NCBI RefSeq assembly: GCF_900215505.1
Contig: NZ_LT907844.1
Coordinates: 3,984,001-4,048,000 of the forward strand
Source: Cohaesibacter sp. ES.047
GTDB taxonomy: Bacteria > Pseudomonadota > Alphaproteobacteria > Rhizobiales > Cohaesibacteraceae
Length of the DNA stretch: 64,000 nucleotides
Direction of reading: 5' to 3'
The notes beneath the pieces are model-generated. The model ran no database searches, had not been told where the DNA came from, and was given only the letters and a program-made list of their open reading frames with translations. A program made the position numbers and the translations under genes. Below are positions 1-64,000 of the stretch, in pieces. How positions within the stretch are numbered: position 1 is the stretch's first letter; the number at the start of each line of letters is the position of its first letter.

Positions 1-720
1 AAAACGATTGAGCAGTTGCGCGAGGCAAACGAGGCTAAAGATCACTTCTATGCCAGCATGGGCCATGATCTGAGAACCCCGCTCAACGCAATCCTCGGCT
101 ATGCCGAACTGATCTCACAAAACACGCTCGATTTGTCGGTCCCCTCGCGCTATCAGGAATTTGCAGTCCGCATCATGTCAGGTGGCCTGCATTTGCTCGA
201 AGTCATTAACAATATCGTCTTGTCCAACGGCGACGCGCTTGAAGAAATGCGCACCGAATTTGAAAAAGCGGACCTGATAGACATCGCTCGAAAGGGCATG
301 GATTTGTTGCGCATCTTTGCCGAGCAGAAGAACATAAGAGTCAGACTTCACGCGCCCGACGAGCCGATCTACATCGCGTGCAAAAGCTCGCTGATGACGC
401 AGGCCATCGTCAATATTCTATCCAACGCCATAAAATACACGCCGGAAAGAGGCGAGGTCAATATCCGCGTAACGACGACGGACAGCGAAGCCATGGTAAG
501 AGTTCAAGACAATGGCATCGGCATGAGCGAAGACGACATAGAGCTGGCCAGAACCCCCTATGGTCGCGTCAGGCTACCGATCCATCAGTCTCAGGACGGA
601 ACGGGATTGGGACTTCCCATCGTCGACAAAATCATGTCCTGCCATGATGGCGAAATGGAAATCAAGAGCTATCCTGCTGATGGAACCTGCGTTACCCTAC
701 GCATGTTGGTGATTGGCTGA
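1..720 (+). CDS. Sensor histidine kinase, C-terminal part (5' end outside window)
   Basis: The visible 239 residues are the catalytic end of a sensor histidine kinase; the frame is open from base 1, so its start and sensor domain lie to the left. The HisKA helix carries the H-box SMGHDLRTPLNAIL, with the phosphoacceptor His at visible residue 22. A HATPase_c domain follows with the N-box NILSNAIKYTP (about residue 138), G1 box DNGIGM and G2 box GTGLGLPIV. All boxes are intact, so the core should be active. Further signalling genes follow on the same strand, which suggests a phosphorelay cluster. The signal sensed cannot be told from this fragment. Confidence 0.93.
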   Translation, partial: KTIEQLREANEAKDHFYASMGHDLRTPLNAILGYAELISQNTLDLSVPSRYQEFAVRIMSGGLHLLEVINNIVLSNGDALEEMRTEFEKADLIDIARKGMDLLRIFAEQKNIRVRLHAPDEPIYIACKSSLMTQAIVNILSNAIKYTPERGEVNIRVTTTDSEAMVRVQDNGIGMSEDDIELARTPYGRVRLPIHQSQDGTGLGLPIVDKIMSCHDGEMEIKSYPADGTCVTLRMLVIG

Positions 721-756
721 TAACGGTTCGCGACGTCGCACACCCAAAAGCGACTT

Positions 757-960
757 GTGCAAACTTTGGCTGCAAATCAAAACAAAACCACCACAGGCCT
801 GTTGGTTGAGGATGCCGTTGCAGACATCTTCCTTGTCAAAAGAGCTCTTAAAACTCCAAGGATCATGTCCTTGCGTTTGTCGATGACTTTGAAGATCGAC
901 AGCAGCTCTGACCGGATATCGATCGCTTCAATCCCCTGCAGGACCTGTGATCAATTTTGA
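757..960 (+). pseudogene. Response-regulator receiver domain remnant, frameshifted and truncated
   Basis: The first residues read GLLVEDAVADIFLVKRALKT, the beta1-alpha1 start of a CheY-like receiver domain with its acidic ED pair. Homology then stops in this frame. In another frame, from about base 861, the DNA reads DHVLAFVDDFEDRQQL and then a stop, which resembles the next strand and helix of the same domain. This fits a frameshift plus loss of the 3' half, including the phosphoacceptor strand. It follows the kinase gene, so it was probably its partner. The possible GTG start at 757 has no clear ribosome site. The reading is inferred from fragment similarity. Confidence 0.6.
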
Positions 961-1153
961 TATCTAGCCCGGTCCGAAGTGCAAAACTGCAAATGTCTGA
1001 CAAAGGCATTTGAACCCTTCGTATGGGAACAGGTCATGCGAAGAGACAAACCTTCCTGCAAATCATAGCAATAGACCGAAGCGGCTGCAAAGCCCGAGGT
1101 TGACGTGACGAGGCTTTCACCACACCATTCCAAGTCCAGATTGGAGGGGTGGC

Positions 1154-1846
1154 ATGAATCGGCGGAACAATATGACGGACGGCAGAAAGACAATTGGCGA
1201 CAACTCATTCTATTATGATCTTACAAGACGGATCACCCATGATCTGAAGGCACCAATCCGCCAGATTTCACAACTCTCGGAAATCATCCTTGAGGACAAC
1301 GCGGACAAGCTGGACGAAGAATCCCTTAAGTCGCTAATCATGATGCGTGAACGCGCCTCAACCATGGCCCACCTTGTTAACTCGGTGCGCTCCCTGTCCA
1401 ATGCGTTCTTACGTGAATTGAACATGCAGCAGATCGAACTCGACTGTCTTCTGGAAGAGATTGAAATCGACTCAAAGCTTCCACCAAACCTTCTAAAGAT
1501 CGATAATGCCCCTTCGATTTGGACAGACCCGGAACTCTTTTCAATTTTTTTTTACAATCTCTTCCAGAATTTCTTTCTGCCCCTTGGGTCTGGTCAGATA
1601 GAAAATGCAAGTCTCAAGCTCAATGAAGATGTGCATTCGAGTCTTGGTCTGATGCTAAGAATTCCTGATTTTCCTCTTGAAATACCTAACAAAATGTCTT
1701 TGCTCGAGCTTTCGACATTTGCGCGAGGAGATCTACTTCAAAGTCTCGCTATTATTGAAAGCTCACAATTGGCAGACCGTCTGGGTTGGAAGATTTTTCT
1801 GCACACGAACAACAATAATGAGCTTTCCATGAATCTGTATTTATAG
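1154..1846 (+). CDS. Histidine kinase-like protein with eroded ATP-binding domain
   Basis: A 230-residue cytoplasmic protein starting at ATG after the ribosome site GGAGGGG. Residues about 25-80 form a HisKA-like helical pair with THDLKAPIRQI, the phytochrome-type H-box, so the His is present. The rest has the length of a HATPase_c domain. An N-box-like NLFQNFF is visible, but the glycine-rich G1 and G2 boxes (DxGxG, GxGLGL) are missing. It may therefore be phosphorylated but is unlikely to bind ATP normally, and could act as a histidine phosphotransferase or scaffold. No sensor or membrane segment is seen. It sits between a receiver remnant and a receiver-kinase hybrid. Confidence 0.7.
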   Translation: MNRRNNMTDGRKTIGDNSFYYDLTRRITHDLKAPIRQISQLSEIILEDNADKLDEESLKSLIMMRERASTMAHLVNSVRSLSNAFLRELNMQQIELDCLLEEIEIDSKLPPNLLKIDNAPSIWTDPELFSIFFYNLFQNFFLPLGSGQIENASLKLNEDVHSSLGLMLRIPDFPLEIPNKMSLLELSTFARGDLLQSLAIIESSQLADRLGWKIFLHTNNNNELSMNLYL

Positions 1847-1905
1847 ACGATTGTTTTTTTCCTAGGGTCAACGGAATGGTTCAATACGATCACGGAGGTC
1901 TGATC

Positions 1906-3084
1906 ATGTGCGCCGCATGGAAAGACGGGAGCGCCAACGCACCAATCGGTGGAACACCTGATGCAGCGTCGTCGGGTATGGCCATCCAGCTGTCCTGTTT
2001 TCTGCTTGATGACGATCCGATCGACCGCCGATATGTCAGCTGGCTCTTGCAGCAAATGACCGGCTTCCAGCTCGATATAAAGTCGGCACATACTCTGCAA
2101 GAAGCCAGAAGCATCTGCACCGACGAGCGGTTTGACCTTTATCTTCTGGACTATTGGATGGGCGAGGAATCATCGGTTTCCCTGCTCGAAAGCCTTAATG
2201 ATGCCTGCAAAGGCTCCAGCACCATCGTGGTGATGTCCTCCCTTGATGATCAGGCATTTCAGGAAGTGAGCATGCAATCCGGGGCCGATCTGTTTCTGGC
2301 CAAGCAAGAGCTCTCGAAACAGACGTTGGAGCTCATGTTGCGCAACATTGTGCAGGCAGCGTCAAAAACCCAGTCAGTGCGGGACCAACGGTTGCTGGAT
2401 GCCGAGAAGATCGCCGACTGGACCAAGCATCTGCGCAACATGCTGGACAGCTCACACGGCTTTGCTGCACTTGCACTAAACGCCTTGAAATCCGGCGACG
2501 TCGAAACTGTTGAGCATTTGCTGTCCCAAGCCATTGATCGCATGTCGGAACTGAGAAACGAAACCTCCTACGTCCAACTTGGAATGACCTCGCGTCAAAG
2601 CGCGGGAGATCTCAACCTAAGACCTTTCGATGTCAGCACCCTTTTGGCCGAAGCGGTTGAGGATTGCCGTATCGAAGCCGAACAGGTTGGAAAGCAACTC
2701 AGCTTCTATGAGCAGATCGCGGATTCGATCATTCTGAGCGATGACCGGCTGCTGAAGGAGTTGTTGACGGTGCTGTTGCGGGGGGCTTTGCGCTATGCTG
2801 AAGAACAGTCCGATGTCTCGGTCAGCTACGAGCTGGGCCCGGAGCATCTGGAGATCTATATCTCCGAGTTCGGAAATAGCGAGGACCCGGAAGTCAGCAA
2901 CTACGAGCTTGATATCCCGAGTGCCATTCAGTTTGCGAACCTGTTCGGCTCGGAGCGAACTGGCAGCCTCTTAGTCGCCGAAAGCATGCTCCATAAGCTC
3001 AGGGGCAGTTGGAATATCGGCAAATCAGGCGAGAATCTGGAAATCAGGTGCCGTATCCCCCTCAATCAGGACCTCCTGAACTGA
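1906..3084 (+). CDS. Hybrid response regulator with C-terminal kinase-like domain
   Basis: ATG at 1906 is chosen because GGAGG lies seven bases upstream; an in-frame start at 1876 lacks such a site. The 392-residue product opens with a receiver domain: the DDD acidic cluster near residue 36, LYLLDYW with the phosphoacceptor Asp at residue 82, and VMSS and K at the later conserved positions. Residues about 165-385 resemble a dimerisation helix plus a HATPase_c-like fold, but the H-box His and the glycine boxes are not recognisable. It is probably a phosphorelay receiver whose output half has degenerated or takes part in protein contacts. It is the last gene of the signalling cluster. Confidence 0.72.
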   Translation: MCAAWKDGSANAPIGGTPDAASSGMAIQLSCFLLDDDPIDRRYVSWLLQQMTGFQLDIKSAHTLQEARSICTDERFDLYLLDYWMGEESSVSLLESLNDACKGSSTIVVMSSLDDQAFQEVSMQSGADLFLAKQELSKQTLELMLRNIVQAASKTQSVRDQRLLDAEKIADWTKHLRNMLDSSHGFAALALNALKSGDVETVEHLLSQAIDRMSELRNETSYVQLGMTSRQSAGDLNLRPFDVSTLLAEAVEDCRIEAEQVGKQLSFYEQIADSIILSDDRLLKELLTVLLRGALRYAEEQSDVSVSYELGPEHLEIYISEFGNSEDPEVSNYELDIPSAIQFANLFGSERTGSLLVAESMLHKLRGSWNIGKSGENLEIRCRIPLNQDLLN

Positions 3085-3296
3085 ATGCATTCAAGGACGC
3101 ATAGGGCTGATCGCAACGAGAGCGGCTCTTCTTGCCATCGCCTTTTTGCATAGGTTTGTCCGATCTCGCTGACTGAGGCGGTTGAAACCGGCCGCATCAT
3201 CATGACATGTTTGATCAGATGATCTTGAAACTGTCCGGCGCTTGCGGATCGTCGACATCAACCATGCCAACCGATCAATCATTTGGAGACATCGCC

Positions 3297-4283
3297 ATGA
3301 CAACCACCGTGACAGTCGCAGGGGCTTCCGGCCTCGTTGGCTCTAACATCATTAGAGAAGCACTGGAACGCGGCTACAAGGTCAACGGTACCATGCGCGA
3401 TGCCCAAGACACCGAAAAGACCAAATGGTTGATGGCCCTTCCGGGAGCTGCAGAGCGCCTCAAGCTCTTCTCGGCCGATGCGAGAGATAGCAACAGTTTT
3501 GGCCCGGCACTCGAAGGAGCCGACGCCATCTTCATTGCATGCTTCCCGCCCATCTATTTCGCTTCAGACGGCACACCCGCGCGTGAGCTCGACCGCGAAA
3601 GGGGCTATCAGGAAATCGTCGCACCGGTCCGAGATGGCTGTCTCAATGTTCTGGAAGCGACGAAGCGGGCAGGGGTCAAGCATGTTATGCTCTGCTCTTC
3701 GACCTCGTCAACCAACCCGCCCGAAGGCGTTGCGGTGAAAACAGAGACCAACGCCATCTCAGATGCCGAATTCCAGATGGCCGAGAAGAAATTCACCTCG
3801 GCGGAAAAGATCGTCATGGAAACAGCGGCGCGTGATTTTTGCGTTCGCCACAACATGCGCCTTGCGATCTTCCTGCCCACCATGATGCTCGGTCAGGTGA
3901 TCCTGCCTCAGCATATTAGAGAGCATCAGGGGTTTCTGGCCCGCCCGATCCTGGAGGGCAAGGCCAACCACGAGCGCGTGCCCAAAGGCTCCATGTCCCT
4001 TGCCCATGTGGGGGATGTCGCAAAGCTCTTTCTCAACGCCTATGAGACAGGGGCCGCCGGGCGCTTCTTTGCTGTCTATGACAGCTTGCCCTGGAGGGAG
4101 CTTTACAGCGAACTGGCCAAGCACATCCCGGCATCGGTTCTGCCCGCACCATTCGAAGGAGACCCCGAAGAGCCGACCCGCTTTGACTTCACGCGCCGCG
4201 ACAGTCTGGGCGTCGAAATGCGCGATTCCGAAACAACCATTGCCGAAGTCAGCGAATGGCTAAAGTCCCGCCCGTTCGGCTAA
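3297..4283 (+). CDS. NAD(P)-dependent epimerase/reductase, extended SDR (NmrA/DFR-like)
   Basis: A 328-residue extended short-chain dehydrogenase/reductase. The start at 3297 (MTTTVTVAGASG) is preferred over longer forms because GGAG lies about eight bases upstream and the Rossmann strand begins right after it. The dinucleotide loop GASGLVGSN is at residues 9-17. A Ser-rich strand CSSTSSTN matches the catalytic-Ser region. The usual Tyr-x-x-x-Lys pair of dihydroflavonol-reductase-like enzymes is not visible: the segment reads MAEKKFTSAEK, with Lys but no Tyr. It may be an atypical reductase or an NmrA-like redox sensor. It stands alone and is followed by a hairpin terminator. The substrate is unknown. 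Confidence 0.82.
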   Translation: MTTTVTVAGASGLVGSNIIREALERGYKVNGTMRDAQDTEKTKWLMALPGAAERLKLFSADARDSNSFGPALEGADAIFIACFPPIYFASDGTPARELDRERGYQEIVAPVRDGCLNVLEATKRAGVKHVMLCSSTSSTNPPEGVAVKTETNAISDAEFQMAEKKFTSAEKIVMETAARDFCVRHNMRLAIFLPTMMLGQVILPQHIREHQGFLARPILEGKANHERVPKGSMSLAHVGDVAKLFLNAYETGAAGRFFAVYDSLPWRELYSELAKHIPASVLPAPFEGDPEEPTRFDFTRRDSLGVEMRDSETTIAEVSEWLKSRPFG

Positions 4284-4311
4284 TAACGTCAGTACCGAAA
4301 CGAAGATGAGG

Positions 4312-4333
4312 GGCCCGTCACGGATGGGCCTTT
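4312..4333 (+). terminator. Hairpin terminator after the SDR gene
   Basis: An eight-pair stem (GGCCCGTC with GATGGGCC, one G-T pair) closes a three-base loop and is followed by TTT. It lies 28 bases after the reductase stop, in the right place to end that transcript. The T-run is short, so it may be a weak terminator. Confidence 0.5.
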
Positions 4334-4553
4334 ACAGGTCGGCGCTTCCTTTGGCCCATCAAAGCGAGCCATCGCGAATCCCCACTTTGTTCTACCCATG
4401 CCGAAAGCAGCCCCTCTGCCGCCAGACCTCATACGGCTGGGGAAGAATCCGCACAACGTGCATAAATTTGAAATCCTCCTATTTTCAGATAATTAGTCGA
4501 ATTCCCGCCGGTTTCTGACACGAAAGTCGCAGCTTCGGGATGGCCGCCGATCC

Positions 4554-4582
4554 TTGACAATTTATGAAGTGCCAGTTATGAC
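4554..4582 (+). promoter_or_regulatory. Sigma-70-type promoter of the LacI/sugar operon
   Basis: A perfect -35 box TTGACA (4554-4559) and a -10-like TATGAC (4577-4582) are separated by 17 bases, placing the start of transcription near 4589. The -10 box runs into two palindromic operators, so a bound repressor would block RNA polymerase directly. The rest of the roughly 365-base gap between the SDR stop and the LacI start holds only the hairpin at 4312-4333, this promoter and the operators. Confidence 0.65.
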
Positions 4583-4605
4583 ATCGATGTCTGACACCGA
4601 TGTCA
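4579..4605. promoter_or_regulatory. Two tandem LacI-type operators
   Basis: TGACATCGATGTCT (4579-4592) and TGACACCGATGTCA (4592-4605) each differ by one base from the perfect palindrome TGACATCGATGTCA, with the central CG typical of LacI/GalR operators. They share one T, so their centres are 13 bases apart. They cover the -10 box and predicted transcription start of the promoter that reads into the lacI-type gene and the transporter operon. This implies autorepression and sugar induction of the whole unit. Confidence 0.7.
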
Positions 4606-4648
4606 TAAGTAAATGACCGGGTCACAAAGCGAATTAGGTGAGGGCTCC

Positions 4649-5731
4649 GTGACGACAATTTATGATGTGGCAAAGCTGGCAGGGGTCTCGCCCAAGACAG
4701 TCTCACGGGTGCTTAACGGGGATGCCCCCGTCAAGAAGCAGACCAAAGATGCGGTTGAAACAGCCATGCTGGAACTTGGCTACGTTCCCTCCAATGCAGC
4801 CCGTATGATGCGCTCCAACAAGTCTGGACTGGTCGGTCTAATCACCGGCGCCATTTCCCACGGCATCGAGCCGACCGAGCCGCAAGGTCTTCCCGATCTC
4901 TTCATCGTTCAAGGCATCCAGCAGATCATGGGCGCCAGCGGCAAGACCCTGATGATTGCCGATACAGATGGCGTATCAGAGCGCGTCCCGCACCTGATAC
5001 GGACCTTCCTGCAACACCGGGTCGAGGGCATCATCTATGTGGCCGATCACCACAAGCAAGTGACGCTGCCGCAAGTCCCTGATGATTTCCCGATTGTTCT
5101 GGCCAATTGCTTCGACAGTGAAGGGCACGCGTCCATCCTGCCGGACGACAGAAAAGGACAGAAGGACCTGATATCCAAACTCATTCAGAGCGGCCACCGA
5201 CGCATCGGTTATTTAACGCTCGACCGGACCCTCGTTGCTACCGGTTTGCGCTATCGCGGCTATCGGGAAGCATTGGCCGAAGCGGATATTCCCTATGCCG
5301 ACGAATTGGTGACCATGGGCTACGAGGAAGGTCAGGAGAAGGAGAGCCAGATCCTGATGCGGGCGCTGGAGCGTCTCCTGTCACTCAAGGAACCACCCAC
5401 TGTCATTTGCTGTGGCAATGACGAAATGGCGTTGCGGCTGTATGGCCTGCTGCGCTCTCGCGGGATCAAGGTGCCGGAAGAAATCTCCGTTGCCGGTTAT
5501 GACAATTACCAGGTGATCGCCGACACACTTTTCCCGCCGCTCACCACAGTCGAGCTGCCCTATCTCTCAATGGGGCAGATCGCCGCAAAACATTTGCTGA
5601 AACTGATTTCGGACAGTGACCATAAGCCGGAAAAACCGAGACTGGTAGAAGGTCCGGTTTGCTGGCGCTCGTCGATCACTGCTTTGAACTCTGTAAGTGT
5701 ATTAAATCCAAAAGGGAGGAATAACCAATGA
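4649..5731 (+). CDS. LacI-family transcriptional repressor of the sugar operon
   Basis: GTG at 4649 is taken as start: AGGTGAGGG lies just upstream and the protein then begins at the usual place (VTTIYDVAKLAGVS). ATG at 4613 has no ribosome site. The 360-residue product has an N-terminal lambda-repressor-like helix-turn-helix (DVAKLAGVSPKTVSRVLNG), a hinge helix (NAARMMR) and a periplasmic-binding-protein-like effector domain (about 60-345). It should bind the tandem operators at 4579-4605 and release them on binding a sugar. Its stop overlaps the start of the binding-protein gene (ATGA), so regulator and transporter are co-transcribed. Confidence 0.9.
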   Translation: MTTIYDVAKLAGVSPKTVSRVLNGDAPVKKQTKDAVETAMLELGYVPSNAARMMRSNKSGLVGLITGAISHGIEPTEPQGLPDLFIVQGIQQIMGASGKTLMIADTDGVSERVPHLIRTFLQHRVEGIIYVADHHKQVTLPQVPDDFPIVLANCFDSEGHASILPDDRKGQKDLISKLIQSGHRRIGYLTLDRTLVATGLRYRGYREALAEADIPYADELVTMGYEEGQEKESQILMRALERLLSLKEPPTVICCGNDEMALRLYGLLRSRGIKVPEEISVAGYDNYQVIADTLFPPLTTVELPYLSMGQIAAKHLLKLISDSDHKPEKPRLVEGPVCWRSSITALNSVSVLNPKGRNNQ

Positions 5732-6987
5732 AACTCACCAAGACACTCTTGGCCACACTCTGCGCTTCGACCCTGATGTCCGGTGCGGCTTTTGCCCAGA
5801 CAGACCTGACCATGTGGTATCACGGCGCAGGCAACGATGTGGAAAGCAAGATCATCAACCAGATCGTCGATGATTTCAACGCAAGTCAGGACGACTGGAA
5901 AGTCACCATCGAAAGCTTCCCGCAGACCAGCTACAACGATTCCGTCGTCGCGGCCGCCCTTGCTGGCAACCTGCCGGACATCATCGATGTTGACGGCCCT
6001 GTCATGCCGAACTGGGCATGGTCCGGTTACATGCAGCCTCTGCAGATCGATGAAAGCAAAATCACCGACTTCCTGCCCGGCACAAAGGGCATGTGGGATG
6101 GCAAGCTCTACTCCATCGGCCTTTGGGATGCCGCGGTTGCACTTTATGCCCGCAAGTCCACATTGGAAGAGCTGGGCCTGCGCACTCCGACCCTCGAAAA
6201 GCCATGGAGCAAGGAAGAGTTCAACGAAGCTCTGAAGAAAGCCAAGGACTCGGGCAAATATGACTATGCTCTCGATCTGGGCATGAATGATCAGGGAGAA
6301 TGGTACCCTTATGCCTTCTCGCCCTTCCTGCAGAGCTTTGGTGGCGACATCATTGATCGTTCCACCTATCAGACCGCAGAAGGCGCTCTCAACGGCGATG
6401 CAGCCCTCGAATTCGGCGAATGGTGGCAGATGCTGTTTACCGAAGGCTACGCCCCGGGAACATCTGAAAGCCCCGCAGATCAGCAAACCGGCTTCATTGA
6501 TGGCAGCTTTGCCTTCCAGTGGAATGGCAACTGGCGCGCAGTGGCAACCATGGCTGAAGTGGATGATGTCGTCTTCCTACCGGCCCCAGATTTTGGTGAG
6601 GGCTCAGCGATCGGCGCAGGCTCGTGGCAGTTTGGCGTTGCGGAAACGTCCGAGCATCCAGATGGGGCGTCTGCCTTTATCGAATTTGCCATTCAGGACA
6701 AATATATGGCAGCCTTCTCCGATGGTATCGGCCTCATTCCATCCACCGCGTCCGCGGCCGAGATGACCAAGAACTACAAAAAGGGTGGTCCTCTGGCGGT
6801 CTTCTATGACCTGTCTTCCGAACAAGCAAAGGTGCGTCCGGTCACTCCGGGCTATGTGGTTCAGTCCAAGGTCTTCACCAAAGCCATAGCTGATTTGGCG
6901 AACGGTGCGGATGTTCCCGATACGCTCGATGCAGCGGTTGATGAAATCAATGCCGACATCGAGAAAAACAACGGCTACGGCCATTGA
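5728..6987 (+). CDS. CUT1 sugar ABC transporter, periplasmic binding protein
   Basis: A 419-residue family 1 solute-binding protein (SBP_bac_1). A Sec signal peptide (MKLTKTLLATLCASTLMSGA, cleavage after AFA) precedes a mature domain beginning TDLTMWYHGAG, the usual first strand of oligosaccharide binders. GNLPDIIDVDGP and the aromatic-rich WAWSGYMQPL are typical of sugar-binding clefts. GGGAGGA gives a strong ribosome site inside the end of the upstream repressor gene. It delivers its ligand to the two permeases downstream. The co-encoded clan GH-J-like glycosidase suggests a fructoside or similar oligosaccharide, which is an inference. Confidence 0.93.
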   Translation: MKLTKTLLATLCASTLMSGAAFAQTDLTMWYHGAGNDVESKIINQIVDDFNASQDDWKVTIESFPQTSYNDSVVAAALAGNLPDIIDVDGPVMPNWAWSGYMQPLQIDESKITDFLPGTKGMWDGKLYSIGLWDAAVALYARKSTLEELGLRTPTLEKPWSKEEFNEALKKAKDSGKYDYALDLGMNDQGEWYPYAFSPFLQSFGGDIIDRSTYQTAEGALNGDAALEFGEWWQMLFTEGYAPGTSESPADQQTGFIDGSFAFQWNGNWRAVATMAEVDDVVFLPAPDFGEGSAIGAGSWQFGVAETSEHPDGASAFIEFAIQDKYMAAFSDGIGLIPSTASAAEMTKNYKKGGPLAVFYDLSSEQAKVRPVTPGYVVQSKVFTKAIADLANGADVPDTLDAAVDEINADIEKNNGYGH

Positions 6988-6996
6988 TCCGGTTTC

Positions 6997-7021
6997 GGGC
7001 CCGCCACAGATCGGCGGGCCC
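6997..7021 (+). terminator. Intra-operon hairpin between binding protein and permease genes
   Basis: A perfect nine-pair stem GGGCCCGCC/GGCGGGCCC closes a seven-base loop ten bases after the binding-protein stop. There is no good T-run. Such hairpins commonly protect the upstream message or attenuate it, giving more binding protein than permease. It is better read as a partial terminator or stability element than as the operon end. Confidence 0.5.
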
Positions 7022-7157
7022 TGCCTTTCGTCCCTGATTAGCTACGGGGCATTATCGCGGCGCACCTTGCCAATTCAAGGTGGGCTTTGAACTGCCAAGG
7101 TCTGCCAAAGCGAAATTGGCAAACCTCGGCCTCTATCCAGCTGAACCGGAGACTATG

Positions 7158-8228
7158 ATGGCTTCGAAGCTTACCCGCTCGAATGGAGCCGGATGGGCCT
7201 TTGCCCTGCCAGGTTTCATCCTGCTGTTCATGTTCATCATTCTGCCCTTCTTTTTCGCCTTCTGGTTTTCGCTGACCAACCAGCGGCTGATCTCACCCAA
7301 TCCGACTGAATTTGTTGGATTGTCGAACTATGAGAATCTGTTGGGCGTATCTGTCATTACACTTGAGCCAGAGCGCGACGACGCTGGTGCTGTCGTCAGA
7401 GACAGTGATGGCGAAATCGCCTATCCAAGGGTCCGCACCATCACGCGCAATGCGGATTTTCCGCAGTATAAAGGCATGCGCGAATGGTTCCGATGGCAAA
7501 GCGGCGACAATGCAACGGTCGTGGTGGCCAAGGATGTTGTCTTCATGAAAGCCCTGACGAACACATTGTTGTTCGCCTTGATCATCGTCCCGCTGCAAGG
7601 GGGAGGGGCTTTAGGACTGGCCTTGCTGATCAATCAGAAGCTGAGGGGCATCAACGCTTTCCGAGCCATCTATTTCACGCCCGTCGTGATCTCCATCGTC
7701 GTCATCTCGCTTCTTTGGCGCTTCATCTATGACGGACAGGATGGATTGCTCAACAATATCCTTGCTGCCTTGACTTTTGGAGCATTTGAACCGGTCGACT
7801 GGCTGGGCAACTCGGATACGGCGCTTGGCTCGATCATCGTCATGTCCGCATGGCAGGCCATGGGCTTTCATATGGTGATCTGGCTTTCAGGGCTTCAGAC
7901 GATCCCCGCAACGCTTTACGAGGTTGCCGCCATCGAAGGCTCCTCAAGCTGGCAGACCTTCCGCTATGTGACGTGGCCGGGGCTGAGAAACACCGCCGTG
8001 CTGGTGCTGATTGTTATCACCATGCAATCCTTCGCGCTGTTTGCCCAGATCGATGTCATGACCAACGGCGGACCGCTCGATTCCACCCAGACGCTTGTCT
8101 TCCAGGCGGTTGAACGCGGCTATGGCAAACAGGACATCTCCGGCGGCTCGACCATTTCGGTCATCCTCTTCTTCATCGTCCTGCTGATTTCGCTGATCCA
8201 GCGTTACCTGACACGGGAGAAACGCTAA
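7158..8228 (+). CDS. CUT1 sugar ABC transporter permease, MalF-like
   Basis: Start 7158 is favoured over ATG 7155 and an upstream in-frame ATG at 7080, because GGAG lies six bases before it. The 356-residue product has about six membrane helices, the first at residues 10-38. A hydrophilic stretch of roughly 80 residues between helices 1 and 2 resembles a short version of the MalF periplasmic loop. The coupling EAA loop reads EVAAIEGSSSWQTFRYVTWP and docks the ATPase. The stop overlaps the next permease start by one base, so the two permeases are translationally coupled. Confidence 0.92.
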   Translation: MASKLTRSNGAGWAFALPGFILLFMFIILPFFFAFWFSLTNQRLISPNPTEFVGLSNYENLLGVSVITLEPERDDAGAVVRDSDGEIAYPRVRTITRNADFPQYKGMREWFRWQSGDNATVVVAKDVVFMKALTNTLLFALIIVPLQGGGALGLALLINQKLRGINAFRAIYFTPVVISIVVISLLWRFIYDGQDGLLNNILAALTFGAFEPVDWLGNSDTALGSIIVMSAWQAMGFHMVIWLSGLQTIPATLYEVAAIEGSSSWQTFRYVTWPGLRNTAVLVLIVITMQSFALFAQIDVMTNGGPLDSTQTLVFQAVERGYGKQDISGGSTISVILFFIVLLISLIQRYLTREKR

Positions 8229-9109
8229 TGGCACAGGTATCACCCCAAAACGAAGGCTTCCGGCTTCTCTCGCGCTATCTTGTTCTGGCGCTGGTTGCGG
8301 CAATCTTTCTCTTTCCGCTCATCTTCATGATGGTGTCATCCCTCAAACCGGATGCCCAATTGCTGTCGGACACAAGCTCATTCAGAGCCTTCCTGCCCGT
8401 TGGGGATGTGAGTTTGGAGAATTACTTCGCCGCCTTTGAAAGAGCGCCCATTGGACGCTTCATGCTCAACTCGGTGTTTGTCACCATCACAACCGTCGTC
8501 CTTTCGATTGCCATCTGTTCGATTGCGGCCTTCTCCTTCGTTTTCCTCGAGTGGACCGGTCGAAACATTCTGCTTTCGGTCATTCTGGCGACATTGATCA
8601 TTCCATTTGAAACGATTGCTGTGCCGCTCCTGCTGCTGGTTTCTCGCTTGCCGTGGTTGGGGCTTGAAGGCATGGAATGGGGCTGGCTGAATACCTATCG
8701 GGTCCAAATCATTCCATGGGTTGTTGACGCCCTGACGGTGTTCCTTTTCGTGCAGTATTTCAAGGATCTGCCGCGCGAACTCATCGAAGCGGCCAGAGCC
8801 GAAGGCGCCAGTTGGTTGCAGATCTACCGCCGCGTCGTGATGCCGCTTTCTGGCCCGGTGCTGGCGACTGCCGCCATCCTCAAATCGCTCAAGATGTACA
8901 ATGAACAATATCTCTGGCCGCTGATCGTGGTGCAGGACGAATCACACCGCCCCATCATGGTGGGTCTGGGGTATTTCTTCCAGCTTGATGTTGCATGGGG
9001 AGAATTGATGGCCTACCTCACCCTCATTTCCATCCCCGTCCTGCTTTTCTACCTGATCATGCAACGGGCATTCATCGCCTCCATCGCTTCCACTGGGGTT
9101 AAAGGTTGA
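8228..9109 (+). CDS. CUT1 sugar ABC transporter permease, MalG-like
   Basis: A 293-residue inner-membrane permease with six predicted helices. The EAA motif ELIEAARAEGASWLQIYRRV precedes the last two helices and is the contact for the MalK-type ATPase. The N-terminal region (FPLIFMMVSSLKPDAQL) is typical of MalG-like proteins. It forms a heterodimer with the preceding permease. The start codon shares its first base with the upstream stop (TAATG), and only seven bases separate its stop from the glycosidase gene. Confidence 0.93.
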   Translation: MAQVSPQNEGFRLLSRYLVLALVAAIFLFPLIFMMVSSLKPDAQLLSDTSSFRAFLPVGDVSLENYFAAFERAPIGRFMLNSVFVTITTVVLSIAICSIAAFSFVFLEWTGRNILLSVILATLIIPFETIAVPLLLLVSRLPWLGLEGMEWGWLNTYRVQIIPWVVDALTVFLFVQYFKDLPRELIEAARAEGASWLQIYRRVVMPLSGPVLATAAILKSLKMYNEQYLWPLIVVQDESHRPIMVGLGYFFQLDVAWGELMAYLTLISIPVLLFYLIMQRAFIASIASTGVKG

Positions 9110-9116
9110 AAATACA

Positions 9117-10115
9117 ATGACAATTGAACTCGAAAACCAATGGATCTGGGACAGCTGGTACGCCCATGACGGCGAGCGCTGGCATGGATATTTTCTCAAG
9201 GCAGACAAGTCTTTGGGGGATCCTGATCTCAGGCACTGGAACGTCAGTCAGGGTCATGCCACCAGCACCGACCTGATCAACTGGACCCATCTGGGGACAT
9301 GCCTGAAGCCATCTGAAGGCCCGGCCTTTGATGACAAGACCACTTGGACAGGATCCGTGCTTCAGGGCCCGGACGGGACATGGCATCTTTTCTATACCGG
9401 TGCGTCCAAGGGCGACGGTGCCATGTATCAAAGGATCGGCCACGCCGTCTCTGACGACATGCACAATTGGCAGCGGGTAGGGGATGGGCTATGCCTTGAC
9501 CTCACCGGCCCCAATGCCGTGCACTATGAAGCCGACCACGCGGTCGGCCACTGGCACGATCGTGCCATGCGTGACCCCTGGGTCATGGCTGATCCGGACG
9601 GCAATGGCTGGTTGATGTTCTTCACCGCCAGAGCGCCCGGTATCGAAGAGGCCAATGCGGCCGGCGCTATCGGCTTTGCAACATCGTCAGACCTGATGAA
9701 CTGGTCCCTTCAGCCGCCCGTGTTCGTCGGTGGGTTCGGGCAGCTTGAGGTGCCACAAGTCTTCAAGGTTGGCGATAAATGGTACTGCCTCTTTTGCACC
9801 GCCGCCGAACATTGGTCCAAACAGCGGATCGCGGAAGCCGGCGTCCCGCCAGTGACTGGCAATCACTATCTCATCGCCGATGACCCGCGCGGCCCATGGA
9901 CGATCGCGCCGGGCTTTCTGGATGGCGCCTTGCCCTGCCGCCGGTATGCAGGCCGGATTCTGAAGACCGAAGCCGGGCTGGTCATCATGGGCTTTGACGA
10001 CAACGGCAAAGAGAATTTCGTCGGTAAGGTGCGAGATCCCGAGCCGGTCGAAGTCGACGATCATGGGTATCTGCATGTCGCTGATAGCAGCGGGGAAGGG
10101 GGACGCAATGGGTGA
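9117..10115 (+). CDS. Clan GH-J-like glycoside hydrolase (GH32/GH68-type five-blade propeller)
   Basis: A 332-residue cytoplasmic protein with no signal peptide. Three motifs in order fit clan GH-J: an N-terminal IWDSWYAHDG with the likely nucleophile Asp, MRDPWVMADPDG matching the RDP transition-state motif (about residue 152), and LEVPQVF with the likely acid/base Glu (about residue 208). Repeated blade signatures such as WHLFYTG and GWLMFFTA support a beta-propeller. It would cleave the sugar after uptake by the surrounding transporter. A beta-fructoside such as sucrose or a short fructan is the natural guess, but the first motif is not the classical WMNDPNG, so specificity is open. Confidence 0.8.
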   Translation: MTIELENQWIWDSWYAHDGERWHGYFLKADKSLGDPDLRHWNVSQGHATSTDLINWTHLGTCLKPSEGPAFDDKTTWTGSVLQGPDGTWHLFYTGASKGDGAMYQRIGHAVSDDMHNWQRVGDGLCLDLTGPNAVHYEADHAVGHWHDRAMRDPWVMADPDGNGWLMFFTARAPGIEEANAAGAIGFATSSDLMNWSLQPPVFVGGFGQLEVPQVFKVGDKWYCLFCTAAEHWSKQRIAEAGVPPVTGNHYLIADDPRGPWTIAPGFLDGALPCRRYAGRILKTEAGLVIMGFDDNGKENFVGKVRDPEPVEVDDHGYLHVADSSGEGGRNG

Positions 10116-11178
10116 CGTCATTCTCAAACAAGTGCGCAAGAACTTTGGCAAGGCGCACGTCATCAAGGGTGTCGACATCACCATCGAAGACGGCGAGTTC
10201 GTTGTCTTTGTTGGCCCGTCAGGCTGTGGCAAATCCACCTTGCTGCGCATGATTGCAGGCCTTGAGGACATCACAGACGGCACGCTGGAAATTGGCGGCA
10301 AAGTCGTCAACGACATCCAGCCAAAGGAACGCGGCATTGCGATGGTCTTCCAGAGCTATGCCATCTTCCCGCACATGACCGTGCGTGAGAATATGGCCTT
10401 CGGCCTGACGATCTCCGGCGCTTCCAAGGAAGAAAAAGAGGCCAAGGTGCAGGAAGCTGCCCGTATACTTCAAATGGAAGATCTGCTCGACCGCAAACCG
10501 AGCCAGCTGTCCGGTGGCCAACGCCAGAGGGTGGCCATTGGTCGAGCGATCACGCGCAAACCTGCGGTCTTCCTGTTCGATGAACCGCTGTCCAACCTCG
10601 ACGCTGCCCTTCGCATGGACATGCGTATGGAAATCGGCCAACTGCACAATCAGCTGAAAACGACCATGATCTATGTGACCCATGATCAGGTCGAGGCCAT
10701 GACCCTTGCTGACAAGATTGTCGTTCTCAAGGATGGCAAGGTGATGCAGGTGGGTAAGCCGATGGAGCTTTACCACGAGCCTGCCAACAAGTTCGTTGCC
10801 GGCTTCCTTGGCGCCCCATCCATGAACTTCCTCGATGTAGACATCACGGATCTGAGCGATGAGCACGCAACGGTCAGCAACGAGGCCCTTGAGCAGACCA
10901 AGGTCAAGACGAAAGGGCGGTCATTCTCGAAAGGCGACAAGGCCGTGCTCGGTGTCCGGCCGCAATATCTCAAAATGGCCCCGGCTGGCTCGGGCATGTT
11001 GCACGGAACAGTCACCCTGTCTGAAAGACTTGGCACCGAAACCGTGGTCGATATAGCCCTTAAAAGCGGCGGCAAGGTCATCGCATCTTTTGACGAAGAC
11101 CTGATTGTCAATCCCGGTGAGCCCCTCGACCTGATCTTCGATCCAGAGCAGGCTCATCTGTTTACCGCCGACGAGTGA
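10108..11178 (+). CDS. CUT1 sugar ABC transporter ATPase, MalK/UgpC-like
   Basis: ATG 10108 is chosen: a GGGGAAGGGGG ribosome site precedes it and the protein then begins MGDVILKQVRKNFG, as in the family. In 356 residues it has Walker A GPSGCGKST (about 37), the Q-loop, signature LSGGQRQRVAIGR (about 135), Walker B VFLFDEPLSNLD (about 155), the His switch (VTHDQVEA) and C-terminal TOBE/regulatory domains (VLGVRPQYLKM). It powers the two permeases of the operon. It overlaps the glycosidase stop by eight bases and is the last gene before a hairpin. Confidence 0.94.
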   Translation: MGDVILKQVRKNFGKAHVIKGVDITIEDGEFVVFVGPSGCGKSTLLRMIAGLEDITDGTLEIGGKVVNDIQPKERGIAMVFQSYAIFPHMTVRENMAFGLTISGASKEEKEAKVQEAARILQMEDLLDRKPSQLSGGQRQRVAIGRAITRKPAVFLFDEPLSNLDAALRMDMRMEIGQLHNQLKTTMIYVTHDQVEAMTLADKIVVLKDGKVMQVGKPMELYHEPANKFVAGFLGAPSMNFLDVDITDLSDEHATVSNEALEQTKVKTKGRSFSKGDKAVLGVRPQYLKMAPAGSGMLHGTVTLSERLGTETVVDIALKSGGKVIASFDEDLIVNPGEPLDLIFDPEQAHLFTADE

Positions 11179-11216
11179 GCGGTAACCAGCAAGCGTCAAG
11201 CTCCGTTAACAAGACC

Positions 11217-11247
11217 CGCCTCAGCAAGCCCAAACCTTGCTGAGGCG
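11217..11247. terminator. Bidirectional hairpin between convergent genes
   Basis: A 12-pair perfect stem (CGCCTCAGCAAG with its complement) and a seven-base loop lie 38 bases after the ATPase stop. The same hairpin contains the last codons and stop of the minus-strand gene ending at 11221. No long T-run is seen on either strand. It is well placed to separate two convergent transcripts. Confidence 0.55.
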
Positions 11248-11397
11248 CAAACGCTTATGGGAAAAACAAAGCGACTTCAGCTGATACTTGATCAGCGCGG
11301 CAATCACCAGAATGCCGATGATAAGAACAAGCCACATGACGATTCCGCCGAAGCCGAAGCCGAATCCCATGCCAAACCCCATCCCATTTCCGTGCAT
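11221..11397 (-). CDS. Small Met/Gly/Phe-rich single-span membrane protein
   Basis: A 58-residue product. ATG at 11397 has AAGGA eight bases upstream; a TTG six codons earlier is less likely. The N-terminus is an alternating Gly-Phe-Met stretch (GMGFGMGFGFGFGG), followed by one membrane helix (IVMWLVLIIGILVIAALI) and a short basic tail. Met- and His-containing N-termini of this kind occur in small proteins near copper genes, and a CueR-type regulator lies 400 bases away, so a copper link is possible. No family was recognised. Its last codons lie in the shared hairpin. Confidence 0.6.
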   Translation of the reverse strand: MHGNGMGFGMGFGFGFGGIVMWLVLIIGILVIAALIKYQLKSLCFSHKRLRLSKVWAC

Positions 11398-11577
11398 CTT
11401 TTTTGATCCTTTCAATTTGCCCTTAAAAATGCCACCAAACAGCCCCCAACAACCGCGACACAGAGATGCAGATTATGCCTGCGCCAGTGACCTCTAGAGA
11501 GCGTTTGGCCTGATCCTCGTGCTTCGCGTGCCGGGTGGCTCATTCCGGCTTGAGACAAAAGTTATCAGCTTTGCACC

Positions 11578-11608
11578 TTGACCTTCCTGCTATGGCAACC
11601 TTTATCTT
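11578..11608 (+). promoter_or_regulatory. MerR-type promoter with 19-base spacer
   Basis: TTGACC (11578-11583) and TATCTT (11603-11608) are separated by 19 bases, the over-long spacing characteristic of promoters activated by MerR-family regulators by untwisting. The spacer reads TTCCTGCTATGGCAACCTT, with only an imperfect dyad, so the operator assignment is weaker than the spacing. It lies just upstream of the 58-residue gene and the CueR-like gene and would make the unit self-activated by metal. Confidence 0.55.
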
Positions 11609-11632
11609 AAGGAGGAAACAAGAGAGGTTGGC

Positions 11633-11809
11633 ATGGCCGATTTGGATCAGCCCGGGCTTGATCTGGGTACAAAAGAGCTCAAGGAATTAAAGACGAAGGA
11701 GACCTTGCCAGCTCTGCTGGCCAAGGCCGAGTCCCTTGGTTTTTCGGATCAGGAAATCAAAAGGCTCAAAGCCATGTATGCCTCACACATCGATCGAGAG
11801 ATGAAATGA
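11633..11809 (+). CDS. Small hypothetical protein co-encoded with CueR-like regulator
   Basis: A 58-residue gene with ribosome site GAGAGG five bases before ATG. The predicted product begins MADLDQPGLDLGTKELKE and is a charged, helical, soluble protein without cysteine, histidine motifs or membrane segments apart from one His near the end. Its TGA overlaps the ATG of the MerR-family gene (ATGA), indicating translational coupling. It stands first after the 19-base-spacer promoter. No family was recognised. The strong ribosome site, coupling and position make it likely real. Confidence 0.65.
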   Translation: MADLDQPGLDLGTKELKELKTKETLPALLAKAESLGFSDQEIKRLKAMYASHIDREMK

Positions 11810-12267
11810 ATATCGGGCAGGTTGCACACAAAACGGAATTGCCCGCCAAGACGATCCGCTATTACGAGGAGATCGATCTTGTATCGCCAGTCCGGGCGGA
11901 GAACGGCTATCGGACCTACTCGGATCAGGATATCCATCGACTGATTTTCCTCAAGCGATCCCGCAGTCTGGGCTTCAGCATTGATGAATGCCGTGTGCTG
12001 TTGTCGCTCTACGACGATGAGCACCGCGCCAGCGCTGACGTCAAAGTGATTGCTCAAGCCAAGATTTCCCAGATCGACCAGAAAATAGCCGAGCTTCAAT
12101 CACTCAAATCGACCTTGTCCGAACTGGTCGCGCACTGTCATGGTGACAACATGCCCGACTGCCCCATTCTTGACGGTCTTTCCAGCGACACTGAAGATTG
12201 GTCAAACCGAAACACCACTCAAACAGGGTGTTGCGAAAGGGAGAAAGAACATGAGCTACACGATTGA
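11806..12267 (+). CDS. cueR: MerR-family Cu(I)-responsive regulator, CueR/HmrR-type
   Basis: A 153-residue MerR-family activator. The winged helix-turn-helix (IGQVAHKTELPAKTIRYYEEIDLV) is followed by a dimerisation helix. The metal loop CHGDNMPDCPIL places Cys111 and Cys119 eight residues apart, as in CueR, and a Ser at residue 76 matches the CueR-type Ser that excludes divalent ions. It should sense Cu(I), Ag(I) or Au(I). The C-terminal tail (GCCEREKEHELHD) is longer than usual and adds two more Cys. The next gene starts inside its last 17 bases. Confidence 0.88.
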   Translation: MNIGQVAHKTELPAKTIRYYEEIDLVSPVRAENGYRTYSDQDIHRLIFLKRSRSLGFSIDECRVLLSLYDDEHRASADVKVIAQAKISQIDQKIAELQSLKSTLSELVAHCHGDNMPDCPILDGLSSDTEDWSNRNTTQTGCCEREKEHELHD

Positions 12268-12637
12268 TCGCATGCTTGAAGGAGTTAAAATCGAGGAAGC
12301 GGAAGCCCGCACCCGTGAAGCTCTTTCTGCAAAGGGCTTTGGCGTTCTGACGGAAATCGACGTCAAGGCAACCTTGAAAAAGAAGATCGATGAAGACGTC
12401 GCTCCCTACAAGATTCTTGGCGCCTGCAATCCGGCCCTGGCTCATAAAGCCATGATGGCCGAGCCGAAGATCGGCGTGATGTTGCCCTGCAATGTCATCT
12501 TGAGAGAGTTGGAAAACGGAACGGAAGTCAATGCGGTAGACCCGATCGCATCCATGAGCGCCGTCGACAATCCGGCCCTGATCGAAGTTGCAACCGAAGT
12601 GCAGCAGCTTTTGAGCGACGTTGTGGCCAAAATTTAG
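12251..12637 (+). CDS. DUF302 domain protein
   Basis: A 128-residue protein of the DUF302 family: residues about 15-100 include GFGVLTEIDVKATLKKK and YKILGACNPALAHKAM, the two conserved blocks, and the CN-containing LPCNVIL strand. ATG 12251 follows GGGAGAAAGAAC inside the end of the cueR-type gene, so the two are co-translated. DUF302 proteins are small, probably dimeric and of unsettled function, often found near metal or redox genes. Here the CueR partner suggests a role in copper stress; this is inference from context. Confidence 0.87.
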   Translation: MSYTIDRMLEGVKIEEAEARTREALSAKGFGVLTEIDVKATLKKKIDEDVAPYKILGACNPALAHKAMMAEPKIGVMLPCNVILRELENGTEVNAVDPIASMSAVDNPALIEVATEVQQLLSDVVAKI

Positions 12638-12783
12638 GCCAGAACACATCCATTCCCCACATCGCATGAAATTCGAGTGAGCAACGAAACAGGAGCGACC
12701 TTTGTTCATTTGATGCGCAACACTCTGGCTTTCATGCAAGCCATGTACTGTGTGTTGCGCATCCGCTTCTCGTTGAATAGGTA

Positions 12784-13200
12784 TTAGCCGCGCACGAGAA
12801 AGATCGATGCATCCGTGTGGCTGGCGAGATGTCCTCCATGAGAGGGCCAGATCGCATCCGAGAAGTTGGGGACATGGGTCGCCATGACGACCAGATCTGC
12901 CGAAATCTCTTTTGCGGCTTCAAGCAGCTTCTTGTCGATATCGATGCTGGGATCATTGGCGACGATCATGTGCGTCGTCGCCTTGATGCCATGCGCCTTG
13001 GTTTGAGAAGCCGCAAAAGCGTCCAGCTTGTCGCCATACTCTTTTGGAGTGTGCCCCAGTGCGCCCGGTTCCGGTCCGGTTATTCCCACATAGATCACGT
13101 CTGCTTCGTCTTTTTTTGCCATGTCGGCAGCGATGGTCAACGCCTTGTCCAATTTGGCTACATGACGCAAATCCACCGGAACCATGATCGTTTTGAACAT
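12784..13200 (-). CDS. Universal stress protein, UspA family
   Basis: A 138-residue single-domain Usp (MFKTIMVPVDL at the first strand, ADLVVMATHVPN near the fourth). The ATP-binding signature G-2x-G-9x-G-S/T is not present: the region reads WPSHGGHLASHTDASIFLVRG, so it may bind nucleotide poorly or differently. It is transcribed towards the DUF302 gene, with about 150 bases between the two stops that hold no clear gene. Usp proteins are cytoplasmic and rise under starvation or stress. Confidence 0.9.
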   Translation of the reverse strand: MFKTIMVPVDLRHVAKLDKALTIAADMAKKDEADVIYVGITGPEPGALGHTPKEYGDKLDAFAASQTKAHGIKATTHMIVANDPSIDIDKKLLEAAKEISADLVVMATHVPNFSDAIWPSHGGHLASHTDASIFLVRG

Positions 13201-13377
13201 TGTCTCTACCTCACGTTTCCAAAGGATGTCTGCTAGAATTCATATTAACAGAAATGCGAAAAAACCGAAATGGTTCAATGTATTTAGGCAAAAATTTCTG
13301 ATCCACTACGGAGCCGTCAGTGGACGAATTCAAGCACACTTATCCATGAGACCAAGGCAGAAATCTGCGCTATTCAA

Positions 13378-14181
13378 TCAGATGTCGCCCATAAATTCGG
13401 CATAGATCGCCGAGGCAATGTCTTCGACAATGGATCGTTGGTTCGATGTCAGATCAGGCTGTGATCGTTTCACAGCAGAAAGCTTTTTACGATGGTTCTC
13501 TGTAACCCAAGCAGTTTGCGGCATCTCAGGAACATACTGGCTTTCCCAAAGACGGCTTTCATCGACCTCTATGTCGTCGGAAATTTCCTTGAATTTAGAC
13601 TTGTATGCACCGGTAAAAAAGTCATCGTAATGGATCAGAACCGTTTGATCTGGCTTGGTTGACACCAGTTCCTTGGTAAACAGCAACCTGTTGGCATATT
13701 CGGTCGAACGATGAGCAACAAACTCATCGGTTATCTCAACACCGAGTTTTTTGTCGACAGACAAATAGGAAGCGATCGTCTCGAAGGGATCTCTGACAGT
13801 TACAACCAGCTTGGCCCGCGGTATGAATTCATGGATCCATTTGAAGGTGCCAAGCATCATCGGATCTTTAAATGCCAGGAATTGTGGTGATCCCAAGTTG
13901 AGCCAGACATTGAATACAAAGGATGAGATCTGCTCGCGCGCCAAGTCAGAGAACCCATCAATGGATCCAAAAAGGCCCTCCGTGTGAACCGGGTTGTTTA
14001 CGGCGGCCTCTATATTATCGAGCATTCCGGTCAAATAGGAACATTCGGCGATATAGTCATTTACATTCGGCGATGTACACAGCATCCCATGGCAAACGGT
14101 CGTGCCACTTCTCGGACTACCGGAGACAAAGATTGGCGTGAAGTTACCTGATAACTCGGCAGTGTTGCTAATGCTTCGCAT
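13378..14181 (-). CDS. Sulfotransferase family protein
   Basis: A 267-residue PAPS-dependent sulfotransferase-like protein. The 5'-phosphosulfate loop PRSGTT is at about residue 21 and the 3'-phosphate strand VTVRDPFETIASYLS at about residue 120. The start is uncertain: ATG 14181 puts the loop at the normal distance from the N-terminus, and GTG 14286 would add 35 residues; neither has a clear ribosome site. The gene and its flanks look more AT-rich than their neighbours, which hints at transfer. The acceptor could be a carbohydrate or small molecule; it stands alone. Confidence 0.82.
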   Translation of the reverse strand: MRSISNTAELSGNFTPIFVSGSPRSGTTVCHGMLCTSPNVNDYIAECSYLTGMLDNIEAAVNNPVHTEGLFGSIDGFSDLAREQISSFVFNVWLNLGSPQFLAFKDPMMLGTFKWIHEFIPRAKLVVTVRDPFETIASYLSVDKKLGVEITDEFVAHRSTEYANRLLFTKELVSTKPDQTVLIHYDDFFTGAYKSKFKEISDDIEVDESRLWESQYVPEMPQTAWVTENHRKKLSAVKRSQPDLTSNQRSIVEDIASAIYAEFMGDI

Positions 14182-14482
14182 GATTTCAGAGCCTGTTGGG
14201 TTGGCCGTTACCGGAGATTTGGTGCCGCATAGAAAAATAAACCATGCATGAGCCTGATTTGCCTTAACAAGCCCATCACCTAGCACTGCATCGTAGTTCT
14301 ATATCAATCCACGGTCGTACAAACAATCCAAAACTGCGTACCATATTTTGCATAACGAATGACAAAAAGAAGGGCTATTCTGAACACCCCCAACAGCAAC
14401 AAGCAGCATTACCCGGCGCCGAACCTGTCGGCAAAAAAGCAGATCAGAGTCCCCCTGAAACTTCATACCATACAGGCGGGAA

Positions 14483-15388
14483 TCAGCCTTTTTGAATGGC
14501 TCTATATTGAACAGGTGAGCAATTGTGGATGTGCCTGAAACGCCGAGAGAAATAGAGCGAATCCTCAAAGGCGAGCACCGAAGCGATGGCCTTGACTGGC
14601 ATGTTGGTCGTGTCGAGAAGAAAACAGGCGCGCTGCATTTTTAGTCGCATGAAATAGTCAAGCGGCGCAAAGCCGGTTCGTTTCTTGAAGACAAAGGCAA
14701 AATGCGACTTGGACATGTTCGCAGTCTGCGCGAGCTCTTCGAGCGACAATTTGCGATCAAGTGCCTGATGCATGACTTCTATGACATCCTTGATCCGTGT
14801 GCTATGGCCATCTTCCCCATCCTGCAAACGATGCCGCATGGCAATGAGATGGGCCGCCAATTGATGGCACGCTGTGGAAGCCGACTGAAGGCTTTCTTCG
14901 GAATAGTCTCTGTTCAATAGATGCCAGATGCGCTCGAACAGCGACGGCAGGGCAGGGTCGTGACCAGGGTAGAGCGTGGCGCCCGTTTCTCCCAACTCCA
15001 GAAGGCGCAAGAGGGTTTTGGTCTTCCTTCCAGCCAGATGAATCCAGTAGATAGTCCAGGGATCATATTGGTGTGCCCCATACATGTGAGGCGCATTGGG
15101 TGGCACCACCAGCACCTGTCCCGATTCAATCCGAAAGTCGTTGCCCGCAATCTGCGCCCAACCCTCACCAGCAAAGCAATAGATGAGGATCAACTGGGCT
15201 GATCCTTTTGGCCTGTCCACAAAGTGTGACTCTGCTGAAGGGTAATACCCCACATCGCTTGGAACCATGTCCAACAGCGGATCGCCGGCAAGCCAGGATG
15301 ATACAACGGATCTGGGCAGAACCGCTGAACGCTGACCGGGGAAGCCGTCACGGATCTGCGGTTGTCCATGCAATAAAAGCCGATCCAT
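14483..15388 (-). CDS. AraC-family transcriptional regulator
   Basis: A 301-residue sugar-type AraC regulator. The N-terminal half is a cupin-like AraC_binding domain (GWAQIAGNDFRIESGQVLVV and PPNAPHMYGAHQ). The C-terminal 100 residues hold two helix-turn-helices (LSLEELAQTANMSKSHFAFV and the conserved FEDSLYFSRRF). AAGGA precedes the ATG. It is divergent from the DUF5107 gene and the CUT2 transporter operon across a 300-base gap, so it very likely controls them in response to the transported pentose or hexose. Confidence 0.92.
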   Translation of the reverse strand: MDRLLLHGQPQIRDGFPGQRSAVLPRSVVSSWLAGDPLLDMVPSDVGYYPSAESHFVDRPKGSAQLILIYCFAGEGWAQIAGNDFRIESGQVLVVPPNAPHMYGAHQYDPWTIYWIHLAGRKTKTLLRLLELGETGATLYPGHDPALPSLFERIWHLLNRDYSEESLQSASTACHQLAAHLIAMRHRLQDGEDGHSTRIKDVIEVMHQALDRKLSLEELAQTANMSKSHFAFVFKKRTGFAPLDYFMRLKMQRACFLLDTTNMPVKAIASVLAFEDSLYFSRRFRHIHNCSPVQYRAIQKG

Positions 15389-15688
15389 CCCTTGTCCTTT
15401 CTGGACTTTCCCGCTGTTTTTTTCATTCGCGAAAACGTCCTCTTATACAGAAGTATAAACCGGACAATAATCCATAGCAAGAAGCTGAGCATCAACGTAT
15501 CGCTCGCAAATTTGAGCATATCAAACAGACAGGTTCGAAGGATGATTGGCCGACTTCCGCAATAGATCAGAATATAATCCATAGGGTTCAGGAAATATGC
15601 CATTCAAATCCGCATCTTTTCGAGCAACAGTAAAGGTGGAGGATGTCTCCAGCCTTGAGGATAAACGGCTGTCGAGACAAAAGCAGCA
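15389..15688. promoter_or_regulatory. Divergent control region of the AraC gene and CUT2 sugar operon
   Basis: This 300-base gap has no convincing gene. It holds two copies of ATAATCCATAG on the same strand (15467-15477 and 15574-15584), 107 bases apart, which are candidate AraC half-sites able to form a loop. A small inverted repeat TTATAC-AGAA-GTATAA is at about 15443-15458. No clear sigma-70 -35/-10 pair was found for either direction. Confidence 0.35.
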
Positions 15689-18600
15689 ATGACAGACTAT
15701 TCTCATCTTGCCCCAGCACCGGCTGCGGAAACGGGACCGGTAAAAGCATGGGTCCAGACACTGGTTCTGCCGACATACGAGCCAGCCGAGGCCGAGCGCA
15801 ATCCGATGTTCCTCGAGAAACGGGTGTTTCAGGGCTCGTCAGGGCGCGTTTATCCGCTTCCTTTCATTGACCGCGTCGAAAGCGATCCGGTCGATCATGA
15901 ATGGACGGCACTCTTCATAGAGAATGACTATCTCCGGGTGATCGTTCTGCCGGAAATCGGCGGGCGCATTTATGCTGCAATCGACAAGGTGAATGGTTAC
16001 GACATCATCTACCGCAATCAGGTGATCAAGCCCGCCCTTGTGGGACTTGCTGGTCCATGGGTATCCGGCGGCATCGAGTTCAACTGGCCACAGCACCACC
16101 GGCCAAGTACCTATATGCCCACAGACTGGACCATTGAGGAAGGCGACGACGGCAGCCGCACAGTTTGGCTCAGTGAACATGAGCCGATGAACCGCATGAA
16201 AGGCATGCACGGCATTCAGCTCAAACCGGACGTGGCCCGCTTCGACGTTCTGGTCCGCCTTTACAACCGGACCTCGCTCACACAGACCATAATGTGGTGG
16301 GCAAACGCCGCGACTGAAGTACACGAGCATTATCAGAGCTTTTTCCCGGGTGACGTCAATCACGTTGCCGATCATGCCAAACGGGCAATGATTTCCTTCC
16401 CCCATTGCGACGGACATTATTATGGCGTGAATTATGGTGAGCGTGCAAAAACCGGGGTGCCCCAATCGGAGGCGCCTCGGCAGTTCGTACCTGAAGGCGA
16501 TTATGCGCCGAACGACATGCGTTGGTATGCCAACATTCCTGTCCCCACCTCCTATATGTGCGTCGATACAACCGCTTCGTTCTTTGGTGGATATGATCAT
16601 GCAACAAAGGCGGGCTTGGTGCATGTGGCTGACCGCCATATCTCGCCGGGCAAGAAGCAATGGACATGGGGCAATCACGAATTCGGTTATGCGTGGGATC
16701 GCAATCTCACCGACCCGGACGACAACGGAATTTACCGGCCCTATATCGAGTTGATGGCCGGTGTCTACACTGACAACCAGCCGGATTTTGCCTTCATCGC
16801 GCCGGGCGAGACAAAGGTTTTTGTTCAGCACTGGTATGGCATTCGCGATATTGGCCCCGCCGATCAGGCGTCGTCGGAAATGGCGATCAGCGTTGCGCTC
16901 GACGGTCGCAAAGTTCAGATCGGACTTCATGCCGTGGTCGCCCTTTCGAACCTGTTGGTGCAACTGAAGGCAAAAGGCGAGACGGTCGCGACCTGGAGCA
17001 CAGATGCAGACCCGACAGCGGCGGTGTTCCTAGACACCACCTTGAAGACTGATGTTGCCCGCGAGGATCTGGAACTTGTTGTTCTCGACGAGGCCGGGAT
17101 GCCACTTCTACAGTGGGGACGGTTCGCTGAGCGGGATGACGATCCCACTGAATCAGCCAGCGAACCAGCTGCTCCTGAGGCCGTCGTCAGTGTCGAAGAG
17201 CTCTATCTTACGGGATTGCACCTAAGCCAGTATCGCCACGCGACCCGTGCGCCCGAAGCCTATTGGCGCGAGGCGTTGAAACGCGATCCGATGGAAAGCC
17301 GCTGCAACAATGCCATGGGGCTTTGGCACTTCCGCCGCGGCGAATTCGAAACGGCTGAAACCTATTTTCGGAAAACACTCAAACGCCTGCGGACGCTCAA
17401 TCCCAATCCGATCGATGGGGAAGCCTTCTACAATCTTGGCCTGACATTGCGCTATCTGGGCCTTGAGGAATCTGCCTATGATGCCTTTGGCAAGGCAAGC
17501 TGGAACATTGCCTTCATTGCACAAAGCCACATGGAGATGGCCGAGATTGATGCACGGCGCGGCGACTGGACGGAGGCACTGACGCGCGTCGAGATCGTTC
17601 TGCTGCATGGCTCTGATAATCTCAGGGCGCGCAATTTCAAGGCTTTCTGCCTTCGCTCCCTTGGGTGCAGCGACGAGGCAGACGCGATCTTCCGCAGCAC
17701 GCTGGCGCTTGATCCCCTCGATTATCTGGCCCGTGATGCCATGGGCCAATCCCTCAGCTTGGATCCTCAGATCCTTCTTGATCTGTCGCTCGATTATGCC
17801 CGCATGGGACATTTCACGCGGGCCTTCGAGTTGACCAGCCGCTTCATGACCGCGCCTTCTGCCGGTGCCCAACCTATGGCGCATTACTACGCGGCCTATT
17901 TCGCCGACCGCATCGGGCAGGCCGAGGAAGCCGCCAAACAGCGCCAACTGGCCCAAAACGCCTGCAGCGACTATTGCTTCCCGTGTCGGCTGGAAGAAAT
18001 CGCCATTCTGTCCGATGCCATCAAGGCAGCGCCGGATGATCCCATGGCGCCCTATTATCTGGGCAATCTCTTCTACGACAAAAAGCGCTATGAAGAAGCC
18101 ATTGCGCTTTGGGAACAATCCGTTGCGCTTCAGCCAGCGTTTTCCATTCCTTGGCGCAACCTCGGTATCGCCTATCACAATATCCGCAATGACACCCAAG
18201 CGGCGCTCGACGCTTTTGACAAGGCCTTCGCTGCCAACCCGCACGACGCGTGCCTTCTCTACGAGCGGGATCAGCTTTGGAAACGGATCGGCGAAACGCC
18301 TCAGGCGCGGTTGGTTGAAATCGAAGCCAATCTTGCACTGGTCGGACAGCGCGACGCTCTGACCATCGAATATGCAGCGTTGCTCAACCAGACCGCACAG
18401 CCGGACAGGGCACTGACAATCATCGAGAACCGCAACTTCCAGCCTTGGGAAGGCGGCGAGGGGATGGTGCTAGACCAATTCACACGTGCCTGGTTGCTCA
18501 AGGGTCAGTCCGCGCTCCGAGCCGGTGATGCCACGACCGCCTTCGAAGCCTTCGAAGCCTCCATGACCAGCCCGGAAAACCTCGGCGAAGCAAGGCATTT

Positions 18601-19099
18601 GCTCGCCAACCAGTCCGATGCGCACTATTGGGCAGGCATGGCTTACGCCGAGGCAGGCGACCATGAGGCTGCGAGCCAGCATTGGGAGAGTGCAGCAAAC
18701 TTCAAGGGCGACTTCCAGAGCATGGAGGTACGCGCTTTCTCGGAGAAAACCTACTATTCGATTTTGTCGATGCGGGAATTGGACAGATTGTTGGAAGCAG
18801 AAAGCATCTGTGACGCATTGGAGGCATTTGCCCAAAACTTGCTTGAGAGCAAGGCAAGCATCGACTATTTTGCTACCTCTCTTCCCACGATGTTGATTTT
18901 CGAAGACGACATCCAGCTCAGGCAGAATATTTCCGCCTATGTGATGCTGGCTCAGGTCGCTCTTGCGCGTGGACAGAAGGAAGTGGCGTCAAGCTGGCTC
19001 GACAAGGCATTGGAAGGGGATCCCAACCACGCCCTTGCTACCGAGCTTTATCAAGAAGTTGAAGGGGCGCAGAACATTCGACCTTCTGCGTCAGTCTAA
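15689..19099 (+). CDS. DUF5107 domain protein with long C-terminal TPR array
   Basis: A 1136-residue protein without signal peptide or membrane helix. Residues about 15-460 match the DUF5107 type, rich in Trp and with conserved LPEIGGRIYAAIDKVNGYDI and GGIEFNWPQHHRPSTYMP; such domains are believed to share the galactose-mutarotase beta-sandwich fold. From about 500 to 1110 there are many tetratricopeptide repeats (for example YLGNLFYDKKRYEEAIALWE), a protein-interaction superhelix. It heads a sugar transport operon, 32 bases before the binding protein. A cytoplasmic carbohydrate-active or sugar-sensing role is plausible; the exact function is unknown. The ribosome site is weak. Confidence 0.85.
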   Translation: MTDYSHLAPAPAAETGPVKAWVQTLVLPTYEPAEAERNPMFLEKRVFQGSSGRVYPLPFIDRVESDPVDHEWTALFIENDYLRVIVLPEIGGRIYAAIDKVNGYDIIYRNQVIKPALVGLAGPWVSGGIEFNWPQHHRPSTYMPTDWTIEEGDDGSRTVWLSEHEPMNRMKGMHGIQLKPDVARFDVLVRLYNRTSLTQTIMWWANAATEVHEHYQSFFPGDVNHVADHAKRAMISFPHCDGHYYGVNYGERAKTGVPQSEAPRQFVPEGDYAPNDMRWYANIPVPTSYMCVDTTASFFGGYDHATKAGLVHVADRHISPGKKQWTWGNHEFGYAWDRNLTDPDDNGIYRPYIELMAGVYTDNQPDFAFIAPGETKVFVQHWYGIRDIGPADQASSEMAISVALDGRKVQIGLHAVVALSNLLVQLKAKGETVATWSTDADPTAAVFLDTTLKTDVAREDLELVVLDEAGMPLLQWGRFAERDDDPTESASEPAAPEAVVSVEELYLTGLHLSQYRHATRAPEAYWREALKRDPMESRCNNAMGLWHFRRGEFETAETYFRKTLKRLRTLNPNPIDGEAFYNLGLTLRYLGLEESAYDAFGKASWNIAFIAQSHMEMAEIDARRGDWTEALTRVEIVLLHGSDNLRARNFKAFCLRSLGCSDEADAIFRSTLALDPLDYLARDAMGQSLSLDPQILLDLSLDYARMGHFTRAFELTSRFMTAPSAGAQPMAHYYAAYFADRIGQAEEAAKQRQLAQNACSDYCFPCRLEEIAILSDAIKAAPDDPMAPYYLGNLFYDKKRYEEAIALWEQSVALQPAFSIPWRNLGIAYHNIRNDTQAALDAFDKAFAANPHDACLLYERDQLWKRIGETPQARLVEIEANLALVGQRDALTIEYAALLNQTAQPDRALTIIENRNFQPWEGGEGMVLDQFTRAWLLKGQSALRAGDATTAFEAFEASMTSPENLGEARHLLANQSDAHYWAGMAYAEAGDHEAASQHWESAANFKGDFQSMEVRAFSEKTYYSILSMRELDRLLEAESICDALEAFAQNLLESKASIDYFATSLPTMLIFEDDIQLRQNISAYVMLAQVALARGQKEVASSWLDKALEGDPNHALATELYQEVEGAQNIRPSASV

Positions 19100-19131
19100 A
19101 GAAAGAAACCAGTCATTGTGGAGGAGATACA

Positions 19132-20106
19132 ATGGGAAAATACACCAAACTACTAGGGTCTGCAGTTGCGCTTTGCAGCTTGGCCAACGTCGCAAATGCT
19201 GACGATATCAAAATCGGCTACATCAATAAAATGGGTGATCATCCATGGTTTGTGGCAGAGGTCGTAGGTGCAAAGAAAGCCGCTGAAGCCGCTGGCGCAT
19301 CGCTGGTCTCTCAGGATGTACAGTTCAACGCCGACATGGCGATCACGGCTGTCGACACGATGATCGGTGACGGCGTCAAGGGCATCGCGATTGTTGTGCC
19401 TGATCGCGGTATCGGACCGGTTATCGCTGCCCGTGCCAAGGAAGCCGGCGTCAAACTCGTAGCCGTCGATGATGACATCTACCATGAAGATGGCACCAAG
19501 GTTCCTTTCGTTGGCCTTGATTCCTACAACATCGGTCTTGCCGTTGGTGACGAATTGTCCAACCTTTACAAGGCCTCTGGCTGGGACGCGAGCACTGTCA
19601 AAATCGCTTCCATCGAAGACCGCAAGGCAGACACTTGCATGCTGCGCAACAAGGGCGCCGAGGATGCCTTCCTCGAAGCCAATCCCGAGTTCAAACGCGA
19701 AGACATTGCTCGCGTTGCCTATGACAACACCATGGTCAATTCCATTGACGTCATGACCACGACCCTGACGGCCAATCCCCAGATCACCAACTGGATTTTC
19801 TACTCCTGCAACGACGATGGCGTTCTGGGTGCTGCCCGCGCCATGGAAAACTCCGGCTATGCGCCTGAAAACGGCATTGGTGTCGGCATTGATGGCAGCC
19901 GCGCCTGTGATGCTTTCGGCAATGATCGCGAGTCTGCCTTCAAGGGAACCATGTGGTTCAATCCTGAAAATCAGGGCAAGGTTGCAGTCAATCTCCTGCT
20001 CGGAGCCATCAAGGATGGCAAGGAGCTGCCAGAGAATACCTACTCGTCTCCGGAACTGGTCAACATGAGCAATTTCGCTGACTACAAGGAGCGTCTTTGT
20101 AACTAA
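19132..20106 (+). CDS. CUT2 sugar ABC transporter, AraF-like binding protein
   Basis: A 324-residue periplasmic binding protein (Peripla_BP_4 type). A Sec signal peptide ends near ANVANA. The mature start DDIKIGYINKMGDHPWFVAE and the block IAARAKEAGVKLVAVDDDIYHEDG resemble the L-arabinose-binding protein AraF more than the ribose or xylose binders. GGAGGAG gives a strong ribosome site. Arabinose or a related sugar is the likely ligand, supported by the AraC regulator and the mutarotase in the cluster, but not proven. A hairpin lies directly after the stop. Confidence 0.9.
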   Translation: MGKYTKLLGSAVALCSLANVANADDIKIGYINKMGDHPWFVAEVVGAKKAAEAAGASLVSQDVQFNADMAITAVDTMIGDGVKGIAIVVPDRGIGPVIAARAKEAGVKLVAVDDDIYHEDGTKVPFVGLDSYNIGLAVGDELSNLYKASGWDASTVKIASIEDRKADTCMLRNKGAEDAFLEANPEFKREDIARVAYDNTMVNSIDVMTTTLTANPQITNWIFYSCNDDGVLGAARAMENSGYAPENGIGVGIDGSRACDAFGNDRESAFKGTMWFNPENQGKVAVNLLLGAIKDGKELPENTYSSPELVNMSNFADYKERLCN

Positions 20107-20114
20107 CCTGCCAT

Positions 20115-20142
20115 GACGGCTCCGCATCGCTGCGGGGCCGTC
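20115..20142 (+). terminator. Intra-operon hairpin after the CUT2 binding-protein gene
   Basis: A 12-pair stem (GACGGCTCCGCA with TGCGGGGCCGTC, one G-T pair) closes a TCGC loop nine bases after the stop. There is no T-run. As in the first sugar operon, it follows the binding-protein gene and probably stabilises that message or partly stops transcription before the ATPase gene. Confidence 0.5.
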
Positions 20143-20285
20143 TCAGGATTTACGATGACATTTGGCAATGCGCCTCGATTTTGAGAACAGCGGATTGCCA
20201 AGAGACAAATGTCACGGCCGCGCTGCGCAGTTCTACATGCCACAAGGACGAGCAACCTGGTCTTCGCATCTGGATAGGAGGCGAA

Positions 20286-21788
20286 ATGCAAAAAATATTC
20301 GGAATGACCAACATCTCCAAACGCTTTGGCGTGGTTCAGGCCTTGGCTGATGTTCAAGTCGATTTCACACCGGGAGAAGTGCTTGCACTGGTTGGCGAGA
20401 ATGGCGCGGGAAAATCAACCCTGATGCGCATTCTGGAGGGCGTCTTTCCGCCCGATACCGGGTCTGTTCTCTTCGATGGCGCGCCGGTTAAATTCTCCCA
20501 GAGCAGGGAAGCCCATTCCATGGGCATTCGCGTCATTCATCAGGAGCCGGAAATCGTTCCCACAATGAGCGTCGCCGAAAATGTCTATATCGGAGATTTC
20601 CCGCGCATAGCTGGCAACTTTCTTGATCGCTCCCGCCTTCGCAAGGACACTGCGGCGCTGTTGCAGGAATTCGGCATGGGCGATGAGCTCGATCCCGACC
20701 AATTGTGCGAGAAGTTGGGGCCTGCCCAGCGCCAGATGATTGAAATCATGCGCGCAATTCGCGCAGGCGGCCAGCTTATCGCTTTTGATGAACCAACGTC
20801 CTCTCTGACCGATGACGAGGCACGGCGCCTGTTCCGGATCATCCGCGATCTTCGAAGCGAAGGCAAAGCGGTCATCTACATTTCTCACCGCCTCAATGAA
20901 GTGATTGATCTATCCGACAGGGTCGCAGTTCTACGCGATGGTCGCATCGTGTCTGTGACGGAAACCAGTGAAGAGACGACAGAAACCATTGCCCAGAAAA
21001 TGGTTGGACGCGAGCTGAACACCCTGTTCAAGCGCACGCCCAGCACGCAGGACCGCACGATCCTCAAGGTCGAAAACCTGTCGTCTGATGCTATCTCGGA
21101 CATTTCCATGCATATCAAGGCCGGCGAAGTTGTCGGACTTGGAGGCTTGATGGGGGCAGGGCGCTCTGAGCTTGCCAAGGCGATTTTCGGCTATGACCGC
21201 ATTTCCAGTGGCAGTGTGTCCATGGAGGGCAAGACCCTGCCGCAGCAGAACACGGCTGCCGCCATTCTCGCCGGGGTCGGTTTTGCACCGGAAGACCGCA
21301 AGCATGAGGCGCTTTTGTTGATGCGCTCCATTCTGGACAATGCCTCCATCGTCATTCCCGATCTGGTGTCCAATTTCGGCTTTTTCGACCGGAATGCAGC
21401 CAAGTCGCTGGTGGGTGAGGCGGCCCGTGCGATGAAGATCAAGGCCCCCAGCCTCGATACGGAAGTGGCTGACCTTTCGGGTGGCAATCAGCAGAAGGTG
21501 GTTCTTGCCCGCTGGCTGGCCCGCTCGCCCAAACTGCTCATTCTTGATGAACCGACACGCGGCATTGATGTTGGTGCCAAATCGGAAATCTACAAACTCA
21601 TTGATGATCTGGCCGCGAGCGGCATCGCCATCATGCTGATCTCCTCGGAAATGCCGGAGTTGATCGGTCTTGCCGACCGCGTGCTGGTCATGGCTGAGGG
21701 CCGCATCACCGCCGAACTGACTGGTGAGGCCGTCAATGAAGAAGAAATTCTGCGTCACGCGATGCCATCAGCATCCATGGTCGCCTGA
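20286..21788 (+). CDS. CUT2 sugar ABC transporter ATPase, AraG/RbsA-like
   Basis: ATG 20286 follows AGGAGGCGAA; longer in-frame starts lack this. The 500-residue protein has two fused nucleotide-binding domains. Domain 1 has Walker A GENGAGKST, a degenerate signature LGPAQRQMIEIMRA and Walker B LIAFDEPTSS. Domain 2 has a degenerate Walker A GLMGAGRSE, signature LSGGNQQKVVLARW and Walker B LLILDEPTRG. This pattern is normal for CUT2 transporters. It pairs with the permease 15 bases downstream. Confidence 0.95.
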   Translation: MQKIFGMTNISKRFGVVQALADVQVDFTPGEVLALVGENGAGKSTLMRILEGVFPPDTGSVLFDGAPVKFSQSREAHSMGIRVIHQEPEIVPTMSVAENVYIGDFPRIAGNFLDRSRLRKDTAALLQEFGMGDELDPDQLCEKLGPAQRQMIEIMRAIRAGGQLIAFDEPTSSLTDDEARRLFRIIRDLRSEGKAVIYISHRLNEVIDLSDRVAVLRDGRIVSVTETSEETTETIAQKMVGRELNTLFKRTPSTQDRTILKVENLSSDAISDISMHIKAGEVVGLGGLMGAGRSELAKAIFGYDRISSGSVSMEGKTLPQQNTAAAILAGVGFAPEDRKHEALLLMRSILDNASIVIPDLVSNFGFFDRNAAKSLVGEAARAMKIKAPSLDTEVADLSGGNQQKVVLARWLARSPKLLILDEPTRGIDVGAKSEIYKLIDDLAASGIAIMLISSEMPELIGLADRVLVMAEGRITAELTGEAVNEEEILRHAMPSASMVA

Positions 21789-21803
21789 ACGGGAAACAGA
21801 AAA

Positions 21804-22802
21804 ATGACTGAAGAAACGCTCAACACAAACAGCGCAAATGCGCGCCAATCCTTCTACGAAGCGACAGTCGGCCGCATCGGGGTCCACAACGTCAGTCTGA
21901 TCCTGGCCCTTCTGGCACTCCTCGTCCTGTTCGGCTCCCTGCGCGGGGATGTCTTCTTCTCCATGCGCAACATTCTGAACATGGGCATGGGCATCGCCAT
22001 CCTCGGGGTTCTGGCTATTTCTCAGACCACGGTGGTGATTTCTGGACGCATGGATATCTCCGTTGGCTCGATTGTTGGTCTGACCACGGTTGCTGTCGCT
22101 TCGGCGATCCAGATCACGGGTTCTGCCTTTTTGGGGATCGTGTTCGGCATTGTTGTCGGCGGGCTCGCAGGCCTCTTCAACGGTGTCATCATCACCTATG
22201 GCCGCGTCAACCACATCATTGTGACCCTCGGCACCATGGCGATCTTCCGCGGGGTTGCCTTCATCATTTCCGACGGGCAGTCGATTTCGATCTTCAACGA
22301 CACCTTCCGGACAATCGGTATTGGCCGGTTTCTTGGCATCCCAATGCCAATCTGGGTGCTGATCATGACGGCGGTGGTGTTCCACATCTTCCTGTCCAAG
22401 TCCATCATCGGCCGGAATTTCTATGCCATTGGCGGCAACCCGATCGTTGCCCGCTTCGCCGGGATCAACCTCAATCGCTACAGCATCGGCACGTTCGTCA
22501 TGAGTGGCGCTGTGGCGGGGATTGGCGGCATCCTGCTGGCAGCCCGCACCGGGTCTGGCCAGCCGATTTCCGGCTCGCAAGGGTTGGAACTTGAGGCCAT
22601 CACGGCTGCCTTCCTTGGTGGCTGTGCCATGCAGGGAGGCAAGGGCAGTGTCATCGGTGCGTTGCTCGGGGTGGCCGTGATCGGGATCCTGAACAATGGC
22701 ATGATCCTGACCTCTGTCCCGACCTTCTATCAGCTGCTTGCCAAGGGCTCCTTGCTGATCCTTGCGGTGGTCTTCGCTGAATTCCAGCAGAACCGCCAGT
22801 AA
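21804..22802 (+). CDS. CUT2 sugar ABC transporter permease, AraH/RbsC-like
   Basis: A 332-residue integral membrane protein with 8-10 predicted helices. Characteristic blocks are VVISGRMDISVGSIVGL (helix 2-3), IVTLGTMAIFRGVAF, FYAIGGNPIVARFAGIN and AITAAFLGGCAMQGGKGSVIGAL. All are typical of BPD_transp_2 permeases for ribose, arabinose or xylose. It is a homodimer in the family. The gene follows the ATPase closely and is followed by a hairpin before the mutarotase gene. Confidence 0.95.
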   Translation: MTEETLNTNSANARQSFYEATVGRIGVHNVSLILALLALLVLFGSLRGDVFFSMRNILNMGMGIAILGVLAISQTTVVISGRMDISVGSIVGLTTVAVASAIQITGSAFLGIVFGIVVGGLAGLFNGVIITYGRVNHIIVTLGTMAIFRGVAFIISDGQSISIFNDTFRTIGIGRFLGIPMPIWVLIMTAVVFHIFLSKSIIGRNFYAIGGNPIVARFAGINLNRYSIGTFVMSGAVAGIGGILLAARTGSGQPISGSQGLELEAITAAFLGGCAMQGGKGSVIGALLGVAVIGILNNGMILTSVPTFYQLLAKGSLLILAVVFAEFQQNRQ

Positions 22803-22826
22803 AGCGATCCAGTAAAGCGATAAAGA

Positions 22827-22857
22827 CATGAAGGAGGCCATGCGTCTCCTTCATGTG
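22827..22857 (+). terminator. Hairpin between permease and mutarotase genes
   Basis: An 11-pair perfect stem (ACATGAAGGAG with its complement) closes a nine-base loop 25 bases after the permease stop. The downstream run is GCTTGTG, without a T-tract. The mutarotase ATG is only 40 bases further on, so it is either read through this element or has its own weak promoter. Confidence 0.4.
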
Positions 22858-22897
22858 CTTGTGTTATATCTCTTTCATCAAACCGGAGACAGTCGGG

Positions 22898-23800
22898 ATG
22901 TCTTGTCTAAAGCTCAAGGACGGAGCCTGTTCCGCTGTCATCTCTACTAGAGGCGGCGCCATCTGGTCATTCGACTACGAGCATCGACAGAACACAATCC
23001 CGATCCTCAATGCGCGTGGCGATCGTGAAAGAGACAAAGCGGCACAATCAGGCTGCTTCCCGCTGGTGCCCTTTGGCAATCGCATCCGCGAAAATCGCTT
23101 TTCCTTCGAAGGCAAAGACTATTCCCTTCACTCCAACACGGACAGCGATCCGCTTTATCTGCACGGAGATGGCTGGTTGTCGGACTGGACGATCAGCCAG
23201 AGAAGCGGAAGTGGCGCCACCCTTGACTTCGAATTTGACGGTAAAGATCGCTCGCCCTATGCCTATTGCGCCAGACAGAACATCAGGATCAGAGACGATA
23301 GCCTCATCCTCGGACTGTCTGTGATGAACACAGGTGCGGTTGCCTTGCCGTTCGGGATCGGCTGGCATCCCTTCTTTACCCTGACACCCGATACGCATCT
23401 CAAGGCGAGTGCAACGGCCTACTGGCAGGAAAATGAGCATCATCTGCCCACTAAGCTTGAAAAATTGCCCGTTGATCTCGATTTCAACCAGCCCGGCGCG
23501 ATCCCTGACCGTTGGATCAACAATGGCTTTGAAGGCTGGGACAACAGGGCAGAGATCACATGGCCGGAGCAGGGGATCGCCCTTCAGATTGATACGAGTC
23601 GGGAAATTGAGCGATATGTTCTCTATCGACCAGACCATGAACGGGATCCGCAGAATGCCGGGACCTTTTTCTGCTTTGAGCCGATGTCACACGCCATTGA
23701 TGCACACAATCAAGCCGGTGGAGGGGGACTGCAACGTCTGGCACCCGGCGGAACCCTGTCCGGAACCATGACACTGACGCCCCGTCCCACTTCACTCTGA
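22898..23800 (+). CDS. Aldose 1-epimerase (mutarotase) family protein
   Basis: A 300-residue galactose-mutarotase-fold protein. Start 22898 has GGAG nine bases upstream. FGNRIRENRFSF matches the conserved N-R substrate segment, LYLHGDGWLSDW holds the first catalytic His and FGIGWHPFF the second. It interconverts sugar anomers so that the imported aldose can enter metabolism. It is the likely last member of the AraC-linked sugar cluster; no kinase or isomerase for the sugar is present in the window. Confidence 0.88.
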   Translation: MSCLKLKDGACSAVISTRGGAIWSFDYEHRQNTIPILNARGDRERDKAAQSGCFPLVPFGNRIRENRFSFEGKDYSLHSNTDSDPLYLHGDGWLSDWTISQRSGSGATLDFEFDGKDRSPYAYCARQNIRIRDDSLILGLSVMNTGAVALPFGIGWHPFFTLTPDTHLKASATAYWQENEHHLPTKLEKLPVDLDFNQPGAIPDRWINNGFEGWDNRAEITWPEQGIALQIDTSREIERYVLYRPDHERDPQNAGTFFCFEPMSHAIDAHNQAGGGGLQRLAPGGTLSGTMTLTPRPTSL

Positions 23801-23913
23801 CGTGCGAAGCGCTGTCATCAGAAACAGGCCCCAGCCAATCAGTAAATTGGAACAATCTGCCCGTTCAACGGTTCACCATTATATTTAGTGAGTTTTTATA
23901 GGCAGAGAAACAG

Positions 23914-24891
23914 ATGGCAAACCAGACAGAACAAAACGAGCATGGAGCAACTGAGTCCGGGATCGGAAGACAGGCGCGCCATGTACGCAAAATCCCTTTT
24001 AAAGGCTGGTTTTATATCTTCAGGCGCACAGTCACCAGCTTCGCGGAAAATCGGGTGATGCTGATCTCAGCAGGTGTAACCCTTTACGTCCTGCTTGCGA
24101 TGGTGCCGGGATTAAGCCTCTTCGTGTCCATCTACGGTCTTGTATCAGACCCGCAATCGATTCCGGATCAGATCGCTCTGTTGCAAGGCTTGGTGCCGGC
24201 AGAGACCCTTGACCTTATCCGAGCGCAACTCGTCCGAATCTCCGCTCAGAATGACAGTGAACTGAACAGGGCGTTCATCATTGCCCTACTGATTTCTCTG
24301 TGGAGTGCAAGTCTGGGAGCGAAGGGTATGTTTGAAGCGATGAACGTTGTTTATGGCGAGAAAGAAAAACGGAATTTCTTTACCCTGACAGGCCTCGCCT
24401 TTATGTTTACGCTGGGTGGAGCGCTGTTGGCGTTCTTCGCGTTGGCGACCGTTGTGCTCTTGCCGGCAATCGTCTCGTTCGTGCAGCTTGGTTCCGGGCT
24501 TGAATGGCTCGTTCGCATCGTCAGCTATCTGGTGTTTGCTATCGGCATCGTGTTGGGCCTGTCCGCCATCTATCGTTGGGGACCGAACAGGGCAGGCGCA
24601 AAATGGCGCTGGGTCACACCGGGAGCCGGTTTTGCCGCGATTGCCGTTATCGCAACGTCTGTGGTCTTCTCGTGGTACATGTCCAATTTCGCCAACTATG
24701 GCGCGAGCTACGGCTCGCTGGGCGCTCCCATAGGCTTTCTTACATGGCTCTGGATTTCAGTGATCGTTGTGGTCATGGGTGGAAAGCTGAACGCCGAAGC
24801 CGAGCATCAGACCGCCATGGACACCACCAAGCCACCCGAAAAGCCCATGGGCGAACGGGGGGCCTTTGTCGCTGACACGCTGGGGGAATAG
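23914..24891 (+). CDS. YihY/BrkB family inner-membrane protein
   Basis: A 325-residue protein with a 35-residue cytoplasmic N-terminus and about six membrane helices. The conserved blocks are the first helix (LISAGVTLYVLLAMVPGLSLFVS), LWSASLGAKGMFEAMNVVYGE and YGSLGAPIGFLTWLWIS, all diagnostic of the YihY/BrkB (formerly RNase BN) family. The molecular role is unsettled; family members are polytopic proteins and not nucleases. It stands alone between the sugar operon and the PRC-barrel gene. Confidence 0.9.
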   Translation: MANQTEQNEHGATESGIGRQARHVRKIPFKGWFYIFRRTVTSFAENRVMLISAGVTLYVLLAMVPGLSLFVSIYGLVSDPQSIPDQIALLQGLVPAETLDLIRAQLVRISAQNDSELNRAFIIALLISLWSASLGAKGMFEAMNVVYGEKEKRNFFTLTGLAFMFTLGGALLAFFALATVVLLPAIVSFVQLGSGLEWLVRIVSYLVFAIGIVLGLSAIYRWGPNRAGAKWRWVTPGAGFAAIAVIATSVVFSWYMSNFANYGASYGSLGAPIGFLTWLWISVIVVVMGGKLNAEAEHQTAMDTTKPPEKPMGERGAFVADTLGE

Positions 24892-25036
24892 TGCCTGAGA
24901 CCGGTTTTGCCGATTATTCTGCGGCTGCCGGGTGGCAATAGGACACCCATGATACAAAAAAGTTTGGAACTCAATCCCTGAAGAATTCGTTTCCCTTACA
25001 ACGGGCACAATGAGCCTGTTCGCAAAGGAGGACACA

Positions 25037-25396
25037 ATGGCACACTCTGAAAATCACAATCTTATTGGTAGCGATAGGGTCGAAGGCACCTATGTCTATG
25101 ACAAGGAAAACGTTGAGATCGGCCACATCGACAAGCTCATGCTGGAAAAGCAGACGGGACGGGTCGCTTATGCCGTGGTGAAATTCGGTGACGTATTTGG
25201 CTTGGGTGGTGACCAATATCCATTGCCTTGGGAGAAGCTCGAGTATGACGAGAAACTGGACGCCTATCGCTTGGATGTTTCGCGCCAAGACATTGAAGGC
25301 GCACCGAAATATCCGGAATCAGACTCCGCATGGACACCAGAATTGGGGCGTAACGTCTATGGATATTACGGCATTCCACCCTATTGGATGATCTAG
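25037..25396 (+). CDS. PRC-barrel domain protein
   Basis: A 119-residue soluble protein with a strong AAAGGAGG ribosome site before ATG 25037. Residues 10-85 form a PRC-barrel: GSDRVEGTYVYDKENVEIGHIDKLML then the strand YAVVKFGDVFGLG and DQYPLPWEKLEYDEKLDAYRL. The C-terminus is Tyr- and Pro-rich (YGYYGIPPYWMI). Such single PRC-barrel proteins are common in Rhizobiales and are often stress-induced; the function is not known. Confidence 0.9.
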   Translation: MAHSENHNLIGSDRVEGTYVYDKENVEIGHIDKLMLEKQTGRVAYAVVKFGDVFGLGGDQYPLPWEKLEYDEKLDAYRLDVSRQDIEGAPKYPESDSAWTPELGRNVYGYYGIPPYWMI

Positions 25397-25584
25397 TTCA
25401 TCCTGCTCCATACCGCACAATTAGGCTCTGGCCGCACAAGTAAGCTCTGGCTTTTCGTGATCCCCCGGCACGGAAGGCCGGAGTTGGTCTGTTTGATACA
25501 GATGAGAGAAGGGTGCTCTGGCAAGAGCCAGTTGATCTGGCGAAACGCAGTGGAATTGGACGTCTCAAGACCAGAGCCCCCGAG

Positions 25585-25635
25585 AAAAAATGCCGCATTC
25601 ATCGCTTGGAAACTTGAATCCAAGCGATGAATGCG
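25585..25635 (-). terminator. Rho-independent terminator of the Tct/Cds1 operon
   Basis: A perfect 17-pair hairpin (25594-25635, eight-base loop) is followed on the minus strand by GGCA and six T (25590-25585). It lies 73 bases past the stop of the last minus-strand gene. The stem is unusually long. The gap from 25397 to 25707 otherwise shows no gene. Confidence 0.8.
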
Positions 25636-25707
25636 ACTCAACTGAACCAACCCGAAAAGCCTCACAAATCCCTGACCAAAATCGGAATTTGGCTCAGTAT
25701 TGGGTTT

Positions 25708-26820
25708 CTATCGATGCAGCAAGTCTTCTACTTCCGCAACAAAGCGCGGGCTCTCCAAGTTTTTCTGCAAGCGCCATTCGCGATTGTGATAGGTATCCAG
25801 ATAGCGATAGCCGCCGTCACAAATCACAGAGACAATCGGGCCTTTTTCGCCGTCTTCCTGCATCTTTTTGGCAATGATCAATGCCCCATAGAAGTTTGTT
25901 CCGCTTGAAGGCCCGACAGGACGCCCCAGCAATTCAGACAGCTTGAGCATCACGGCGACAGACGCGGCATCTGGAACCTTGATCATCGCGTCGACCACAT
26001 CGGGCTTGAAGGCAGGCTCCACGCGTGGGCGGCCAATGCCCTCGATGCGCGAACCGAGGTCACATGTGATGCTGTTGTCACCCGTTGTCCAAGCGTCCAT
26101 GAAGACCGAATTTTCGACATCGGGCACACAGAGTTTCGTGGCGAGTTTGTGGTACCGCAGATAGCGGCCAATGGTGGCAGAGTTCCCACCGGTACCAGCA
26201 GCCATAACGATCCATGCAGGGACCGGATTTGGCTCACGTTCCATCTGGCTCAGGATGCTACCGGCAATGCACTTGTCACTGCGCCAGTCTGTTGCCACCG
26301 CTGCATTGGTGAACTGGTCCATATAGTGACCATTGGTTTCCTTTGCCAAGCGTTCAGATTCGGCATAGACCTGATCGCCGCGCTCTACCAGATGACATTT
26401 CCCACCATAGTGCTTGATCGAATTGATCTTTGTCGGTGAGGTATCCTTCTGCATGACCGCGATGAACGGGAGCCCGAGGAGCTGAGCAAAATAGGCTTCA
26501 CTGACAGCCGTTGACCCCGAAGAAGCTTCGATAACCGTTGTTTTGGGGCCGACATAACCATGGCAGATTGCGTTTGCAAACAGGGACTGAGCCAACCGAT
26601 GTTTCAGACTTCCCGTAGGATGCGTGCTCTCGTCCTTGAAATAGATCGGCGTCTCTTCAAAACCGGGCAAATCCAGCATGATCAAATGCGTATCAACGGC
26701 GCGCTGTTTCTCGCGTTCCAGCTTATCAAGGGCTGCACTCGCCCAAGCCTGATGGGTGTTATGCTGACAAAGACTGTATTGGGGATTGGCTTCCGCCACT
26801 TGAAGCACCTGTTGCATCAT
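25708..26820 (-). CDS. PLP-dependent L-cysteine desulfhydrase, Cds1-like
   Basis: A 370-residue fold-type II PLP enzyme of the cysteine synthase superfamily. ETPIYFKDESTHPTGSLKHR is the signature of the mycobacterial Cds1 subgroup; Lys73 in TGSLKHR should bind PLP. EASSGSTAV is the substrate Asn/Ser loop and MAAGTGGNSATIGRYLR the phosphate-binding glycine loop. Cds1 splits L-cysteine into H2S and 2-aminoacrylate, which yields pyruvate and ammonia. Its ATG overlaps the stop of RidA, which clears exactly that intermediate. A substituted cysteine is an alternative substrate. Confidence 0.88.
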   Translation of the reverse strand: MMQQVLQVAEANPQYSLCQHNTHQAWASAALDKLEREKQRAVDTHLIMLDLPGFEETPIYFKDESTHPTGSLKHRLAQSLFANAICHGYVGPKTTVIEASSGSTAVSEAYFAQLLGLPFIAVMQKDTSPTKINSIKHYGGKCHLVERGDQVYAESERLAKETNGHYMDQFTNAAVATDWRSDKCIAGSILSQMEREPNPVPAWIVMAAGTGGNSATIGRYLRYHKLATKLCVPDVENSVFMDAWTTGDNSITCDLGSRIEGIGRPRVEPAFKPDVVDAMIKVPDAASVAVMLKLSELLGRPVGPSSGTNFYGALIIAKKMQEDGEKGPIVSVICDGGYRYLDTYHNREWRLQKNLESPRFVAEVEDLLHR

Positions 26821-27203
26821 TCATCTCCTTCAAGGGCAATCACCGCTTCAATCTCGATAAGCGCACCCTTTGGCAGGGCAGCAACCGCATAGGCGGCACG
26901 AGCGGGATAAGGTTCATTGAGATAAGACCCATAAGCATCGTTGACCGCGGCGAATTCCGAGAGATCCTGCATCAGGATCGTCGTCTTGACGGTGTTCTTG
27001 AGCGAGGTTCCGGCTTCTTGCGCAATCGCGGCAATATTCTTCATGCTTTGGTGAAGCTGGCCAACCACATCGGTCGCTTCGATAGCCCCGCTTTCGGGGT
27101 TAATCGGCAACTGGCCGGAGACGAACAGGAGCCCCGAAGCAGAAACCGCTTGAGAATAGGGACCGATTGCACTTGGTGCTTTATTTGTACTGATGGCTTT
27201 CAT
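26817..27203 (-). CDS. RidA family enamine/imine deaminase
   Basis: A 128-residue RidA/YjgF/UK114 protein, a trimer in the family. Start 27203 follows AAAGGA; an in-frame start 11 codons earlier is less likely. The key Arg102 (PARAAYAVAALPKGALIEIEA) and the Glu residues of IEIEAV are present, and IGPYSQAV near residue 13 is the N-terminal signature. It hydrolyses reactive 2-aminoacrylate to pyruvate and ammonia, protecting PLP enzymes. Placed directly before a cysteine desulfhydrase, its role here is readily explained. Confidence 0.93.
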   Translation of the reverse strand: MKAISTNKAPSAIGPYSQAVSASGLLFVSGQLPINPESGAIEATDVVGQLHQSMKNIAAIAQEAGTSLKNTVKTTILMQDLSEFAAVNDAYGSYLNEPYPARAAYAVAALPKGALIEIEAVIALEGDE

Positions 27204-27232
27204 GGCACATCCTTTCCTTAAATCTAAATCGC

Positions 27233-28234
27233 TCAAGCTGCGACGCCAATCCGGTATGAATGAACATAATCGCTGAGCTGGCGTACCGTTTCTTCGTTGA
27301 AACCGGCACGAACAATGCAGCTGGGCGTGAGGATCAGGTCACCAAACCCTTGTGCGGATTCAATCGAGGCTTTGACTTGGTGTTTCAGGGCATCAAGATC
27401 GTTATTGGTGATAGAACGGCGATCAATGCCGCTCAGAACACAGCGGCCAGACCTCATAAGCCCGGCACTTGTGCTTGGAAGGGTTTCCCATGCATGCCAG
27501 TTGAAGGCCTGCACATTGTAATCAAGCAGTTCGTTGAAGCGGATCGATGAGCCGTGAATATGCAGAATGTTGAAGGGAGCATGCGCAGCTCCAAGCAGAG
27601 CTTCATGGTCGTAAGGAGCCACAAACTCGCTGAAATCGTCATAGCTGAACAACTCGCGCGATGTGTCCTGATGCGCAAAGAACACGCCTGTTGCGCCGGC
27701 TTCAATGGCCGCGGCAATTGTCTTTTGGGTTGTCGAAGCTATGCGAGAAAGTGCCTCATGGATGAGAGGGGCATTTTCACGATCTTTCAGCTGTTCGCGA
27801 ATCCGGTTGTTGCTCAGTTTGGAAGCGGTCGTCATCGGACTGAAAGAAGAGAAAAAGATAGGCACATCCGGCATGTTCTGCCGCATGATTTTAATCGACT
27901 GGACTTCACGAGCCAAAGCGCCGGTGTCCGGTTCGATTTCCTGCAAGTTTTTCCAGTCAGAAGCCGTTTTGAATGGCGTATCTACAAGTTTGGCAATTCC
28001 ACCTTTTGGAACCTCTGAGAAATCGACATCAACGCCATAATCTTCGATGGTGTACATGCCGTTGGGGGCTGCCTTTACGAAGTCCAAGTCAAATTTCTTC
28101 TGGTTCTCTATCGAGGCTTCTGCCAGCGCCGCCGGATCCATGTCACATTGGGGGAAATGCGTCCAAAACGAAAACAGCGGACCTTTTTCGGCACGTTTTC
28201 CGAAGACTTCTTTGATGAGGGATGAGTATGCCAT
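27233..28234 (-). CDS. Uroporphyrinogen decarboxylase (UroD) family protein, methyltransferase-like
   Basis: A 333-residue TIM-barrel protein of the URO-D superfamily, which includes haem-pathway decarboxylases and the MtaA/CmuA-type methyltransferases. It is unlikely to be HemE: the HemE N-terminal arginine motif is absent and the gene lies in a transport operon. In methyltransferases a zinc site uses His-x-Cys and a later Cys; here the first reads HIHG (about residue 220) and the later one TPSCIV (about 305), so a variant metal site is possible. It may process the imported compound, for example by removing a methyl group; this is inference. Confidence 0.8.
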   Translation of the reverse strand: MAYSSLIKEVFGKRAEKGPLFSFWTHFPQCDMDPAALAEASIENQKKFDLDFVKAAPNGMYTIEDYGVDVDFSEVPKGGIAKLVDTPFKTASDWKNLQEIEPDTGALAREVQSIKIMRQNMPDVPIFFSSFSPMTTASKLSNNRIREQLKDRENAPLIHEALSRIASTTQKTIAAAIEAGATGVFFAHQDTSRELFSYDDFSEFVAPYDHEALLGAAHAPFNILHIHGSSIRFNELLDYNVQAFNWHAWETLPSTSAGLMRSGRCVLSGIDRRSITNNDLDALKHQVKASIESAQGFGDLILTPSCIVRAGFNEETVRQLSDYVHSYRIGVAA

Positions 28235-28313
28235 CGGACAATATCTTCCTGTTCTGCCGCTATTGGGCAGTTATGCATTGCTTGAATTGTTGTTTTAGAA
28301 AGTGAGAGGAGCG

Positions 28314-28745
28314 TCAGCCCGGCGGCAGAAATGAACCGCAAGCACGCATCAAGCGCTGGCGCATGCTTTCGGCTTCCTCATCATTTCTGAAAGGCTCACG
28401 TTCTCGGCTCCAGACCACCTTGGGCCAAAAAGGATCATCGGTCTGGCGTGCAACCAGATGCAGATGCATCTGGCCGACGATATTGCCCAGATCGCCAACG
28501 TTGATCCGGACCGGGTTGAATTCCTTTTCAAGCCCGCTGGTGATCGCCGCGATTTCTTCAATGAAAATCTGGCGATCGTCAGCGGACAAATGATGGAACT
28601 CCTCAACCCCTTCTCTTCTTGGCACAAGGAGAAGCCAGGGAATTCTGCGCTCTTCCATCATCAGGATATCGCTAAGCTCCGTTTGCAACAGAGGCCGCGT
28701 TGCCTTGATTAGGCGTTCATGCAGAGAGAATGTTCCATCAGTCAT
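28314..28745 (-). CDS. HIT family hydrolase
   Basis: A 143-residue histidine-triad protein. ATG 28745 follows AGGAG. The triad reads GQMHLHLVAR: the first His of H-x-H-x-H is Gln, a common variant in one HIT branch, and the two later His are present, the second of which is the usual nucleophile. IPWLLLVPRREG is the conserved strand near the N-terminus. These enzymes hydrolyse nucleotide phosphoramidates or related bonds. Its role within the Tct/Cds1 operon is not obvious. Confidence 0.88.
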   Translation of the reverse strand: MTDGTFSLHERLIKATRPLLQTELSDILMMEERRIPWLLLVPRREGVEEFHHLSADDRQIFIEEIAAITSGLEKEFNPVRINVGDLGNIVGQMHLHLVARQTDDPFWPKVVWSREREPFRNDEEAESMRQRLMRACGSFLPPG

Positions 28746-28767
28746 TTCTTTTCTCCTAAACTGCGAC

Positions 28768-30267
28768 TTAGTGTGCCCGACGGTCACGGAAGTATCCGTA
28801 CAGAGGATAGCCAAGAACCAGAAGGCTCAGGGTGACCAGCAGCCAGGACAGGGGAGATGCGACCAAAGATGTCGGATCGCCCTGGTTTATCAATAGCGTC
28901 AGGCGGAGGTTCTTCTCGACCATATCACCCAGCACCAAGCCCAGAACAATGGGAGCCAATGGGAAATGCACGCGATTGAGCACATAACCGATGACACCGA
29001 AACCAAGCATCAGCCAACAGTTGAACATGTTGTTTGACAGGGCATAGATACCAACGAAAGTCAGTGACAGGATCATCGGAGCAAGAACAGTTTGCGGAAG
29101 TCGCATGACGTAGGCAAACAGCTTGATCGAGACGGTACCGCCGAAAGCAAACAGAACAATGGATGTAAACAGCATCTGCCACATAAAGCCGTAGGCAATA
29201 TCAGGCGTGTTGCGGAACAACTGAGGTCCTGGCTGCAATCCGTGCACGAGAAGACCAGCGAGAATAACCGCTGCAACACCACTGCCCGGAACACCCAGCA
29301 CCAGAGCCGGAATCATGGCCGCCGCATTGTCAGCGTTGTTGCCGCATTCGGCCGCAGCGACACCTTTCGGATTGCCCTTGCCAAAGCTGTCAGGATCATC
29401 CGAGACACGTTTGGTTTCGTTATAGGCAATGAAGGCCGCCATGGAGCCACCCGTTGCAGGCAGAATGCCAACCCAGATGCCAATCAGCGAGCTTCGGATC
29501 CAGGTTGGGATAAGCTGTCCCACATTTTTCCAGAAGCTGTCTTCGGGACCGGACTCGATCTTGATCTTTTGTGAGATATCGACAATTTTCTTTTCCACCA
29601 TGCGGAGAGCTGGAGGAACAGCGTATAGGCCAGTTAGAATGATCAGGATGTTTATGCCGTCAAGCAACTCACGCTGGTCGAACACGAAGCGATCCGCGCC
29701 GGTAACGACGTCGGAGCCAACGGCACCGAACATCAGGCCCAGCAGGCCGGCAACAAGACCTTTGATCGGATCTTTACCCAAGAGCACGGCAATGGCTGAG
29801 AGGCCAAAAACACCAACCCAGAAATATTCGGCAGGGCCGAAAAGCAAAGTCACTTTCACCAAAGGTGGAGCAAACAGCATCAGTGAGATTGCGCTGACCG
29901 CACCGCCCACAGCCGAAGACCAGCAGGCAACTTTCATTGCAAATGCGGCTCGTCCCTGTTGAGCAAGAGGGTTGCCGTCAAACGTGGTGACGATAGAAGG
30001 GGGCGTGCCAGGGATATTGAGAAGAATTGCCGGAATGGAGCCGCCATACATGGCTCCGTTATAGATGCCGGCCATCATACCCAAAGCCACCAGCGGCTGC
30101 ATCGCAAAAGTAAGGGGAATGAGGACAGCAATCGCCATCGTCGCTGTCAGACCGGGGAGGGCCCCCACCACCATACCTGAGAAAACGCCGATCAACATGC
30201 CCAGAAGATTTTGCCATTCCAGAACATAAGGAAGAGCATGAAAGATGGCTGCAATTGTATCAGTCAT
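28768..30267 (-). CDS. tctA: Tripartite tricarboxylate transporter, large membrane subunit TctA
   Basis: A 499-residue protein with about 12 membrane helices. GALPGLTATMAIAVLIPLTF and the matching GILPATGGSMAAFIAYNETKR are the two conserved TctA repeats around the substrate and ion path. GIYNGAMYGGSIPAILLNIPGTP is the family signature. It forms the channel of the sodium- or proton-driven TTT importer together with TctB, fed by TctC. AAGGATA precedes the start, and TctB ends only ten bases upstream. Confidence 0.95.
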   Translation of the reverse strand: MTDTIAAIFHALPYVLEWQNLLGMLIGVFSGMVVGALPGLTATMAIAVLIPLTFAMQPLVALGMMAGIYNGAMYGGSIPAILLNIPGTPPSIVTTFDGNPLAQQGRAAFAMKVACWSSAVGGAVSAISLMLFAPPLVKVTLLFGPAEYFWVGVFGLSAIAVLLGKDPIKGLVAGLLGLMFGAVGSDVVTGADRFVFDQRELLDGINILIILTGLYAVPPALRMVEKKIVDISQKIKIESGPEDSFWKNVGQLIPTWIRSSLIGIWVGILPATGGSMAAFIAYNETKRVSDDPDSFGKGNPKGVAAAECGNNADNAAAMIPALVLGVPGSGVAAVILAGLLVHGLQPGPQLFRNTPDIAYGFMWQMLFTSIVLFAFGGTVSIKLFAYVMRLPQTVLAPMILSLTFVGIYALSNNMFNCWLMLGFGVIGYVLNRVHFPLAPIVLGLVLGDMVEKNLRLTLLINQGDPTSLVASPLSWLLVTLSLLVLGYPLYGYFRDRRAH

Positions 30268-30277
30268 AGCGGTATCC

Positions 30278-30751
30278 TTAGTTCGAGCTTGTGAAGAGGG
30301 CTACTATGAGCTCTTGCGGCAGTGGTCTGTCGAAGAGCACAGAGAAAACAAGATACACAAACACGCAGAAACCTGCTGCCGATCCAATCAGGGCAACCCA
30401 ATTCTTGAAACCGGCAAAGCGTGCCATTACAATCACCATCAACGCAGAAGCGGTGAAATAGCCAATGTGGTCAACGACCAGCAGGTAGGCGACGAAAATA
30501 AAAAAGCCACCTAGGACGCGCTTCCAGCTAATGGCGAAAGTCCAACCGTTCAGCTCCTCACCAAGAGCCTTCTGGGATGCTCCCGTTATGCTTCTGATGA
30601 TCATCAAGACCGAACAGACAGCGATGCCACCCAAGATGAAATTGGGGAACATTTGTGCGTCCGCAGGGATGTCCTTGATAGAAAACCAAAAAACAAACGA
30701 AGCAATCAGAAATACTACCGAAACACTGATTTCAGCGATTTTATAATTCAT
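30278..30751 (-). CDS. tctB: Tripartite tricarboxylate transporter, small membrane subunit TctB
   Basis: A 157-residue membrane protein with four predicted helices (for example ISVSVVFLIASFVFWFSI at the N-terminus and LVVDHIGYFTASALMVIVMA later), the normal size and layout of TctB. The F-P-N-F segment (AQMFPNFILGG) after helix 1 is typical. It is needed with TctA for transport. It lies between the binding-protein and large-subunit genes. Confidence 0.9.
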   Translation of the reverse strand: MNYKIAEISVSVVFLIASFVFWFSIKDIPADAQMFPNFILGGIAVCSVLMIIRSITGASQKALGEELNGWTFAISWKRVLGGFFIFVAYLLVVDHIGYFTASALMVIVMARFAGFKNWVALIGSAAGFCVFVYLVFSVLFDRPLPQELIVALFTSSN

Positions 30752-30811
30752 TTTCCCGATCCTTAAAAACCAGCCGACAGCTTGTGAAAGCTGCCGGCGG
30801 ATTCAGTCTTG

Positions 30812-31786
30812 TTATTTGGTCCAAGGAGTCTTTTCCCAGATGGCATCCAGACGCGTGCTCGTATCCAGCAAGAACTGGTCATAATCCTTGTCGTTGAGAT
30901 ACTTGACCGGAACACCAGCGGATTTCGCTTTTTTCACATATTCAGGATCGGTAATCGCTTTCTCTACCGCAGCGCTCAGCTTCGTAACAATATCTTCCGG
31001 TGTTCCGGTAGGCACGGCGAGCCCGCGGGAAGAGCCGTTCACAACATCAATACCCAGTTCTTTGAAGGTTGGAACCTCAGGCACCCATTCGGAGCGCTCG
31101 TTGGCCATGACCCCAAGAATACGCAGGCTCCCTTCGTTCATATATTCAACAGCTTCACTCAGGTTAAAGGCTGCTGCGGGAATATGGCCACCCAGCAACG
31201 CGGTGCGCAGAGGAGCGGTGCTACCGAAAGGCACATGGTTGAATTTGGCGCCGGTTTTTTCCTGCATTTGCAGAATAGCAATGTGCTCACTCGAACCAAC
31301 GGAACCGGAGGTGCCAATCGGAAGAGCGCCCGGGCTATCGATGCCGAACTGGATCAGCTGCTTGAGATCCTTGATATCGCTATCTGCGGGAACAGCGATG
31401 ATGCCGGGATCATAGACAAGGTTTGCAACGCCCTTGAAGCTTTTCGGGGTATAGGCGGTTTCACGCTCGTAGGAATAGCCATACATGGCAGGCAGGTTGA
31501 TGAAGCCAATCGTATAGCCATCGGGTTTGGCTGAAGCGAGCAAAGAGAAACCGATTTCACCGCCTGCGCCCGGCTTGTTGATCACAACAAGATCGGCACC
31601 GAGGTATTTTTCGATGAATGGCTGAATCGTGCGAGCGGCCACGTCGGTGCCACCACCCGGCCCGAAAGCAACGATCACATCGATTGATTCTTCTGGATAG
31701 TCGCCAGCATATGCTGATGTTGCGGAAATTGTCCCCGCAAGCAGCAGCGCAGCACCCGCTGAAACGACCTTTTTCATATTGAACAT
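30812..31786 (-). CDS. tctC: Tripartite tricarboxylate transporter, periplasmic binding protein TctC
   Basis: A 324-residue Bug/TctC-family binding protein. AGGAG lies six bases before ATG 31786. The signal peptide ends near SAYA. The mature N-terminus has the Bug signature IDVIVAFGPGGGTDVAARTIQPFIEK, followed by the LVVINKPGAGGEIG loop that holds the carboxylate ligand. Family ligands are mostly carboxylates or amino acids. As first gene of the operon it sets the substrate for the seven-gene unit; the downstream enzymes suggest a cysteine-related compound. Confidence 0.94.
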   Translation of the reverse strand: MFNMKKVVSAGAALLLAGTISATSAYAGDYPEESIDVIVAFGPGGGTDVAARTIQPFIEKYLGADLVVINKPGAGGEIGFSLLASAKPDGYTIGFINLPAMYGYSYERETAYTPKSFKGVANLVYDPGIIAVPADSDIKDLKQLIQFGIDSPGALPIGTSGSVGSSEHIAILQMQEKTGAKFNHVPFGSTAPLRTALLGGHIPAAAFNLSEAVEYMNEGSLRILGVMANERSEWVPEVPTFKELGIDVVNGSSRGLAVPTGTPEDIVTKLSAAVEKAITDPEYVKKAKSAGVPVKYLNDKDYDQFLLDTSTRLDAIWEKTPWTK

Positions 31787-31913
31787 TGCGTTCTCCTATT
31801 GGTAATTGCCATTGTTGAATTGCTTTTTTCGAAAGCTTACTGACAACCTTGCTCTAAGAAAAATATTTGTTTAATATAGCTCCCATAATAAATTCATATA
31901 CCTCTTGAAATCC

Positions 31914-32840
31914 ATGCGTCTTGAACAATTACGTCTTTTCCTTCTGATCGCTCAACATGGCTCAATCTCTGGGGCGGCCAGGGCTGCGTCCATTGCTCAG
32001 CCGGCATTGAGCGTTCACATGCGTCAACTTGAAGAGAATTTGAGTACGGTCCTTTTTGAGCGGTCTGTGCGCGGTATCAAACTCACCGATGCAGGGAAAA
32101 AGCTCAAAAGACATGCAGACGCGCTTCTACGTCATGTGGAACAGGCACGTGAGGAAGTGGTTCAGGCGGGCTCGGAACCGTCGGGTCAAGTTGTCGTGGC
32201 TTTGTCAAAATCTATGGTGCCGCCTTTAGCAGGAAAACTCTTCTGGCGTTGTCATGAGCGCTTTCCCAAAATCAATTTGCGCCTACTAGACCTTTCAGTC
32301 AAAAACTCACGCGAGTTGATTCAAACCCGTGAAGTGGATTTTGGGCTTTTGCCAAATGCCCCGGCGCTTGAGGATGTAACGATCTTCCCACTCATTGCGC
32401 AAGATCTATATCTTGTTGGTCCCAAACAAACCCGAGATTCTCAGTCAAACCACTTAGAATTCAAAGACCTACACCGCTACCCATTGGTCATGGGCGGTAG
32501 AAATGACCAACTCAGAATTGAATTGCAAACCACAGCGATGAAGCATGGTTACGCTATCAATATCGAATATGAACAAGATGCTTCAGCCATTTATCATGAA
32601 ATCGTTCGATGCGGAGAGATCTATACGATCGTGCCATATTCGATTTTTGCGCATGACATCGAGGCGGGAATTCTGTCGGCCCACAAGATCGTCAATCCAA
32701 CCCTCGAACGCATTATGAGCATCGTGTTCCGCAACGACATTGAGCTATCAAATGCAGCTCTCGCAACAAAGTCCCTGATTGAAGACCTGATTCAGGATGC
32801 TGTGGCTGCAGGAGAACTAAGCGGCAGGCTACTCACGTAG
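31914..32840 (+). CDS. LysR-family transcriptional regulator
   Basis: A 308-residue LysR regulator. ATG 31914 is preferred to TTG three codons upstream, since the protein then starts MRLEQLRLFLLIAQHGSISGAARA as usual. Residues 1-60 form the winged helix-turn-helix (SGAARAASIAQPALSVHMRQLE) and about 90-300 the substrate-binding-like effector domain. It is divergent from tctC across 127 AT-rich bases, so it most likely controls the tctCBA-HIT-UroD-RidA-Cds1 operon, with the imported compound as co-inducer. It is the last host gene before the prophage junction. Confidence 0.93.
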   Translation: MRLEQLRLFLLIAQHGSISGAARAASIAQPALSVHMRQLEENLSTVLFERSVRGIKLTDAGKKLKRHADALLRHVEQAREEVVQAGSEPSGQVVVALSKSMVPPLAGKLFWRCHERFPKINLRLLDLSVKNSRELIQTREVDFGLLPNAPALEDVTIFPLIAQDLYLVGPKQTRDSQSNHLEFKDLHRYPLVMGGRNDQLRIELQTTAMKHGYAINIEYEQDASAIYHEIVRCGEIYTIVPYSIFAHDIEAGILSAHKIVNPTLERIMSIVFRNDIELSNAALATKSLIEDLIQDAVAAGELSGRLLT

Positions 32841-33027
32841 CAAACTTTCCAAAGCTGCATTCATTTCGCTGAACTTGACGCAAAGTCAGTTCATGAGCAG
32901 GGCTTTGAGGGCGCAGGTCTCGATATCTGAATCTATTTGAACGCTCCAGAACGTCTTGACATCACGCTTTCTGTTCTTGAGAAGTGGCAAAACCGCGCGA
33001 AACGCTACAAAGAATTACGAGAACAAA

Positions 33028-33048
33028 TGGCGGAGGGGGAGGGATTTG
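33028..33048 (-). other. Candidate left attachment site (attL): 3' end of a tRNA-Ser gene
   Basis: On the minus strand these 21 bases read CAAATCCC, then TCCCCCTCCGCCA. They parse as the last part of a tRNA: T-loop end, T-stem strand, acceptor strand CCCCTCC, discriminator G and encoded CCA. That acceptor would pair with GGAGGGG, the normal 5' end of tRNA-Ser. The rest of the tRNA is absent to the right, where phage genes begin. A tRNA 3' end cut off at the edge of a prophage is the usual signature of tyrosine-integrase integration. Confidence 0.6.
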
Positions 33049-33155
33049 CACTTAATTGATGGATTTAATTATAATATTGTTTTTAAAGTATTATTTCAGT
33101 TTTTAGCTATCACATGTAGTGCGTTATGTAGTTCATTTAGTAGTACAAATTCCGG

Positions 33156-33389
33156 TCAAGTACCCGCTCCATTGGCGTGCCCTGAGAGCTTTTTTGAACG
33201 GCGTTTCAAAAGGTTTGGGTTGGCGAATTTGGCGGCTAGGGCGCGTACGTTTTCAGATCGTTCACGGACCTCAACTTCTTTTTGCATTTTCTCAAAGTGT
33301 GGCAGATACTGATCGCCATGAAGATGGACAACAGTCGCGGCGATGTCGCGACAGTGCCTTAATCTTTCTAATGTCATGGGGTTGGTCAT
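33156..33389 (-). CDS. Small phage protein, unknown
   Basis: A 77-residue, strongly charged, helical protein (begins MTNPMTLERLRHCRDIAATV), 15 bases downstream of the SSB stop on the same strand, so it is the last gene of the leftward early operon. ATG 33389 or the in-frame ATG four codons later could be the start; neither has a strong ribosome site. The basic C-terminus suggests nucleic acid or protein contact. No family was recognised. To its left, 33060-33155 is AT-rich with no gene. Confidence 0.5.
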   Translation of the reverse strand: MTNPMTLERLRHCRDIAATVVHLHGDQYLPHFEKMQKEVEVRERSENVRALAAKFANPNLLKRRSKKLSGHANGAGT

Positions 33390-33404
33390 TGCTTCTGCTG
33401 CCTG

Positions 33405-33887
33405 TCAAAACGGGATATCGTCATCCATCTCATCGCGGAAATGGCCGCCCGTTTGGGGTTGGCTTTGGAATCCTCCAACCTGCCCGCCTGATCGGGATCC
33501 GCTGGCGTTGTTATCGGGATGACCGCCTTGACTGTTGTTGCCGCCAAGCAGGAGGAGTTTACCGGAATATCCCTTGACGACGACCTCGGTGCTATATCTA
33601 TCCTGACCGTTCTGGTCTTGCCATTTACGGGTCTCTAGCTGGCCTGAGATATAGACTTTCCCACCTTTGGCGAGAAAGCGTTCAACAACACCAACCAGAC
33701 CGCTATTGCGAATGTTGACGCGATGCCATTCGGTTCGTTCGCGCACTTCACCGCTGCTGCGATCTCGCCACGTTTCGCTCGTGGCGATAGAAAGCGTTGC
33801 AACCTTTCCGCCATCAGGAAACGTTCTGATATCTGGATCCGCGCCCAGATTTCCGATCAATTCGACCTGGTTCAAACTTCCAGCCAT
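33405..33887 (-). CDS. ssb: Phage single-stranded DNA-binding protein
   Basis: A 160-residue SSB. The OB fold spans residues 1-110: [43 protein letters not shown] and [16 protein letters not shown] are the standard strands. A Gly/Gln/Asn-rich linker follows, then the acidic tip DEMDDDIPF, the conserved peptide that recruits replication and repair proteins. Start 33887 shares bases with the stop of the upstream clamp gene (TGATG). It is a tetramer in the family and coats single strands during phage replication. Confidence 0.95.
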
Positions 33888-35023
33888 CAGTCCGCCCCTA
33901 ATCCGATTTTGTTGATATCGACATCCTGGACGCGGATAGGCATGACGCATGTCGTTTTTTGGTTGCCGTTGGCGACAAAGAGATTTGCCGACTGGTTGTC
34001 AAAATGGATATCTAGTTCTGCGGTATCAAACGCGGCACAAACATCCTTGACGTAGGATCCATTGATGCCAACCGTCATAGCGGCGGCCTGACACTTCGCC
34101 TCCAGAACGCTTTCGCCCTCGGCGTCGGTCTTTTCCGATAGGCAGATATAAAGACCGTCCTCCATCACAACAAAGCGCAAGGTGCGCGTCTCTTTGTCGG
34201 TAAGGCCAATCAGGCTGTCGATGGTGGCAATGAGGCGCTTTCGATCAACCCTAACAACGTGCTCACGTTGCTTCGGGATAATTCGCTCTATGTCGATCGG
34301 CTCGGCATCAATCAACTTACTGATCAGCTGATAGTCGCCACCACCAACGAAAATCATGCGCTTATGCGCCATCAAGCTGAGATCTGTTGAATCCTTGAAA
34401 AGCGACATAATCCGGTGGCAATTCCCGGTCGGAACGATGACATCGCAAAAGCCATCTGGCACCTCGATATCACTTGGCGATCGTGCAGCTCGATGTCCAT
34501 CAGACGCATAACTACACAGTTTTCCATCGAGGGTGCGCAACTGGACGCCTTGAAGGTAAAGTCGGTGTCCTTTGGCCGGTTCTGCAAAACTGCACACATC
34601 AAGCAGAGATGTCAGCTCGACACCGGCGAGATCAATGCGCCACTCAGCACCGGTGAAATTGAGATGAGGCATGTCATCCCCCAGCAAGCAGGGCAACTTG
34701 AATCCACTGCGCCCATGCCGCACCTCGATGCGGTGATTGTCCTTGACAAGTTTCAACTTGATCTGTGAACCATCCGCAGCCGATGCGATCGCGTTGGCGA
34801 GCCGGTGCGCTTCAATTGCCCAATAGCCACTCTCAATCACCTCAGCCGGAATCGTGACGATCAGCTCCGCATCCTGATCGGTCGCGGTGAGCTGTACTCG
34901 GTCTTGCGACAGGGTGCGGATCGAGACGCAATTGAGGATAGGAACACTGCTGGACCGATTAGCGATCGTACAAAGTTTTTGGAGGGTTGGTTTCAGGATA
35001 TTGGCATCAACGATGATGTGCAT
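33887..35023 (-). CDS. Phage-encoded DNA polymerase III beta-like sliding clamp
   Basis: ATG 35023 has GGAG upstream and gives [18 protein letters not shown]. The 378 residues match the length and three-domain layout of Dna[38 protein letters not shown] is the typical first-domain block, and [10 protein letters not shown] and [15 protein letters not shown] follow at the second and third domains. The C-terminus ([10 protein letters not shown]) differs from the MPMR/L end of host DnaN. It could load host or phage polymerase onto phage DNA. A second clamp encoded on a prophage is uncommon. It overlaps ssb, so the two are made together. Confidence 0.85.
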
Positions 35024-35052
35024 CCGCTTGCTCCGTGGTGATGGGTGACTGG

Positions 35053-36288
35053 TCAAAAAAAGGTGGTTTGGCCCGCCTTCTCGGCGGCACTTTGCGGCTG
35101 GCGCTGATTGTTGTGATAGGCTTTGCGCAGCGCTTTGTTCATGCCTGTAAAGGCCATGCGGTTGGCGATGTCGGCCTGATACTGCTTTTCGCGCTCGAAC
35201 AGGATGGCGCGCGCACCCTCCAGCAGCGCCGCCTCGCCGGTGGTGCCGGTGCCCGCAAACATATCCAGCACCGTGCCGCCAGTCGGCGTGACGAGGCGCA
35301 CCAGATAGCGCATCAGATCAAGTGGCTTGATTGTCGGGTGCTTGCTGCCGAGCCGGTCGGCGGCGTCGGCTTTGGCTGAATAGAAAAAGTTGAGGGCGTC
35401 CTCGACGTGATGCTCGACAAAAGCCAGCCGCACCGCCTCCGATCCATCCCAGAGCACATTGGCAGGCCAGCGACCATATACAGGGCGAGCCTCACCGCTC
35501 TTACTAAGGCCGCTGTTTGTTTCGTTCCAAGTATGGGCACCCGCAGCTGCGCCACCCCATCCGGTTTGTTTTTCAGCCTCGATCCGACATCTCGCGATAT
35601 CGAGGCCACCAACGCCGTGCTGCAGAACATTGTCTGCATAGGACAGAGGCGTCGGCTTACGGGCAAGCAGGGCTGGCTCCAGAGCAGGCTTGAGCGCCGT
35701 GCCCCAGCCATCCCATTTTTTGGCGTCTGGGCTGGCGGGGGCTGTAATTGGACACACCCCGCTCATCGCTCCGTATGTTCCCGTTTCTTTGCCGGTTCGA
35801 TTGACAACCCCTATCACCTCGCGCTCCAAGCCGATCTTTTTGTCGATCGCCTTGCTGATATCGAGGCTTTTGGGAAAGCCGCAGCCATAGAGCCAAGGCA
35901 CCATGTCGCGGACATCGAAACCCGCCTCCTCGGCAGCTGTGACCATGCGGTGATAGGTCCGGGTTGCGGAGAAGGCAATCAGCCACGCACCGGGCTTCAT
36001 GGCGCGATAGATCTTGCGCCACAGGGCGACCTGAAAGGCGATGTCGCCGCCATCCCATTGTTGCCCCATAAAGCCCTTTGAGGCGCGCGCATAGACACCG
36101 CTGGGGCCATTCGAGATGGCCGGGGCCGCACTCTTGCCACCAAAACGAGCGACAATTGAGGTGAGGTGATAAGGCGGATCACTGACCACGCTGTCGATAC
36201 TGTCCGGCTCCAGCTCGTCGAGCAGAGCCATGCAATCGCCGCCATAAAGGGCAACCTTGCCATCATGAAACAGGGTCGGAGTGGTCAT
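35053..36288 (-). CDS. DNA adenine/N4-cytosine methyltransferase, beta class
   Basis: A 411-residue site-specific methylase. DPPY (motif IV, residues 37-40) is N-terminal and the S-adenosylmethionine motif DMFAGTGTTGEAAL (motif I, about 355) is C-terminal, with HPTIKPLDLMRYLVRLV just before it; this order defines the beta class. Between them, about 250 residues hold the target-recognition region. No restriction partner is next to it, so it probably shields phage DNA from host restriction. GGAGG precedes the ATG, which overlaps the upstream gene (ATGA). Confidence 0.92.
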   Translation of the reverse strand: MTTPTLFHDGKVALYGGDCMALLDELEPDSIDSVVSDPPYHLTSIVARFGGKSAAPAISNGPSGVYARASKGFMGQQWDGGDIAFQVALWRKIYRAMKPGAWLIAFSATRTYHRMVTAAEEAGFDVRDMVPWLYGCGFPKSLDISKAIDKKIGLEREVIGVVNRTGKETGTYGAMSGVCPITAPASPDAKKWDGWGTALKPALEPALLARKPTPLSYADNVLQHGVGGLDIARCRIEAEKQTGWGGAAAGAHTWNETNSGLSKSGEARPVYGRWPANVLWDGSEAVRLAFVEHHVEDALNFFYSAKADAADRLGSKHPTIKPLDLMRYLVRLVTPTGGTVLDMFAGTGTTGEAALLEGARAILFEREKQYQADIANRMAFTGMNKALRKAYHNNQRQPQSAAEKAGQTTFF

Positions 36289-36470
36289 TGCGCGCGCCTC
36301 CAGTCCATGATGCGGCCCTCGACTACATCCTGCGCGATCGCGTCAACGTCGCAATCGACTGACGGAAAGACCTGCATCGCCATCATTGCATTCCAGCCGC
36401 GCATCAGGCGGCGCATTCGCGCAAGCGATCGAGTGTCGACCCTGATGATGAGAGTGGCTTTAGTCGACAT
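36285..36470 (-). CDS. Small phage protein, unknown
   Basis: A 61-residue basic protein (MSTKATLIIRVDTRSLARMR). ATG 36470 is chosen because GAGGG lies just upstream. It overlaps the methylase start by ATGA and the preceding gene by 11 bases, so it belongs to the same translated chain. No domain was recognised. Confidence 0.65.
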   Translation of the reverse strand: MSTKATLIIRVDTRSLARMRRLMRGWNAMMAMQVFPSVDCDVDAIAQDVVEGRIMDWRRAQ

Positions 36471-36750
36471 GCCAACCCTCCTGATTTTCCATCTTTTGTC
36501 GCGCATCAGCCGTCAGTTGATAGCTTTGCGGCATATCAGGTAGGAGGCCGGGGCCATGCGGCGAGACCAGACTATGCTCGACGAGATAGCGGCCTGAGGT
36601 GGGCGGGAAGGGGGTGCCGCCAGGCGAGAGGAAATAGACATATCCGCCCCCCTTGCGGCCTTGGGCGGTGCGGCTTGTCTGGCGACAGAGGGCTGCACCA
36701 TCCACGAGGGCAGTCGCAGCCTTGCGGACGTAATGGGGGATTTTGGCCAT
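36460..36750 (-). CDS. Small phage protein, unknown
   Basis: A 96-residue protein beginning MAKIPHYVRKAATALVDGAA, with an aromatic-Gly segment (GGGYVYFLSPGGTPFPPTSG) and an acidic end. ATG 36750 has AAGGTG five bases upstream. It overlaps the gene on each side by a few bases. No family was recognised; the layout suggests a small mixed alpha/beta domain. Confidence 0.65.
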   Translation of the reverse strand: MAKIPHYVRKAATALVDGAALCRQTSRTAQGRKGGGYVYFLSPGGTPFPPTSGRYLVEHSLVSPHGPGLLPDMPQSYQLTADARQKMENQEGWHVD

Positions 36751-36752
36751 GG

Positions 36753-37478
36753 TCACACCTTGATGTAGAGCGCCAAGCGCTTGAGAAATTCATCCGCAGC
36801 CTTGTCCCATGACCACTGCTTGATGGCATGAGGATATGGCGCTATCCAGCCCGGAATATTAAGTTGGAGGCTGGCAGGCGGGGTTTCCATCAGGTCGCGC
36901 ACTTCGGTCGCCAGCATGCGCTGATCAACGGTCTTGATCGCGGCGCACTCACCTTCGTTCGGCAGCGGAACACCAGCCCTCCGATAGAGCGTGCGCAGTA
37001 CTCGTTCATCCTCGGCGGCATGTAGGCGGCGAGCAATCACAAAGCCTAACTCAATCTCACGCTGAAGCCATACTTCGGCCTTGGCGCGATCCATCACCTC
37101 TTGAAGGCTGTGAAAGAGGCGGTCGAATTGCCGCGCCTCATTGTCTTTCACTGGCTGTGTCTTGTCGCCGATGATGACCTCCGGCAAATCGTGCATCAGG
37201 AAATGAAAGCGGATTTCCGGCGGCGCATAGTCATGACCGAGACAGCAGTGCTGTGCGACCGAATAAGGGTAGTGCGTCGCACCATCATAGCGGTTGATCA
37301 TGCCAAGGCTTTCGGCCATCCCGCGCCAGTCCCACTTGCTGTGCTCTGGTGAATCAAACAACCAATATCCGCCGCGTTTGAGATATTTGAACGCGCCGTT
37401 GTAGTTGTCGAAATCAAAGGTGGTTGATGCTTGGGCTGCGCCGGTGGTGCGCGCGTTTATTTCCTGATGATTGATCAT
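36753..37478 (-). CDS. HD-domain phosphohydrolase (YfbR-like nucleotidase)
   Basis: A 241-residue protein with the HD signature: SVAQHCC (first His), FHFLMHDLPEVIIGD (His-Asp pair near residue 95) and a later Asp (TVDQRML). Phage HD proteins of this type dephosphorylate deoxynucleotides or otherwise adjust nucleotide pools during infection. It lies in the early operon with SSB and clamp, which supports a DNA-synthesis role. Its ATG overlaps the stop of the upstream gene. Confidence 0.82.
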   Translation of the reverse strand: MINHQEINARTTGAAQASTTFDFDNYNGAFKYLKRGGYWLFDSPEHSKWDWRGMAESLGMINRYDGATHYPYSVAQHCCLGHDYAPPEIRFHFLMHDLPEVIIGDKTQPVKDNEARQFDRLFHSLQEVMDRAKAEVWLQREIELGFVIARRLHAAEDERVLRTLYRRAGVPLPNEGECAAIKTVDQRMLATEVRDLMETPPASLQLNIPGWIAPYPHAIKQWSWDKAADEFLKRLALYIKV

Positions 37479-37693
37479 TTGGCCACATCCACTGGCTGGC
37501 GCGGTTCACGCAATAGAGAGATCGGGATCCAGTGGCTGGCAGGCTTGCCGCTGTTGTCAATGTAGCTCACGCGAGCCTTGAGGCTGCCTCCATCGGAGAA
37601 GGTCAACGAGGACACGCGTCCAACTCTGCCGATATCAGGGTCAAACACCCGATCATTGATCGAGACGGGAAAGGAAACAGTGCAGCTTTTCAT
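37475..37693 (-). CDS. Small phage protein, unknown (beta-rich)
   Basis: A 72-residue protein (MKSCTVSFPVSINDRVFDPD) with a predicted small beta-barrel, GRVGRVSSLTFSDGG being a likely hairpin, and a basic end. AAGGTGAT precedes the ATG, and its stop overlaps the HD gene start. Similar short beta proteins are common in early phage operons. No function is known. The 107 bases upstream, to the HNH gene stop, contain no convincing gene. Confidence 0.65.
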   Translation of the reverse strand: MKSCTVSFPVSINDRVFDPDIGRVGRVSSLTFSDGGSLKARVSYIDNSGKPASHWIPISLLREPRQPVDVAK

Positions 37694-37800
37694 CAGATCA
37701 CCTTTTCAAGAGAGGGAGACGCCGGACTGGAAGCCTTGCGGCTGACCTCAACCGGCCCGGCGCGCGGCCTCCGCCTTTTTGGCAAAAGCCGGAATGGGTT

Positions 37801-38139
37801 TCAGGGGCTTATGGATTGGGTGCGCGCCTGCCGGTTGGCGAGGTCGCGTCTCAGCTGGTTTTTCTTGTGCGTCACCATTTCGAGGTGCTCAGGATTGCAG
37901 CAAAGGCGATTGCGACAAGTGTGATCGATCTGCTTTTTGCCCGGAATGAAGCCGAAAAAGCACGTAAAGATCACCCGATGCACCGCGACCGTCTGACCGT
38001 CGAGGTTCATGCGCGGATAACCGCCGCCGCGACCGTCGCCAGACGTTGGCCCTTGCCAGATCCAGCAGCCATCCTCGGTCTTGACGACGCGCTGCATGAT
38101 CTTTTTGATGATGTCATCCCGGCGGGTCGCGATGCTCAT
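37801..38139 (-). CDS. HNH endonuclease
   Basis: A 112-residue HNH protein. GCWIWQGPTSGDGRGGGYPRM and AVHRVIFTCFFGFIPGKKQIDHTC are the standard N-terminal strand pair and first metal His; RNRLCCNPEHLEMVTHKKN supplies the CxN/H end. This is the phage HNH_3 type, often a free-standing homing-like or packaging-associated nuclease. GAGGTGGG precedes the ATG. It is encoded far from terminase, so an early role or a mobile origin is possible. Confidence 0.88.
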   Translation of the reverse strand: MSIATRRDDIIKKIMQRVVKTEDGCWIWQGPTSGDGRGGGYPRMNLDGQTVAVHRVIFTCFFGFIPGKKQIDHTCRNRLCCNPEHLEMVTHKKNQLRRDLANRQARTQSISP

Positions 38140-38450
38140 TGTCCCACCTCGACCGTGACCGGCAGAGAGACGACGCGGCCACCCATGGACTTGGTGAAGT
38201 CGGAGACGTATCGAAACTTACGCTTTCCAGTTTCTAGGTTCTGAACCAACGCCCGCGCGCCCACTGTGCGAATGATGACGCCGCGATGTAGGTAGTCACC
38301 GGAGTCTCTGCGCAATCGCCACTCAACAACCGCACCAGGTCGCAGGCATTCGTTGGCCGTGTTCTCCAAAGCCCGTGCGGCCTTCTGTTGAGTGACAAGA
38401 GCCCTTTCGATCTGGCGCTGTGCTGCGCCGCCGGATACAGAAGCGCCCAT
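38136..38450 (-). CDS. Phage protein, unknown
   Basis: A 104-residue protein. ATG 38450 has GGAGGTG upstream. The N-terminal third is Ala/Gln-rich helix; the rest (PGAVVEWRLRRDSGDYLHRGVI) is a likely small SH3-like beta-barrel with a basic surface. It shares start/stop bases with both neighbours. No family was recognised; DNA or protein binding is possible. Confidence 0.65.
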   Translation of the reverse strand: MGASVSGGAAQRQIERALVTQQKAARALENTANECLRPGAVVEWRLRRDSGDYLHRGVIIRTVGARALVQNLETGKRKFRYVSDFTKSMGGRVVSLPVTVEVGQ

Positions 38451-38749
38451 CACGCACCTCCTGTTTCGCTGGAGGGCTGAGGATCACGGTCGCCTGCCAT
38501 TCCGAGCGCATGCAAATACAGATCCGTGATGGCCTCTTGCTCGGCGCGCAGGTCCGGGTTCATCTTGCGCAGGCGAACGCAAATTCGCATGACGGCAACG
38601 TCATAGCCGTTGCCCTTGGCCTCGGCATAGACGTCCTTGATGTCATCGGCGAGGGCCTTCTTTTCTTCCTCAAGCCGTTCGACACGCTCAATGAATGCGC
38701 GCAGTTGATCACTGGCGACGCCGCCTGCATTGGATGATTGATTGGCCAT
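38450..38749 (-). CDS. GapR-like (DUF2312) DNA-binding protein
   Basis: A 99-residue protein. [20 protein letters not shown] and [20 protein letters not shown] are nearly the whole DUF2312/GapR signature. GapR is an alphaproteobacterial nucleoid protein that clamps overtwisted DNA and helps topoisomerases near replication and transcription. A phage copy may ease its own replication or compete with the host protein. ATG 38749 lies nine bases downstream of GGAG. It is the second gene of the leftward operon. Confidence 0.9.
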
Positions 38750-38754
38750 GCTCG

Positions 38755-39105
38755 TCACGCTCCGAAAAAGAGATAAAGGGACAGGACGATCGCGCCGGTG
38801 CCGATGAGGCTGGCGGTGGCGTGGGCAGCGAGGCGCAAACCGCGCTTCAGGCGACGCAAAAGCATGTGAGCGGGCGACGCCTTGGCCAACCTCTGGCAGG
38901 GTGGGTGATCAAGCACCAAAAGAGGGGATCTGCTGTCGATCTCGGACCATGTCGCCACATCCTCAAAGGCAGATCGAGCGGCTATGCCGGTCATATTGAT
39001 CGCCTGACCGGGTGACAGGATGGCACTTTCCGGGCGAAGCTGGCGGAATAGAGGGCGATTGCCGGGCGGTGGGGGCGCGTAAGGCAGGGCTGCGTTCATG
39101 GACAT
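38755..39105 (-). CDS. Phage protein with C-terminal membrane helix
   Basis: A 116-residue product and the first gene read from the leftward promoter. ATG 39105 has GAGG four bases upstream. The N-terminus is Pro-rich ([11 protein letters not shown]), the middle hydrophilic, and residues 90-114 form one membrane helix ([20 protein letters not shown]). First genes after PL are often anti-host or exclusion factors, but nothing in the sequence identifies this one. Confidence 0.6.
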
Positions 39106-39127
39106 CGAACCTCGCAAAATCATAAAG

Positions 39128-39215
39128 ACGATATAAATCGCATTAGTAATATGCGCTTAAATGCGCTTTTGTAAAGCGATATTTATCGTCTATTGCATTC
39201 GCGAATAGGTATAAT
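39128..39215. promoter_or_regulatory. Left operators and early leftward promoter (OL/PL)
   Basis: Three 14-base dyads lie 23-25 bases apart: ACGATATAAATCGC (39128-39141), GCGCTTAAATGCGC (39153-39166) and GCGATATTTATCGT (39176-39189). Leftward PL has -35 TTTACA (minus strand of 39170-39175) and -10 TATTAC (39151-39146) with an 18-base spacer containing the middle operator. On the plus strand, a perfect TATAAT (39210-39215) could serve the gene at 39298; its -35 position would fall at the third operator. Confidence 0.65.
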
Positions 39216-39297
39216 ATTGTTATCCTTGCGCTTTTTGGCTGGCTTTGGCTGTGATTTGATGGCGACGTGAGTCGCCAGAGTTATAGCAGGTGTTTCG

Positions 39298-39804
39298 ATG
39301 CGACTGTTGATTGCTTGGTGGTGTTTGCTGATCGGTCTGATGACGGTGTCAAGCCAGGCTCCTGCCTATGAAATGCCGTCACTAAAAGACATAGGCGCAG
39401 TCAAGACCTATATAGAGCAACATAAGAGCGATCCCATGCCGGATGGCTACACTTTGCGGCTTGGTTTTTGTGGGGATGATAATTCCGAGTGCGCCTATGA
39501 ACAGGCGCGGCTTTTGGCGGATCTCAAGCAGGCCTATGATGGAGACTTTCAAGCCCAGCGCAACTTGGCTTATTGTCTTGAAAGTGGGTGCGATGCTGCG
39601 CTGTTTCTAAATAAAACCCTATCCTGCGCTTGGCGGATTGTCATCTTGGCGTCAGGTCACGTCGAGATAACAGATGTTGACGTTGCCAATCTTGAAATCT
39701 GCACTGCCGGGCTAGACGGTGCTTCTTTGAGCGTCACAAAAGGGCAGGCAGCGCGCCTGTTTGAGGTGATTTACGGTCGAGAGATTGCACCTGATTGGCG
39801 TTGA
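39298..39804 (+). CDS. Secreted cysteine-rich protein, possible lysogenic-conversion gene
   Basis: A 168-residue protein with a Sec signal peptide (MRLLIAWWCLLIGLMTVSSQ, cleavage near PAYA). The mature part has six Cys (GFC, SEC, AYC, SGC, LSC, EIC), enough for three disulfides, and an RNLAYCLESGC stretch reminiscent of Sel1-like or lysozyme-inhibitor proteins. It is oriented against the surrounding leftward operon and faces the repressor gene tail to tail, as cargo genes (morons) often do. Promoter TATAAT lies at 39210. No function is assigned. Confidence 0.68.
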   Translation: MRLLIAWWCLLIGLMTVSSQAPAYEMPSLKDIGAVKTYIEQHKSDPMPDGYTLRLGFCGDDNSECAYEQARLLADLKQAYDGDFQAQRNLAYCLESGCDAALFLNKTLSCAWRIVILASGHVEITDVDVANLEICTAGLDGASLSVTKGQAARLFEVIYGREIAPDWR

Positions 39805-39818
39805 AGGTGACGAGAATT

Positions 39819-40631
39819 TCAGACATCAAACAACTCGCGTACACTCAACACCCGATGGTAGGCATAGACGATTTCCTGATTATCTTTTTCGGTTTTGCGA
39901 GTGTACTCGATATCCAGCGCTGGATTTAGTTGGTGTGCCAGTAACTTCTTGTCAGTTATGCCTTTGAAAAACTTGATATAGGCCTGTACCGGATCGTCCG
40001 AAAATTTGTTGAAATTTTTGGTCTGAATAACAACCACATCACCAATGTCGACGCGTCTATGTGGATCCGCAAAAATTAGATCTCCTGGCTCAAATTTCGG
40101 TGACATACTCTCACCAACCACCTTCAGGGCATAGGCGTGCGGACTGGATCTCAGTCCCGCAGGTCGCTCGATGTGGTCAACCTGCATCCCTTCCTCCAAT
40201 TGCATTGCACCAAATACCGACCCGGCTGCGGTTCCAAAAACAGGAACATGGCCATAGGAGCTACCAGCCGCCTTGGAATCCACAGCTTTGACCATTTGCA
40301 CTATGTCTCTGGTATGACTAGAAACGAATCCATCACTCTCCCACGCGATGATGTCGCTCATCAAACTAGCCATGTCTGCCTGTATCTTGAGAGATGCGAT
40401 TTTCTGCGCACCATCAAGATCAAGATCGCGAGTCCTCAACCACGCCAAAACCTTGGAAAGAGTTTTGCTGCTGGGGGGTCTGTAGTCCGGATCGTTCAAG
40501 GATTTATTGAGTGTGGACGGAGCAAAACCTGCCAACTTGGCGATTCTCGACGGACTGGCATCAAATTTTGCTTCAATCTCCACAAACAGACGTTTGGCTT
40601 TTTCCTTTAGTGCACCGGTATCTCTGGCCAT
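39819..40631 (-). CDS. Phage repressor, LexA/CI-like with S24 self-cleavage domain
   Basis: A 270-residue repressor with GAGGAG before the ATG. The N-terminal helix-turn-helix is around residues 28-46 (SRIAKLAGFAPSTLNKSLN). The C-terminal peptidase S24 domain has a cleavage site Ala136-Gly137 (GTAAGSV), catalytic Ser175 (VVGESMSPKFEPGD) and the likely catalytic Lys220 (AYIKFFKG). All three elements are intact, so RecA-driven cleavage after DNA damage should induce the prophage. It should bind the GCGC-N6-GCGC operators on both sides. Confidence 0.92.
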   Translation of the reverse strand: MARDTGALKEKAKRLFVEIEAKFDASPSRIAKLAGFAPSTLNKSLNDPDYRPPSSKTLSKVLAWLRTRDLDLDGAQKIASLKIQADMASLMSDIIAWESDGFVSSHTRDIVQMVKAVDSKAAGSSYGHVPVFGTAAGSVFGAMQLEEGMQVDHIERPAGLRSSPHAYALKVVGESMSPKFEPGDLIFADPHRRVDIGDVVVIQTKNFNKFSDDPVQAYIKFFKGITDKKLLAHQLNPALDIEYTRKTEKDNQEIVYAYHRVLSVRELFDV

Positions 40632-40683
40632 AATGCTCCTCGATTTTTCTTGCTCTTTGTAGTGGTTGATTATGCCAAGGCAT

Positions 40684-40778
40684 GCGCTTAAAAGCGCGGC
40701 TCTTTTAAGCGCAACTTTTTAAGGCGATTAATATCGCATTCATTATTTACAAATGCGCATATATGCGCTAAATATCGT
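40684..40778. promoter_or_regulatory. Right operators, PR and repressor promoter region (OR)
   Basis: Dyads of the same class as at OL are GCGCTTAAAAGCGC (40684-40697), GCGATTAATATCGC (40724-40737) and the perfect palindrome GCGCATATATGCGC (40755-40768), with weaker ones at 40699 and 40765. PR has -35 TTTACA (40746-40751), a 17-base spacer filled by the perfect palindrome, and -10-like TAAATA (40769-40774). A leftward CATAAT (minus strand of 40674-40669) fits the repressor's own promoter, with the 40684 operator over its -35 area. Confidence 0.7.
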
Positions 40779-40798
40779 CGTATGGCATGGAGGCACAT

Positions 40799-41065
40799 AT
40801 GACGACTTGCATAAAAGATCATCCGGTTGACCTGATTTTGCATAAAGAAGGCAAGAATCGCGCTTGGTTGGCGTCTCAAACTGGATTGCATCACAAGACG
40901 ATCCATCGTGCGCTCAGCAACGAGAACGCCACGGGCGGCACTATTTTTGCAATTTGCCGCGCGCTCGAATGGCGCGTATTGCCCAATGACTTCTTTGACA
41001 TCCCCAAACTCGCCTTGGCCAGCCACACGCGCGCCCACTCCACCTCGGAGATGCGCCATGTGTGA
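40799..41065 (+). CDS. Cro-like helix-turn-helix protein
   Basis: An 88-residue XRE-type protein, first gene rightward of the switch. ATG 40799 is chosen because GGAGG lies five to six bases upstream; the ATG at 40787 is part of that site. RAWLASQTGLHHKTIHRALS is the helix-turn-helix. It faces the repressor gene across the operators, the position of Cro, and should favour lytic growth by binding the same sites. Confidence 0.82.
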   Translation: MTTCIKDHPVDLILHKEGKNRAWLASQTGLHHKTIHRALSNENATGGTIFAICRALEWRVLPNDFFDIPKLALASHTRAHSTSEMRHV

Positions 41066-41381
41066 AGCCCCAAGCATTTCCAAACCTTCCTCTTTCTTCC
41101 GCAAAGCTTGGCGCGCTCTCCTCCCGCGCACTTGGCGATGCGGTGCCGGGCCTGCCGATCCTCTCCAAGCCTCTTGGCTTATAGGCAGAGCCCGGCCCCT
41201 TGTTCCAATCAAGCACATGCCGTTGGCTGATGATCAGTCTAAGGCGACCACGGGTCTCGGCTTCCTTCTCCATCTCAAAAATCCCTTTTGGCTACATGGT
41301 TGCGGCCTGATCGTCACAGACGATCAGCACTCTGTCACACGGTCACACGGCGAAATTGTCCGGGGCGATGTCTATGTCTGA
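41058..41381 (+). CDS. Phage protein, unknown
   Basis: A 107-residue basic protein (MCEAPSISKPSSFFRKAWRA) whose ATG overlaps the end of the cro-like gene by eight bases; GGAG lies eight bases upstream. Its end overlaps the next gene by 14 bases. There is no recognised domain. Coding status rests on position and ribosome site only. Confidence 0.45.
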   Translation: MCEAPSISKPSSFFRKAWRALLPRTWRCGAGPADPLQASWLIGRARPLVPIKHMPLADDQSKATTGLGFLLHLKNPFWLHGCGLIVTDDQHSVTRSHGEIVRGDVYV

Positions 41382-41877
41382 TTTTTTTCTTTCCATACGT
41401 GAATACAGGTCAGTGAAGGCTGCGCTTCGCAGGTTGATCAAACTGGTCGGCGGTGACGCCGATTGCTGCCGAGTGACAGGCCGGGCTCGTCGTCAGGCAT
41501 ATTCCGAGTTTGCCAGCCCTGATCGCGAACACATGAACAAATGGCCGCCGCTGCGCGAAATTCTTGATCTTGAGGCGGATGTCGAGACGCCAGAGGTGAC
41601 GCAGGCGATGGCTCGGTTGCACGGTTATGAGTTGGTTAAATTGCCTGAGGTCGTTGCGCCAAAAGATTGGGCGCTTGCTGTCGGTAGCATGAGCAAGGAG
41701 ACCGGCGAGGCCCTGAATGTGGTCCTGCAAGCCTTTGCTAATGGCGGGCGGATCGATGCTGACGAAATCCGCCAATGGCACATTGATGGCGAGCTGGATG
41801 AGGCAATCGTCACCCTCTTGCAGATCCGGGCCATGGTCGACCGTGAAAATGAGCGTGGAGGCCAGATTGATGATTGA
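41368..41877 (+). CDS. CII-like phage regulatory protein (Phage_CP76 type)
   Basis: A 169-residue protein. ALRRLIKLVGGDADCCRVTGRARRQAYSEFA is a helix-turn-helix block, followed by REILDLEADVETPEVTQAMARLHGYELV, the phrase typical of alphaproteobacterial CII/CP76-like regulators. In the family these proteins activate establishment of lysogeny. The C-terminal helices (MSKETGEALNVVLQAFANGG) likely mediate oligomerisation. ATG 41374, two codons on, is an equally good start. It lies two genes after Cro, as CII does. Confidence 0.7.
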   Translation: MSMSDFFLSIREYRSVKAALRRLIKLVGGDADCCRVTGRARRQAYSEFASPDREHMNKWPPLREILDLEADVETPEVTQAMARLHGYELVKLPEVVAPKDWALAVGSMSKETGEALNVVLQAFANGGRIDADEIRQWHIDGELDEAIVTLLQIRAMVDRENERGGQIDD

Positions 41878-42571
41878 TCGCCATGCCAAGCGCAACGCCG
41901 AGATCCGCCTGCGCCACCGCCAGCACGGCAACAGCGAGCGCATGTTGGCTCGCTTCTATGATCTGCCGGTTGATGAGATCCGGTCTATCCTGCACGTTCC
42001 ACTCATCAACATGGTCAAACAGGGAAGCGACGATCAGCCACGCGAGGCGTTCTCGGATTCAGTCCTCGAGAGTCCGGACTGGCAGGCTGCTCTTGATCAA
42101 AGCATCAACGAATTGATCGAATGGGTTTTGAGGCTTCACAAGATTGAACGGACTCAGCTCGGCAAGCCTTTTGATGGCAACGCCCTAGAGGCGCGCCGCA
42201 CACTAACTTTCAACCTCCGTCGACGTTGGGGCCTTCATATCAAAGATGTTGCCAGCTTGATCGGCGTGACCCCGGTGACCGCCAGACGGTTTGATGGCGA
42301 GTGCCGGAACCGGCAAAAGCCACCAATCGAGCCGCCAGAGCCCATTTTGCCAGAGGTCTATCGGGTCGAGCTGCGCAACGTAGCCAAGGCATTAGATGTG
42401 ACGCCTCTGGCTGTGTTTCATGGTCAGGCCGATCTGTTGCAGAGGGCGCGTCGAGTTTTCCTACAGCGCATGTTCTGGCAGCACAAGATTGATATTTGCG
42501 ACATTGCCAAGGCGACGGGATTTTTCCGCAGCCGGATCCACAAACAAGTGCATCACCGGAGGGCTGGATAA
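41870..42571 (+). CDS. Phage protein with several helix-turn-helix segments
   Basis: A 233-residue protein starting at ATG 41870, nine bases after GGAGG, overlapping the previous stop. Three segments look like helix-turn-helix units: residues 25-44 (MLARFYDLPVDEIRSILHVP), 122-141 (LHIKDVASLIGVTPVTARRF) and near the C-terminus (ICDIAKATGFFRSRIHKQVH). This hints at a repeated-motif DNA binder. The position before the methylase and primase genes suggests transcription or replication control. No family was recognised. Confidence 0.7.
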   Translation: MIDRHAKRNAEIRLRHRQHGNSERMLARFYDLPVDEIRSILHVPLINMVKQGSDDQPREAFSDSVLESPDWQAALDQSINELIEWVLRLHKIERTQLGKPFDGNALEARRTLTFNLRRRWGLHIKDVASLIGVTPVTARRFDGECRNRQKPPIEPPEPILPEVYRVELRNVAKALDVTPLAVFHGQADLLQRARRVFLQRMFWQHKIDICDIAKATGFFRSRIHKQVHHRRAG

Positions 42572-43275
42572 TGGCCAAAGTTCTTGTGGCTTGTGAATTT
42601 TCCGGCACGGTTCGCGATGCCTTTCTGGCTCTGGGACACGATGCATGGTCATGCGACGTTTTACCAAGCGAGACGCCATCCAATCGGCACATTCAATGCG
42701 ATGTGCGCGAGATATTGGATGACGGCTGGGATTGTCTGATCGTTGCACACCCGCCTTGCACGCGGCTTTGCAACAGCGGTGTGCGCTGGCTGACCAAGCC
42801 GCCGAAAAACCGCCAGCCGGGCTACCCTGATGACTATGAGACCTGGACGGAGACTGATCAACTCGCCTTTATGTGGTCCGAGTTGGACAAAGGGGCCGAG
42901 TTGTTTTCCAAGCTCTGGAACGCCGACATCCCCCATGTTGCAGTCGAAAACCCGGTCATGCATCCGCATGCCAAGGCGCGCATTATCAACTATCAGCCCG
43001 CGACGCAGACCGTGCAACCGTGGTGGTTTGGTGAGCCGCAATTCAAGGGCACCGGCCTTTATTTGCACAAACTGCCACCACTTGTGGCAACCGATCGCCT
43101 GACGCCACCAAAGCGCGGCACCGACGAACACAAAGCTTGGTCGGTGGTTCATCGTATGGGACGCAGCGCCAACCGAAGCAAAGAGCGCTCACGCTTCTTT
43201 CCCGGCATCGCCACCGCCATGGCCAACCAATGGACACCGGTGATCGAGGCGGGCGAGCAGAGGAGGGCGGCATGA
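42571..43275 (+). CDS. C5-cytosine methyltransferase-like phage protein
   Basis: A 234-residue protein. LVACEFSGTVRDAFLALGHDAWSCDV resembles motif I-II of C5 methylases, VAHPPCTRLC has the catalytic Pro-Pro-Cys (Cys63), and HVAVENPVMHP corresponds to the ENV motif (about residue 122). A separate target-recognition domain is missing, so the protein is shorter than typical Dcm enzymes; this compact class is frequent in phages and its activity is largely untested. ATG shares a base with the previous TAA. Confidence 0.8.
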   Translation: MAKVLVACEFSGTVRDAFLALGHDAWSCDVLPSETPSNRHIQCDVREILDDGWDCLIVAHPPCTRLCNSGVRWLTKPPKNRQPGYPDDYETWTETDQLAFMWSELDKGAELFSKLWNADIPHVAVENPVMHPHAKARIINYQPATQTVQPWWFGEPQFKGTGLYLHKLPPLVATDRLTPPKRGTDEHKAWSVVHRMGRSANRSKERSRFFPGIATAMANQWTPVIEAGEQRRAA

Positions 43276-43469
43276 GTAACGATCGCATCAACAAGGTTCA
43301 TGTGAGCCTGTTCAAACCGGGCTATTCATCGACACCGTTGGTCGGGGTTATCGCGCCCAACCAGTCTGAAAACTATTACCATCGCGGCCTGTCTCTCTCC
43401 GAGGCGATCGAGCTGCGCGATAAGTTGAGCTTGGCGATCAAGGAAATCAGGGAGGGGGCAAAACAATGA
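43272..43469 (+). CDS. Small phage protein, unknown
   Basis: A 65-residue protein (MSNDRINKVHVSLFKPGYSS) with GAGGAGGG before the ATG, overlapping both neighbours by ATGA. It has a beta-rich start and a helical end (LSEAIELRDKLSLAIKEIRE). There is no family match. The tight coupling to the primase gene suggests expression with the replication genes. Confidence 0.7.
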   Translation: MSNDRINKVHVSLFKPGYSSTPLVGVIAPNQSENYYHRGLSLSEAIELRDKLSLAIKEIREGAKQ

Positions 43470-44575
43470 CCCTGACTATCGACCGCAACGCTATCACCGC
43501 GCTCAAGAAACAGATCGTCCTTTCCGATGTAATCGGCAAGTCAGTCAAGTTGCATCAAGGTGGTACGTGGATGACCGGCCTCTGTCCGTTCCATGAGGAT
43601 CACAATCCGAGTTTTTCGGTCAGCGACGTCAGCGGGCGCTATATCTGTCACGCATGTGGTGCGCACGGCGACATATTTGATTGGGTGGCGCACACTGACC
43701 AACTGGATCCACAAGCGGATTTTCTCCAAGTCTTTCGCCGGGTGCAGGACATTGTGGGCGATCATTCGGTCGCGACGACATTGCCGCAACATGACACCGC
43801 CAAACGCGGCGAAAAGATCAAGGCCAACTCTGAAGAACGCCGACAAAAAGCCATTCGTAATTGGCGAAAAGGTCGACCAATCGAGGGGACCAAGGCCGAG
43901 ACCTATTTGCGCGACTGTCGCGGCATTCGCACGGTTGACTTTACTGGCATGCCATTCCGCTTCATCGACAATCATGAGCGCTGGATCTGGTGCGACCGGC
44001 TGAAAAAGCCGGTCATGGTTGGGCGCTGGCCTTGCCTGCTGACCGCCATTCAGGAGGTTGAACCAAACTCCGGGGGCAAGCATCGTTTTCTTGCTCTGCA
44101 CCGGACGTGGTTTGACCTCGATGAGCACCAAGGCAAACCAAAAATCATCTACACCGCGCCGGACGGAAAGGTCCGCGAGATCGCCCGCAAAAAGATCGAT
44201 GGCGACTATTTTGGCCGGGGCGCAATCATGCTGACGCAGCCAGACGAGACGCTGGCGGTCACCGAGGGGATCGAAAACGGCCTCACGGCGCTGGAGTTGG
44301 GGCCTTACAGGCATGTTTGGGTTGCGGTCTCTCTCAATGCCTTTGGCGCAATGCCGCTTTTGCCCGTTACCAAGCACATGATCATTATCAGCGACAGCGA
44401 CTCCAAAACCCCAAAAGCCGCCCTGATGCATCAAGAGAAGCTGTGCGACACCATGCATCGCCAGCGGCTCAAGCACAATGTCGATGTGGATATCAAGCCA
44501 GCACCGCCGGGCTATGACCTGAATGACTGGCACCTCAAGCAATTGCTGCACCATGCGCTCGCAACCGGTCAGTAG
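43466..44575 (+). CDS. Phage DNA primase (CHC2 zinc finger and Toprim)
   Basis: A 369-residue primase. The zinc finger is C40-x2-H43...C61-x2-C64 (GLCPFHEDHNPSFSV and YICHACGAHGDIFDW). The catalytic Toprim half has LAVTEGIENGLTALEL (invariant Glu, about 265) and HMIIISDSDS (Asp-x-Asp, about 310). It makes RNA primers for phage replication. Helicase functions sit in the separate gene at 47421, unlike phages with a fused primase-helicase. The candidate origin iterons lie after that helicase. Confidence 0.93.
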   Translation: MTLTIDRNAITALKKQIVLSDVIGKSVKLHQGGTWMTGLCPFHEDHNPSFSVSDVSGRYICHACGAHGDIFDWVAHTDQLDPQADFLQVFRRVQDIVGDHSVATTLPQHDTAKRGEKIKANSEERRQKAIRNWRKGRPIEGTKAETYLRDCRGIRTVDFTGMPFRFIDNHERWIWCDRLKKPVMVGRWPCLLTAIQEVEPNSGGKHRFLALHRTWFDLDEHQGKPKIIYTAPDGKVREIARKKIDGDYFGRGAIMLTQPDETLAVTEGIENGLTALELGPYRHVWVAVSLNAFGAMPLLPVTKHMIIISDSDSKTPKAALMHQEKLCDTMHRQRLKHNVDVDIKPAPPGYDLNDWHLKQLLHHALATGQ

Positions 44576-44642
44576 GAAATAACCCATTTAGGTAAACATT
44601 TCAGAAGTTTAACGCCTATTTTTGACGCCGGAGGAAATCACC

Positions 44643-44906
44643 ATGACGAAAGCCCTTTCAAGCACCGCATTGCGCGCCGTCAATTGGCGTGTTGTCGGCC
44701 TCATCGTCAATGCGCGCCGGGTCGCCGACTGCATGAGCGAGGGGGATCTCGCCGACAAGCTTGGCGTCTGCACAAAGACCGTCCGCCGGATCGAAAGCCA
44801 ACAACCTTGCAGCGCCTACACCCTAAAAAAAGTCATGGCGTGGACCGGCGAGGGCTTTGAAGTGCTGAGTTGGCAGGATCCTGGACAGGCGAGGGTCGCG
44901 GCATGA
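44643..44906 (+). CDS. XRE-type helix-turn-helix protein
   Basis: An 87-residue protein with GGAGG before ATG 44643. RRVADCMSEGDLADKLGVCT plus KTVRRIESQQPCSAYTLKKV is a Cro/C1-type helix-turn-helix. The short C-terminus is a beta strand (GEGFEVLSW). It may be an additional regulator of the replication operon. The 67 bases before it, after the primase stop, hold no gene. Confidence 0.75.
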   Translation: MTKALSSTALRAVNWRVVGLIVNARRVADCMSEGDLADKLGVCTKTVRRIESQQPCSAYTLKKVMAWTGEGFEVLSWQDPGQARVAA

Positions 44907-45106
44907 GTAAGGTTGATCGTCACTTTGTAGAGCATGAGTTAGAAGATCATCGCAATACGTTTTGCTCCTCCTGCGGCAACTCTTTGACAGAAGAGGATGA
45001 CCACCGGGGCGATGGTTTTTGCTGGCGTTGCAATGACTATTTCTCATCGGTTTATTTGGACCCTATCGACGATTGGTCAGCCTTAGAATGCGAGGTGCTG
45101 CCATGA
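44903..45106 (+). CDS. Small zinc-ribbon phage protein
   Basis: A 67-residue acidic protein (MSKVDRHFVEHELEDHRNTF). CSSCGN and, 19 residues on, CWRC form a Cys4 zinc ribbon. Its ATG overlaps the upstream stop and its TGA overlaps the next ATG, so it is translated in a chain. Small zinc ribbons of this kind often bind host proteins or nucleic acids; the target is unknown. Confidence 0.72.
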   Translation: MSKVDRHFVEHELEDHRNTFCSSCGNSLTEEDDHRGDGFCWRCNDYFSSVYLDPIDDWSALECEVLP

Positions 45107-45603
45107 AACTCGACAGATCGCGCGCCGCTACGCGTCAGCGCCATGCGGCTTGGTTCAAGGCACATGTTGAAGATGGTCAGTCGACCCACGCCATCGCCGC
45201 TGCCTGTGATCTCAAGCATCACACGACCGTTTACAACGGTATATTGGCCCATGCCAAACGCATCGGCCTCAAAGTGTCACGGCTGGAGGATCTGACCAAG
45301 CCACGCGAGGGCGGGCCGTCCGTCGACTGGTCGGATTTCAGCGGCCATGTGCGCTATTGGCGTGAGTGCCTCGATCTGACCGAGGAGGAGGCGGCAAGCC
45401 GCGCCGCCATCAGCCGCACTGCCCTGCGCAATGCTGAACAAGGCCGCACGCTTGAAAGCGTCACCATGCTCGCCCTGTGCAAAGCCATCCCACTCAACCC
45501 GATTTCCTTCTTTCTCAACCCGACCAAGGAGTCCAGCCATGACCGCAACCATTCAAAGGCCACGCCGCCCGCGTTCAAGACCCGGCCAACCCGTGCCGCT
45601 TGA
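45103..45603 (+). CDS. Phage protein with two helix-turn-helix domains
   Basis: A 166-residue protein. Residues 10-60 include QSTHAIAAACDLKHHTTVYN, a helix-turn-helix like those of DnaA-type or resolvase-like tails, and residues 84-120 are XRE-like (WRECLDLTEEEAASRAAISR followed by TALRNAEQGR). The C-terminus is low complexity and basic. It is coupled to the zinc-ribbon gene by ATGA and overlaps the following gene by 65 bases in another frame. A regulatory role is likely, target unknown. Confidence 0.7.
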   Translation: MKLDRSRAATRQRHAAWFKAHVEDGQSTHAIAAACDLKHHTTVYNGILAHAKRIGLKVSRLEDLTKPREGGPSVDWSDFSGHVRYWRECLDLTEEEAASRAAISRTALRNAEQGRTLESVTMLALCKAIPLNPISFFLNPTKESSHDRNHSKATPPAFKTRPTRAA

Positions 45604-45868
45604 GGCCGCCCGTGTTTCTTGTGCATTCGGGGTGCATCCGGTTAGCGCTGATACCCGGAGGAATGCTCCGGTCTGCCTGCATGGCCTGACCATTCAGGAC
45701 AAGGTATACGGGGCCAAGCTGGCACTTGAGATGCACGGCAACGAGAATGAAGCGGCCCGATCGCTCGGCCTTGATCTGATGGCCTTTCGCAAGTTGTTGG
45801 TCGGCAAAAAATACCCCCTGTCCATCACCATGCTGCACGGACTGCACAAAAGCGGGGAGTTGGTCTAG
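45539..45868 (+). CDS. Phage protein, unknown
   Basis: A 109-residue protein whose ATG lies inside the end of the previous gene, seven bases after GGAG. The N-terminus is basic and Pro-rich (RPRRPRSRPGQPVPLE); the C-terminal part GLTIQDKVYGAKLALEMHGN and EAARSLGLDLMAFRKLLVGK looks like a small helix-turn-helix. There is no family match. After its stop a nine-pair hairpin (45909-45930) precedes the next gene. Confidence 0.6.
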   Translation: MTATIQRPRRPRSRPGQPVPLEAARVSCAFGVHPVSADTRRNAPVCLHGLTIQDKVYGAKLALEMHGNENEAARSLGLDLMAFRKLLVGKKYPLSITMLHGLHKSGELV

Positions 45869-45960
45869 CGACAAGGCGGCATCGCCGCCGCCGTCGACGC
45901 CAGCGCCAACTGGTCGCTGTGGCGACCAGTGAGAGCGACCAACCAAACAGGAGGTACTTG

Positions 45961-46206
45961 ATGTTTTGTCCGGAAATGATTGTTTTTGATAGCAACTTTG
46001 TGATGGTCATCCTTCACACGTCTGCGGACTATCCTAGCTGGAAATGCATTCCGGCGCGGAAGAAATTTAACCCGCTGCGATACTCCCTTTGCTTTTGGCC
46101 TGGACCTAAGCGCCGATACATCAACAAGAATGGTCGCGCCGCTTTTCACGTTTCCAATTTCATCTTTAGGCTGAAACGAAAGATCCGGGGAGAGGCTGAC
46201 GCATGA
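45961..46206 (+). CDS. Small phage protein, unknown
   Basis: An 81-residue basic protein (MFCPEMIVFDSNFVMVILHT) with a strong AGGAGG ribosome site. It is rich in Lys, Arg and aromatics (NPLRYSLCFWPGPKRRYINK) and may bind nucleic acid. It ends with an ATGA overlap into the next gene. No family was recognised. Confidence 0.6.
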   Translation: MFCPEMIVFDSNFVMVILHTSADYPSWKCIPARKKFNPLRYSLCFWPGPKRRYINKNGRAAFHVSNFIFRLKRKIRGEADA

Positions 46207-46556
46207 CCGAACATATTCAAGAAAAGTACCGCAAGGCACTGAAGGACACCAAGATTTATCTCAACGGGGCCGGTTACGGTGATCCGGACAGTTTCGAGAG
46301 GCTTATGAATATTCAGGACGTTTTGCTTTCGATGGGTGACCAGCTTATTCCACCTGCCACCCTGTGGCGTCCGACCCATGTTAATCTCAAATCAGGCGAA
46401 AAATACTGCGTGCTTCACGTTGGCCTCCTTGAGGCCGATTTGGAGCCGGTTGTGATCTATGAGAACCGGGATCGCCGCGTTTGGGTTCGCCCCGTGTCCG
46501 AGTTTCTCGACGGTTGCTTTGTTGTGTTGCAGCAAGACAATCTCGGAGGCGAGTGA
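46203..46556 (+). CDS. DUF1653-like phage protein
   Basis: A 117-residue protein. The second half, KSGEKYCVLHVGLLEADLEP followed by VVIYENRDRRVWVRPVSEFL, resembles the small DUF1653 beta domain, whose role is unknown. The N-terminal 55 residues are helical. It is coupled by ATGA to the previous gene and two bases from the next, in the chain of small genes before the helicase. Confidence 0.62.
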   Translation: MTEHIQEKYRKALKDTKIYLNGAGYGDPDSFERLMNIQDVLLSMGDQLIPPATLWRPTHVNLKSGEKYCVLHVGLLEADLEPVVIYENRDRRVWVRPVSEFLDGCFVVLQQDNLGGE

Positions 46557-46557
46557 C

Positions 46558-46935
46558 ATGACCGAGAGATTTACCAGCCCGGAACGCCCGCCAGAGGGCA
46601 TCGAGCGAGAGCTTTTGACTCCGCGCATTGAGGAGGCGATCCGCGAAAAACAGGCCAGCAAGCCCAAACATTCGCCCTTGCCGCAAGCGTGGGAGGAGGG
46701 GGCTAGTTTGACTAACACTCCAACCCTGCAATTCACATACACCAATTGGCGCGGCGTTACCTCGATAAGAAAGGTCGAGCCGATATTTATTTGGTGCGGC
46801 AGAACGGAATGGCATCCGGATCCGCAATGGTTTTTGAAGGCGTTCGACCTCGAAAAGAATGAGATGCGCGACTTCGCCCTCGCTGACATCAAGGCATTTG
46901 GCGAGAGGTCGCTGGATACCACTGGTGGCGACTGA
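46558..46935 (+). CDS. WYL-like domain phage protein
   Basis: A 125-residue protein. From about residue 55, LQFTYTNWRGVTSIRKVEPI and RTEWHPDPQWFLKAFDLEKN match the compact WYL-type domain seen in many alphaproteobacterial phages and regulators. The first 50 residues are Pro/Glu-rich and probably flexible. WYL domains bind ligands or nucleic acids; a lone copy may act as a modulator. TGATG couples it to the next gene. Confidence 0.65.
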   Translation: MTERFTSPERPPEGIERELLTPRIEEAIREKQASKPKHSPLPQAWEEGASLTNTPTLQFTYTNWRGVTSIRKVEPIFIWCGRTEWHPDPQWFLKAFDLEKNEMRDFALADIKAFGERSLDTTGGD

Positions 46936-47156
46936 TGCCACCAAGAAAGCCGCGCCGCCCAATTCCGACGACCGAACCGATCCGCTCAGCCTCAACAGAG
47001 GTTGCCTATAGAATTTGCGAATTTGCCAACGGTCGCCGGAATTGCACTTGCAAGAACCACCATCTGCGCACGCCATGCGAGTCGCTCAAATCCATCGCCA
47101 AGGAATGCGTTGCGATCGCCAGAGTAGAATTAAAAAGGAAATCGACCGATGAGTAA
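46935..47156 (+). CDS. Small basic phage protein, unknown
   Basis: A 73-residue Lys/Arg-rich protein with Cys spacing C-x11-C-x-C-x8-C (VAYRICEF, CTCKNHH and TPCESL), possibly a small metal site. It starts by overlapping the WYL gene stop and overlaps the next gene by eight bases. No family was recognised. Confidence 0.6.
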   Translation: MPPRKPRRPIPTTEPIRSASTEVAYRICEFANGRRNCTCKNHHLRTPCESLKSIAKECVAIARVELKRKSTDE

Positions 47157-47424
47157 GAAAAAGCGGATTGCAAAAGCCATTGAAATCGCCGTGCGATGGG
47201 GAGGCATAGATGGCGCTCATCACAAGGCGTGGGCTATTGACCAAATGGTGCGCGCCCTAACCGGCTGTCCAGATGTTACTGGAAAAGCAATAGATTGTAA
47301 GGGCAGGCCTTACACCTACACCGCACAAGGCGAAAGTAAGGAATATCAAAAGCTCGTAAAGAAAGCCTGTAAAGGAGAAGACGGGCCAGAAACATACTCT
47401 TGGGACACAGGTATCGCTCCATGA
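47149..47424 (+). CDS. Small phage protein, unknown
   Basis: A 91-residue protein (MSKKKRIAKAIEIAVRWGGI) with a helical start and a Lys-rich acidic end. HHKAWAIDQMVRALTGCPDV is the most distinctive stretch and resembles conserved hypothetical proteins of other phages, but no function is known. It overlaps the helicase gene by ATGA. Confidence 0.65.
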   Translation: MSKKKRIAKAIEIAVRWGGIDGAHHKAWAIDQMVRALTGCPDVTGKAIDCKGRPYTYTAQGESKEYQKLVKKACKGEDGPETYSWDTGIAP

Positions 47425-49199
47425 CCGACACCGGAACCATCGCCCACACCGCGCGGACGCATAATGCGCCCAATCCGCTGGACGCGCCGCCGATCGCCAG
47501 CACGGGACACACGACCGAGGATTTCAAGGCCGAGCTGGACGCGCAATGCCCCTTCACGGCACTTGGCTTTTCTGGTCAGAATTACCACCTTCTCAACGCC
47601 GCCGGTGAACTGGTTAGCCTGTCGCCAACACAATTGGAGAAACAATCGACACAAGCCGCTTTGGTGCATGGAGATATTTCTTGGTTTAGGGACCGGTTCC
47701 CGCCGCGCGATCACCGACAGGATTTTGACCGGCTGGAAGCGCTCAACTGGATCATGATGGAATGCAGCATCAAGGGGTATTTTGACCCCGCACAGCACAA
47801 GCTCAGAAAGACCGGCATTTGGCGAGTCGGCACCGGCGAGGATTCGCGTCTGCTGGCTCACCTAGGAAGTCACATCTATTTTGACGGGCGCGAGCTGGAT
47901 CCGGGGTTTCAGAAAGAAGGGGCATTCTATCTCATTTCCAACGCCATCCCGCGCATGAGCAAGCCTGCCGATGCCGCCAGCGTTGCGGATTGCGAGGAAA
48001 TCCTCGACGTGGTCAAGACCTGGACATTCAAGGACGGCCCGCGCGGGCCTAACCTCTGGCTCGGCTGGATGATGGCCGCACAATATGGCGGCGCGCCGGA
48101 GTGGCGCGTCCACATGATGGCAGGGGCGGAAAACGGGGCGGGTAAATCGACCTTGGCTCAGCTGCTTGAAGGGCTTCTCGGCGGGCTTGCACAATTCGTC
48201 AACGAAGCAACAGAGGCCGGGATCAGGCAAAGTGCTGCCGGTCGGTCGGGCGCAATCATCTATGACGAGGTGGAAGGCAAGGAGGAGGGCGGGTCTGTCG
48301 CCCGCATTGTCGAATTGATCCGGCGCATGTCGGGCGGCGCTGGCGCGGTCACCTTGCGCGGCTCGGCTGGCGGTAAGTCAAGCACATTCGTTGTGCTTGG
48401 CGTCGCCTACCTCACGGCCATCCTGCCCCCCATGCTTGAACCGCAGGATAGATCGCGCTTTGTAGAGATCCACCTCGGTCCGCTCGTCAAAGGGAGTGAG
48501 GGAATGGCCAATGAGGAAAAGGTCAACCGCATGCTGGCCCGCACTGATGAGCTGTCGCCGCGCTTGAGGCGGCGAGCCTTTGACAATTGGGAACGGTTCA
48601 ACCATTCCATCGCCGCTTACCGTGCATCCTTTGCCAAGATGGGCATCCGTGCCCGCGACGCCTTGCGCTTCTCGACGGTCCTTGCGGGCCGGGACATCGC
48701 CCTGCATGACGACATGCTCGATGGCGACTATTATGACACCGAGGCGGCGCTCTACAAACCGCTGATTGATCAAACCTTGTCAGACGGCAACGATGGCGAG
48801 GGCATCCAGTGTCTCAACCAGATTCTGATGATGCCGCTATCGATGCTGCGCATCAACAATACGCTGACAATTGGCGAAATGATCGGGCAGGCTTTGGCGG
48901 GTAACGACCTAAACGAAAAGGCACTAGCCCGGATGGGGTTGAGGATCACGCCTGAGTTCAAGGCCAAAGAAGGGGAGCCGCCGGGGCTATTGGTCGCGAA
49001 CACTCACCCAAGGTTAGAGGAAATTTTTTCAGGTACCAAATGGGCAAAAAAGCAGTGGCAACAGGCGTTGCGTTACATCGATGGAGCGCACGCACTTGGC
49101 AAGGTCAAGAAATTTGCTGGCACACCAGCAAAGAGCACCTTCATTCCGCTTGAATTTTTGCCAGAACCGCAGAAAACGGACGATCCGGGCATTCCATAG
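47421..49199 (+). CDS. Phage replicative ATPase/helicase (P4 alpha/D5-like)
   Basis: A 592-residue protein. Walker A AGAENGAGKST lies near residue 240, Walker B-like AIIYDEVE near 282, and a candidate arginine finger in QDRSRFVEIHL near 350. This layout fits the D5/SF3-type viral helicases and P4 alpha. The N-terminal 200 residues lack primase motifs, which are in the separate gene at 43466. The C-terminal 130 residues could bind the origin. Twelve iterons begin within two bases of its stop codon, as expected if the protein recognises them. Confidence 0.8.
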   Translation: MTDTGTIAHTARTHNAPNPLDAPPIASTGHTTEDFKAELDAQCPFTALGFSGQNYHLLNAAGELVSLSPTQLEKQSTQAALVHGDISWFRDRFPPRDHRQDFDRLEALNWIMMECSIKGYFDPAQHKLRKTGIWRVGTGEDSRLLAHLGSHIYFDGRELDPGFQKEGAFYLISNAIPRMSKPADAASVADCEEILDVVKTWTFKDGPRGPNLWLGWMMAAQYGGAPEWRVHMMAGAENGAGKSTLAQLLEGLLGGLAQFVNEATEAGIRQSAAGRSGAIIYDEVEGKEEGGSVARIVELIRRMSGGAGAVTLRGSAGGKSSTFVVLGVAYLTAILPPMLEPQDRSRFVEIHLGPLVKGSEGMANEEKVNRMLARTDELSPRLRRRAFDNWERFNHSIAAYRASFAKMGIRARDALRFSTVLAGRDIALHDDMLDGDYYDTEAALYKPLIDQTLSDGNDGEGIQCLNQILMMPLSMLRINNTLTIGEMIGQALAGNDLNEKALARMGLRITPEFKAKEGEPPGLLVANTHPRLEEIFSGTKWAKKQWQQALRYIDGAHALGKVKKFAGTPAKSTFIPLEFLPEPQKTDDPGIP

Positions 49200-49200
49200 G

Positions 49201-49438
49201 GGTAACGCCGTTACCTCGCCGTTACCCCTCACCGTTACCTCTAGTGCATTGATACTATTTGCAAATCTGCAAAGGTAACGGGGGTAACGCCACAAATGCA
49301 CACCCTTAATGTGTGCGCGCCTGTCTATCAAACATACCGTTACCCCGTTACCTTCGTTACCCCTGATTGATTAGTTTAGTTGCATCAAAGAGATAAGGGG
49401 TAACGGTCGGGGGTAACGCTTCAAAAACCTCCGTTACC
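49201..49438. repeat. Iteron array of twelve GGTAACG/CGTTACC sites, candidate replication origin
   Basis: In 238 non-coding bases the heptamer occurs 12 times. Direct copies start at 49201, 49274, 49283, 49399 and 49412; inverted copies start at 49209, 49220, 49233, 49338, 49346, 49355 and 49432. Most extend to GGGGTAACG or its complement. They form four clusters separated by AT-richer DNA (about 49241-49273, 49290-49337 and 49362-49398). Irregular spacing and mixed orientation exclude CRISPR. The place, between helicase and the next gene, fits an origin or a multi-site operator. Confidence 0.8.
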
Positions 49439-49467
49439 CCTGATCATCGACAACAAAGGGCCTAGAT

Positions 49468-50127
49468 ATGACCAGACCAATAGCGATCGACAAACTGATT
49501 GAATGGGCGTACGCCATCGAAATGGCCCATATGGCAGAGGTGACCGGCGCTCATTGGTCCACACCGAGTGGGTGCGGTAGCAACTGGAACGCCTTTGCCA
49601 ATCTTGCCGCCCTTGGCTGCATGGTCTCATCGGGCGGTGGCACCCCTGACAACCAGATGCTTGGCTGGGAGGTTCATCCAGACGCCGCCGCCGTTCATGC
49701 CGAGGTTCTGGATTTGCCGGACCGCCGAGCCATCGAGCTGGTTATGATGCACGGGATTTTACGCAATCATCCCGACCCGCTGGCCGACGAGTATGTCTAC
49801 ATCGATCCACGCGCCGCCAAGGGGAAAATCAGGATCAAGATGGTTTATGCTAATCCAGTGCGATCCGCCGACCCGATTGCCTGTGTCATCCCGTGGCTTG
49901 GCGGCGACTTCGACCTGATCACCGAGGCCCGTGTGGATTTTGCGCTGTGGCGCACCTCAATTGACCTTGTCTATGAGCGATTAGCTAAAACGGACGTACT
50001 GAACACCTACCAACCAACCCCCTGCACACTGCCCGCCGAACCATGGAATGGAATCGATAGAACCGGAACCAACAACCCGGACATGTGGCTGGTCGCAGAA
50101 AACCGCCATTCTTCCGTCAGCTATTGA
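49468..50127 (+). CDS. Phage protein, unknown
   Basis: A 219-residue protein (MTRPIAIDKLIEWAYAIEMA) with AAAGGG before the ATG. It contains a Gly-rich GCMVSSGGGTPDN, an RRAIELVMMHGILRNHPDPL helix and Trp-rich strands. It is the last gene before the terminator at 50184, so it belongs to the replication operon. Similar hypothetical proteins are found in alphaproteobacterial phages, but no function was recognised. Confidence 0.7.
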   Translation: MTRPIAIDKLIEWAYAIEMAHMAEVTGAHWSTPSGCGSNWNAFANLAALGCMVSSGGGTPDNQMLGWEVHPDAAAVHAEVLDLPDRRAIELVMMHGILRNHPDPLADEYVYIDPRAAKGKIRIKMVYANPVRSADPIACVIPWLGGDFDLITEARVDFALWRTSIDLVYERLAKTDVLNTYQPTPCTLPAEPWNGIDRTGTNNPDMWLVAENRHSSVSY

Positions 50128-50183
50128 CGGACGGGAAAAAGTTTGACAACACTAAGGACACTGGAAAAGGCCAGAAAGAAGAT

Positions 50184-50218
50184 AACCCGGAGCGCACGGC
50201 GCTGCCGGGTTTTTCTTT
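50184..50218 (+). terminator. Terminator of the rightward early operon
   Basis: AACCCGGAGCGC pairs with GCGCTGCCGGGTT (one bulged G, ACG loop), and the message continues TTTTCTTT. It lies 57 bases after the stop at 50127 and separates early replication genes from the late block. A late antiterminator would be needed to read through, or a late promoter lies between 50219 and 50381, where no clear -35/-10 pair was seen. Confidence 0.8.
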
Positions 50219-50381
50219 GCCTGGCTTCCATTGGACGCTGGAAACGCATGATGCATAGTCCCAACCGAGAGGTGAAGAGATGTAGCAGATATCCCAAGTT
50301 CGGCACCAAGTTCGTTTGAGTCGAGTTGAGTTAGAGCGGGCCGCGCTTTTCGCCGGTCCGTTCGCCTTTGGGGTATGATCA

Positions 50382-50933
50382 ATGTCTAGCGTAAATTTTC
50401 AGGTGCATGCCCGGCTGGAGGATCTAAGCCAGTTGGCCGATGCGCTGAACAATGCCAAGAAAAGGATCGGCGGAAAAGCAATCGCTCGCGTGACCCGCAA
50501 AGCCCTCAAGCAGGGTGTTGATGTGGTGCTTGATGATACCGCCTCCGACTTGGCCGATACAGGGCTTTCCAGATCAAAGGTTCGTCGGTCTATTGCCGTT
50601 GCCTATTTCAATGGCGGCAGCATGACATCCGACGCAATCATGTCGTCGGGTTGGTTTCGTCTTGCGGATCACGGCCTTGGTCGCAAAGGCGGTGGCGGGA
50701 TCACCAATAAACTAGGTTACTTTCGCGGCACATTCAAAGCCACGATGGGCAGCGGTCACCGTGGCATCTTCACCCGCGTCGGATCGGCGCGCTTTCCTGT
50801 CCGTGAGCTGTGGGGTCTCAACCCCATGCGCGAAATTGAGCGCGACAATTCTGAAGCGCTCGAACATGGCGGTGATCGCGCCGCTCAAGCCCTAGAACAA
50901 TTCGCCAACGACCTACTGGAGCGCGCCCTTTGA
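50382..50933 (+). CDS. Minor tail protein Z-like (GPZ family)
   Basis: A 183-residue protein of the prophage minor tail protein Z type: a basic helical start (RIGGKAIARVTRKALKQGVD) and the diagnostic GIFTRVGSARFPVRELWGLN near residue 140. In lambda, Z finishes the tail tip for head joining. Here the gene precedes terminase by 400 bases rather than lying among the head-tail connector genes, an unusual place. A tail-terminator role is inferred from family. Confidence 0.78.
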   Translation: MSSVNFQVHARLEDLSQLADALNNAKKRIGGKAIARVTRKALKQGVDVVLDDTASDLADTGLSRSKVRRSIAVAYFNGGSMTSDAIMSSGWFRLADHGLGRKGGGGITNKLGYFRGTFKATMGSGHRGIFTRVGSARFPVRELWGLNPMREIERDNSEALEHGGDRAAQALEQFANDLLERAL

Positions 50934-51333
50934 TCAATTCAAAAGATGTTTCATGGGATTGTTTCACGGGTCCTTTCCAGTCCTTCGCCATAAGGTGCGG
51001 GCGAATGTGACCGTTGGGGATGTCGGAAAATTTGGCTTAAAAAAAGCCTTAAAAACTTAATTTAAGTCGGTGTTTCACAAAGTCGTTTCACACGGCTTGC
51101 TTAAGTTGTCCGGCGGCATCGGAAAATCGCAGCGATGCAATAAAGGAACCTCCCTTGGAGTAGCCTGAGCCATGCACCGAAAGAGTGGCCGCGCCGGAGT
51201 GGCGACCCGCCCGGACAATTGAAGCCTCACGTTTGTCGTGGGTGATTGTTGTAAGGCTGGGCGGGATGCCTTGTGGGGGATGTCTTTGGTTTTGGTAAAC
51301 AGAGGTGAGGGCCGGACGGATCCTTAGAGCGTT
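50934..51333 (+). other. 400-base non-coding region, candidate cos/packaging site
   Basis: No gene is seen. TGTTTCAT/C occurs at 50947 and 50960, and T/CGTTTCAC at 51071 and 51084: two pairs, each 13 bases apart. Between the pairs is an A/T-rich stretch with the palindrome ACTTAATTTAAGT (51055-51067). Further on, TTGTCCGGCGG (51106-51116) can pair with CCGCCCGGACAA (51207-51218). The region lies directly before the Nu1-like terminase gene, where lambdoid phages carry cosN and cosB, so packaging recognition is the best guess. A structured RNA is the alternative. Confidence 0.45.
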
Positions 51334-52095
51334 ATGGCCGACATTGTTTCCAAATCAGAATTTGCAAAGCGGATTGGCGTTAGTGCCGCTCGCGTTTCCC
51401 AGATGTTGAATGAGGGAAAGATTTCCGGCGAAGCTGTGCATGGTGAGGGACGCCGCGCCAAGATCGATGTTGAGGTTGCCTGCAAGCAGATAGGCATCCG
51501 GCGCGACATCGGCCAAAGCCTTGGCAATGGGGCAACCACAAACCTAAACCCGAATTTAGGTCCGAACGATAGTGGTGGCATTGCCCAGTCAGTGAATCCT
51601 GACCACACCAGTCCGCGTCTGCAAAGGGAGCCATCCGAGGATGAAATCCTCAATCGCCGCCTGCGAGAATTCAAACTGCGCGATGCCGAGCGCAAGGATC
51701 GGCAGGCGCAGGAGGAGGAGTTGCTGAGGGTCGGGCGGCTCATGAAAACCGATGACGCTGTGCTGGAGATGGAGCGAATTGTCGGGGTGATTACAGACAT
51801 TTTGACGGGTCACCCTGATCGCCTTGGTGATGAGCTGGCAGCGCAATTTGAGATCGGTGACAAGCGGTCGCTGGTGTTCTTCCTGCGTAATGCCTATCGG
51901 GATCTACGGATTCACATCAGTGACGAGTTGACCCGGCTGGCGGAAATAGAGCCGGATCTGGTTGCAGCTGATCTGTTGAGTGGCGGGGCTGAAGGTGATG
52001 TTGCAGTGGGCCAACCCGGCGAAACGTCTAAAGCTGACATCGGCGAGCAAGATCAAGCCAGCACCGAAAATCGACCACAACCAGTGGGCGCGTGA
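51334..52095 (+). CDS. Terminase small subunit, Nu1-like
   Basis: A 253-residue protein. The N-terminal winged helix-turn-helix (SKSEFAKRIGVSAARVSQML, then NEGKISGEAV and AKIDVEVACKQIG) is the Nu1-type DNA-recognition domain. A linker and long charged helices (LNRRLREFKLRDAERKDRQA) form the central oligomerisation part, and the C-terminal 100 residues should contact the large subunit. It binds the packaging site, presumably in the region just upstream. Its end overlaps the large-subunit gene by 98 bases. Confidence 0.82.
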   Translation: MADIVSKSEFAKRIGVSAARVSQMLNEGKISGEAVHGEGRRAKIDVEVACKQIGIRRDIGQSLGNGATTNLNPNLGPNDSGGIAQSVNPDHTSPRLQREPSEDEILNRRLREFKLRDAERKDRQAQEEELLRVGRLMKTDDAVLEMERIVGVITDILTGHPDRLGDELAAQFEIGDKRSLVFFLRNAYRDLRIHISDELTRLAEIEPDLVAADLLSGGAEGDVAVGQPGETSKADIGEQDQASTENRPQPVGA

Positions 52096-54040
52096 GAATA
52101 TCGTCTTTGGTCCGGATGAGCCTTTCCCAGGCCCGTACAATGATGAAAAGTTTCCATACTTTCCGCCCATTCTGGATGCGCTGTCGGATGACGATCCTTG
52201 CCAGATCGTAACGATCATGAAGTCGGCTCAGCTCGGCGGGACGATCATCATCGTGATTTTTGTTGCGGTCTCGATGATCACCGGGCCGATTCATTTCATG
52301 TATGTACAGGCGACGGAAAGTGCCGCCAAGAAATGGCTCTCGGAAAAGATGGGGCCTCTGCTGAAAGGTGTTCCAGCCCTGCGCCGGTTGTTTCTAGATA
52401 ACAGTTCAAAGGCCAAGAATACCGATCAGGAGAAGGCGACCGAGGACGGGCGCGGCAAGATTGAGGCGGTCAGCGCGCAATCAAAGGATGACCTGGCGCA
52501 AGTGTCGCGACCAAAGCAGGCGCAGGATGACCTGTCGAAGTGGGAAGAAAACGCCGCCGGTGATCCGGAGGAACAGGCCGACGACCGATCGCGTGCCTAT
52601 GAATTTCGCAAGATCCTGAAGGTCTCAACGCCACTTTTGTGGCCGGGCTGCAAGATCACCAAGAATTACCGGGACGGGTCACAAGAGGAATGGGAAGTTC
52701 CTTGCCCGCACTGTGGTGACTATCAGGCGCTCGAATGGGAGAATTTCAAGGCCAATATCGACGAGGACAATCCGGATAATTCGCATTTTACCTGCATTCA
52801 TTGCGGTTGCGAGATCCATGATTATCATCGCCCGCAGGTCATGCCAAAGGGGCGGTTTGTTGCGCGCAACCCAAAGGCAATGACCATTCACCGTAGTTTC
52901 TATCTCTGGACGGCACATTCGCCCTTGCAAAGTTTCGGCTCGATTGCCCGCAAGTGGATCCGGGTGCGTGGTATTCCAACCGCCGAACAGGTGTTTATGA
53001 ATAACGACGTCGGCGTCGCCTATGAGGTGGCCGGGATTGGTGCAAAGGTTGAGGATCTCAAACTGCGGTCGGAAAATTCCGACTACGATCTCGGCGCGGT
53101 GCCTGCCGGATTTTATGAGCTCTTCTATGGTATCGACTGTCAGGACAATCGCGTCGAGTGGACGCTGGTTGCTTATGGCAGGAATGTCCGCCGGGCGGTG
53201 ATCCAGAAAGGCATTATTCCGCATCATATCTCAGAGGATGAGGCCAAGGCGGCACTTGACGATCTGGTCAAACGGCGCTGGCGCAATTTTGCTGGTCATT
53301 ATCTTGAGGTCAAATGCACCGCGATCGACGCAAACGCTTTTCGCGATGATGTAGGGGATTGGGCGACGCGTTACGGCAAAGCCAAAGTGATCATGGTGCG
53401 CGGTCATCAAAGTGAAAATGTTCCACCGCTTATGGAGGTGAAGTGGGAGACCAGCAAGCGCGGCAAGCGTAAAGTCAACCGATATCGCGGGCAGTTCTTT
53501 CACTTCAATGCCGGGTCTTTCAAATGGGCTCTTTACCGATCTCTGACCAAAATCGACGACCCGGCCAGCCGTTCCTACGTCGCCTTTCCGCGCGGGCTGG
53601 ATGATGATTATTTCGATCAGGTTGCAGCAGAGAAGCGAGTCCGAAAAGTCACTAAGACCGGTTTTGTCAAATATGTCTGGGAGAAAGATCCTAATCAGGC
53701 AAACGAGGCGCTGGATATGCTCAATCAGGCCGAGGTCGCCGCGCGGCGGTCTGGGGTGTTTGATGTATCCGATGAGTATTGGGACATGCTGGAGGCCAAG
53801 CTTGGCCAGCCTGACCCGGATGCTCAGATGGATATTGAGGACATGATGACAAGGCATGGCAGCGAAACGGCTGTCATTGCAGATACAGCTGACAAACTGC
53901 ATGCCGCCTTAACGGATCTGCAGAAACAGACCGGGCCGATCGACGATAACAAGCCGCCCGATCCAGACAAAGTGGAAAGCCCGACCTTACGCGCAATACG
54001 CGAGAGGCGAGAAGCGCGCAAAAAGAACAAGGGGCCATAG
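51998..54040 (+). CDS. Terminase large subunit, GpA family
   Basis: A 680-residue lambda gpA-type packaging motor. The family start WARENIVFGPDEPFPGPYND and the ATPase segment TIMKSAQLGGTI (about 72-83, deviant Walker A) are clear. A four-Cys zinc ribbon (CPHCGDY and CIHCGC) is near 230-262. The nuclease half includes YGIDCQDNRVEWTLVAYG and EVKCTAIDAN. It cuts concatemers at cos and pumps DNA into the prohead. ATG 51998 is the only in-frame ATG before the conserved part; GTG 51980 is possible. Confidence 0.95.
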   Translation: MLQWANPAKRLKLTSASKIKPAPKIDHNQWARENIVFGPDEPFPGPYNDEKFPYFPPILDALSDDDPCQIVTIMKSAQLGGTIIIVIFVAVSMITGPIHFMYVQATESAAKKWLSEKMGPLLKGVPALRRLFLDNSSKAKNTDQEKATEDGRGKIEAVSAQSKDDLAQVSRPKQAQDDLSKWEENAAGDPEEQADDRSRAYEFRKILKVSTPLLWPGCKITKNYRDGSQEEWEVPCPHCGDYQALEWENFKANIDEDNPDNSHFTCIHCGCEIHDYHRPQVMPKGRFVARNPKAMTIHRSFYLWTAHSPLQSFGSIARKWIRVRGIPTAEQVFMNNDVGVAYEVAGIGAKVEDLKLRSENSDYDLGAVPAGFYELFYGIDCQDNRVEWTLVAYGRNVRRAVIQKGIIPHHISEDEAKAALDDLVKRRWRNFAGHYLEVKCTAIDANAFRDDVGDWATRYGKAKVIMVRGHQSENVPPLMEVKWETSKRGKRKVNRYRGQFFHFNAGSFKWALYRSLTKIDDPASRSYVAFPRGLDDDYFDQVAAEKRVRKVTKTGFVKYVWEKDPNQANEALDMLNQAEVAARRSGVFDVSDEYWDMLEAKLGQPDPDAQMDIEDMMTRHGSETAVIADTADKLHAALTDLQKQTGPIDDNKPPDPDKVESPTLRAIRERREARKKNKGP

Positions 54041-54074
54041 TGCCCCTTGTTTCACGTTCAGTTCCCGTGAAACA
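54026..54074 (+). terminator. Hairpin at the terminase stop plus GTTTCAC inverted repeat
   Basis: A ten-pair perfect stem (AACAAGGGGC with GCCCCTTGTT, 54026-54051) contains the terminase stop in its loop. Overlapping it, TGTTTCACG (54048-54056) and CGTGAAACA (54066-54074) form a nine-base inverted repeat with nine bases between. No T-run follows. The first element may attenuate transcription or protect the message. Confidence 0.45.
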
Positions 54075-54085
54075 GAGGCGACGAC

Positions 54086-54307
54086 ATGGCTGACACCGAG
54101 ACGCTAACGGCACGACTGGCCGAGGCGGAAAACACCTTGCACAAGTTGCTAACCGGTGATCTTGAGCGGGAAATGTCGCAAGGCGGCAAATCAGCCAGTT
54201 TTAACCTGCCCAGCGAAAGCAAACTTCGGGCTTATATCGACGATTTGAAACAGCAGCTTGGTCGGCCTGTTTCGCGCCGTCACCACAACCGACGTATTCG
54301 TTTCTAG
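54086..54307 (+). CDS. gpW-like head-tail joining protein
   Basis: A 73-residue protein matching gpW in size and pattern: LTARLAEAENTLHKLLTGDL is the first helix, followed by a short hairpin (SASFNLPSESKLRAYIDDLK) and the basic end RRHHNRRIRF. In lambda gpW sits between portal and tail and keeps DNA inside. It lies between terminase and portal, exactly as in lambda. Confidence 0.88.
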   Translation: MADTETLTARLAEAENTLHKLLTGDLEREMSQGGKSASFNLPSESKLRAYIDDLKQQLGRPVSRRHHNRRIRF

Positions 54308-54320
54308 ATGAGGAGCTGAC

Positions 54321-55967
54321 ATGCAATCAAAGACGTTGATTGACAAGCACGGTTCTCCTCTGGCTACACACCGGCCAAAGGTCGCAACCCGTGCAGCAAT
54401 CGGGCGCGCTTATGAGGCTGCTAGCCTGACAAGCCAAAGTCATGGCGGTTGGCGTCCTCAGCGCCATGCCCCACAGTCGGCGCTCTCTGTTGATCGCAAC
54501 ATGATGGTTGCTCGCACAGAAGATATGGGCCGCAACAATCCATGGGCATCGGCTGCCCTCCAGCGCAAGCTGGAAATGGTGATTGGTATTGGATGGAAAT
54601 TTGCCAGCCGCCCAAACAGCAAGCGATTGGGTATCAGCAAGGAGCAGGCCCGCGATCTCAGCGACGAAATCGAGGCTTGGATTGCAGCTTATTGCGGTGA
54701 CACGGAGCTGCGCAATGATGCGGCTCAGCGCGAGTCCGTTGCTATGCAGATGGGATCTGCGTTCAAGCATTGTCTGGTTACGGGCGACGCTCTTGGTAGG
54801 CTTCATTATCTAGAGCGAGGTGGGGAAGCTCACACAGCACTTGAGCTGATCCATTCGGCGCGGCTCAAGCAACCGCTTGGCACGCCGCCGACCGATCGCT
54901 TTCGGGACGGGATCGAGCTGGGGCAACACAATGAGGCTCTGGCCTATTGGTTTACGGTTGCGCATCCAAATGACACGCTGTCGCTATTCAGGCAGACGGA
55001 AAGCGTGCGTATTGCCAAGTATGACGAGGATGGCACCCGCCGGATTCTGCATTACTTCACGCCGCAAGAGCCGGGCGAATTTAGGGGGCGGTCACTGTTG
55101 GCACCGATCGTCAAGAAGCTCCGCCAGCTGGCGAAGTTTGACGAGGCTGAGCTGCAGGCGGCGACACTGAATGCAATCCTTGCGGCCTTTGTCGAGACCG
55201 ATGCGAAGCATGACGTGATCGAGCATTTGATCGGTGATGCGGACAGCATTGAGCAGGCCGAGGCTGGGGTCGCCACTTACTTTGACACGCTGGCGGCTCA
55301 GCAAGAGGTCTACCGACAGACCAATCCGCTGGAAATGGATGGAGTCCGCTTCATGCAAACCGCGATTGGCGAAAAAGTCAATTTCACCAATCCGGCGCGA
55401 CCCTCAGCTGGTTATGACAAGTTTGAGATGGCGGCGCTTCGGAACGTTGCCAGCGCGACCAACCTCAGCCTTGAAATGCTGACGGCAGATTATTCCAAGC
55501 TCAGCTATTCGGGTTGGCGGGGCGCGATCACAAACATTTGGCGTGGGGTGACCTGTGAACGATCCGGCTTCGAGGCAACTTTTGTCCGTCCGTGGTTCCG
55601 AGTGGTGATCGAGGAGGGCATTGCGCGCGGCAAGATCAGGGTGCCGCGTGGCGCGCCGTCCTTCTGGGATATGCCGTCGGCCTATCTATCCGGCGATTGG
55701 ATTGGGCCGGGTCGAGGCTCTGCGGATCCTTACAAAGATGGTCGCGCCGAGGATCTGGAAATGAAGATTGGTGTAAAGACCAAACGCAAGATCCTGGCCG
55801 AGCGTGGCGAGGATTACGACGAACACATGGACAATCTGATGGCTGAAATTGAAGACCATCAAAAACGCGGGATCCGGCACCCGGCGGAGGGTGATCCTCC
55901 GCCGATCGAGCCTGAGTTGATGCGGGATGATGCTCCGGCCAGCAACAAAGGGGATGAGGATGAGTAA
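54321..55967 (+). CDS. Portal protein, lambda gpB family
   Basis: A 548-residue portal of the lambda type. SVDRNMMVARTEDMGRNNPW and AALQRKLEMVIGIGWKFASR are the usual N-terminal wing; FTPQEPGEFRGRSLLAPIVK and EMLTADYSKLSYSGWRGAIT are highly conserved stem and crown segments. Twelve subunits form the DNA gate of the prohead. The C-terminus is acidic. It overlaps the protease gene by eight bases. Confidence 0.95.
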   Translation: MQSKTLIDKHGSPLATHRPKVATRAAIGRAYEAASLTSQSHGGWRPQRHAPQSALSVDRNMMVARTEDMGRNNPWASAALQRKLEMVIGIGWKFASRPNSKRLGISKEQARDLSDEIEAWIAAYCGDTELRNDAAQRESVAMQMGSAFKHCLVTGDALGRLHYLERGGEAHTALELIHSARLKQPLGTPPTDRFRDGIELGQHNEALAYWFTVAHPNDTLSLFRQTESVRIAKYDEDGTRRILHYFTPQEPGEFRGRSLLAPIVKKLRQLAKFDEAELQAATLNAILAAFVETDAKHDVIEHLIGDADSIEQAEAGVATYFDTLAAQQEVYRQTNPLEMDGVRFMQTAIGEKVNFTNPARPSAGYDKFEMAALRNVASATNLSLEMLTADYSKLSYSGWRGAITNIWRGVTCERSGFEATFVRPWFRVVIEEGIARGKIRVPRGAPSFWDMPSAYLSGDWIGPGRGSADPYKDGRAEDLEMKIGVKTKRKILAERGEDYDEHMDNLMAEIEDHQKRGIRHPAEGDPPPIEPELMRDDAPASNKGDEDE

Positions 55968-57306
55968 GGATCTCTTGCGACTGGCTGATCGTGTGCTGAA
56001 TAGACCGCTGCTGTTGACGCCTAACAAGGCAGAGACGGTGATGGCTGTTCTTGGTGGTCGGATCGGTCTTGATGTGATTGCGCCTTCTGCGCCCGATGGC
56101 GAGCGAACGCCAAGTACCTCGCGCTTCATTGGCGAGTCGCGTGGTGTTGGTGGTCAATATGACCATCGAGAGTATTTCCGCCTAGTCGATGGGGTGGCAG
56201 TGATCACGGTCGACGGTGCTCTGATCAATAAAGGGGCTTGGGTTGGCGCTTATTCCGGCTTGCAGTCCTATGAGGGTCTTAGAGCTCAGATTGACTTGGC
56301 TATGAGTGACAAGGATGTCAAAGGCATCCTGCTCGACCTTGAAAGTCCGGGTGGCGAGGTCTGGGGTTGTTTTGAATTGGCAGCCCATATCGCCAGATGC
56401 TGCGTGGTCAAGCCGATCCATGCGGTCGCCGACGGAATGGCTTGTTCGGCGGCCTACATCCTTGCTTCCGCCTGTGATCTTGTCACGGCGATCCAGAGCG
56501 GTGCGGTTGGCTCTATCGGCGTCGTTCTGATGCATGTTGACCGGTCAACCAGAAACGAAATGGAAGGTGTGAAGCCGACCCTTATTCACGCCGGGGCGCA
56601 CAAGGTTGATGGTCATCCGCATGCGCCGTTGTCTGCGGAAACGCAGGCCGACTTACAGGCGGAAATCAACACAGTTTATGAGCAGTTTGTCGACCATGTG
56701 GTGTCACATCGTCACCTATCTGCCGATGCGGTCCGCGCCACTGAGGCGCGTACCTTTAATGGCCCGGATGCCTTGCAGTTTGGGCTGATCGATGCGGTCG
56801 GATCGTTTGACGATGCGCTGGCCGCTTTTTACGATGACACTGCGGTGACCACCGCGCAACACAGAGGTTTGTCCATGACAACGAAAAACGGACAGGCTGC
56901 GGCATCTGGCGAAGGTCAGGTCACGCAGGCTGAATTGGGGGCTGCTGTGGCGGCTGCTCTTGAGGACGGGATGAAGGAAGGGATCAAGGCAGAGCAGGAT
57001 CGGGTGACTGGCATCCTTGGCCTTGAAAGTGCCAAGGAACATGGCGCGGTTGCTCTTGCTGCTATCCACTCTGGCCAAACCGTCGAGCAAGCCAAGGCTA
57101 CGCTTGATAGTCTCCCCAAGGTGGAGGCTGCGACTGACGACACCAAGCCGGGTGATCTCGCCGATGATGGGGCGGCACAGTATGCGGCCAGCCGTCAGAA
57201 AGCAGAAAGTAACCAGCCGGATCTCGGCGCTGGTGCAACCGGCGGCAAGTCTGAGGGCGGACGCCTTCTGGCTCGTGCTCAGAAACAGTATGGGGGTGTC
57301 AAATGA
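55960..57306 (+). CDS. Prohead protease, S49/SppA family, fused to scaffold (lambda gpC-like)
   Basis: A 448-residue protein. The S49 domain (about 75-270) has ILLDLESPGGEVWG, the catalytic Ser163 in ADGMACSAAY, GAVGSIGVV, and the partner Lys215 in HAGAHKVDG; the Ser-Lys distance of 52 equals that in bacterial SppA. Residues 306-448 are the Ala/Gly/Glu-rich scaffold part, also made separately from an internal start. The protease matures the head after assembly. The start near 55960 could also be 55954. Confidence 0.93.
   Translation: MSKDLLRLADRVLNRPLLLTPNKAETVMAVLGGRIGLDVIAPSAPDGERTPSTSRFIGESRGVGGQYDHREYFRLVDGVAVITVDGALINKGAWVGAYSGLQSYEGLRAQIDLAMSDKDVKGILLDLESPGGEVWGCFELAAHIARCCVVKPIHAVADGMACSAAYILASACDLVTAIQSGAVGSIGVVLMHVDRSTRNEMEGVKPTLIHAGAHKVDGHPHAPLSAETQADLQAEINTVYEQFVDHVVSHRHLSADAVRATEARTFNGPDALQFGLIDAVGSFDDALAAFYDDTAVTTAQHRGLSMTTKNGQAAASGEGQVTQAELGAAVAAALEDGMKEGIKAEQDRVTGILGLESAKEHGAVALAAIHSGQTVEQAKATLDSLPKVEAATDDTKPGDLADDGAAQYAASRQKAESNQPDLGAGATGGKSEGGRLLARAQKQYGGVK
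56875..57306 (+). CDS. Nested scaffolding protein (lambda Nu3-like internal start)
   Basis: Inside the protease gene and in the same frame, ATG 56875 is preceded by AGAGG seven bases upstream. It would give a 143-residue product (MTTKNGQAAASGEGQVTQAE) that is helical, acidic and Ala/Gly-rich and ends with the protease's own C-terminus (LLARAQKQYGGVK). This is the arrangement of lambda C and Nu3, where the scaffold is translated from within the protease gene and guides capsid assembly. It has not been shown here that the internal start is used. Confidence 0.7.
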   Translation: MTTKNGQAAASGEGQVTQAELGAAVAAALEDGMKEGIKAEQDRVTGILGLESAKEHGAVALAAIHSGQTVEQAKATLDSLPKVEAATDDTKPGDLADDGAAQYAASRQKAESNQPDLGAGATGGKSEGGRLLARAQKQYGGVK

Positions 57307-57650
57307 CCTTGGCCAGCTTCACCAATCATGGTTCCAGCACGGTTGAGATCCTGCATGGGCTGAATGTCAAGACCGCCGTATTCACGGTTCTGGCTGGCAC
57401 CTATGAGCGCGGCGACGTGCTGGAATGGGATGCTGCAAATGGGCGTTATATCCCGATTGCGACCGCTGCCAACGCCGACGCGGTGATCATGGAGGGTATG
57501 ACTATCGCCGCCGATCAGAAAGTCCCGGTCATTGTTGAGGTCGATGATCTCAATGAGGATCTAATCAATATTGGCGAGCTTGACCTGACCGTGGTCAAGC
57601 GGGCCTTTCGCGCTGTTGGCATTTATTGCCGTTCCTACACTCCTGCATGA
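57303..57650 (+). CDS. Head decoration protein, lambda gpD-like
   Basis: A 115-residue protein. VFTVLAGTYERGDVLEWDAA and the IPIATAANADAVIMEG strand are typical of the lambda gpD/HDPD family, trimers that stud and stabilise the expanded capsid. It starts with an ATGA overlap after the protease gene and lies directly before the major capsid gene, as in lambda. Confidence 0.9.
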   Translation: MTLASFTNHGSSTVEILHGLNVKTAVFTVLAGTYERGDVLEWDAANGRYIPIATAANADAVIMEGMTIAADQKVPVIVEVDDLNEDLINIGELDLTVVKRAFRAVGIYCRSYTPA

Positions 57651-57661
57651 GGTGATCCGAT

Positions 57662-58720
57662 ATGGACCTTTTTACGCTCCATGAGCTGATCTCGGTGATC
57701 GACACCATCATCGTCCCTAAGACGCATTTCCTTGACAAGTATTTCAAGGTTGAGCATCGGTCCGACAAGCCGAAAATCTACTTTGACGACGTGTTCAAGG
57801 GGCAGGTGACGCTGGCACCGTTCGTCATCCCGACCTCGGCGGGTCGCCCGCAAAGTCGCGAAGGATTTGAGGTCAAATCATTTGCTCCCGCCTATCTCAA
57901 ACCGATCGATAACATTCGCCCAAGTGACGCTCAGACTCGCTTGGCGGGTGAGCCGTTTGGCGGTGTCATGAGCGCGATGGACCGGATGGAGCAGGCTGCC
58001 TTGCAGGTGCTGGCGCGTCAGAAATTGCAGATCACGGGGCGTTGGGAATGGCTCGCCCAGATGGCTCTGATCAATTCTCAGGTGACCATCGTTGGTGATG
58101 ACTATCCGTCGAAACTGGTTGATTTTGGTCGCAATGCCAACAACACCATTGTTGTTACCGAACCGACCGAAAAGTGGTCCGATGTGGATCATGATATCAA
58201 GAGCGATCTTGAGAATTGGTCCAGCGCAGGCGCGGCACAGTGTGGCTCTCCGTTGACTGATGTCTACATGACAAACGATATTTGGAGGGTATTCAAGAAA
58301 AACAACTCCATCAAGGAGGAGCTTGATACCACGATCCGCAACGTCTCCACCATCGTCACGTCGCCAACTGCTGACGACCCGACCAATCCCGTCACCTTCA
58401 AAGGCATGGTCGGCGAGTTCTATATCTATGTGCATAATGGCACCTATCGGGATCCGCTCGACAACCAGACCAAACGGTATCTGGCGGCTGATGAGGTTCT
58501 GATGGTTGCTCCGGTCGGCGCAACGGGGACCGAGGGCGTTTATGGTGTTCGCGGGTTTGGTATGATCGAGGATAAAAAGGCCGGGCTTCAGGCTTTGCCT
58601 ATTTTCCCGCGCGTCTATGAACAGGACAACCCATCAATGGATGTTGCCATGACACAGTCGGCTCCGCTCATGATTCCCGGTCGCCCGAATGGCACCATGA
58701 AAATCAAAGGACTGATCTGA
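57662..58720 (+). CDS. Major capsid protein, lambda gpE family
   Basis: A 352-residue major capsid protein (Phage_cap_E). The N-terminal MDLFTLHELISVIDTI, the TSAGRPQSREGFEVKSFAPA hairpin, DWMAQMAL-like ITGRWEWLAQMALINSQVTI and the C-terminal SAPLMIPGRPNGTMKIKGLI are all family blocks of the HK97 fold. It forms the shell together with the decoration protein. It lies 11 bases after gpD. Confidence 0.95.
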   Translation: MDLFTLHELISVIDTIIVPKTHFLDKYFKVEHRSDKPKIYFDDVFKGQVTLAPFVIPTSAGRPQSREGFEVKSFAPAYLKPIDNIRPSDAQTRLAGEPFGGVMSAMDRMEQAALQVLARQKLQITGRWEWLAQMALINSQVTIVGDDYPSKLVDFGRNANNTIVVTEPTEKWSDVDHDIKSDLENWSSAGAAQCGSPLTDVYMTNDIWRVFKKNNSIKEELDTTIRNVSTIVTSPTADDPTNPVTFKGMVGEFYIYVHNGTYRDPLDNQTKRYLAADEVLMVAPVGATGTEGVYGVRGFGMIEDKKAGLQALPIFPRVYEQDNPSMDVAMTQSAPLMIPGRPNGTMKIKGLI

Positions 58721-59115
58721 TGGCAAAAGTGAAAATTCACGTTGCGGCGTGCGCCTTGGTGACTTCTGCTGGCAAGATTGCGGCTGGGACCGAGATCCTG
58801 CCTGATACGCATGCCAAGCTGTTCACAAAGACGGGCAACCCGACCAAAGAGCTGAAAGAGCTTGTCGACACCTACAAGGCTGTGACGGAAAAAGAAGTGA
58901 CGGCGGTTGCAGTCGGCAAGGATGATGACGAGTCGGGAAAGAAAGCGGCGACAGCTGGTGACGGATCCGGTGGGTCCAATCAGACGGGAGGCGTCACTGG
59001 CGAGAAAGACGGCCAGTCTGGCGCTGAGACCGAAACTGGCGGCAAGTCTAGCACCGAGGCTGACGGTAAGTCCGGCACCGAGAAAGACGGCGCATCTGGC
59101 ACGGCTGCCAAATAA
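58720..59115 (+). CDS. Phage protein with repetitive Gly/Ser/Glu C-terminal tail
   Basis: A 131-residue protein with a folded N-terminal 70 residues (MAKVKIHVAACALVTSAGKI) and a low-complexity tail built on an imperfect eight- to eleven-residue unit around DGxSGTE (KDGQSGAETE, DGKSGTEKDG). It follows the major capsid gene, overlapping its stop, where head-completion proteins such as lambda FI are encoded; the acidic, variable tail also recalls FI. That assignment is tentative. Confidence 0.65.
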   Translation: MAKVKIHVAACALVTSAGKIAAGTEILPDTHAKLFTKTGNPTKELKELVDTYKAVTEKEVTAVAVGKDDDESGKKAATAGDGSGGSNQTGGVTGEKDGQSGAETETGGKSSTEADGKSGTEKDGASGTAAK

Positions 59116-59519
59116 TGGCGCGCTCGTCATTCGGCGAGCGGTTCGCAACTCGCTCAAAGGGGCTTGCTGAGTATTTCGGCAAGCCTCTTTTCTTTGTTGG
59201 TGTCAATTCGGACGGCTGGTCATCCATGTCGGCCAGTGGTGCGGACGATGATCCAGTTGAGGTCAAGGCGGATCTGGTTGCGACACAGCGTCTTGATAGC
59301 GCGGATTTGCGCAATATGCAGGACGGCATGCGGATCATGCTGGCCAACCATGAATTTGTTATTTCGATCCACACCGATCAGCCGGGTCTGGTGCGCGCGC
59401 CGCACCAACTCGATCGCTTCTATAAGGATGAGGATCTGGAGGCTGTTGCTTATGTCGTCGATGAAATTCTCGACGAGGGTAACGGCTGGATTATTTGCGG
59501 CTGTTCCATGGAGTCATAA
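59115..59519 (+). CDS. Phage head-tail connector-like protein, unknown
   Basis: A 134-residue protein (MARSSFGERFATRSKGLAEY) whose start overlaps the previous TAA. It has an alpha/beta pattern with SADLRNMQDGMRIMLANHEF and ends DEGNGWIICGCSMES. Position between capsid and baseplate genes fits a head-tail joining protein such as FII or a tail terminator, but no family motif was recognised. Confidence 0.65.
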   Translation: MARSSFGERFATRSKGLAEYFGKPLFFVGVNSDGWSSMSASGADDDPVEVKADLVATQRLDSADLRNMQDGMRIMLANHEFVISIHTDQPGLVRAPHQLDRFYKDEDLEAVAYVVDEILDEGNGWIICGCSMES

Positions 59520-59521
59520 AG

Positions 59522-60322
59522 ATGCTGACCAAGACGCTCTTGCGCATGCTGACGGTCCAGATGCTGATGGAGATCCCATCGCTCAAGACCAATGTTGAGG
59601 ACAGCCTGATCGCGCCGCTTGATGACGGTAAGGATGCGCGCAAATGGCCTGATGTTATGGCGTCGGTCTATACCGAAAATTTGGACAGGGATTTTGGGGG
59701 CCAGCGCAAGCCGATTGTCGATCTTGCAATTGACCTGCTTGCCGGTGTTCAGGACAGTTTCACAACGCCAGACGGCGAGGTGGTGGTCATCCCTGAGCGC
59801 ATGAATGCCAAAGCTGAGCTGATGTGCGATCTGGTCGAGGATGACATTGACGCGCATATGCGGTCGATCAGCGGTGAGTGGGCGGAGCTTTGGCGCTCCT
59901 TTGCTGATTTCAGTGGGCCGGTCAGAAGTTATTGCGGAGTTGACGCAAAAGGCCACAAGCGGTCACTGAGGCGTATCGTGATGCCAATGTCCGTCTACCC
60001 GTCACCGGTGCGCGGCGGCGCTCTGGTGGGCGTCTGGGCTGACGTGGTTAGCAAGTTCGAGAGCGATGGTCTTGAGCAATATAAAGCCATTGCGACTTTG
60101 ATGCGCAAAGTTTTCGAGGGCACCGGCAATCTTGCCGATTGGGTGCGTGGCATCGAGCAGATTGGGCTAGATCGATCCAGCGCGATCATTCTTGGGCTCG
60201 ACAGTCGCGAGGATTATAACCGGACGCAAGCGCTTGTGCCGATCAGGGTGAAGGAAATCACCGGTTCGCTTGGTGTTTCCATGGATGGCCTGGTCACCGA
60301 GACTGCGCCGCCGGAGGAATGA
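59522..60322 (+). CDS. Phage structural protein, unknown
   Basis: A 266-residue protein starting at ATG 59522 with GGAG nine bases upstream. The N-terminal half is alpha-helical (VTENLDRDFGG-like and AIDLLAGVQDSFTTPDGEVV), the C-terminal half contains LMRKVFEGTGNLADWVRGIE. It lies in the connector-to-baseplate stretch and is conserved in position in similar phages, but its role cannot be told from the sequence. Confidence 0.65.
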   Translation: MLTKTLLRMLTVQMLMEIPSLKTNVEDSLIAPLDDGKDARKWPDVMASVYTENLDRDFGGQRKPIVDLAIDLLAGVQDSFTTPDGEVVVIPERMNAKAELMCDLVEDDIDAHMRSISGEWAELWRSFADFSGPVRSYCGVDAKGHKRSLRRIVMPMSVYPSPVRGGALVGVWADVVSKFESDGLEQYKAIATLMRKVFEGTGNLADWVRGIEQIGLDRSSAIILGLDSREDYNRTQALVPIRVKEITGSLGVSMDGLVTETAPPEE

Positions 60323-60323
60323 A

Positions 60324-60911
60324 ATGATGATTCCTGACCCTGTGCGACGGCTGTTTAATCGCATTTCGCGGCTTGAGCATGTGAGCGCTAAAATCATCCG
60401 TATCGGAAATATCACCGAAGTCGACAATGAAGGCGACAGGGTCAAAGTCAAAGTTGGTGATGGGGATCCGATTGATGCCCGCTGGCCGTCTTTGGCTTCG
60501 GGGGCGATCAAAATCCGGGTGACGCCATCGGTGGGGCAGGTCGTGACACTGTTCTGCCCCAATGGCGATGCGAGGCAAGCCTTTGCCCAGCCCGGCGACT
60601 GGTCCGGGAAAAATCAAAGCCCATCCTCTGAGGCTGATGAGGTGTTGCTCACCAATGGTGACGCCAAGCTGCAAATCACAGCTGACAGATTTTTAGCCTC
60701 TGTTGGCGATTCCAAGCTCGACATCACAGCGGGCAAGCTGGAGGCGTCGGTCGGCGGCACCAGCCTGTTGCTTGACGGCTCAGGCATTACGACCACGGGT
60801 AACGTCGATCTCAATGGTGGCTATGTCAAAAATGACGGTCATGCGATCGACAAGACACACAAGCACACGGATGTGCTGCCCGGAGGCGCGTTGACCGGAA
60901 AACCACAATAG
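60324..60911 (+). CDS. Baseplate assembly protein, P2 gpV-like spike
   Basis: A 195-residue protein. IIRIGNITEVDNEGDRVKVK and GQVVTLFCPNGDARQAFAQP form the OB-fold of P2 gpV; the following strands (DAKLQITADRFLASVGDSKL, then LDITAGKLEASVGGTSLLLD) form the triple beta-helix of the membrane-piercing spike. The His-x-His end (KTHKHTDV) matches the metal-binding tip. GGAGG lies six bases before ATG 60324. It opens the P2-type baseplate block. Confidence 0.9.
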   Translation: MMIPDPVRRLFNRISRLEHVSAKIIRIGNITEVDNEGDRVKVKVGDGDPIDARWPSLASGAIKIRVTPSVGQVVTLFCPNGDARQAFAQPGDWSGKNQSPSSEADEVLLTNGDAKLQITADRFLASVGDSKLDITAGKLEASVGGTSLLLDGSGITTTGNVDLNGGYVKNDGHAIDKTHKHTDVLPGGALTGKPQ

Positions 60912-60923
60912 AAAGGGAGTGTC

Positions 60924-61223
60924 ATGAGCACTGATCACTTTATAACCAAGAAAGCGGCAAATCGCATGCTGGGGCAGCCTGTCATTCCGGGCACCACCAA
61001 GGTTGTCCTTGTCGAGGTGGCGAGCAAAAAGCCACGCGTTGCCAAAGATCCGATCGAGATGACGACCAAGCAGATGGAGCCGTTCCTGCGCACCGGCCAA
61101 GTGACCAATGCGTCACGTGAGGCCAGTAGGAAAAAGTTTGCCGCCAAGATGAAAAAGGAAGCTGTAGCGGAAAGCTCCGAGGCGTCGGTGCAGCCGGATG
61201 GTTCGACCAATGGCGGGGACTAA
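60924..61223 (+). CDS. Small phage protein in baseplate block, unknown
   Basis: A 99-residue basic protein (MSTDHFITKKAANRMLGQPV), helical at both ends with a Lys/Ala-rich middle (EASRKKFAAKMKKEAVAESS). It lies between spike and gp25 genes with GAAAGGGAG before the start and overlaps the gp25-type gene. No family was recognised; a chaperone or structural accessory role is possible. Confidence 0.65.
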   Translation: MSTDHFITKKAANRMLGQPVIPGTTKVVLVEVASKKPRVAKDPIEMTTKQMEPFLRTGQVTNASREASRKKFAAKMKKEAVAESSEASVQPDGSTNGGD

Positions 61224-61578
61224 TGGCCGGACCGGCAAGCCACTTGTCGGGATCGAGCATGTGGTGCAAAGCATCGAAATTATACTGCAAACCAAGTTTG
61301 GCGAGTTGGTGCAACTGGAAGAATTTGGCTCCTTTGTCACCTCCCTGTTGCTTCGGGAAAACCAAGACAATCGTACCGCCGCGCTGATCTACTGGATTAT
61401 TGCGCTTGCAATCGACCTCTGGGAACCCCGTTTTAGGCTCACTCGGTTTATCCCAGACGAGACGGTCGACAAGCGCCGCGATGGCGTTTTCAGTTTTGGC
61501 ATTCTCGGCAGTTTCATGCCGCGTGCGCACCTTGGCGATTTCACGGTTGCCAAGGCCAACGTGACAATCCGCGTATAG
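61210..61578 (+). CDS. Baseplate wedge protein, gp25/P2 gpW family
   Basis: A 122-residue lysozyme-like gp25 protein. TNGRTGKPLVGIEHVVQSIE then IILQTKFGELVQLEEFGSFV is the family signature, ending in the conserved E-x-G-S/F motif that seeds the sheath. The C-terminus (FTVAKANVTIRV) is a beta strand. ATG 61210 is chosen to fit the family start; ATG 61198 is possible. It overlaps the previous gene by 14 bases. Confidence 0.88.
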   Translation: MAGTNGRTGKPLVGIEHVVQSIEIILQTKFGELVQLEEFGSFVTSLLLRENQDNRTAALIYWIIALAIDLWEPRFRLTRFIPDETVDKRRDGVFSFGILGSFMPRAHLGDFTVAKANVTIRV

Positions 61579-61591
61579 GCTGGAGTTTCCC

Positions 61592-62518
61592 ATGGCTTTT
61601 TATGCTCCGACAGTGATCGACCTGTCCAACGTGCCAGGACCTGCCGTTCTTGAGGCTTTGTCTTTTGAAGATCTTTTTGACGGGTATCGTGACCGATTTC
61701 TGGAAATCTGGGCCGAGGAGCAGGCTACAGACGAAAGCCTGCCGGATTATGATGTTGATTTGCTGGAGACCGACCCGGCCAAGATAGTCGGGCGTGCCTT
61801 TAGTTATCTGCGTCTACTCGACCGCAGTCGGGTGAATGACGCGATTAAGGCGCTTTTGGCTCCCTATTCCACTGGCACAGATCTTGATAATCTGGTTGCA
61901 AGTCGCAATATCTCGCGCCTTATTGTTTCTGAAGCATCCGCGACGAGCGATGTGGTTATGGAAACAGACCTGAATTTACTACGTCGCTATCTTTTGAGCT
62001 TTGATGTTCCTGCGAGCGGGTCGGCGGGGCGATATCTGTTCGACGCCTGGACTGCGTGGCCTTCAATGGGCGACGCAAGGGTCAATGGCCAGTTGGTGCA
62101 TGGTCGGCGCGGGGATACGGATGTGGTCATCTGTGGTCTTGATGGCGCTCTGCCTACTGATGCCGAGCGTGATCAGGTGGCTGCTGCTGTCCGGCATGCC
62201 TATCGGATGCCCGAGGCGGCCAGTGTGGCGGTCCTTAAAGCTACGCAACAGGCTTACGACGTTGACCTAAAGATTGTCGTTCCCGGTGTTGGTCCGGATC
62301 CTGAGGTTGTCGTTGGGGAAGTGTTCGACCGCGTGCGTAAAGCTGCTCTGGCACGTGCGCTGATCGGTGGGCAGATTCCGACCGGGCTGCTGGCAGGGGC
62401 CGCTTATGGCAGCAATGTACTGACTGTATTGGACAATGCTCCAGTGGTTATCGCGTCGAGTCCCTATTTGGTGCCGGTGCTTGGATCCATCACAATTAAG
62501 TATGAGGTTGCAGAATGA
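61592..62518 (+). CDS. Baseplate J-like protein (P2 gpJ)
   Basis: A 308-residue gpJ protein. Features are an N-terminal LSFEDLFDGYRDRFLEIWAE, YSTGTDLDNLVASRNISRLI (the conserved G-xx-LD-LA-like stretch) and a central VPASGSAGRYLFDAWTAWPS, then DVVICGLDGALPTDAERDQV with alternating strands to the end. It forms the baseplate wedge with gp25 and gpI. The next gene starts within its stop (ATGA). Confidence 0.93.
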   Translation: MAFYAPTVIDLSNVPGPAVLEALSFEDLFDGYRDRFLEIWAEEQATDESLPDYDVDLLETDPAKIVGRAFSYLRLLDRSRVNDAIKALLAPYSTGTDLDNLVASRNISRLIVSEASATSDVVMETDLNLLRRYLLSFDVPASGSAGRYLFDAWTAWPSMGDARVNGQLVHGRRGDTDVVICGLDGALPTDAERDQVAAAVRHAYRMPEAASVAVLKATQQAYDVDLKIVVPGVGPDPEVVVGEVFDRVRKAALARALIGGQIPTGLLAGAAYGSNVLTVLDNAPVVIASSPYLVPVLGSITIKYEVAE

Positions 62519-63171
62519 CCTCACTCCCCACGCGCACCAATGCTATGCCGTTCGAAAAAGCTATCACAGCTGGAATGTCCGATGATCTGCCGGTTGATTA
62601 TGCAACTATTATGGATCCGTACCGGACACCAGCTGATTGGCTGCCGAGTTTGGCGGCGCACTATTCGGTCGATTTGTGGTTCTCTGATTGGCCGGAGGAT
62701 CGCAAACGCGAGATGGTCGCGCAATGCGCTGGGCTGTCTGTCATTCATCCGGGTGAGCAGCTGGCAGAATTCAAGGGCACCTTCGAAGGTCTCAAGCGTT
62801 ATCTGTGGTTTGTTGATGCTGAGATCGTCGATCGGATCGCCTATCCGTGCCGGTTCGTTCTGGGGCGGTCAAGCCCGTCCTTTACGCCTCTGCAATTCCC
62901 GGCCTTCAAGGCGCGGTATCTGATCAGGGTGCTTGTTGTGCGCAAGGCGAACAGCTTTGTGCTGGGCCGTAGTGCATTGGGGCTGGCGGCGGCACGTCCG
63001 GTCGATTTGACACCCCTGCAGCGAGCCAAGAAAGCGGCACGCATTGCCAAGGCCGAACATGTCGAATATCTCGTCAATTTTTCATACAAGCGCCGCGCAA
63101 CCTTTGGGGATGCCTTGCCGCTTGATGGCTCTTACACGATCAGTCCTTTCCTTGATCGCGAACATTTGTAG
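62515..63171 (+). CDS. Tail protein I (P2 gpI-like)
   Basis: A 218-residue Tail_P2_I protein. The typical start MPFEKAITAGMSDDLPVDYA, then PADWLPSLAAHYSVDLWFSD and WPEDRKREMVAQCAGLSVIH PGEQ is the strongest block. gpI completes the baseplate wedge and anchors the fibre. Gene order J-I-fibre is as in P2. Confidence 0.92.
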   Translation: MTSLPTRTNAMPFEKAITAGMSDDLPVDYATIMDPYRTPADWLPSLAAHYSVDLWFSDWPEDRKREMVAQCAGLSVIHPGEQLAEFKGTFEGLKRYLWFVDAEIVDRIAYPCRFVLGRSSPSFTPLQFPAFKARYLIRVLVVRKANSFVLGRSALGLAAARPVDLTPLQRAKKAARIAKAEHVEYLVNFSYKRRATFGDALPLDGSYTISPFLDREHL

Positions 63172-63179
63172 GTTCACCC

Positions 63180-64000
63180 ATGGACATCATTAAATTCAAT
63201 GAGGCCGAGATCGTCGAGCCTGAAGACTTCACCGCGCTCAGCGAGAATGCGCGCGATGATTTCGACGAGAACGCCGCCAAGGCCCTAGGCTGGCCTGCGC
63301 ATTATAGCAGCTTCACGGTTAGTCAGGCGGCTGATGCGGACTCTGTGACCATCGGCATCGGGCGCTATTACAATGGCTCCGCGACTTATAATCATGTTGA
63401 GGCTGAGGATCTAAACCTTGAGGTCTACAAGCCTCTGGTGGCAAGCGACGGGCGATGGGTCGCCCTGCTGGCACGGGCCAATGAGGATACGATCAACAAA
63501 AACCGTCGTCTGGAGACGAGCGATGAGCCGCTCAATAGCTCAGAGCCAGTGACGCAGTCCGTTCCCAAGGTCATCACCCGAACGGCCAGCATCACCGTGC
63601 AGCTCGGCGAGATCAGCCCAACGGCGGTTAAGCCAACCATCGACGAAGATGATTGCTGCATAGCCTTTGTCTTGCTCAAGTCGACCGGCGTCGAGGATAT
63701 CGTCGCCAGCGAGGATGCACGGGTCAAATCTGTCTATGAGATCGAGATCCGCCTGCAAGCTGCAGAGGCAAATATCGCCAATATCAACAACAGTGTGACC
63801 ACCATAAAGACCGATGTTGCTGGCATCGCCCAGCAGATCGAAGATGGTCCGCCGCCCTGGCTGACGTATCAACTGGTGCGAGGGCAGGCGGAGATCCGCG
63901 AAGAGTTGGACATGCCAGACGAGGCCTTCAACTACAAGTCGGACTACGGATTGGTAAAGGATTTTTGGGATCTCGATCATCCTAATGCGAATTTTCGCAT
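63180..64000 (+). CDS. Tail fibre-like protein, 5' part (3' end outside window)
   Basis: Open from ATG 63180 to the right edge (273 codons visible), eight bases after the gpI gene. The N-terminus MDIIKFNEAEIVEPEDFTAL and a beta-rich segment (SFTVSQAADADSVTIGIGRY) suit a baseplate-attachment domain. Residues about 180-215 (YEIEIRLQAAEANIANINNS) predict a coiled coil, as in fibre shafts. Placement after J and I is the P2 fibre position. Receptor-binding parts would be off the window. Confidence 0.8.
   Translation, partial: MDIIKFNEAEIVEPEDFTALSENARDDFDENAAKALGWPAHYSSFTVSQAADADSVTIGIGRYYNGSATYNHVEAEDLNLEVYKPLVASDGRWVALLARANEDTINKNRRLETSDEPLNSSEPVTQSVPKVITRTASITVQLGEISPTAVKPTIDEDDCCIAFVLLKSTGVEDIVASEDARVKSVYEIEIRLQAAEANIANINNSVTTIKTDVAGIAQQIEDGPPPWLTYQLVRGQAEIREELDMPDEAFNYKSDYGLVKDFWDLDHPNANFR

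Follow-up and report, generated by a model that had tools for sequence, protein, structure and literature searches.

Dyad-symmetric heptamer array directly 3' of a D5-type helicase gene in a Cohaesibacter prophage, a probable replication origin

The window, a stretch of 64,000 nucleotides from the 5.11-Mb single-contig genome of Cohaesibacter sp. ES.047, harbors a prophage in which genes for a repressor-like protein, a CHC2 primase, and a helicase are followed by those for terminase, portal, head protease, and major head protein. The primase gene (43466-44575, plus strand; CHC2 zinc finger, DUF7146, and a weak Toprim_3 match) is separate from the helicase gene, as had been read from the letters alone. 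Between the two are located a gene for a possibly regulatory WYL-domain protein (46459-46935) and, just 5' of the helicase gene, a small gene on the plus strand (47149-47424; PHROG 23179, function not annotated). The helicase gene, the proposed initiator (47421-49199, plus strand, 592 aa; PHROG 21086), is followed by the array and then by a plus-strand gene whose function is not annotated (49468-50127; PHROG 9306). The genes for the terminase small subunit (51334-52095; PHROG 57) and large subunit (51980-54040; PHROG 15) are on the same strand. The sole tRNA gene of the window encodes tRNA-Arg (tcg; 7069-7148, minus strand).

The array at 49201-49438 contains twelve exact GGTAACG/CGTTACC sites in both orientations. 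The recount thus agreed with the sequence-only reading, also as regards the start right behind the helicase gene: the stop codon ends at 49199 and the first copy starts at 49201, 1 bp after it. An extra copy was found within the helicase gene, at 48900, and in the whole window the heptamer occurs 21 times, where 2.46 occurrences would be expected (sd 1.48; maximum of 6 in 100 shuffles). The claim that most copies extend to nine bases held partly, the motif with its flanks being nnnnCGTTACCnCnn under a 75% rule. The sites form four clusters. Cluster A (49201-49239; sites at 49201(+), 49209(-), 49220(-), and 49233(-)) is followed by a spacer with a GC content of 0.33 (49244-49273) and by cluster B (49274-49289), with two plus-strand sites 9 bp apart (49274 and 49283). 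Cluster C (49338-49361) contains three minus-strand sites 8 and 9 bp apart (49338, 49346, and 49355), and an AT-rich spacer (49362-49398; GC 0.35), a candidate unwinding element, separates it from cluster D (49399-49438; sites at 49399(+), 49412(+), and 49432(-)). The gap between B and C has an alternating purine-pyrimidine centre and contains an inverted repeat, GCACAC-7-GTGTGC (49298-49316), which is weak when taken alone (z -1.56; 14 of 200 shuffles folded equally well). The array as a whole is dyad-symmetric about position 49318.0, a feature absent from the sequence-only reading, with six sites in each half and ten of the twelve falling into five mirror pairs.

The helicase matched the profile of PHROG 21086 over the whole protein (E 1.9e-99; residues 31-583 of 592) and that of PHROG 35358, annotated as 'DNA primase' (E 2e-46). 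Pfam assigned it no family at E 0.1; its predicted structure (pLDDT 87.7) matched the fold of D5/E5 helicases, as well as those of NrS-1, SCCmec Cch, MCM, and SaPI5 Rep, and the best whole-length match was 5dgk (SCCmec Cch). The D5/Cch/MCM fold with a Walker A site indicates that the protein, as modelled, belongs to the AAA+ replicative helicases, alongside D5, Cch, and SaPI Rep. The heptamer is proposed to be read by the C-terminal domain of the helicase (about residues 456-592).

Relatives of the helicase were gathered from 22 of 298 genomes, 23 phage records (ten used), 14 plasmid records (eleven used, with three Phaeobacter records left out), and IMG/VR loci (the best 80 of 160), which, with redundancy removed at 85% protein identity, resulted in 100 loci. 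Each was then searched, on both strands, for the 7-mer with the most copies within 300 bp. At least six copies of one heptamer were present within 300 bp at 87 of the 100 loci, 88 loci surpassed each of ten dinucleotide shuffles of the same locus, and 13 had no six-copy cluster by this search. Six of the 87 clusters were excluded by eye as GC-rich or coding-type repeats (L036, L063, L096, L108, L114, and L146), three of these loci having a weaker cluster of 5-6 copies near the helicase, and 81 arrays were kept. The array was located within 3 kb past the helicase stop in 74 of the 81 (at most 500 bp in 44, 500-3000 bp in 30), farther in six, and upstream of the gene only in Acinetobacter phage Acjo_20 (L061); the best cluster elsewhere in the same loci had 3-5 copies in 74, 6 in six, and 7 in one. 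The 81 arrays had 54 different top 7-mers, or 28 classes when 7-mers with a common 6-mer were merged. Bdellovibrio phage phi1422, for example, carries eleven GGTAACA sites directly 3' of its helicase gene, and Synechococcus phage MinM1 has a CTCACAC array and a helicase of the same family. The expected enrichment beside homologous helicases was found, in the broader sense of a dense array; it is the layout that is conserved and not GGTAACG itself. A GC-skew switch at the array, which had also been expected, was absent over the loci: 31 of 72 had a higher skew past the array than before it.

The layout recurred across the loci. Neighbouring sites of the same orientation were spaced 8-9 or 11-12 bp apart, and the commonest number of sites, allowing up to one mismatch, was 12 (33 of 81 arrays). 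Dyad symmetry paired 0.69 of the sites over the 81 loci, compared with 0.46 when gaps and 0.51 when orientations were permuted; single loci reached p 0.1 in 45 and 30 cases, respectively. When the largest gap was taken as the axis (77 loci with at least nine sites; four smaller arrays were excluded), the clusters followed a mirror-symmetric A(-) B(+) | C(-) D(+) plan, with B and C pointing in opposite directions in 73 of 77. Six was the commonest number of sites per half: six sites stood left of the axis in 37 loci, right of it in 43, and on both sides in 26, the background being 0.58 matches per 300 bp. In the same loci, 0.77-0.78 of the steps in the centre alternated between purine and pyrimidine (about 0.5 expected), and the C-D spacer was AT-rich (GC 0.36-0.38). 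The window and L038, whose helicases are 80% identical, kept the position and orientation of the sites nearly throughout while GGTAACG became GGTTACA. The layout is thus conserved while the heptamer differs between lineages. Orienting the motifs by the layout gave a heptamer alignment of 3.47 bits, little above the 3.30 of random flips (largest 3.35), and covariation of the heptamer with the helicase C-terminal domain was weak and partly unspecific. The genome encodes a second helicase of the family at a distance of about 110 kb (G000:C1:4142620-4144155; L041), together with a GGGACAC array; this locus and that of the window are two related replicons with different heptamers on one chromosome. 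A counter-example is genome G009, in which two helicase loci (L039 and L042) have GGGACAC in common.

A blind scan of viral contigs for three window heptamers at cluster spacing returned 79 pieces, six of which carried a family helicase. Sixteen pieces had at least eight copies within 300 bp, including four one-way tandem repeats; among the other twelve, a family helicase was found on five (about 4 kb from the array in two). Three more had the array directly 3' of another D5-type primase-helicase, with Prim-Pol and D5_N (L194:9210), DUF5906 (L210:745), or Toprim and DUF5906 domains (L228:1791), which suggests that the design is wider than the helicase family of the window. In two others the array was inside an AAA_25 gene (L169 and L217; the family helicase was searched for in L217 only). 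The remaining two had fourteen-copy GGTAACG arrays of a different layout, on L216 (position 711), upstream of a terminase large-subunit gene, and on L240 (position 257), near a gene without an assigned identity, with no helicase on the pieces analysed. One-way tandem repeats of GGTAACG, mostly in 9-bp steps, occur on other viral contigs (L179:6562, L197:4675, L224:3524, and L229:7555). Among loci found after the layout was formulated, the three with 20 kb of context had 6+6 arrays (L284 and L285) or no array (L286); the four with short flanks gave nine copies (L272), only five (L273), or no array (L269 and L279).

The helicase and array were also found on small plasmids. In Arsenophonus nasoniae, plasmids of 7.9-11.6 kb, most of them labelled linear and most with a protelomerase gene, encode a family helicase and, judging by their annotation tables, have no other evident replication gene. 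Seven records yielded four distinct arrays (GGTAACA, ATTACAA, CTAACAA, and GGTTGTA), typically with clusters of four and two sites, then two and four, and strains aPv and aNv_CAN each hold two plasmids whose heptamers differ within the strain. The helicases of these plasmids are 0.71-0.89 identical; in the pair L155/L156 the last quarter is 0.68 identical compared with 0.89 for the rest, other pairs being without such a concentration. An Atlantibacter plasmid has eleven GGTAAYA sites, and Leisingera, Azospirillum, and one of the Phaeobacter plasmids with helicase relatives had no comparable array.

Synteny, the plasmids, the helicase fold, and the symmetry of the sites fit the reading of the array as an origin bound by the helicase, and we consider it very probable that the array is a replication origin and the helicase its reader. 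The Arsenophonus plasmids bear on the alternatives as well. Arrays of short sites also serve partition and repression, and repressor and HTH genes are present in the prophages, so that the array might be an operator or partition site for a repressor, HTH, or ParB-like protein and no origin. This is improbable: the sole annotated HTH regulator of L151 and L156 is 0.99 identical and their Rpn proteins 0.92 identical (0.87-0.93 across plasmids with differing heptamers), yet the heptamers of the two plasmids differ, and the array goes with the helicase gene on phage and plasmid sequences alike. It is about equally doubtful that the array is an origin whose heptamers are read by a different initiator (a small protein of the phage or a DnaA-like one of the host), with the helicase loaded later. 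A small gene does precede the helicase gene both in the window and in the Arsenophonus plasmids; however, its product is 0.94 identical in L150 and L151 despite their different heptamers, and PMC7581432, in excerpt, reports binding by the helicase itself in the cases of SaPI Rep and Cch2. Least probable of all, a packaging site (pac- or cos-like) bound by the terminase small subunit (TerS), encoded about 2 kb downstream, would suit an array between helicase and terminase genes and the arrays upstream of terminase large-subunit genes in L216 and L232, but plasmids L150, L155, and L156 combine TerS proteins 0.93-0.96 identical with three different heptamers, L151, L158, L159, and L160 keep the array with no TerS match at E 1, and the array of Acjo_20 is upstream of the helicase gene. 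Among the plasmid proteins, TerS and the HTH regulator, which unlike the helicases are near-identical across pairs with differing heptamers, can be set aside as readers.

An origin read by the helicase has precedents. SaPI origins are located directly 3' of rep, with iterons read by the C-terminal domain, apparently of two hexamers; the C-terminal domain of Cch2 binds AAGTG iterons just 3' of its own gene, and the protein formed hexamers and dodecamers on native gels (excerpted text of PMC7581432). PMC7145576, in excerpt, deals with another initiator type. In the pri-rep-ori arrangement of SaPI/PICI elements, the origin follows the gene of the initiator helicase directly, as does the proposed origin of the family (1 bp past the stop in the window and at most 500 bp in 44 of 81 arrays), and short iterons in two sets flank an AT-rich region (PMC6092414, in excerpt); SaPI5 Rep matches the window helicase in fold. 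The AT-rich region has its counterpart here in the C-D spacer, but four clusters are present, in a 6+6 dyad layout with an alternating purine-pyrimidine centre and a separate CHC2 primase gene. The carriers are linear plasmids and complete phages, the latter with genes for terminase, portal, protease, and major head protein, whereas PICIs are satellites without their own capsid and large terminase genes, which the window prophage is not. The SCCmec Cch helicases gave the best whole-length fold match; the iterons of Cch2 are, as reported in excerpt, three direct 5-nt repeats, in contrast to about twelve 7-bp sites in both orientations here, and the partner primase is another. In P4, short mixed-orientation repeats of the TGTTCACC / GGTGAACA type, annotated crr, are located just 3' of alpha. 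Unlike the 6+6 plan, crr consists of a 120-bp repeat that is present twice, each copy having five octamers, a second origin region is located elsewhere, and alpha joins primase and helicase in one gene; fused forms also occur among the relatives of the window helicase (e.g., L062). The helicases of MinM1 and phi1422 (PHROG 21086 / 35358), of the same family and with heptamer arrays, are annotated as hypothetical or primase, and no origin is annotated in the stretches examined. The literature search found no title or abstract on such arrays in phages, which is weak evidence of absence, as most subscription papers were outside the search. The suggestion of an undescribed origin system thus needs narrowing: the kind is known from satellites, SCC elements, and P4 crr, while the novelty lies in the carriers, in the 6+6 dyad arrangement, and in a heptamer that drifts under constant geometry.

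The C-terminal domain of the helicase was also found without the ATPase. In a 288-aa protein encoded 8 kb past the end of the window (G000:C1:4055996-4056859; L029:862-1728), Bro-N (PF02498, E 5e-16) is fused to a segment that shares 30% identity with the C-terminus of the helicase (E 1e-11); the surroundings of its gene yielded no heptamer array. A second Bro-N fusion, in another family (L278:1483-2349), aligned over 110 columns (hhalign E 7e-13), and the domain profile had matches in 34 of 397 genomes of the order, with several located in frames of 181-350 aa. The two antirepressor-type Bro-N fusions are possibly regulators that read origin-like sites.

A mechanism may be outlined from these features. 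Each helicase subunit would bind a single heptamer through its C-terminal domain; the twelve sites are six plus six in inverted halves, so that two facing hexamers could assemble, one on either side of the alternating purine-pyrimidine centre. One site for each subunit of two hexamers is an attractive reading of the number. The facing hexamers would unwind the AT-rich C-D spacer and initiate replication, for which the separate CHC2 primase would make the primers. If heptamer and reader change together in evolution while the geometry stays constant, each lineage would come to have its own origin heptamer. More tentatively, and with somewhat less than an even chance in our judgement, these loci would represent a class of origins in phages and plasmids that combines a fixed 6+6 dyad geometry, a freely drifting heptamer, and a portable C-terminal reader (one site per subunit, two hexamers), in which concerted change of heptamer and reader gives each element a replicon identity of its own and Bro-N proteins, having borrowed the module, allow a regulator to read the origin, coupling replication to the switch between lysis and lysogeny.

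The analysis suggests a likely function for PHROG 21086, currently of 'unknown function', and a computational route to the origins of many phages with such helicases. The natural pairs of helicase and heptamer, with their constant geometry, make testable how a hexameric helicase recognizes an origin and whether twelve sites correspond to two hexamers, and also how drift in origin specificity allows related elements to coexist in one cell.
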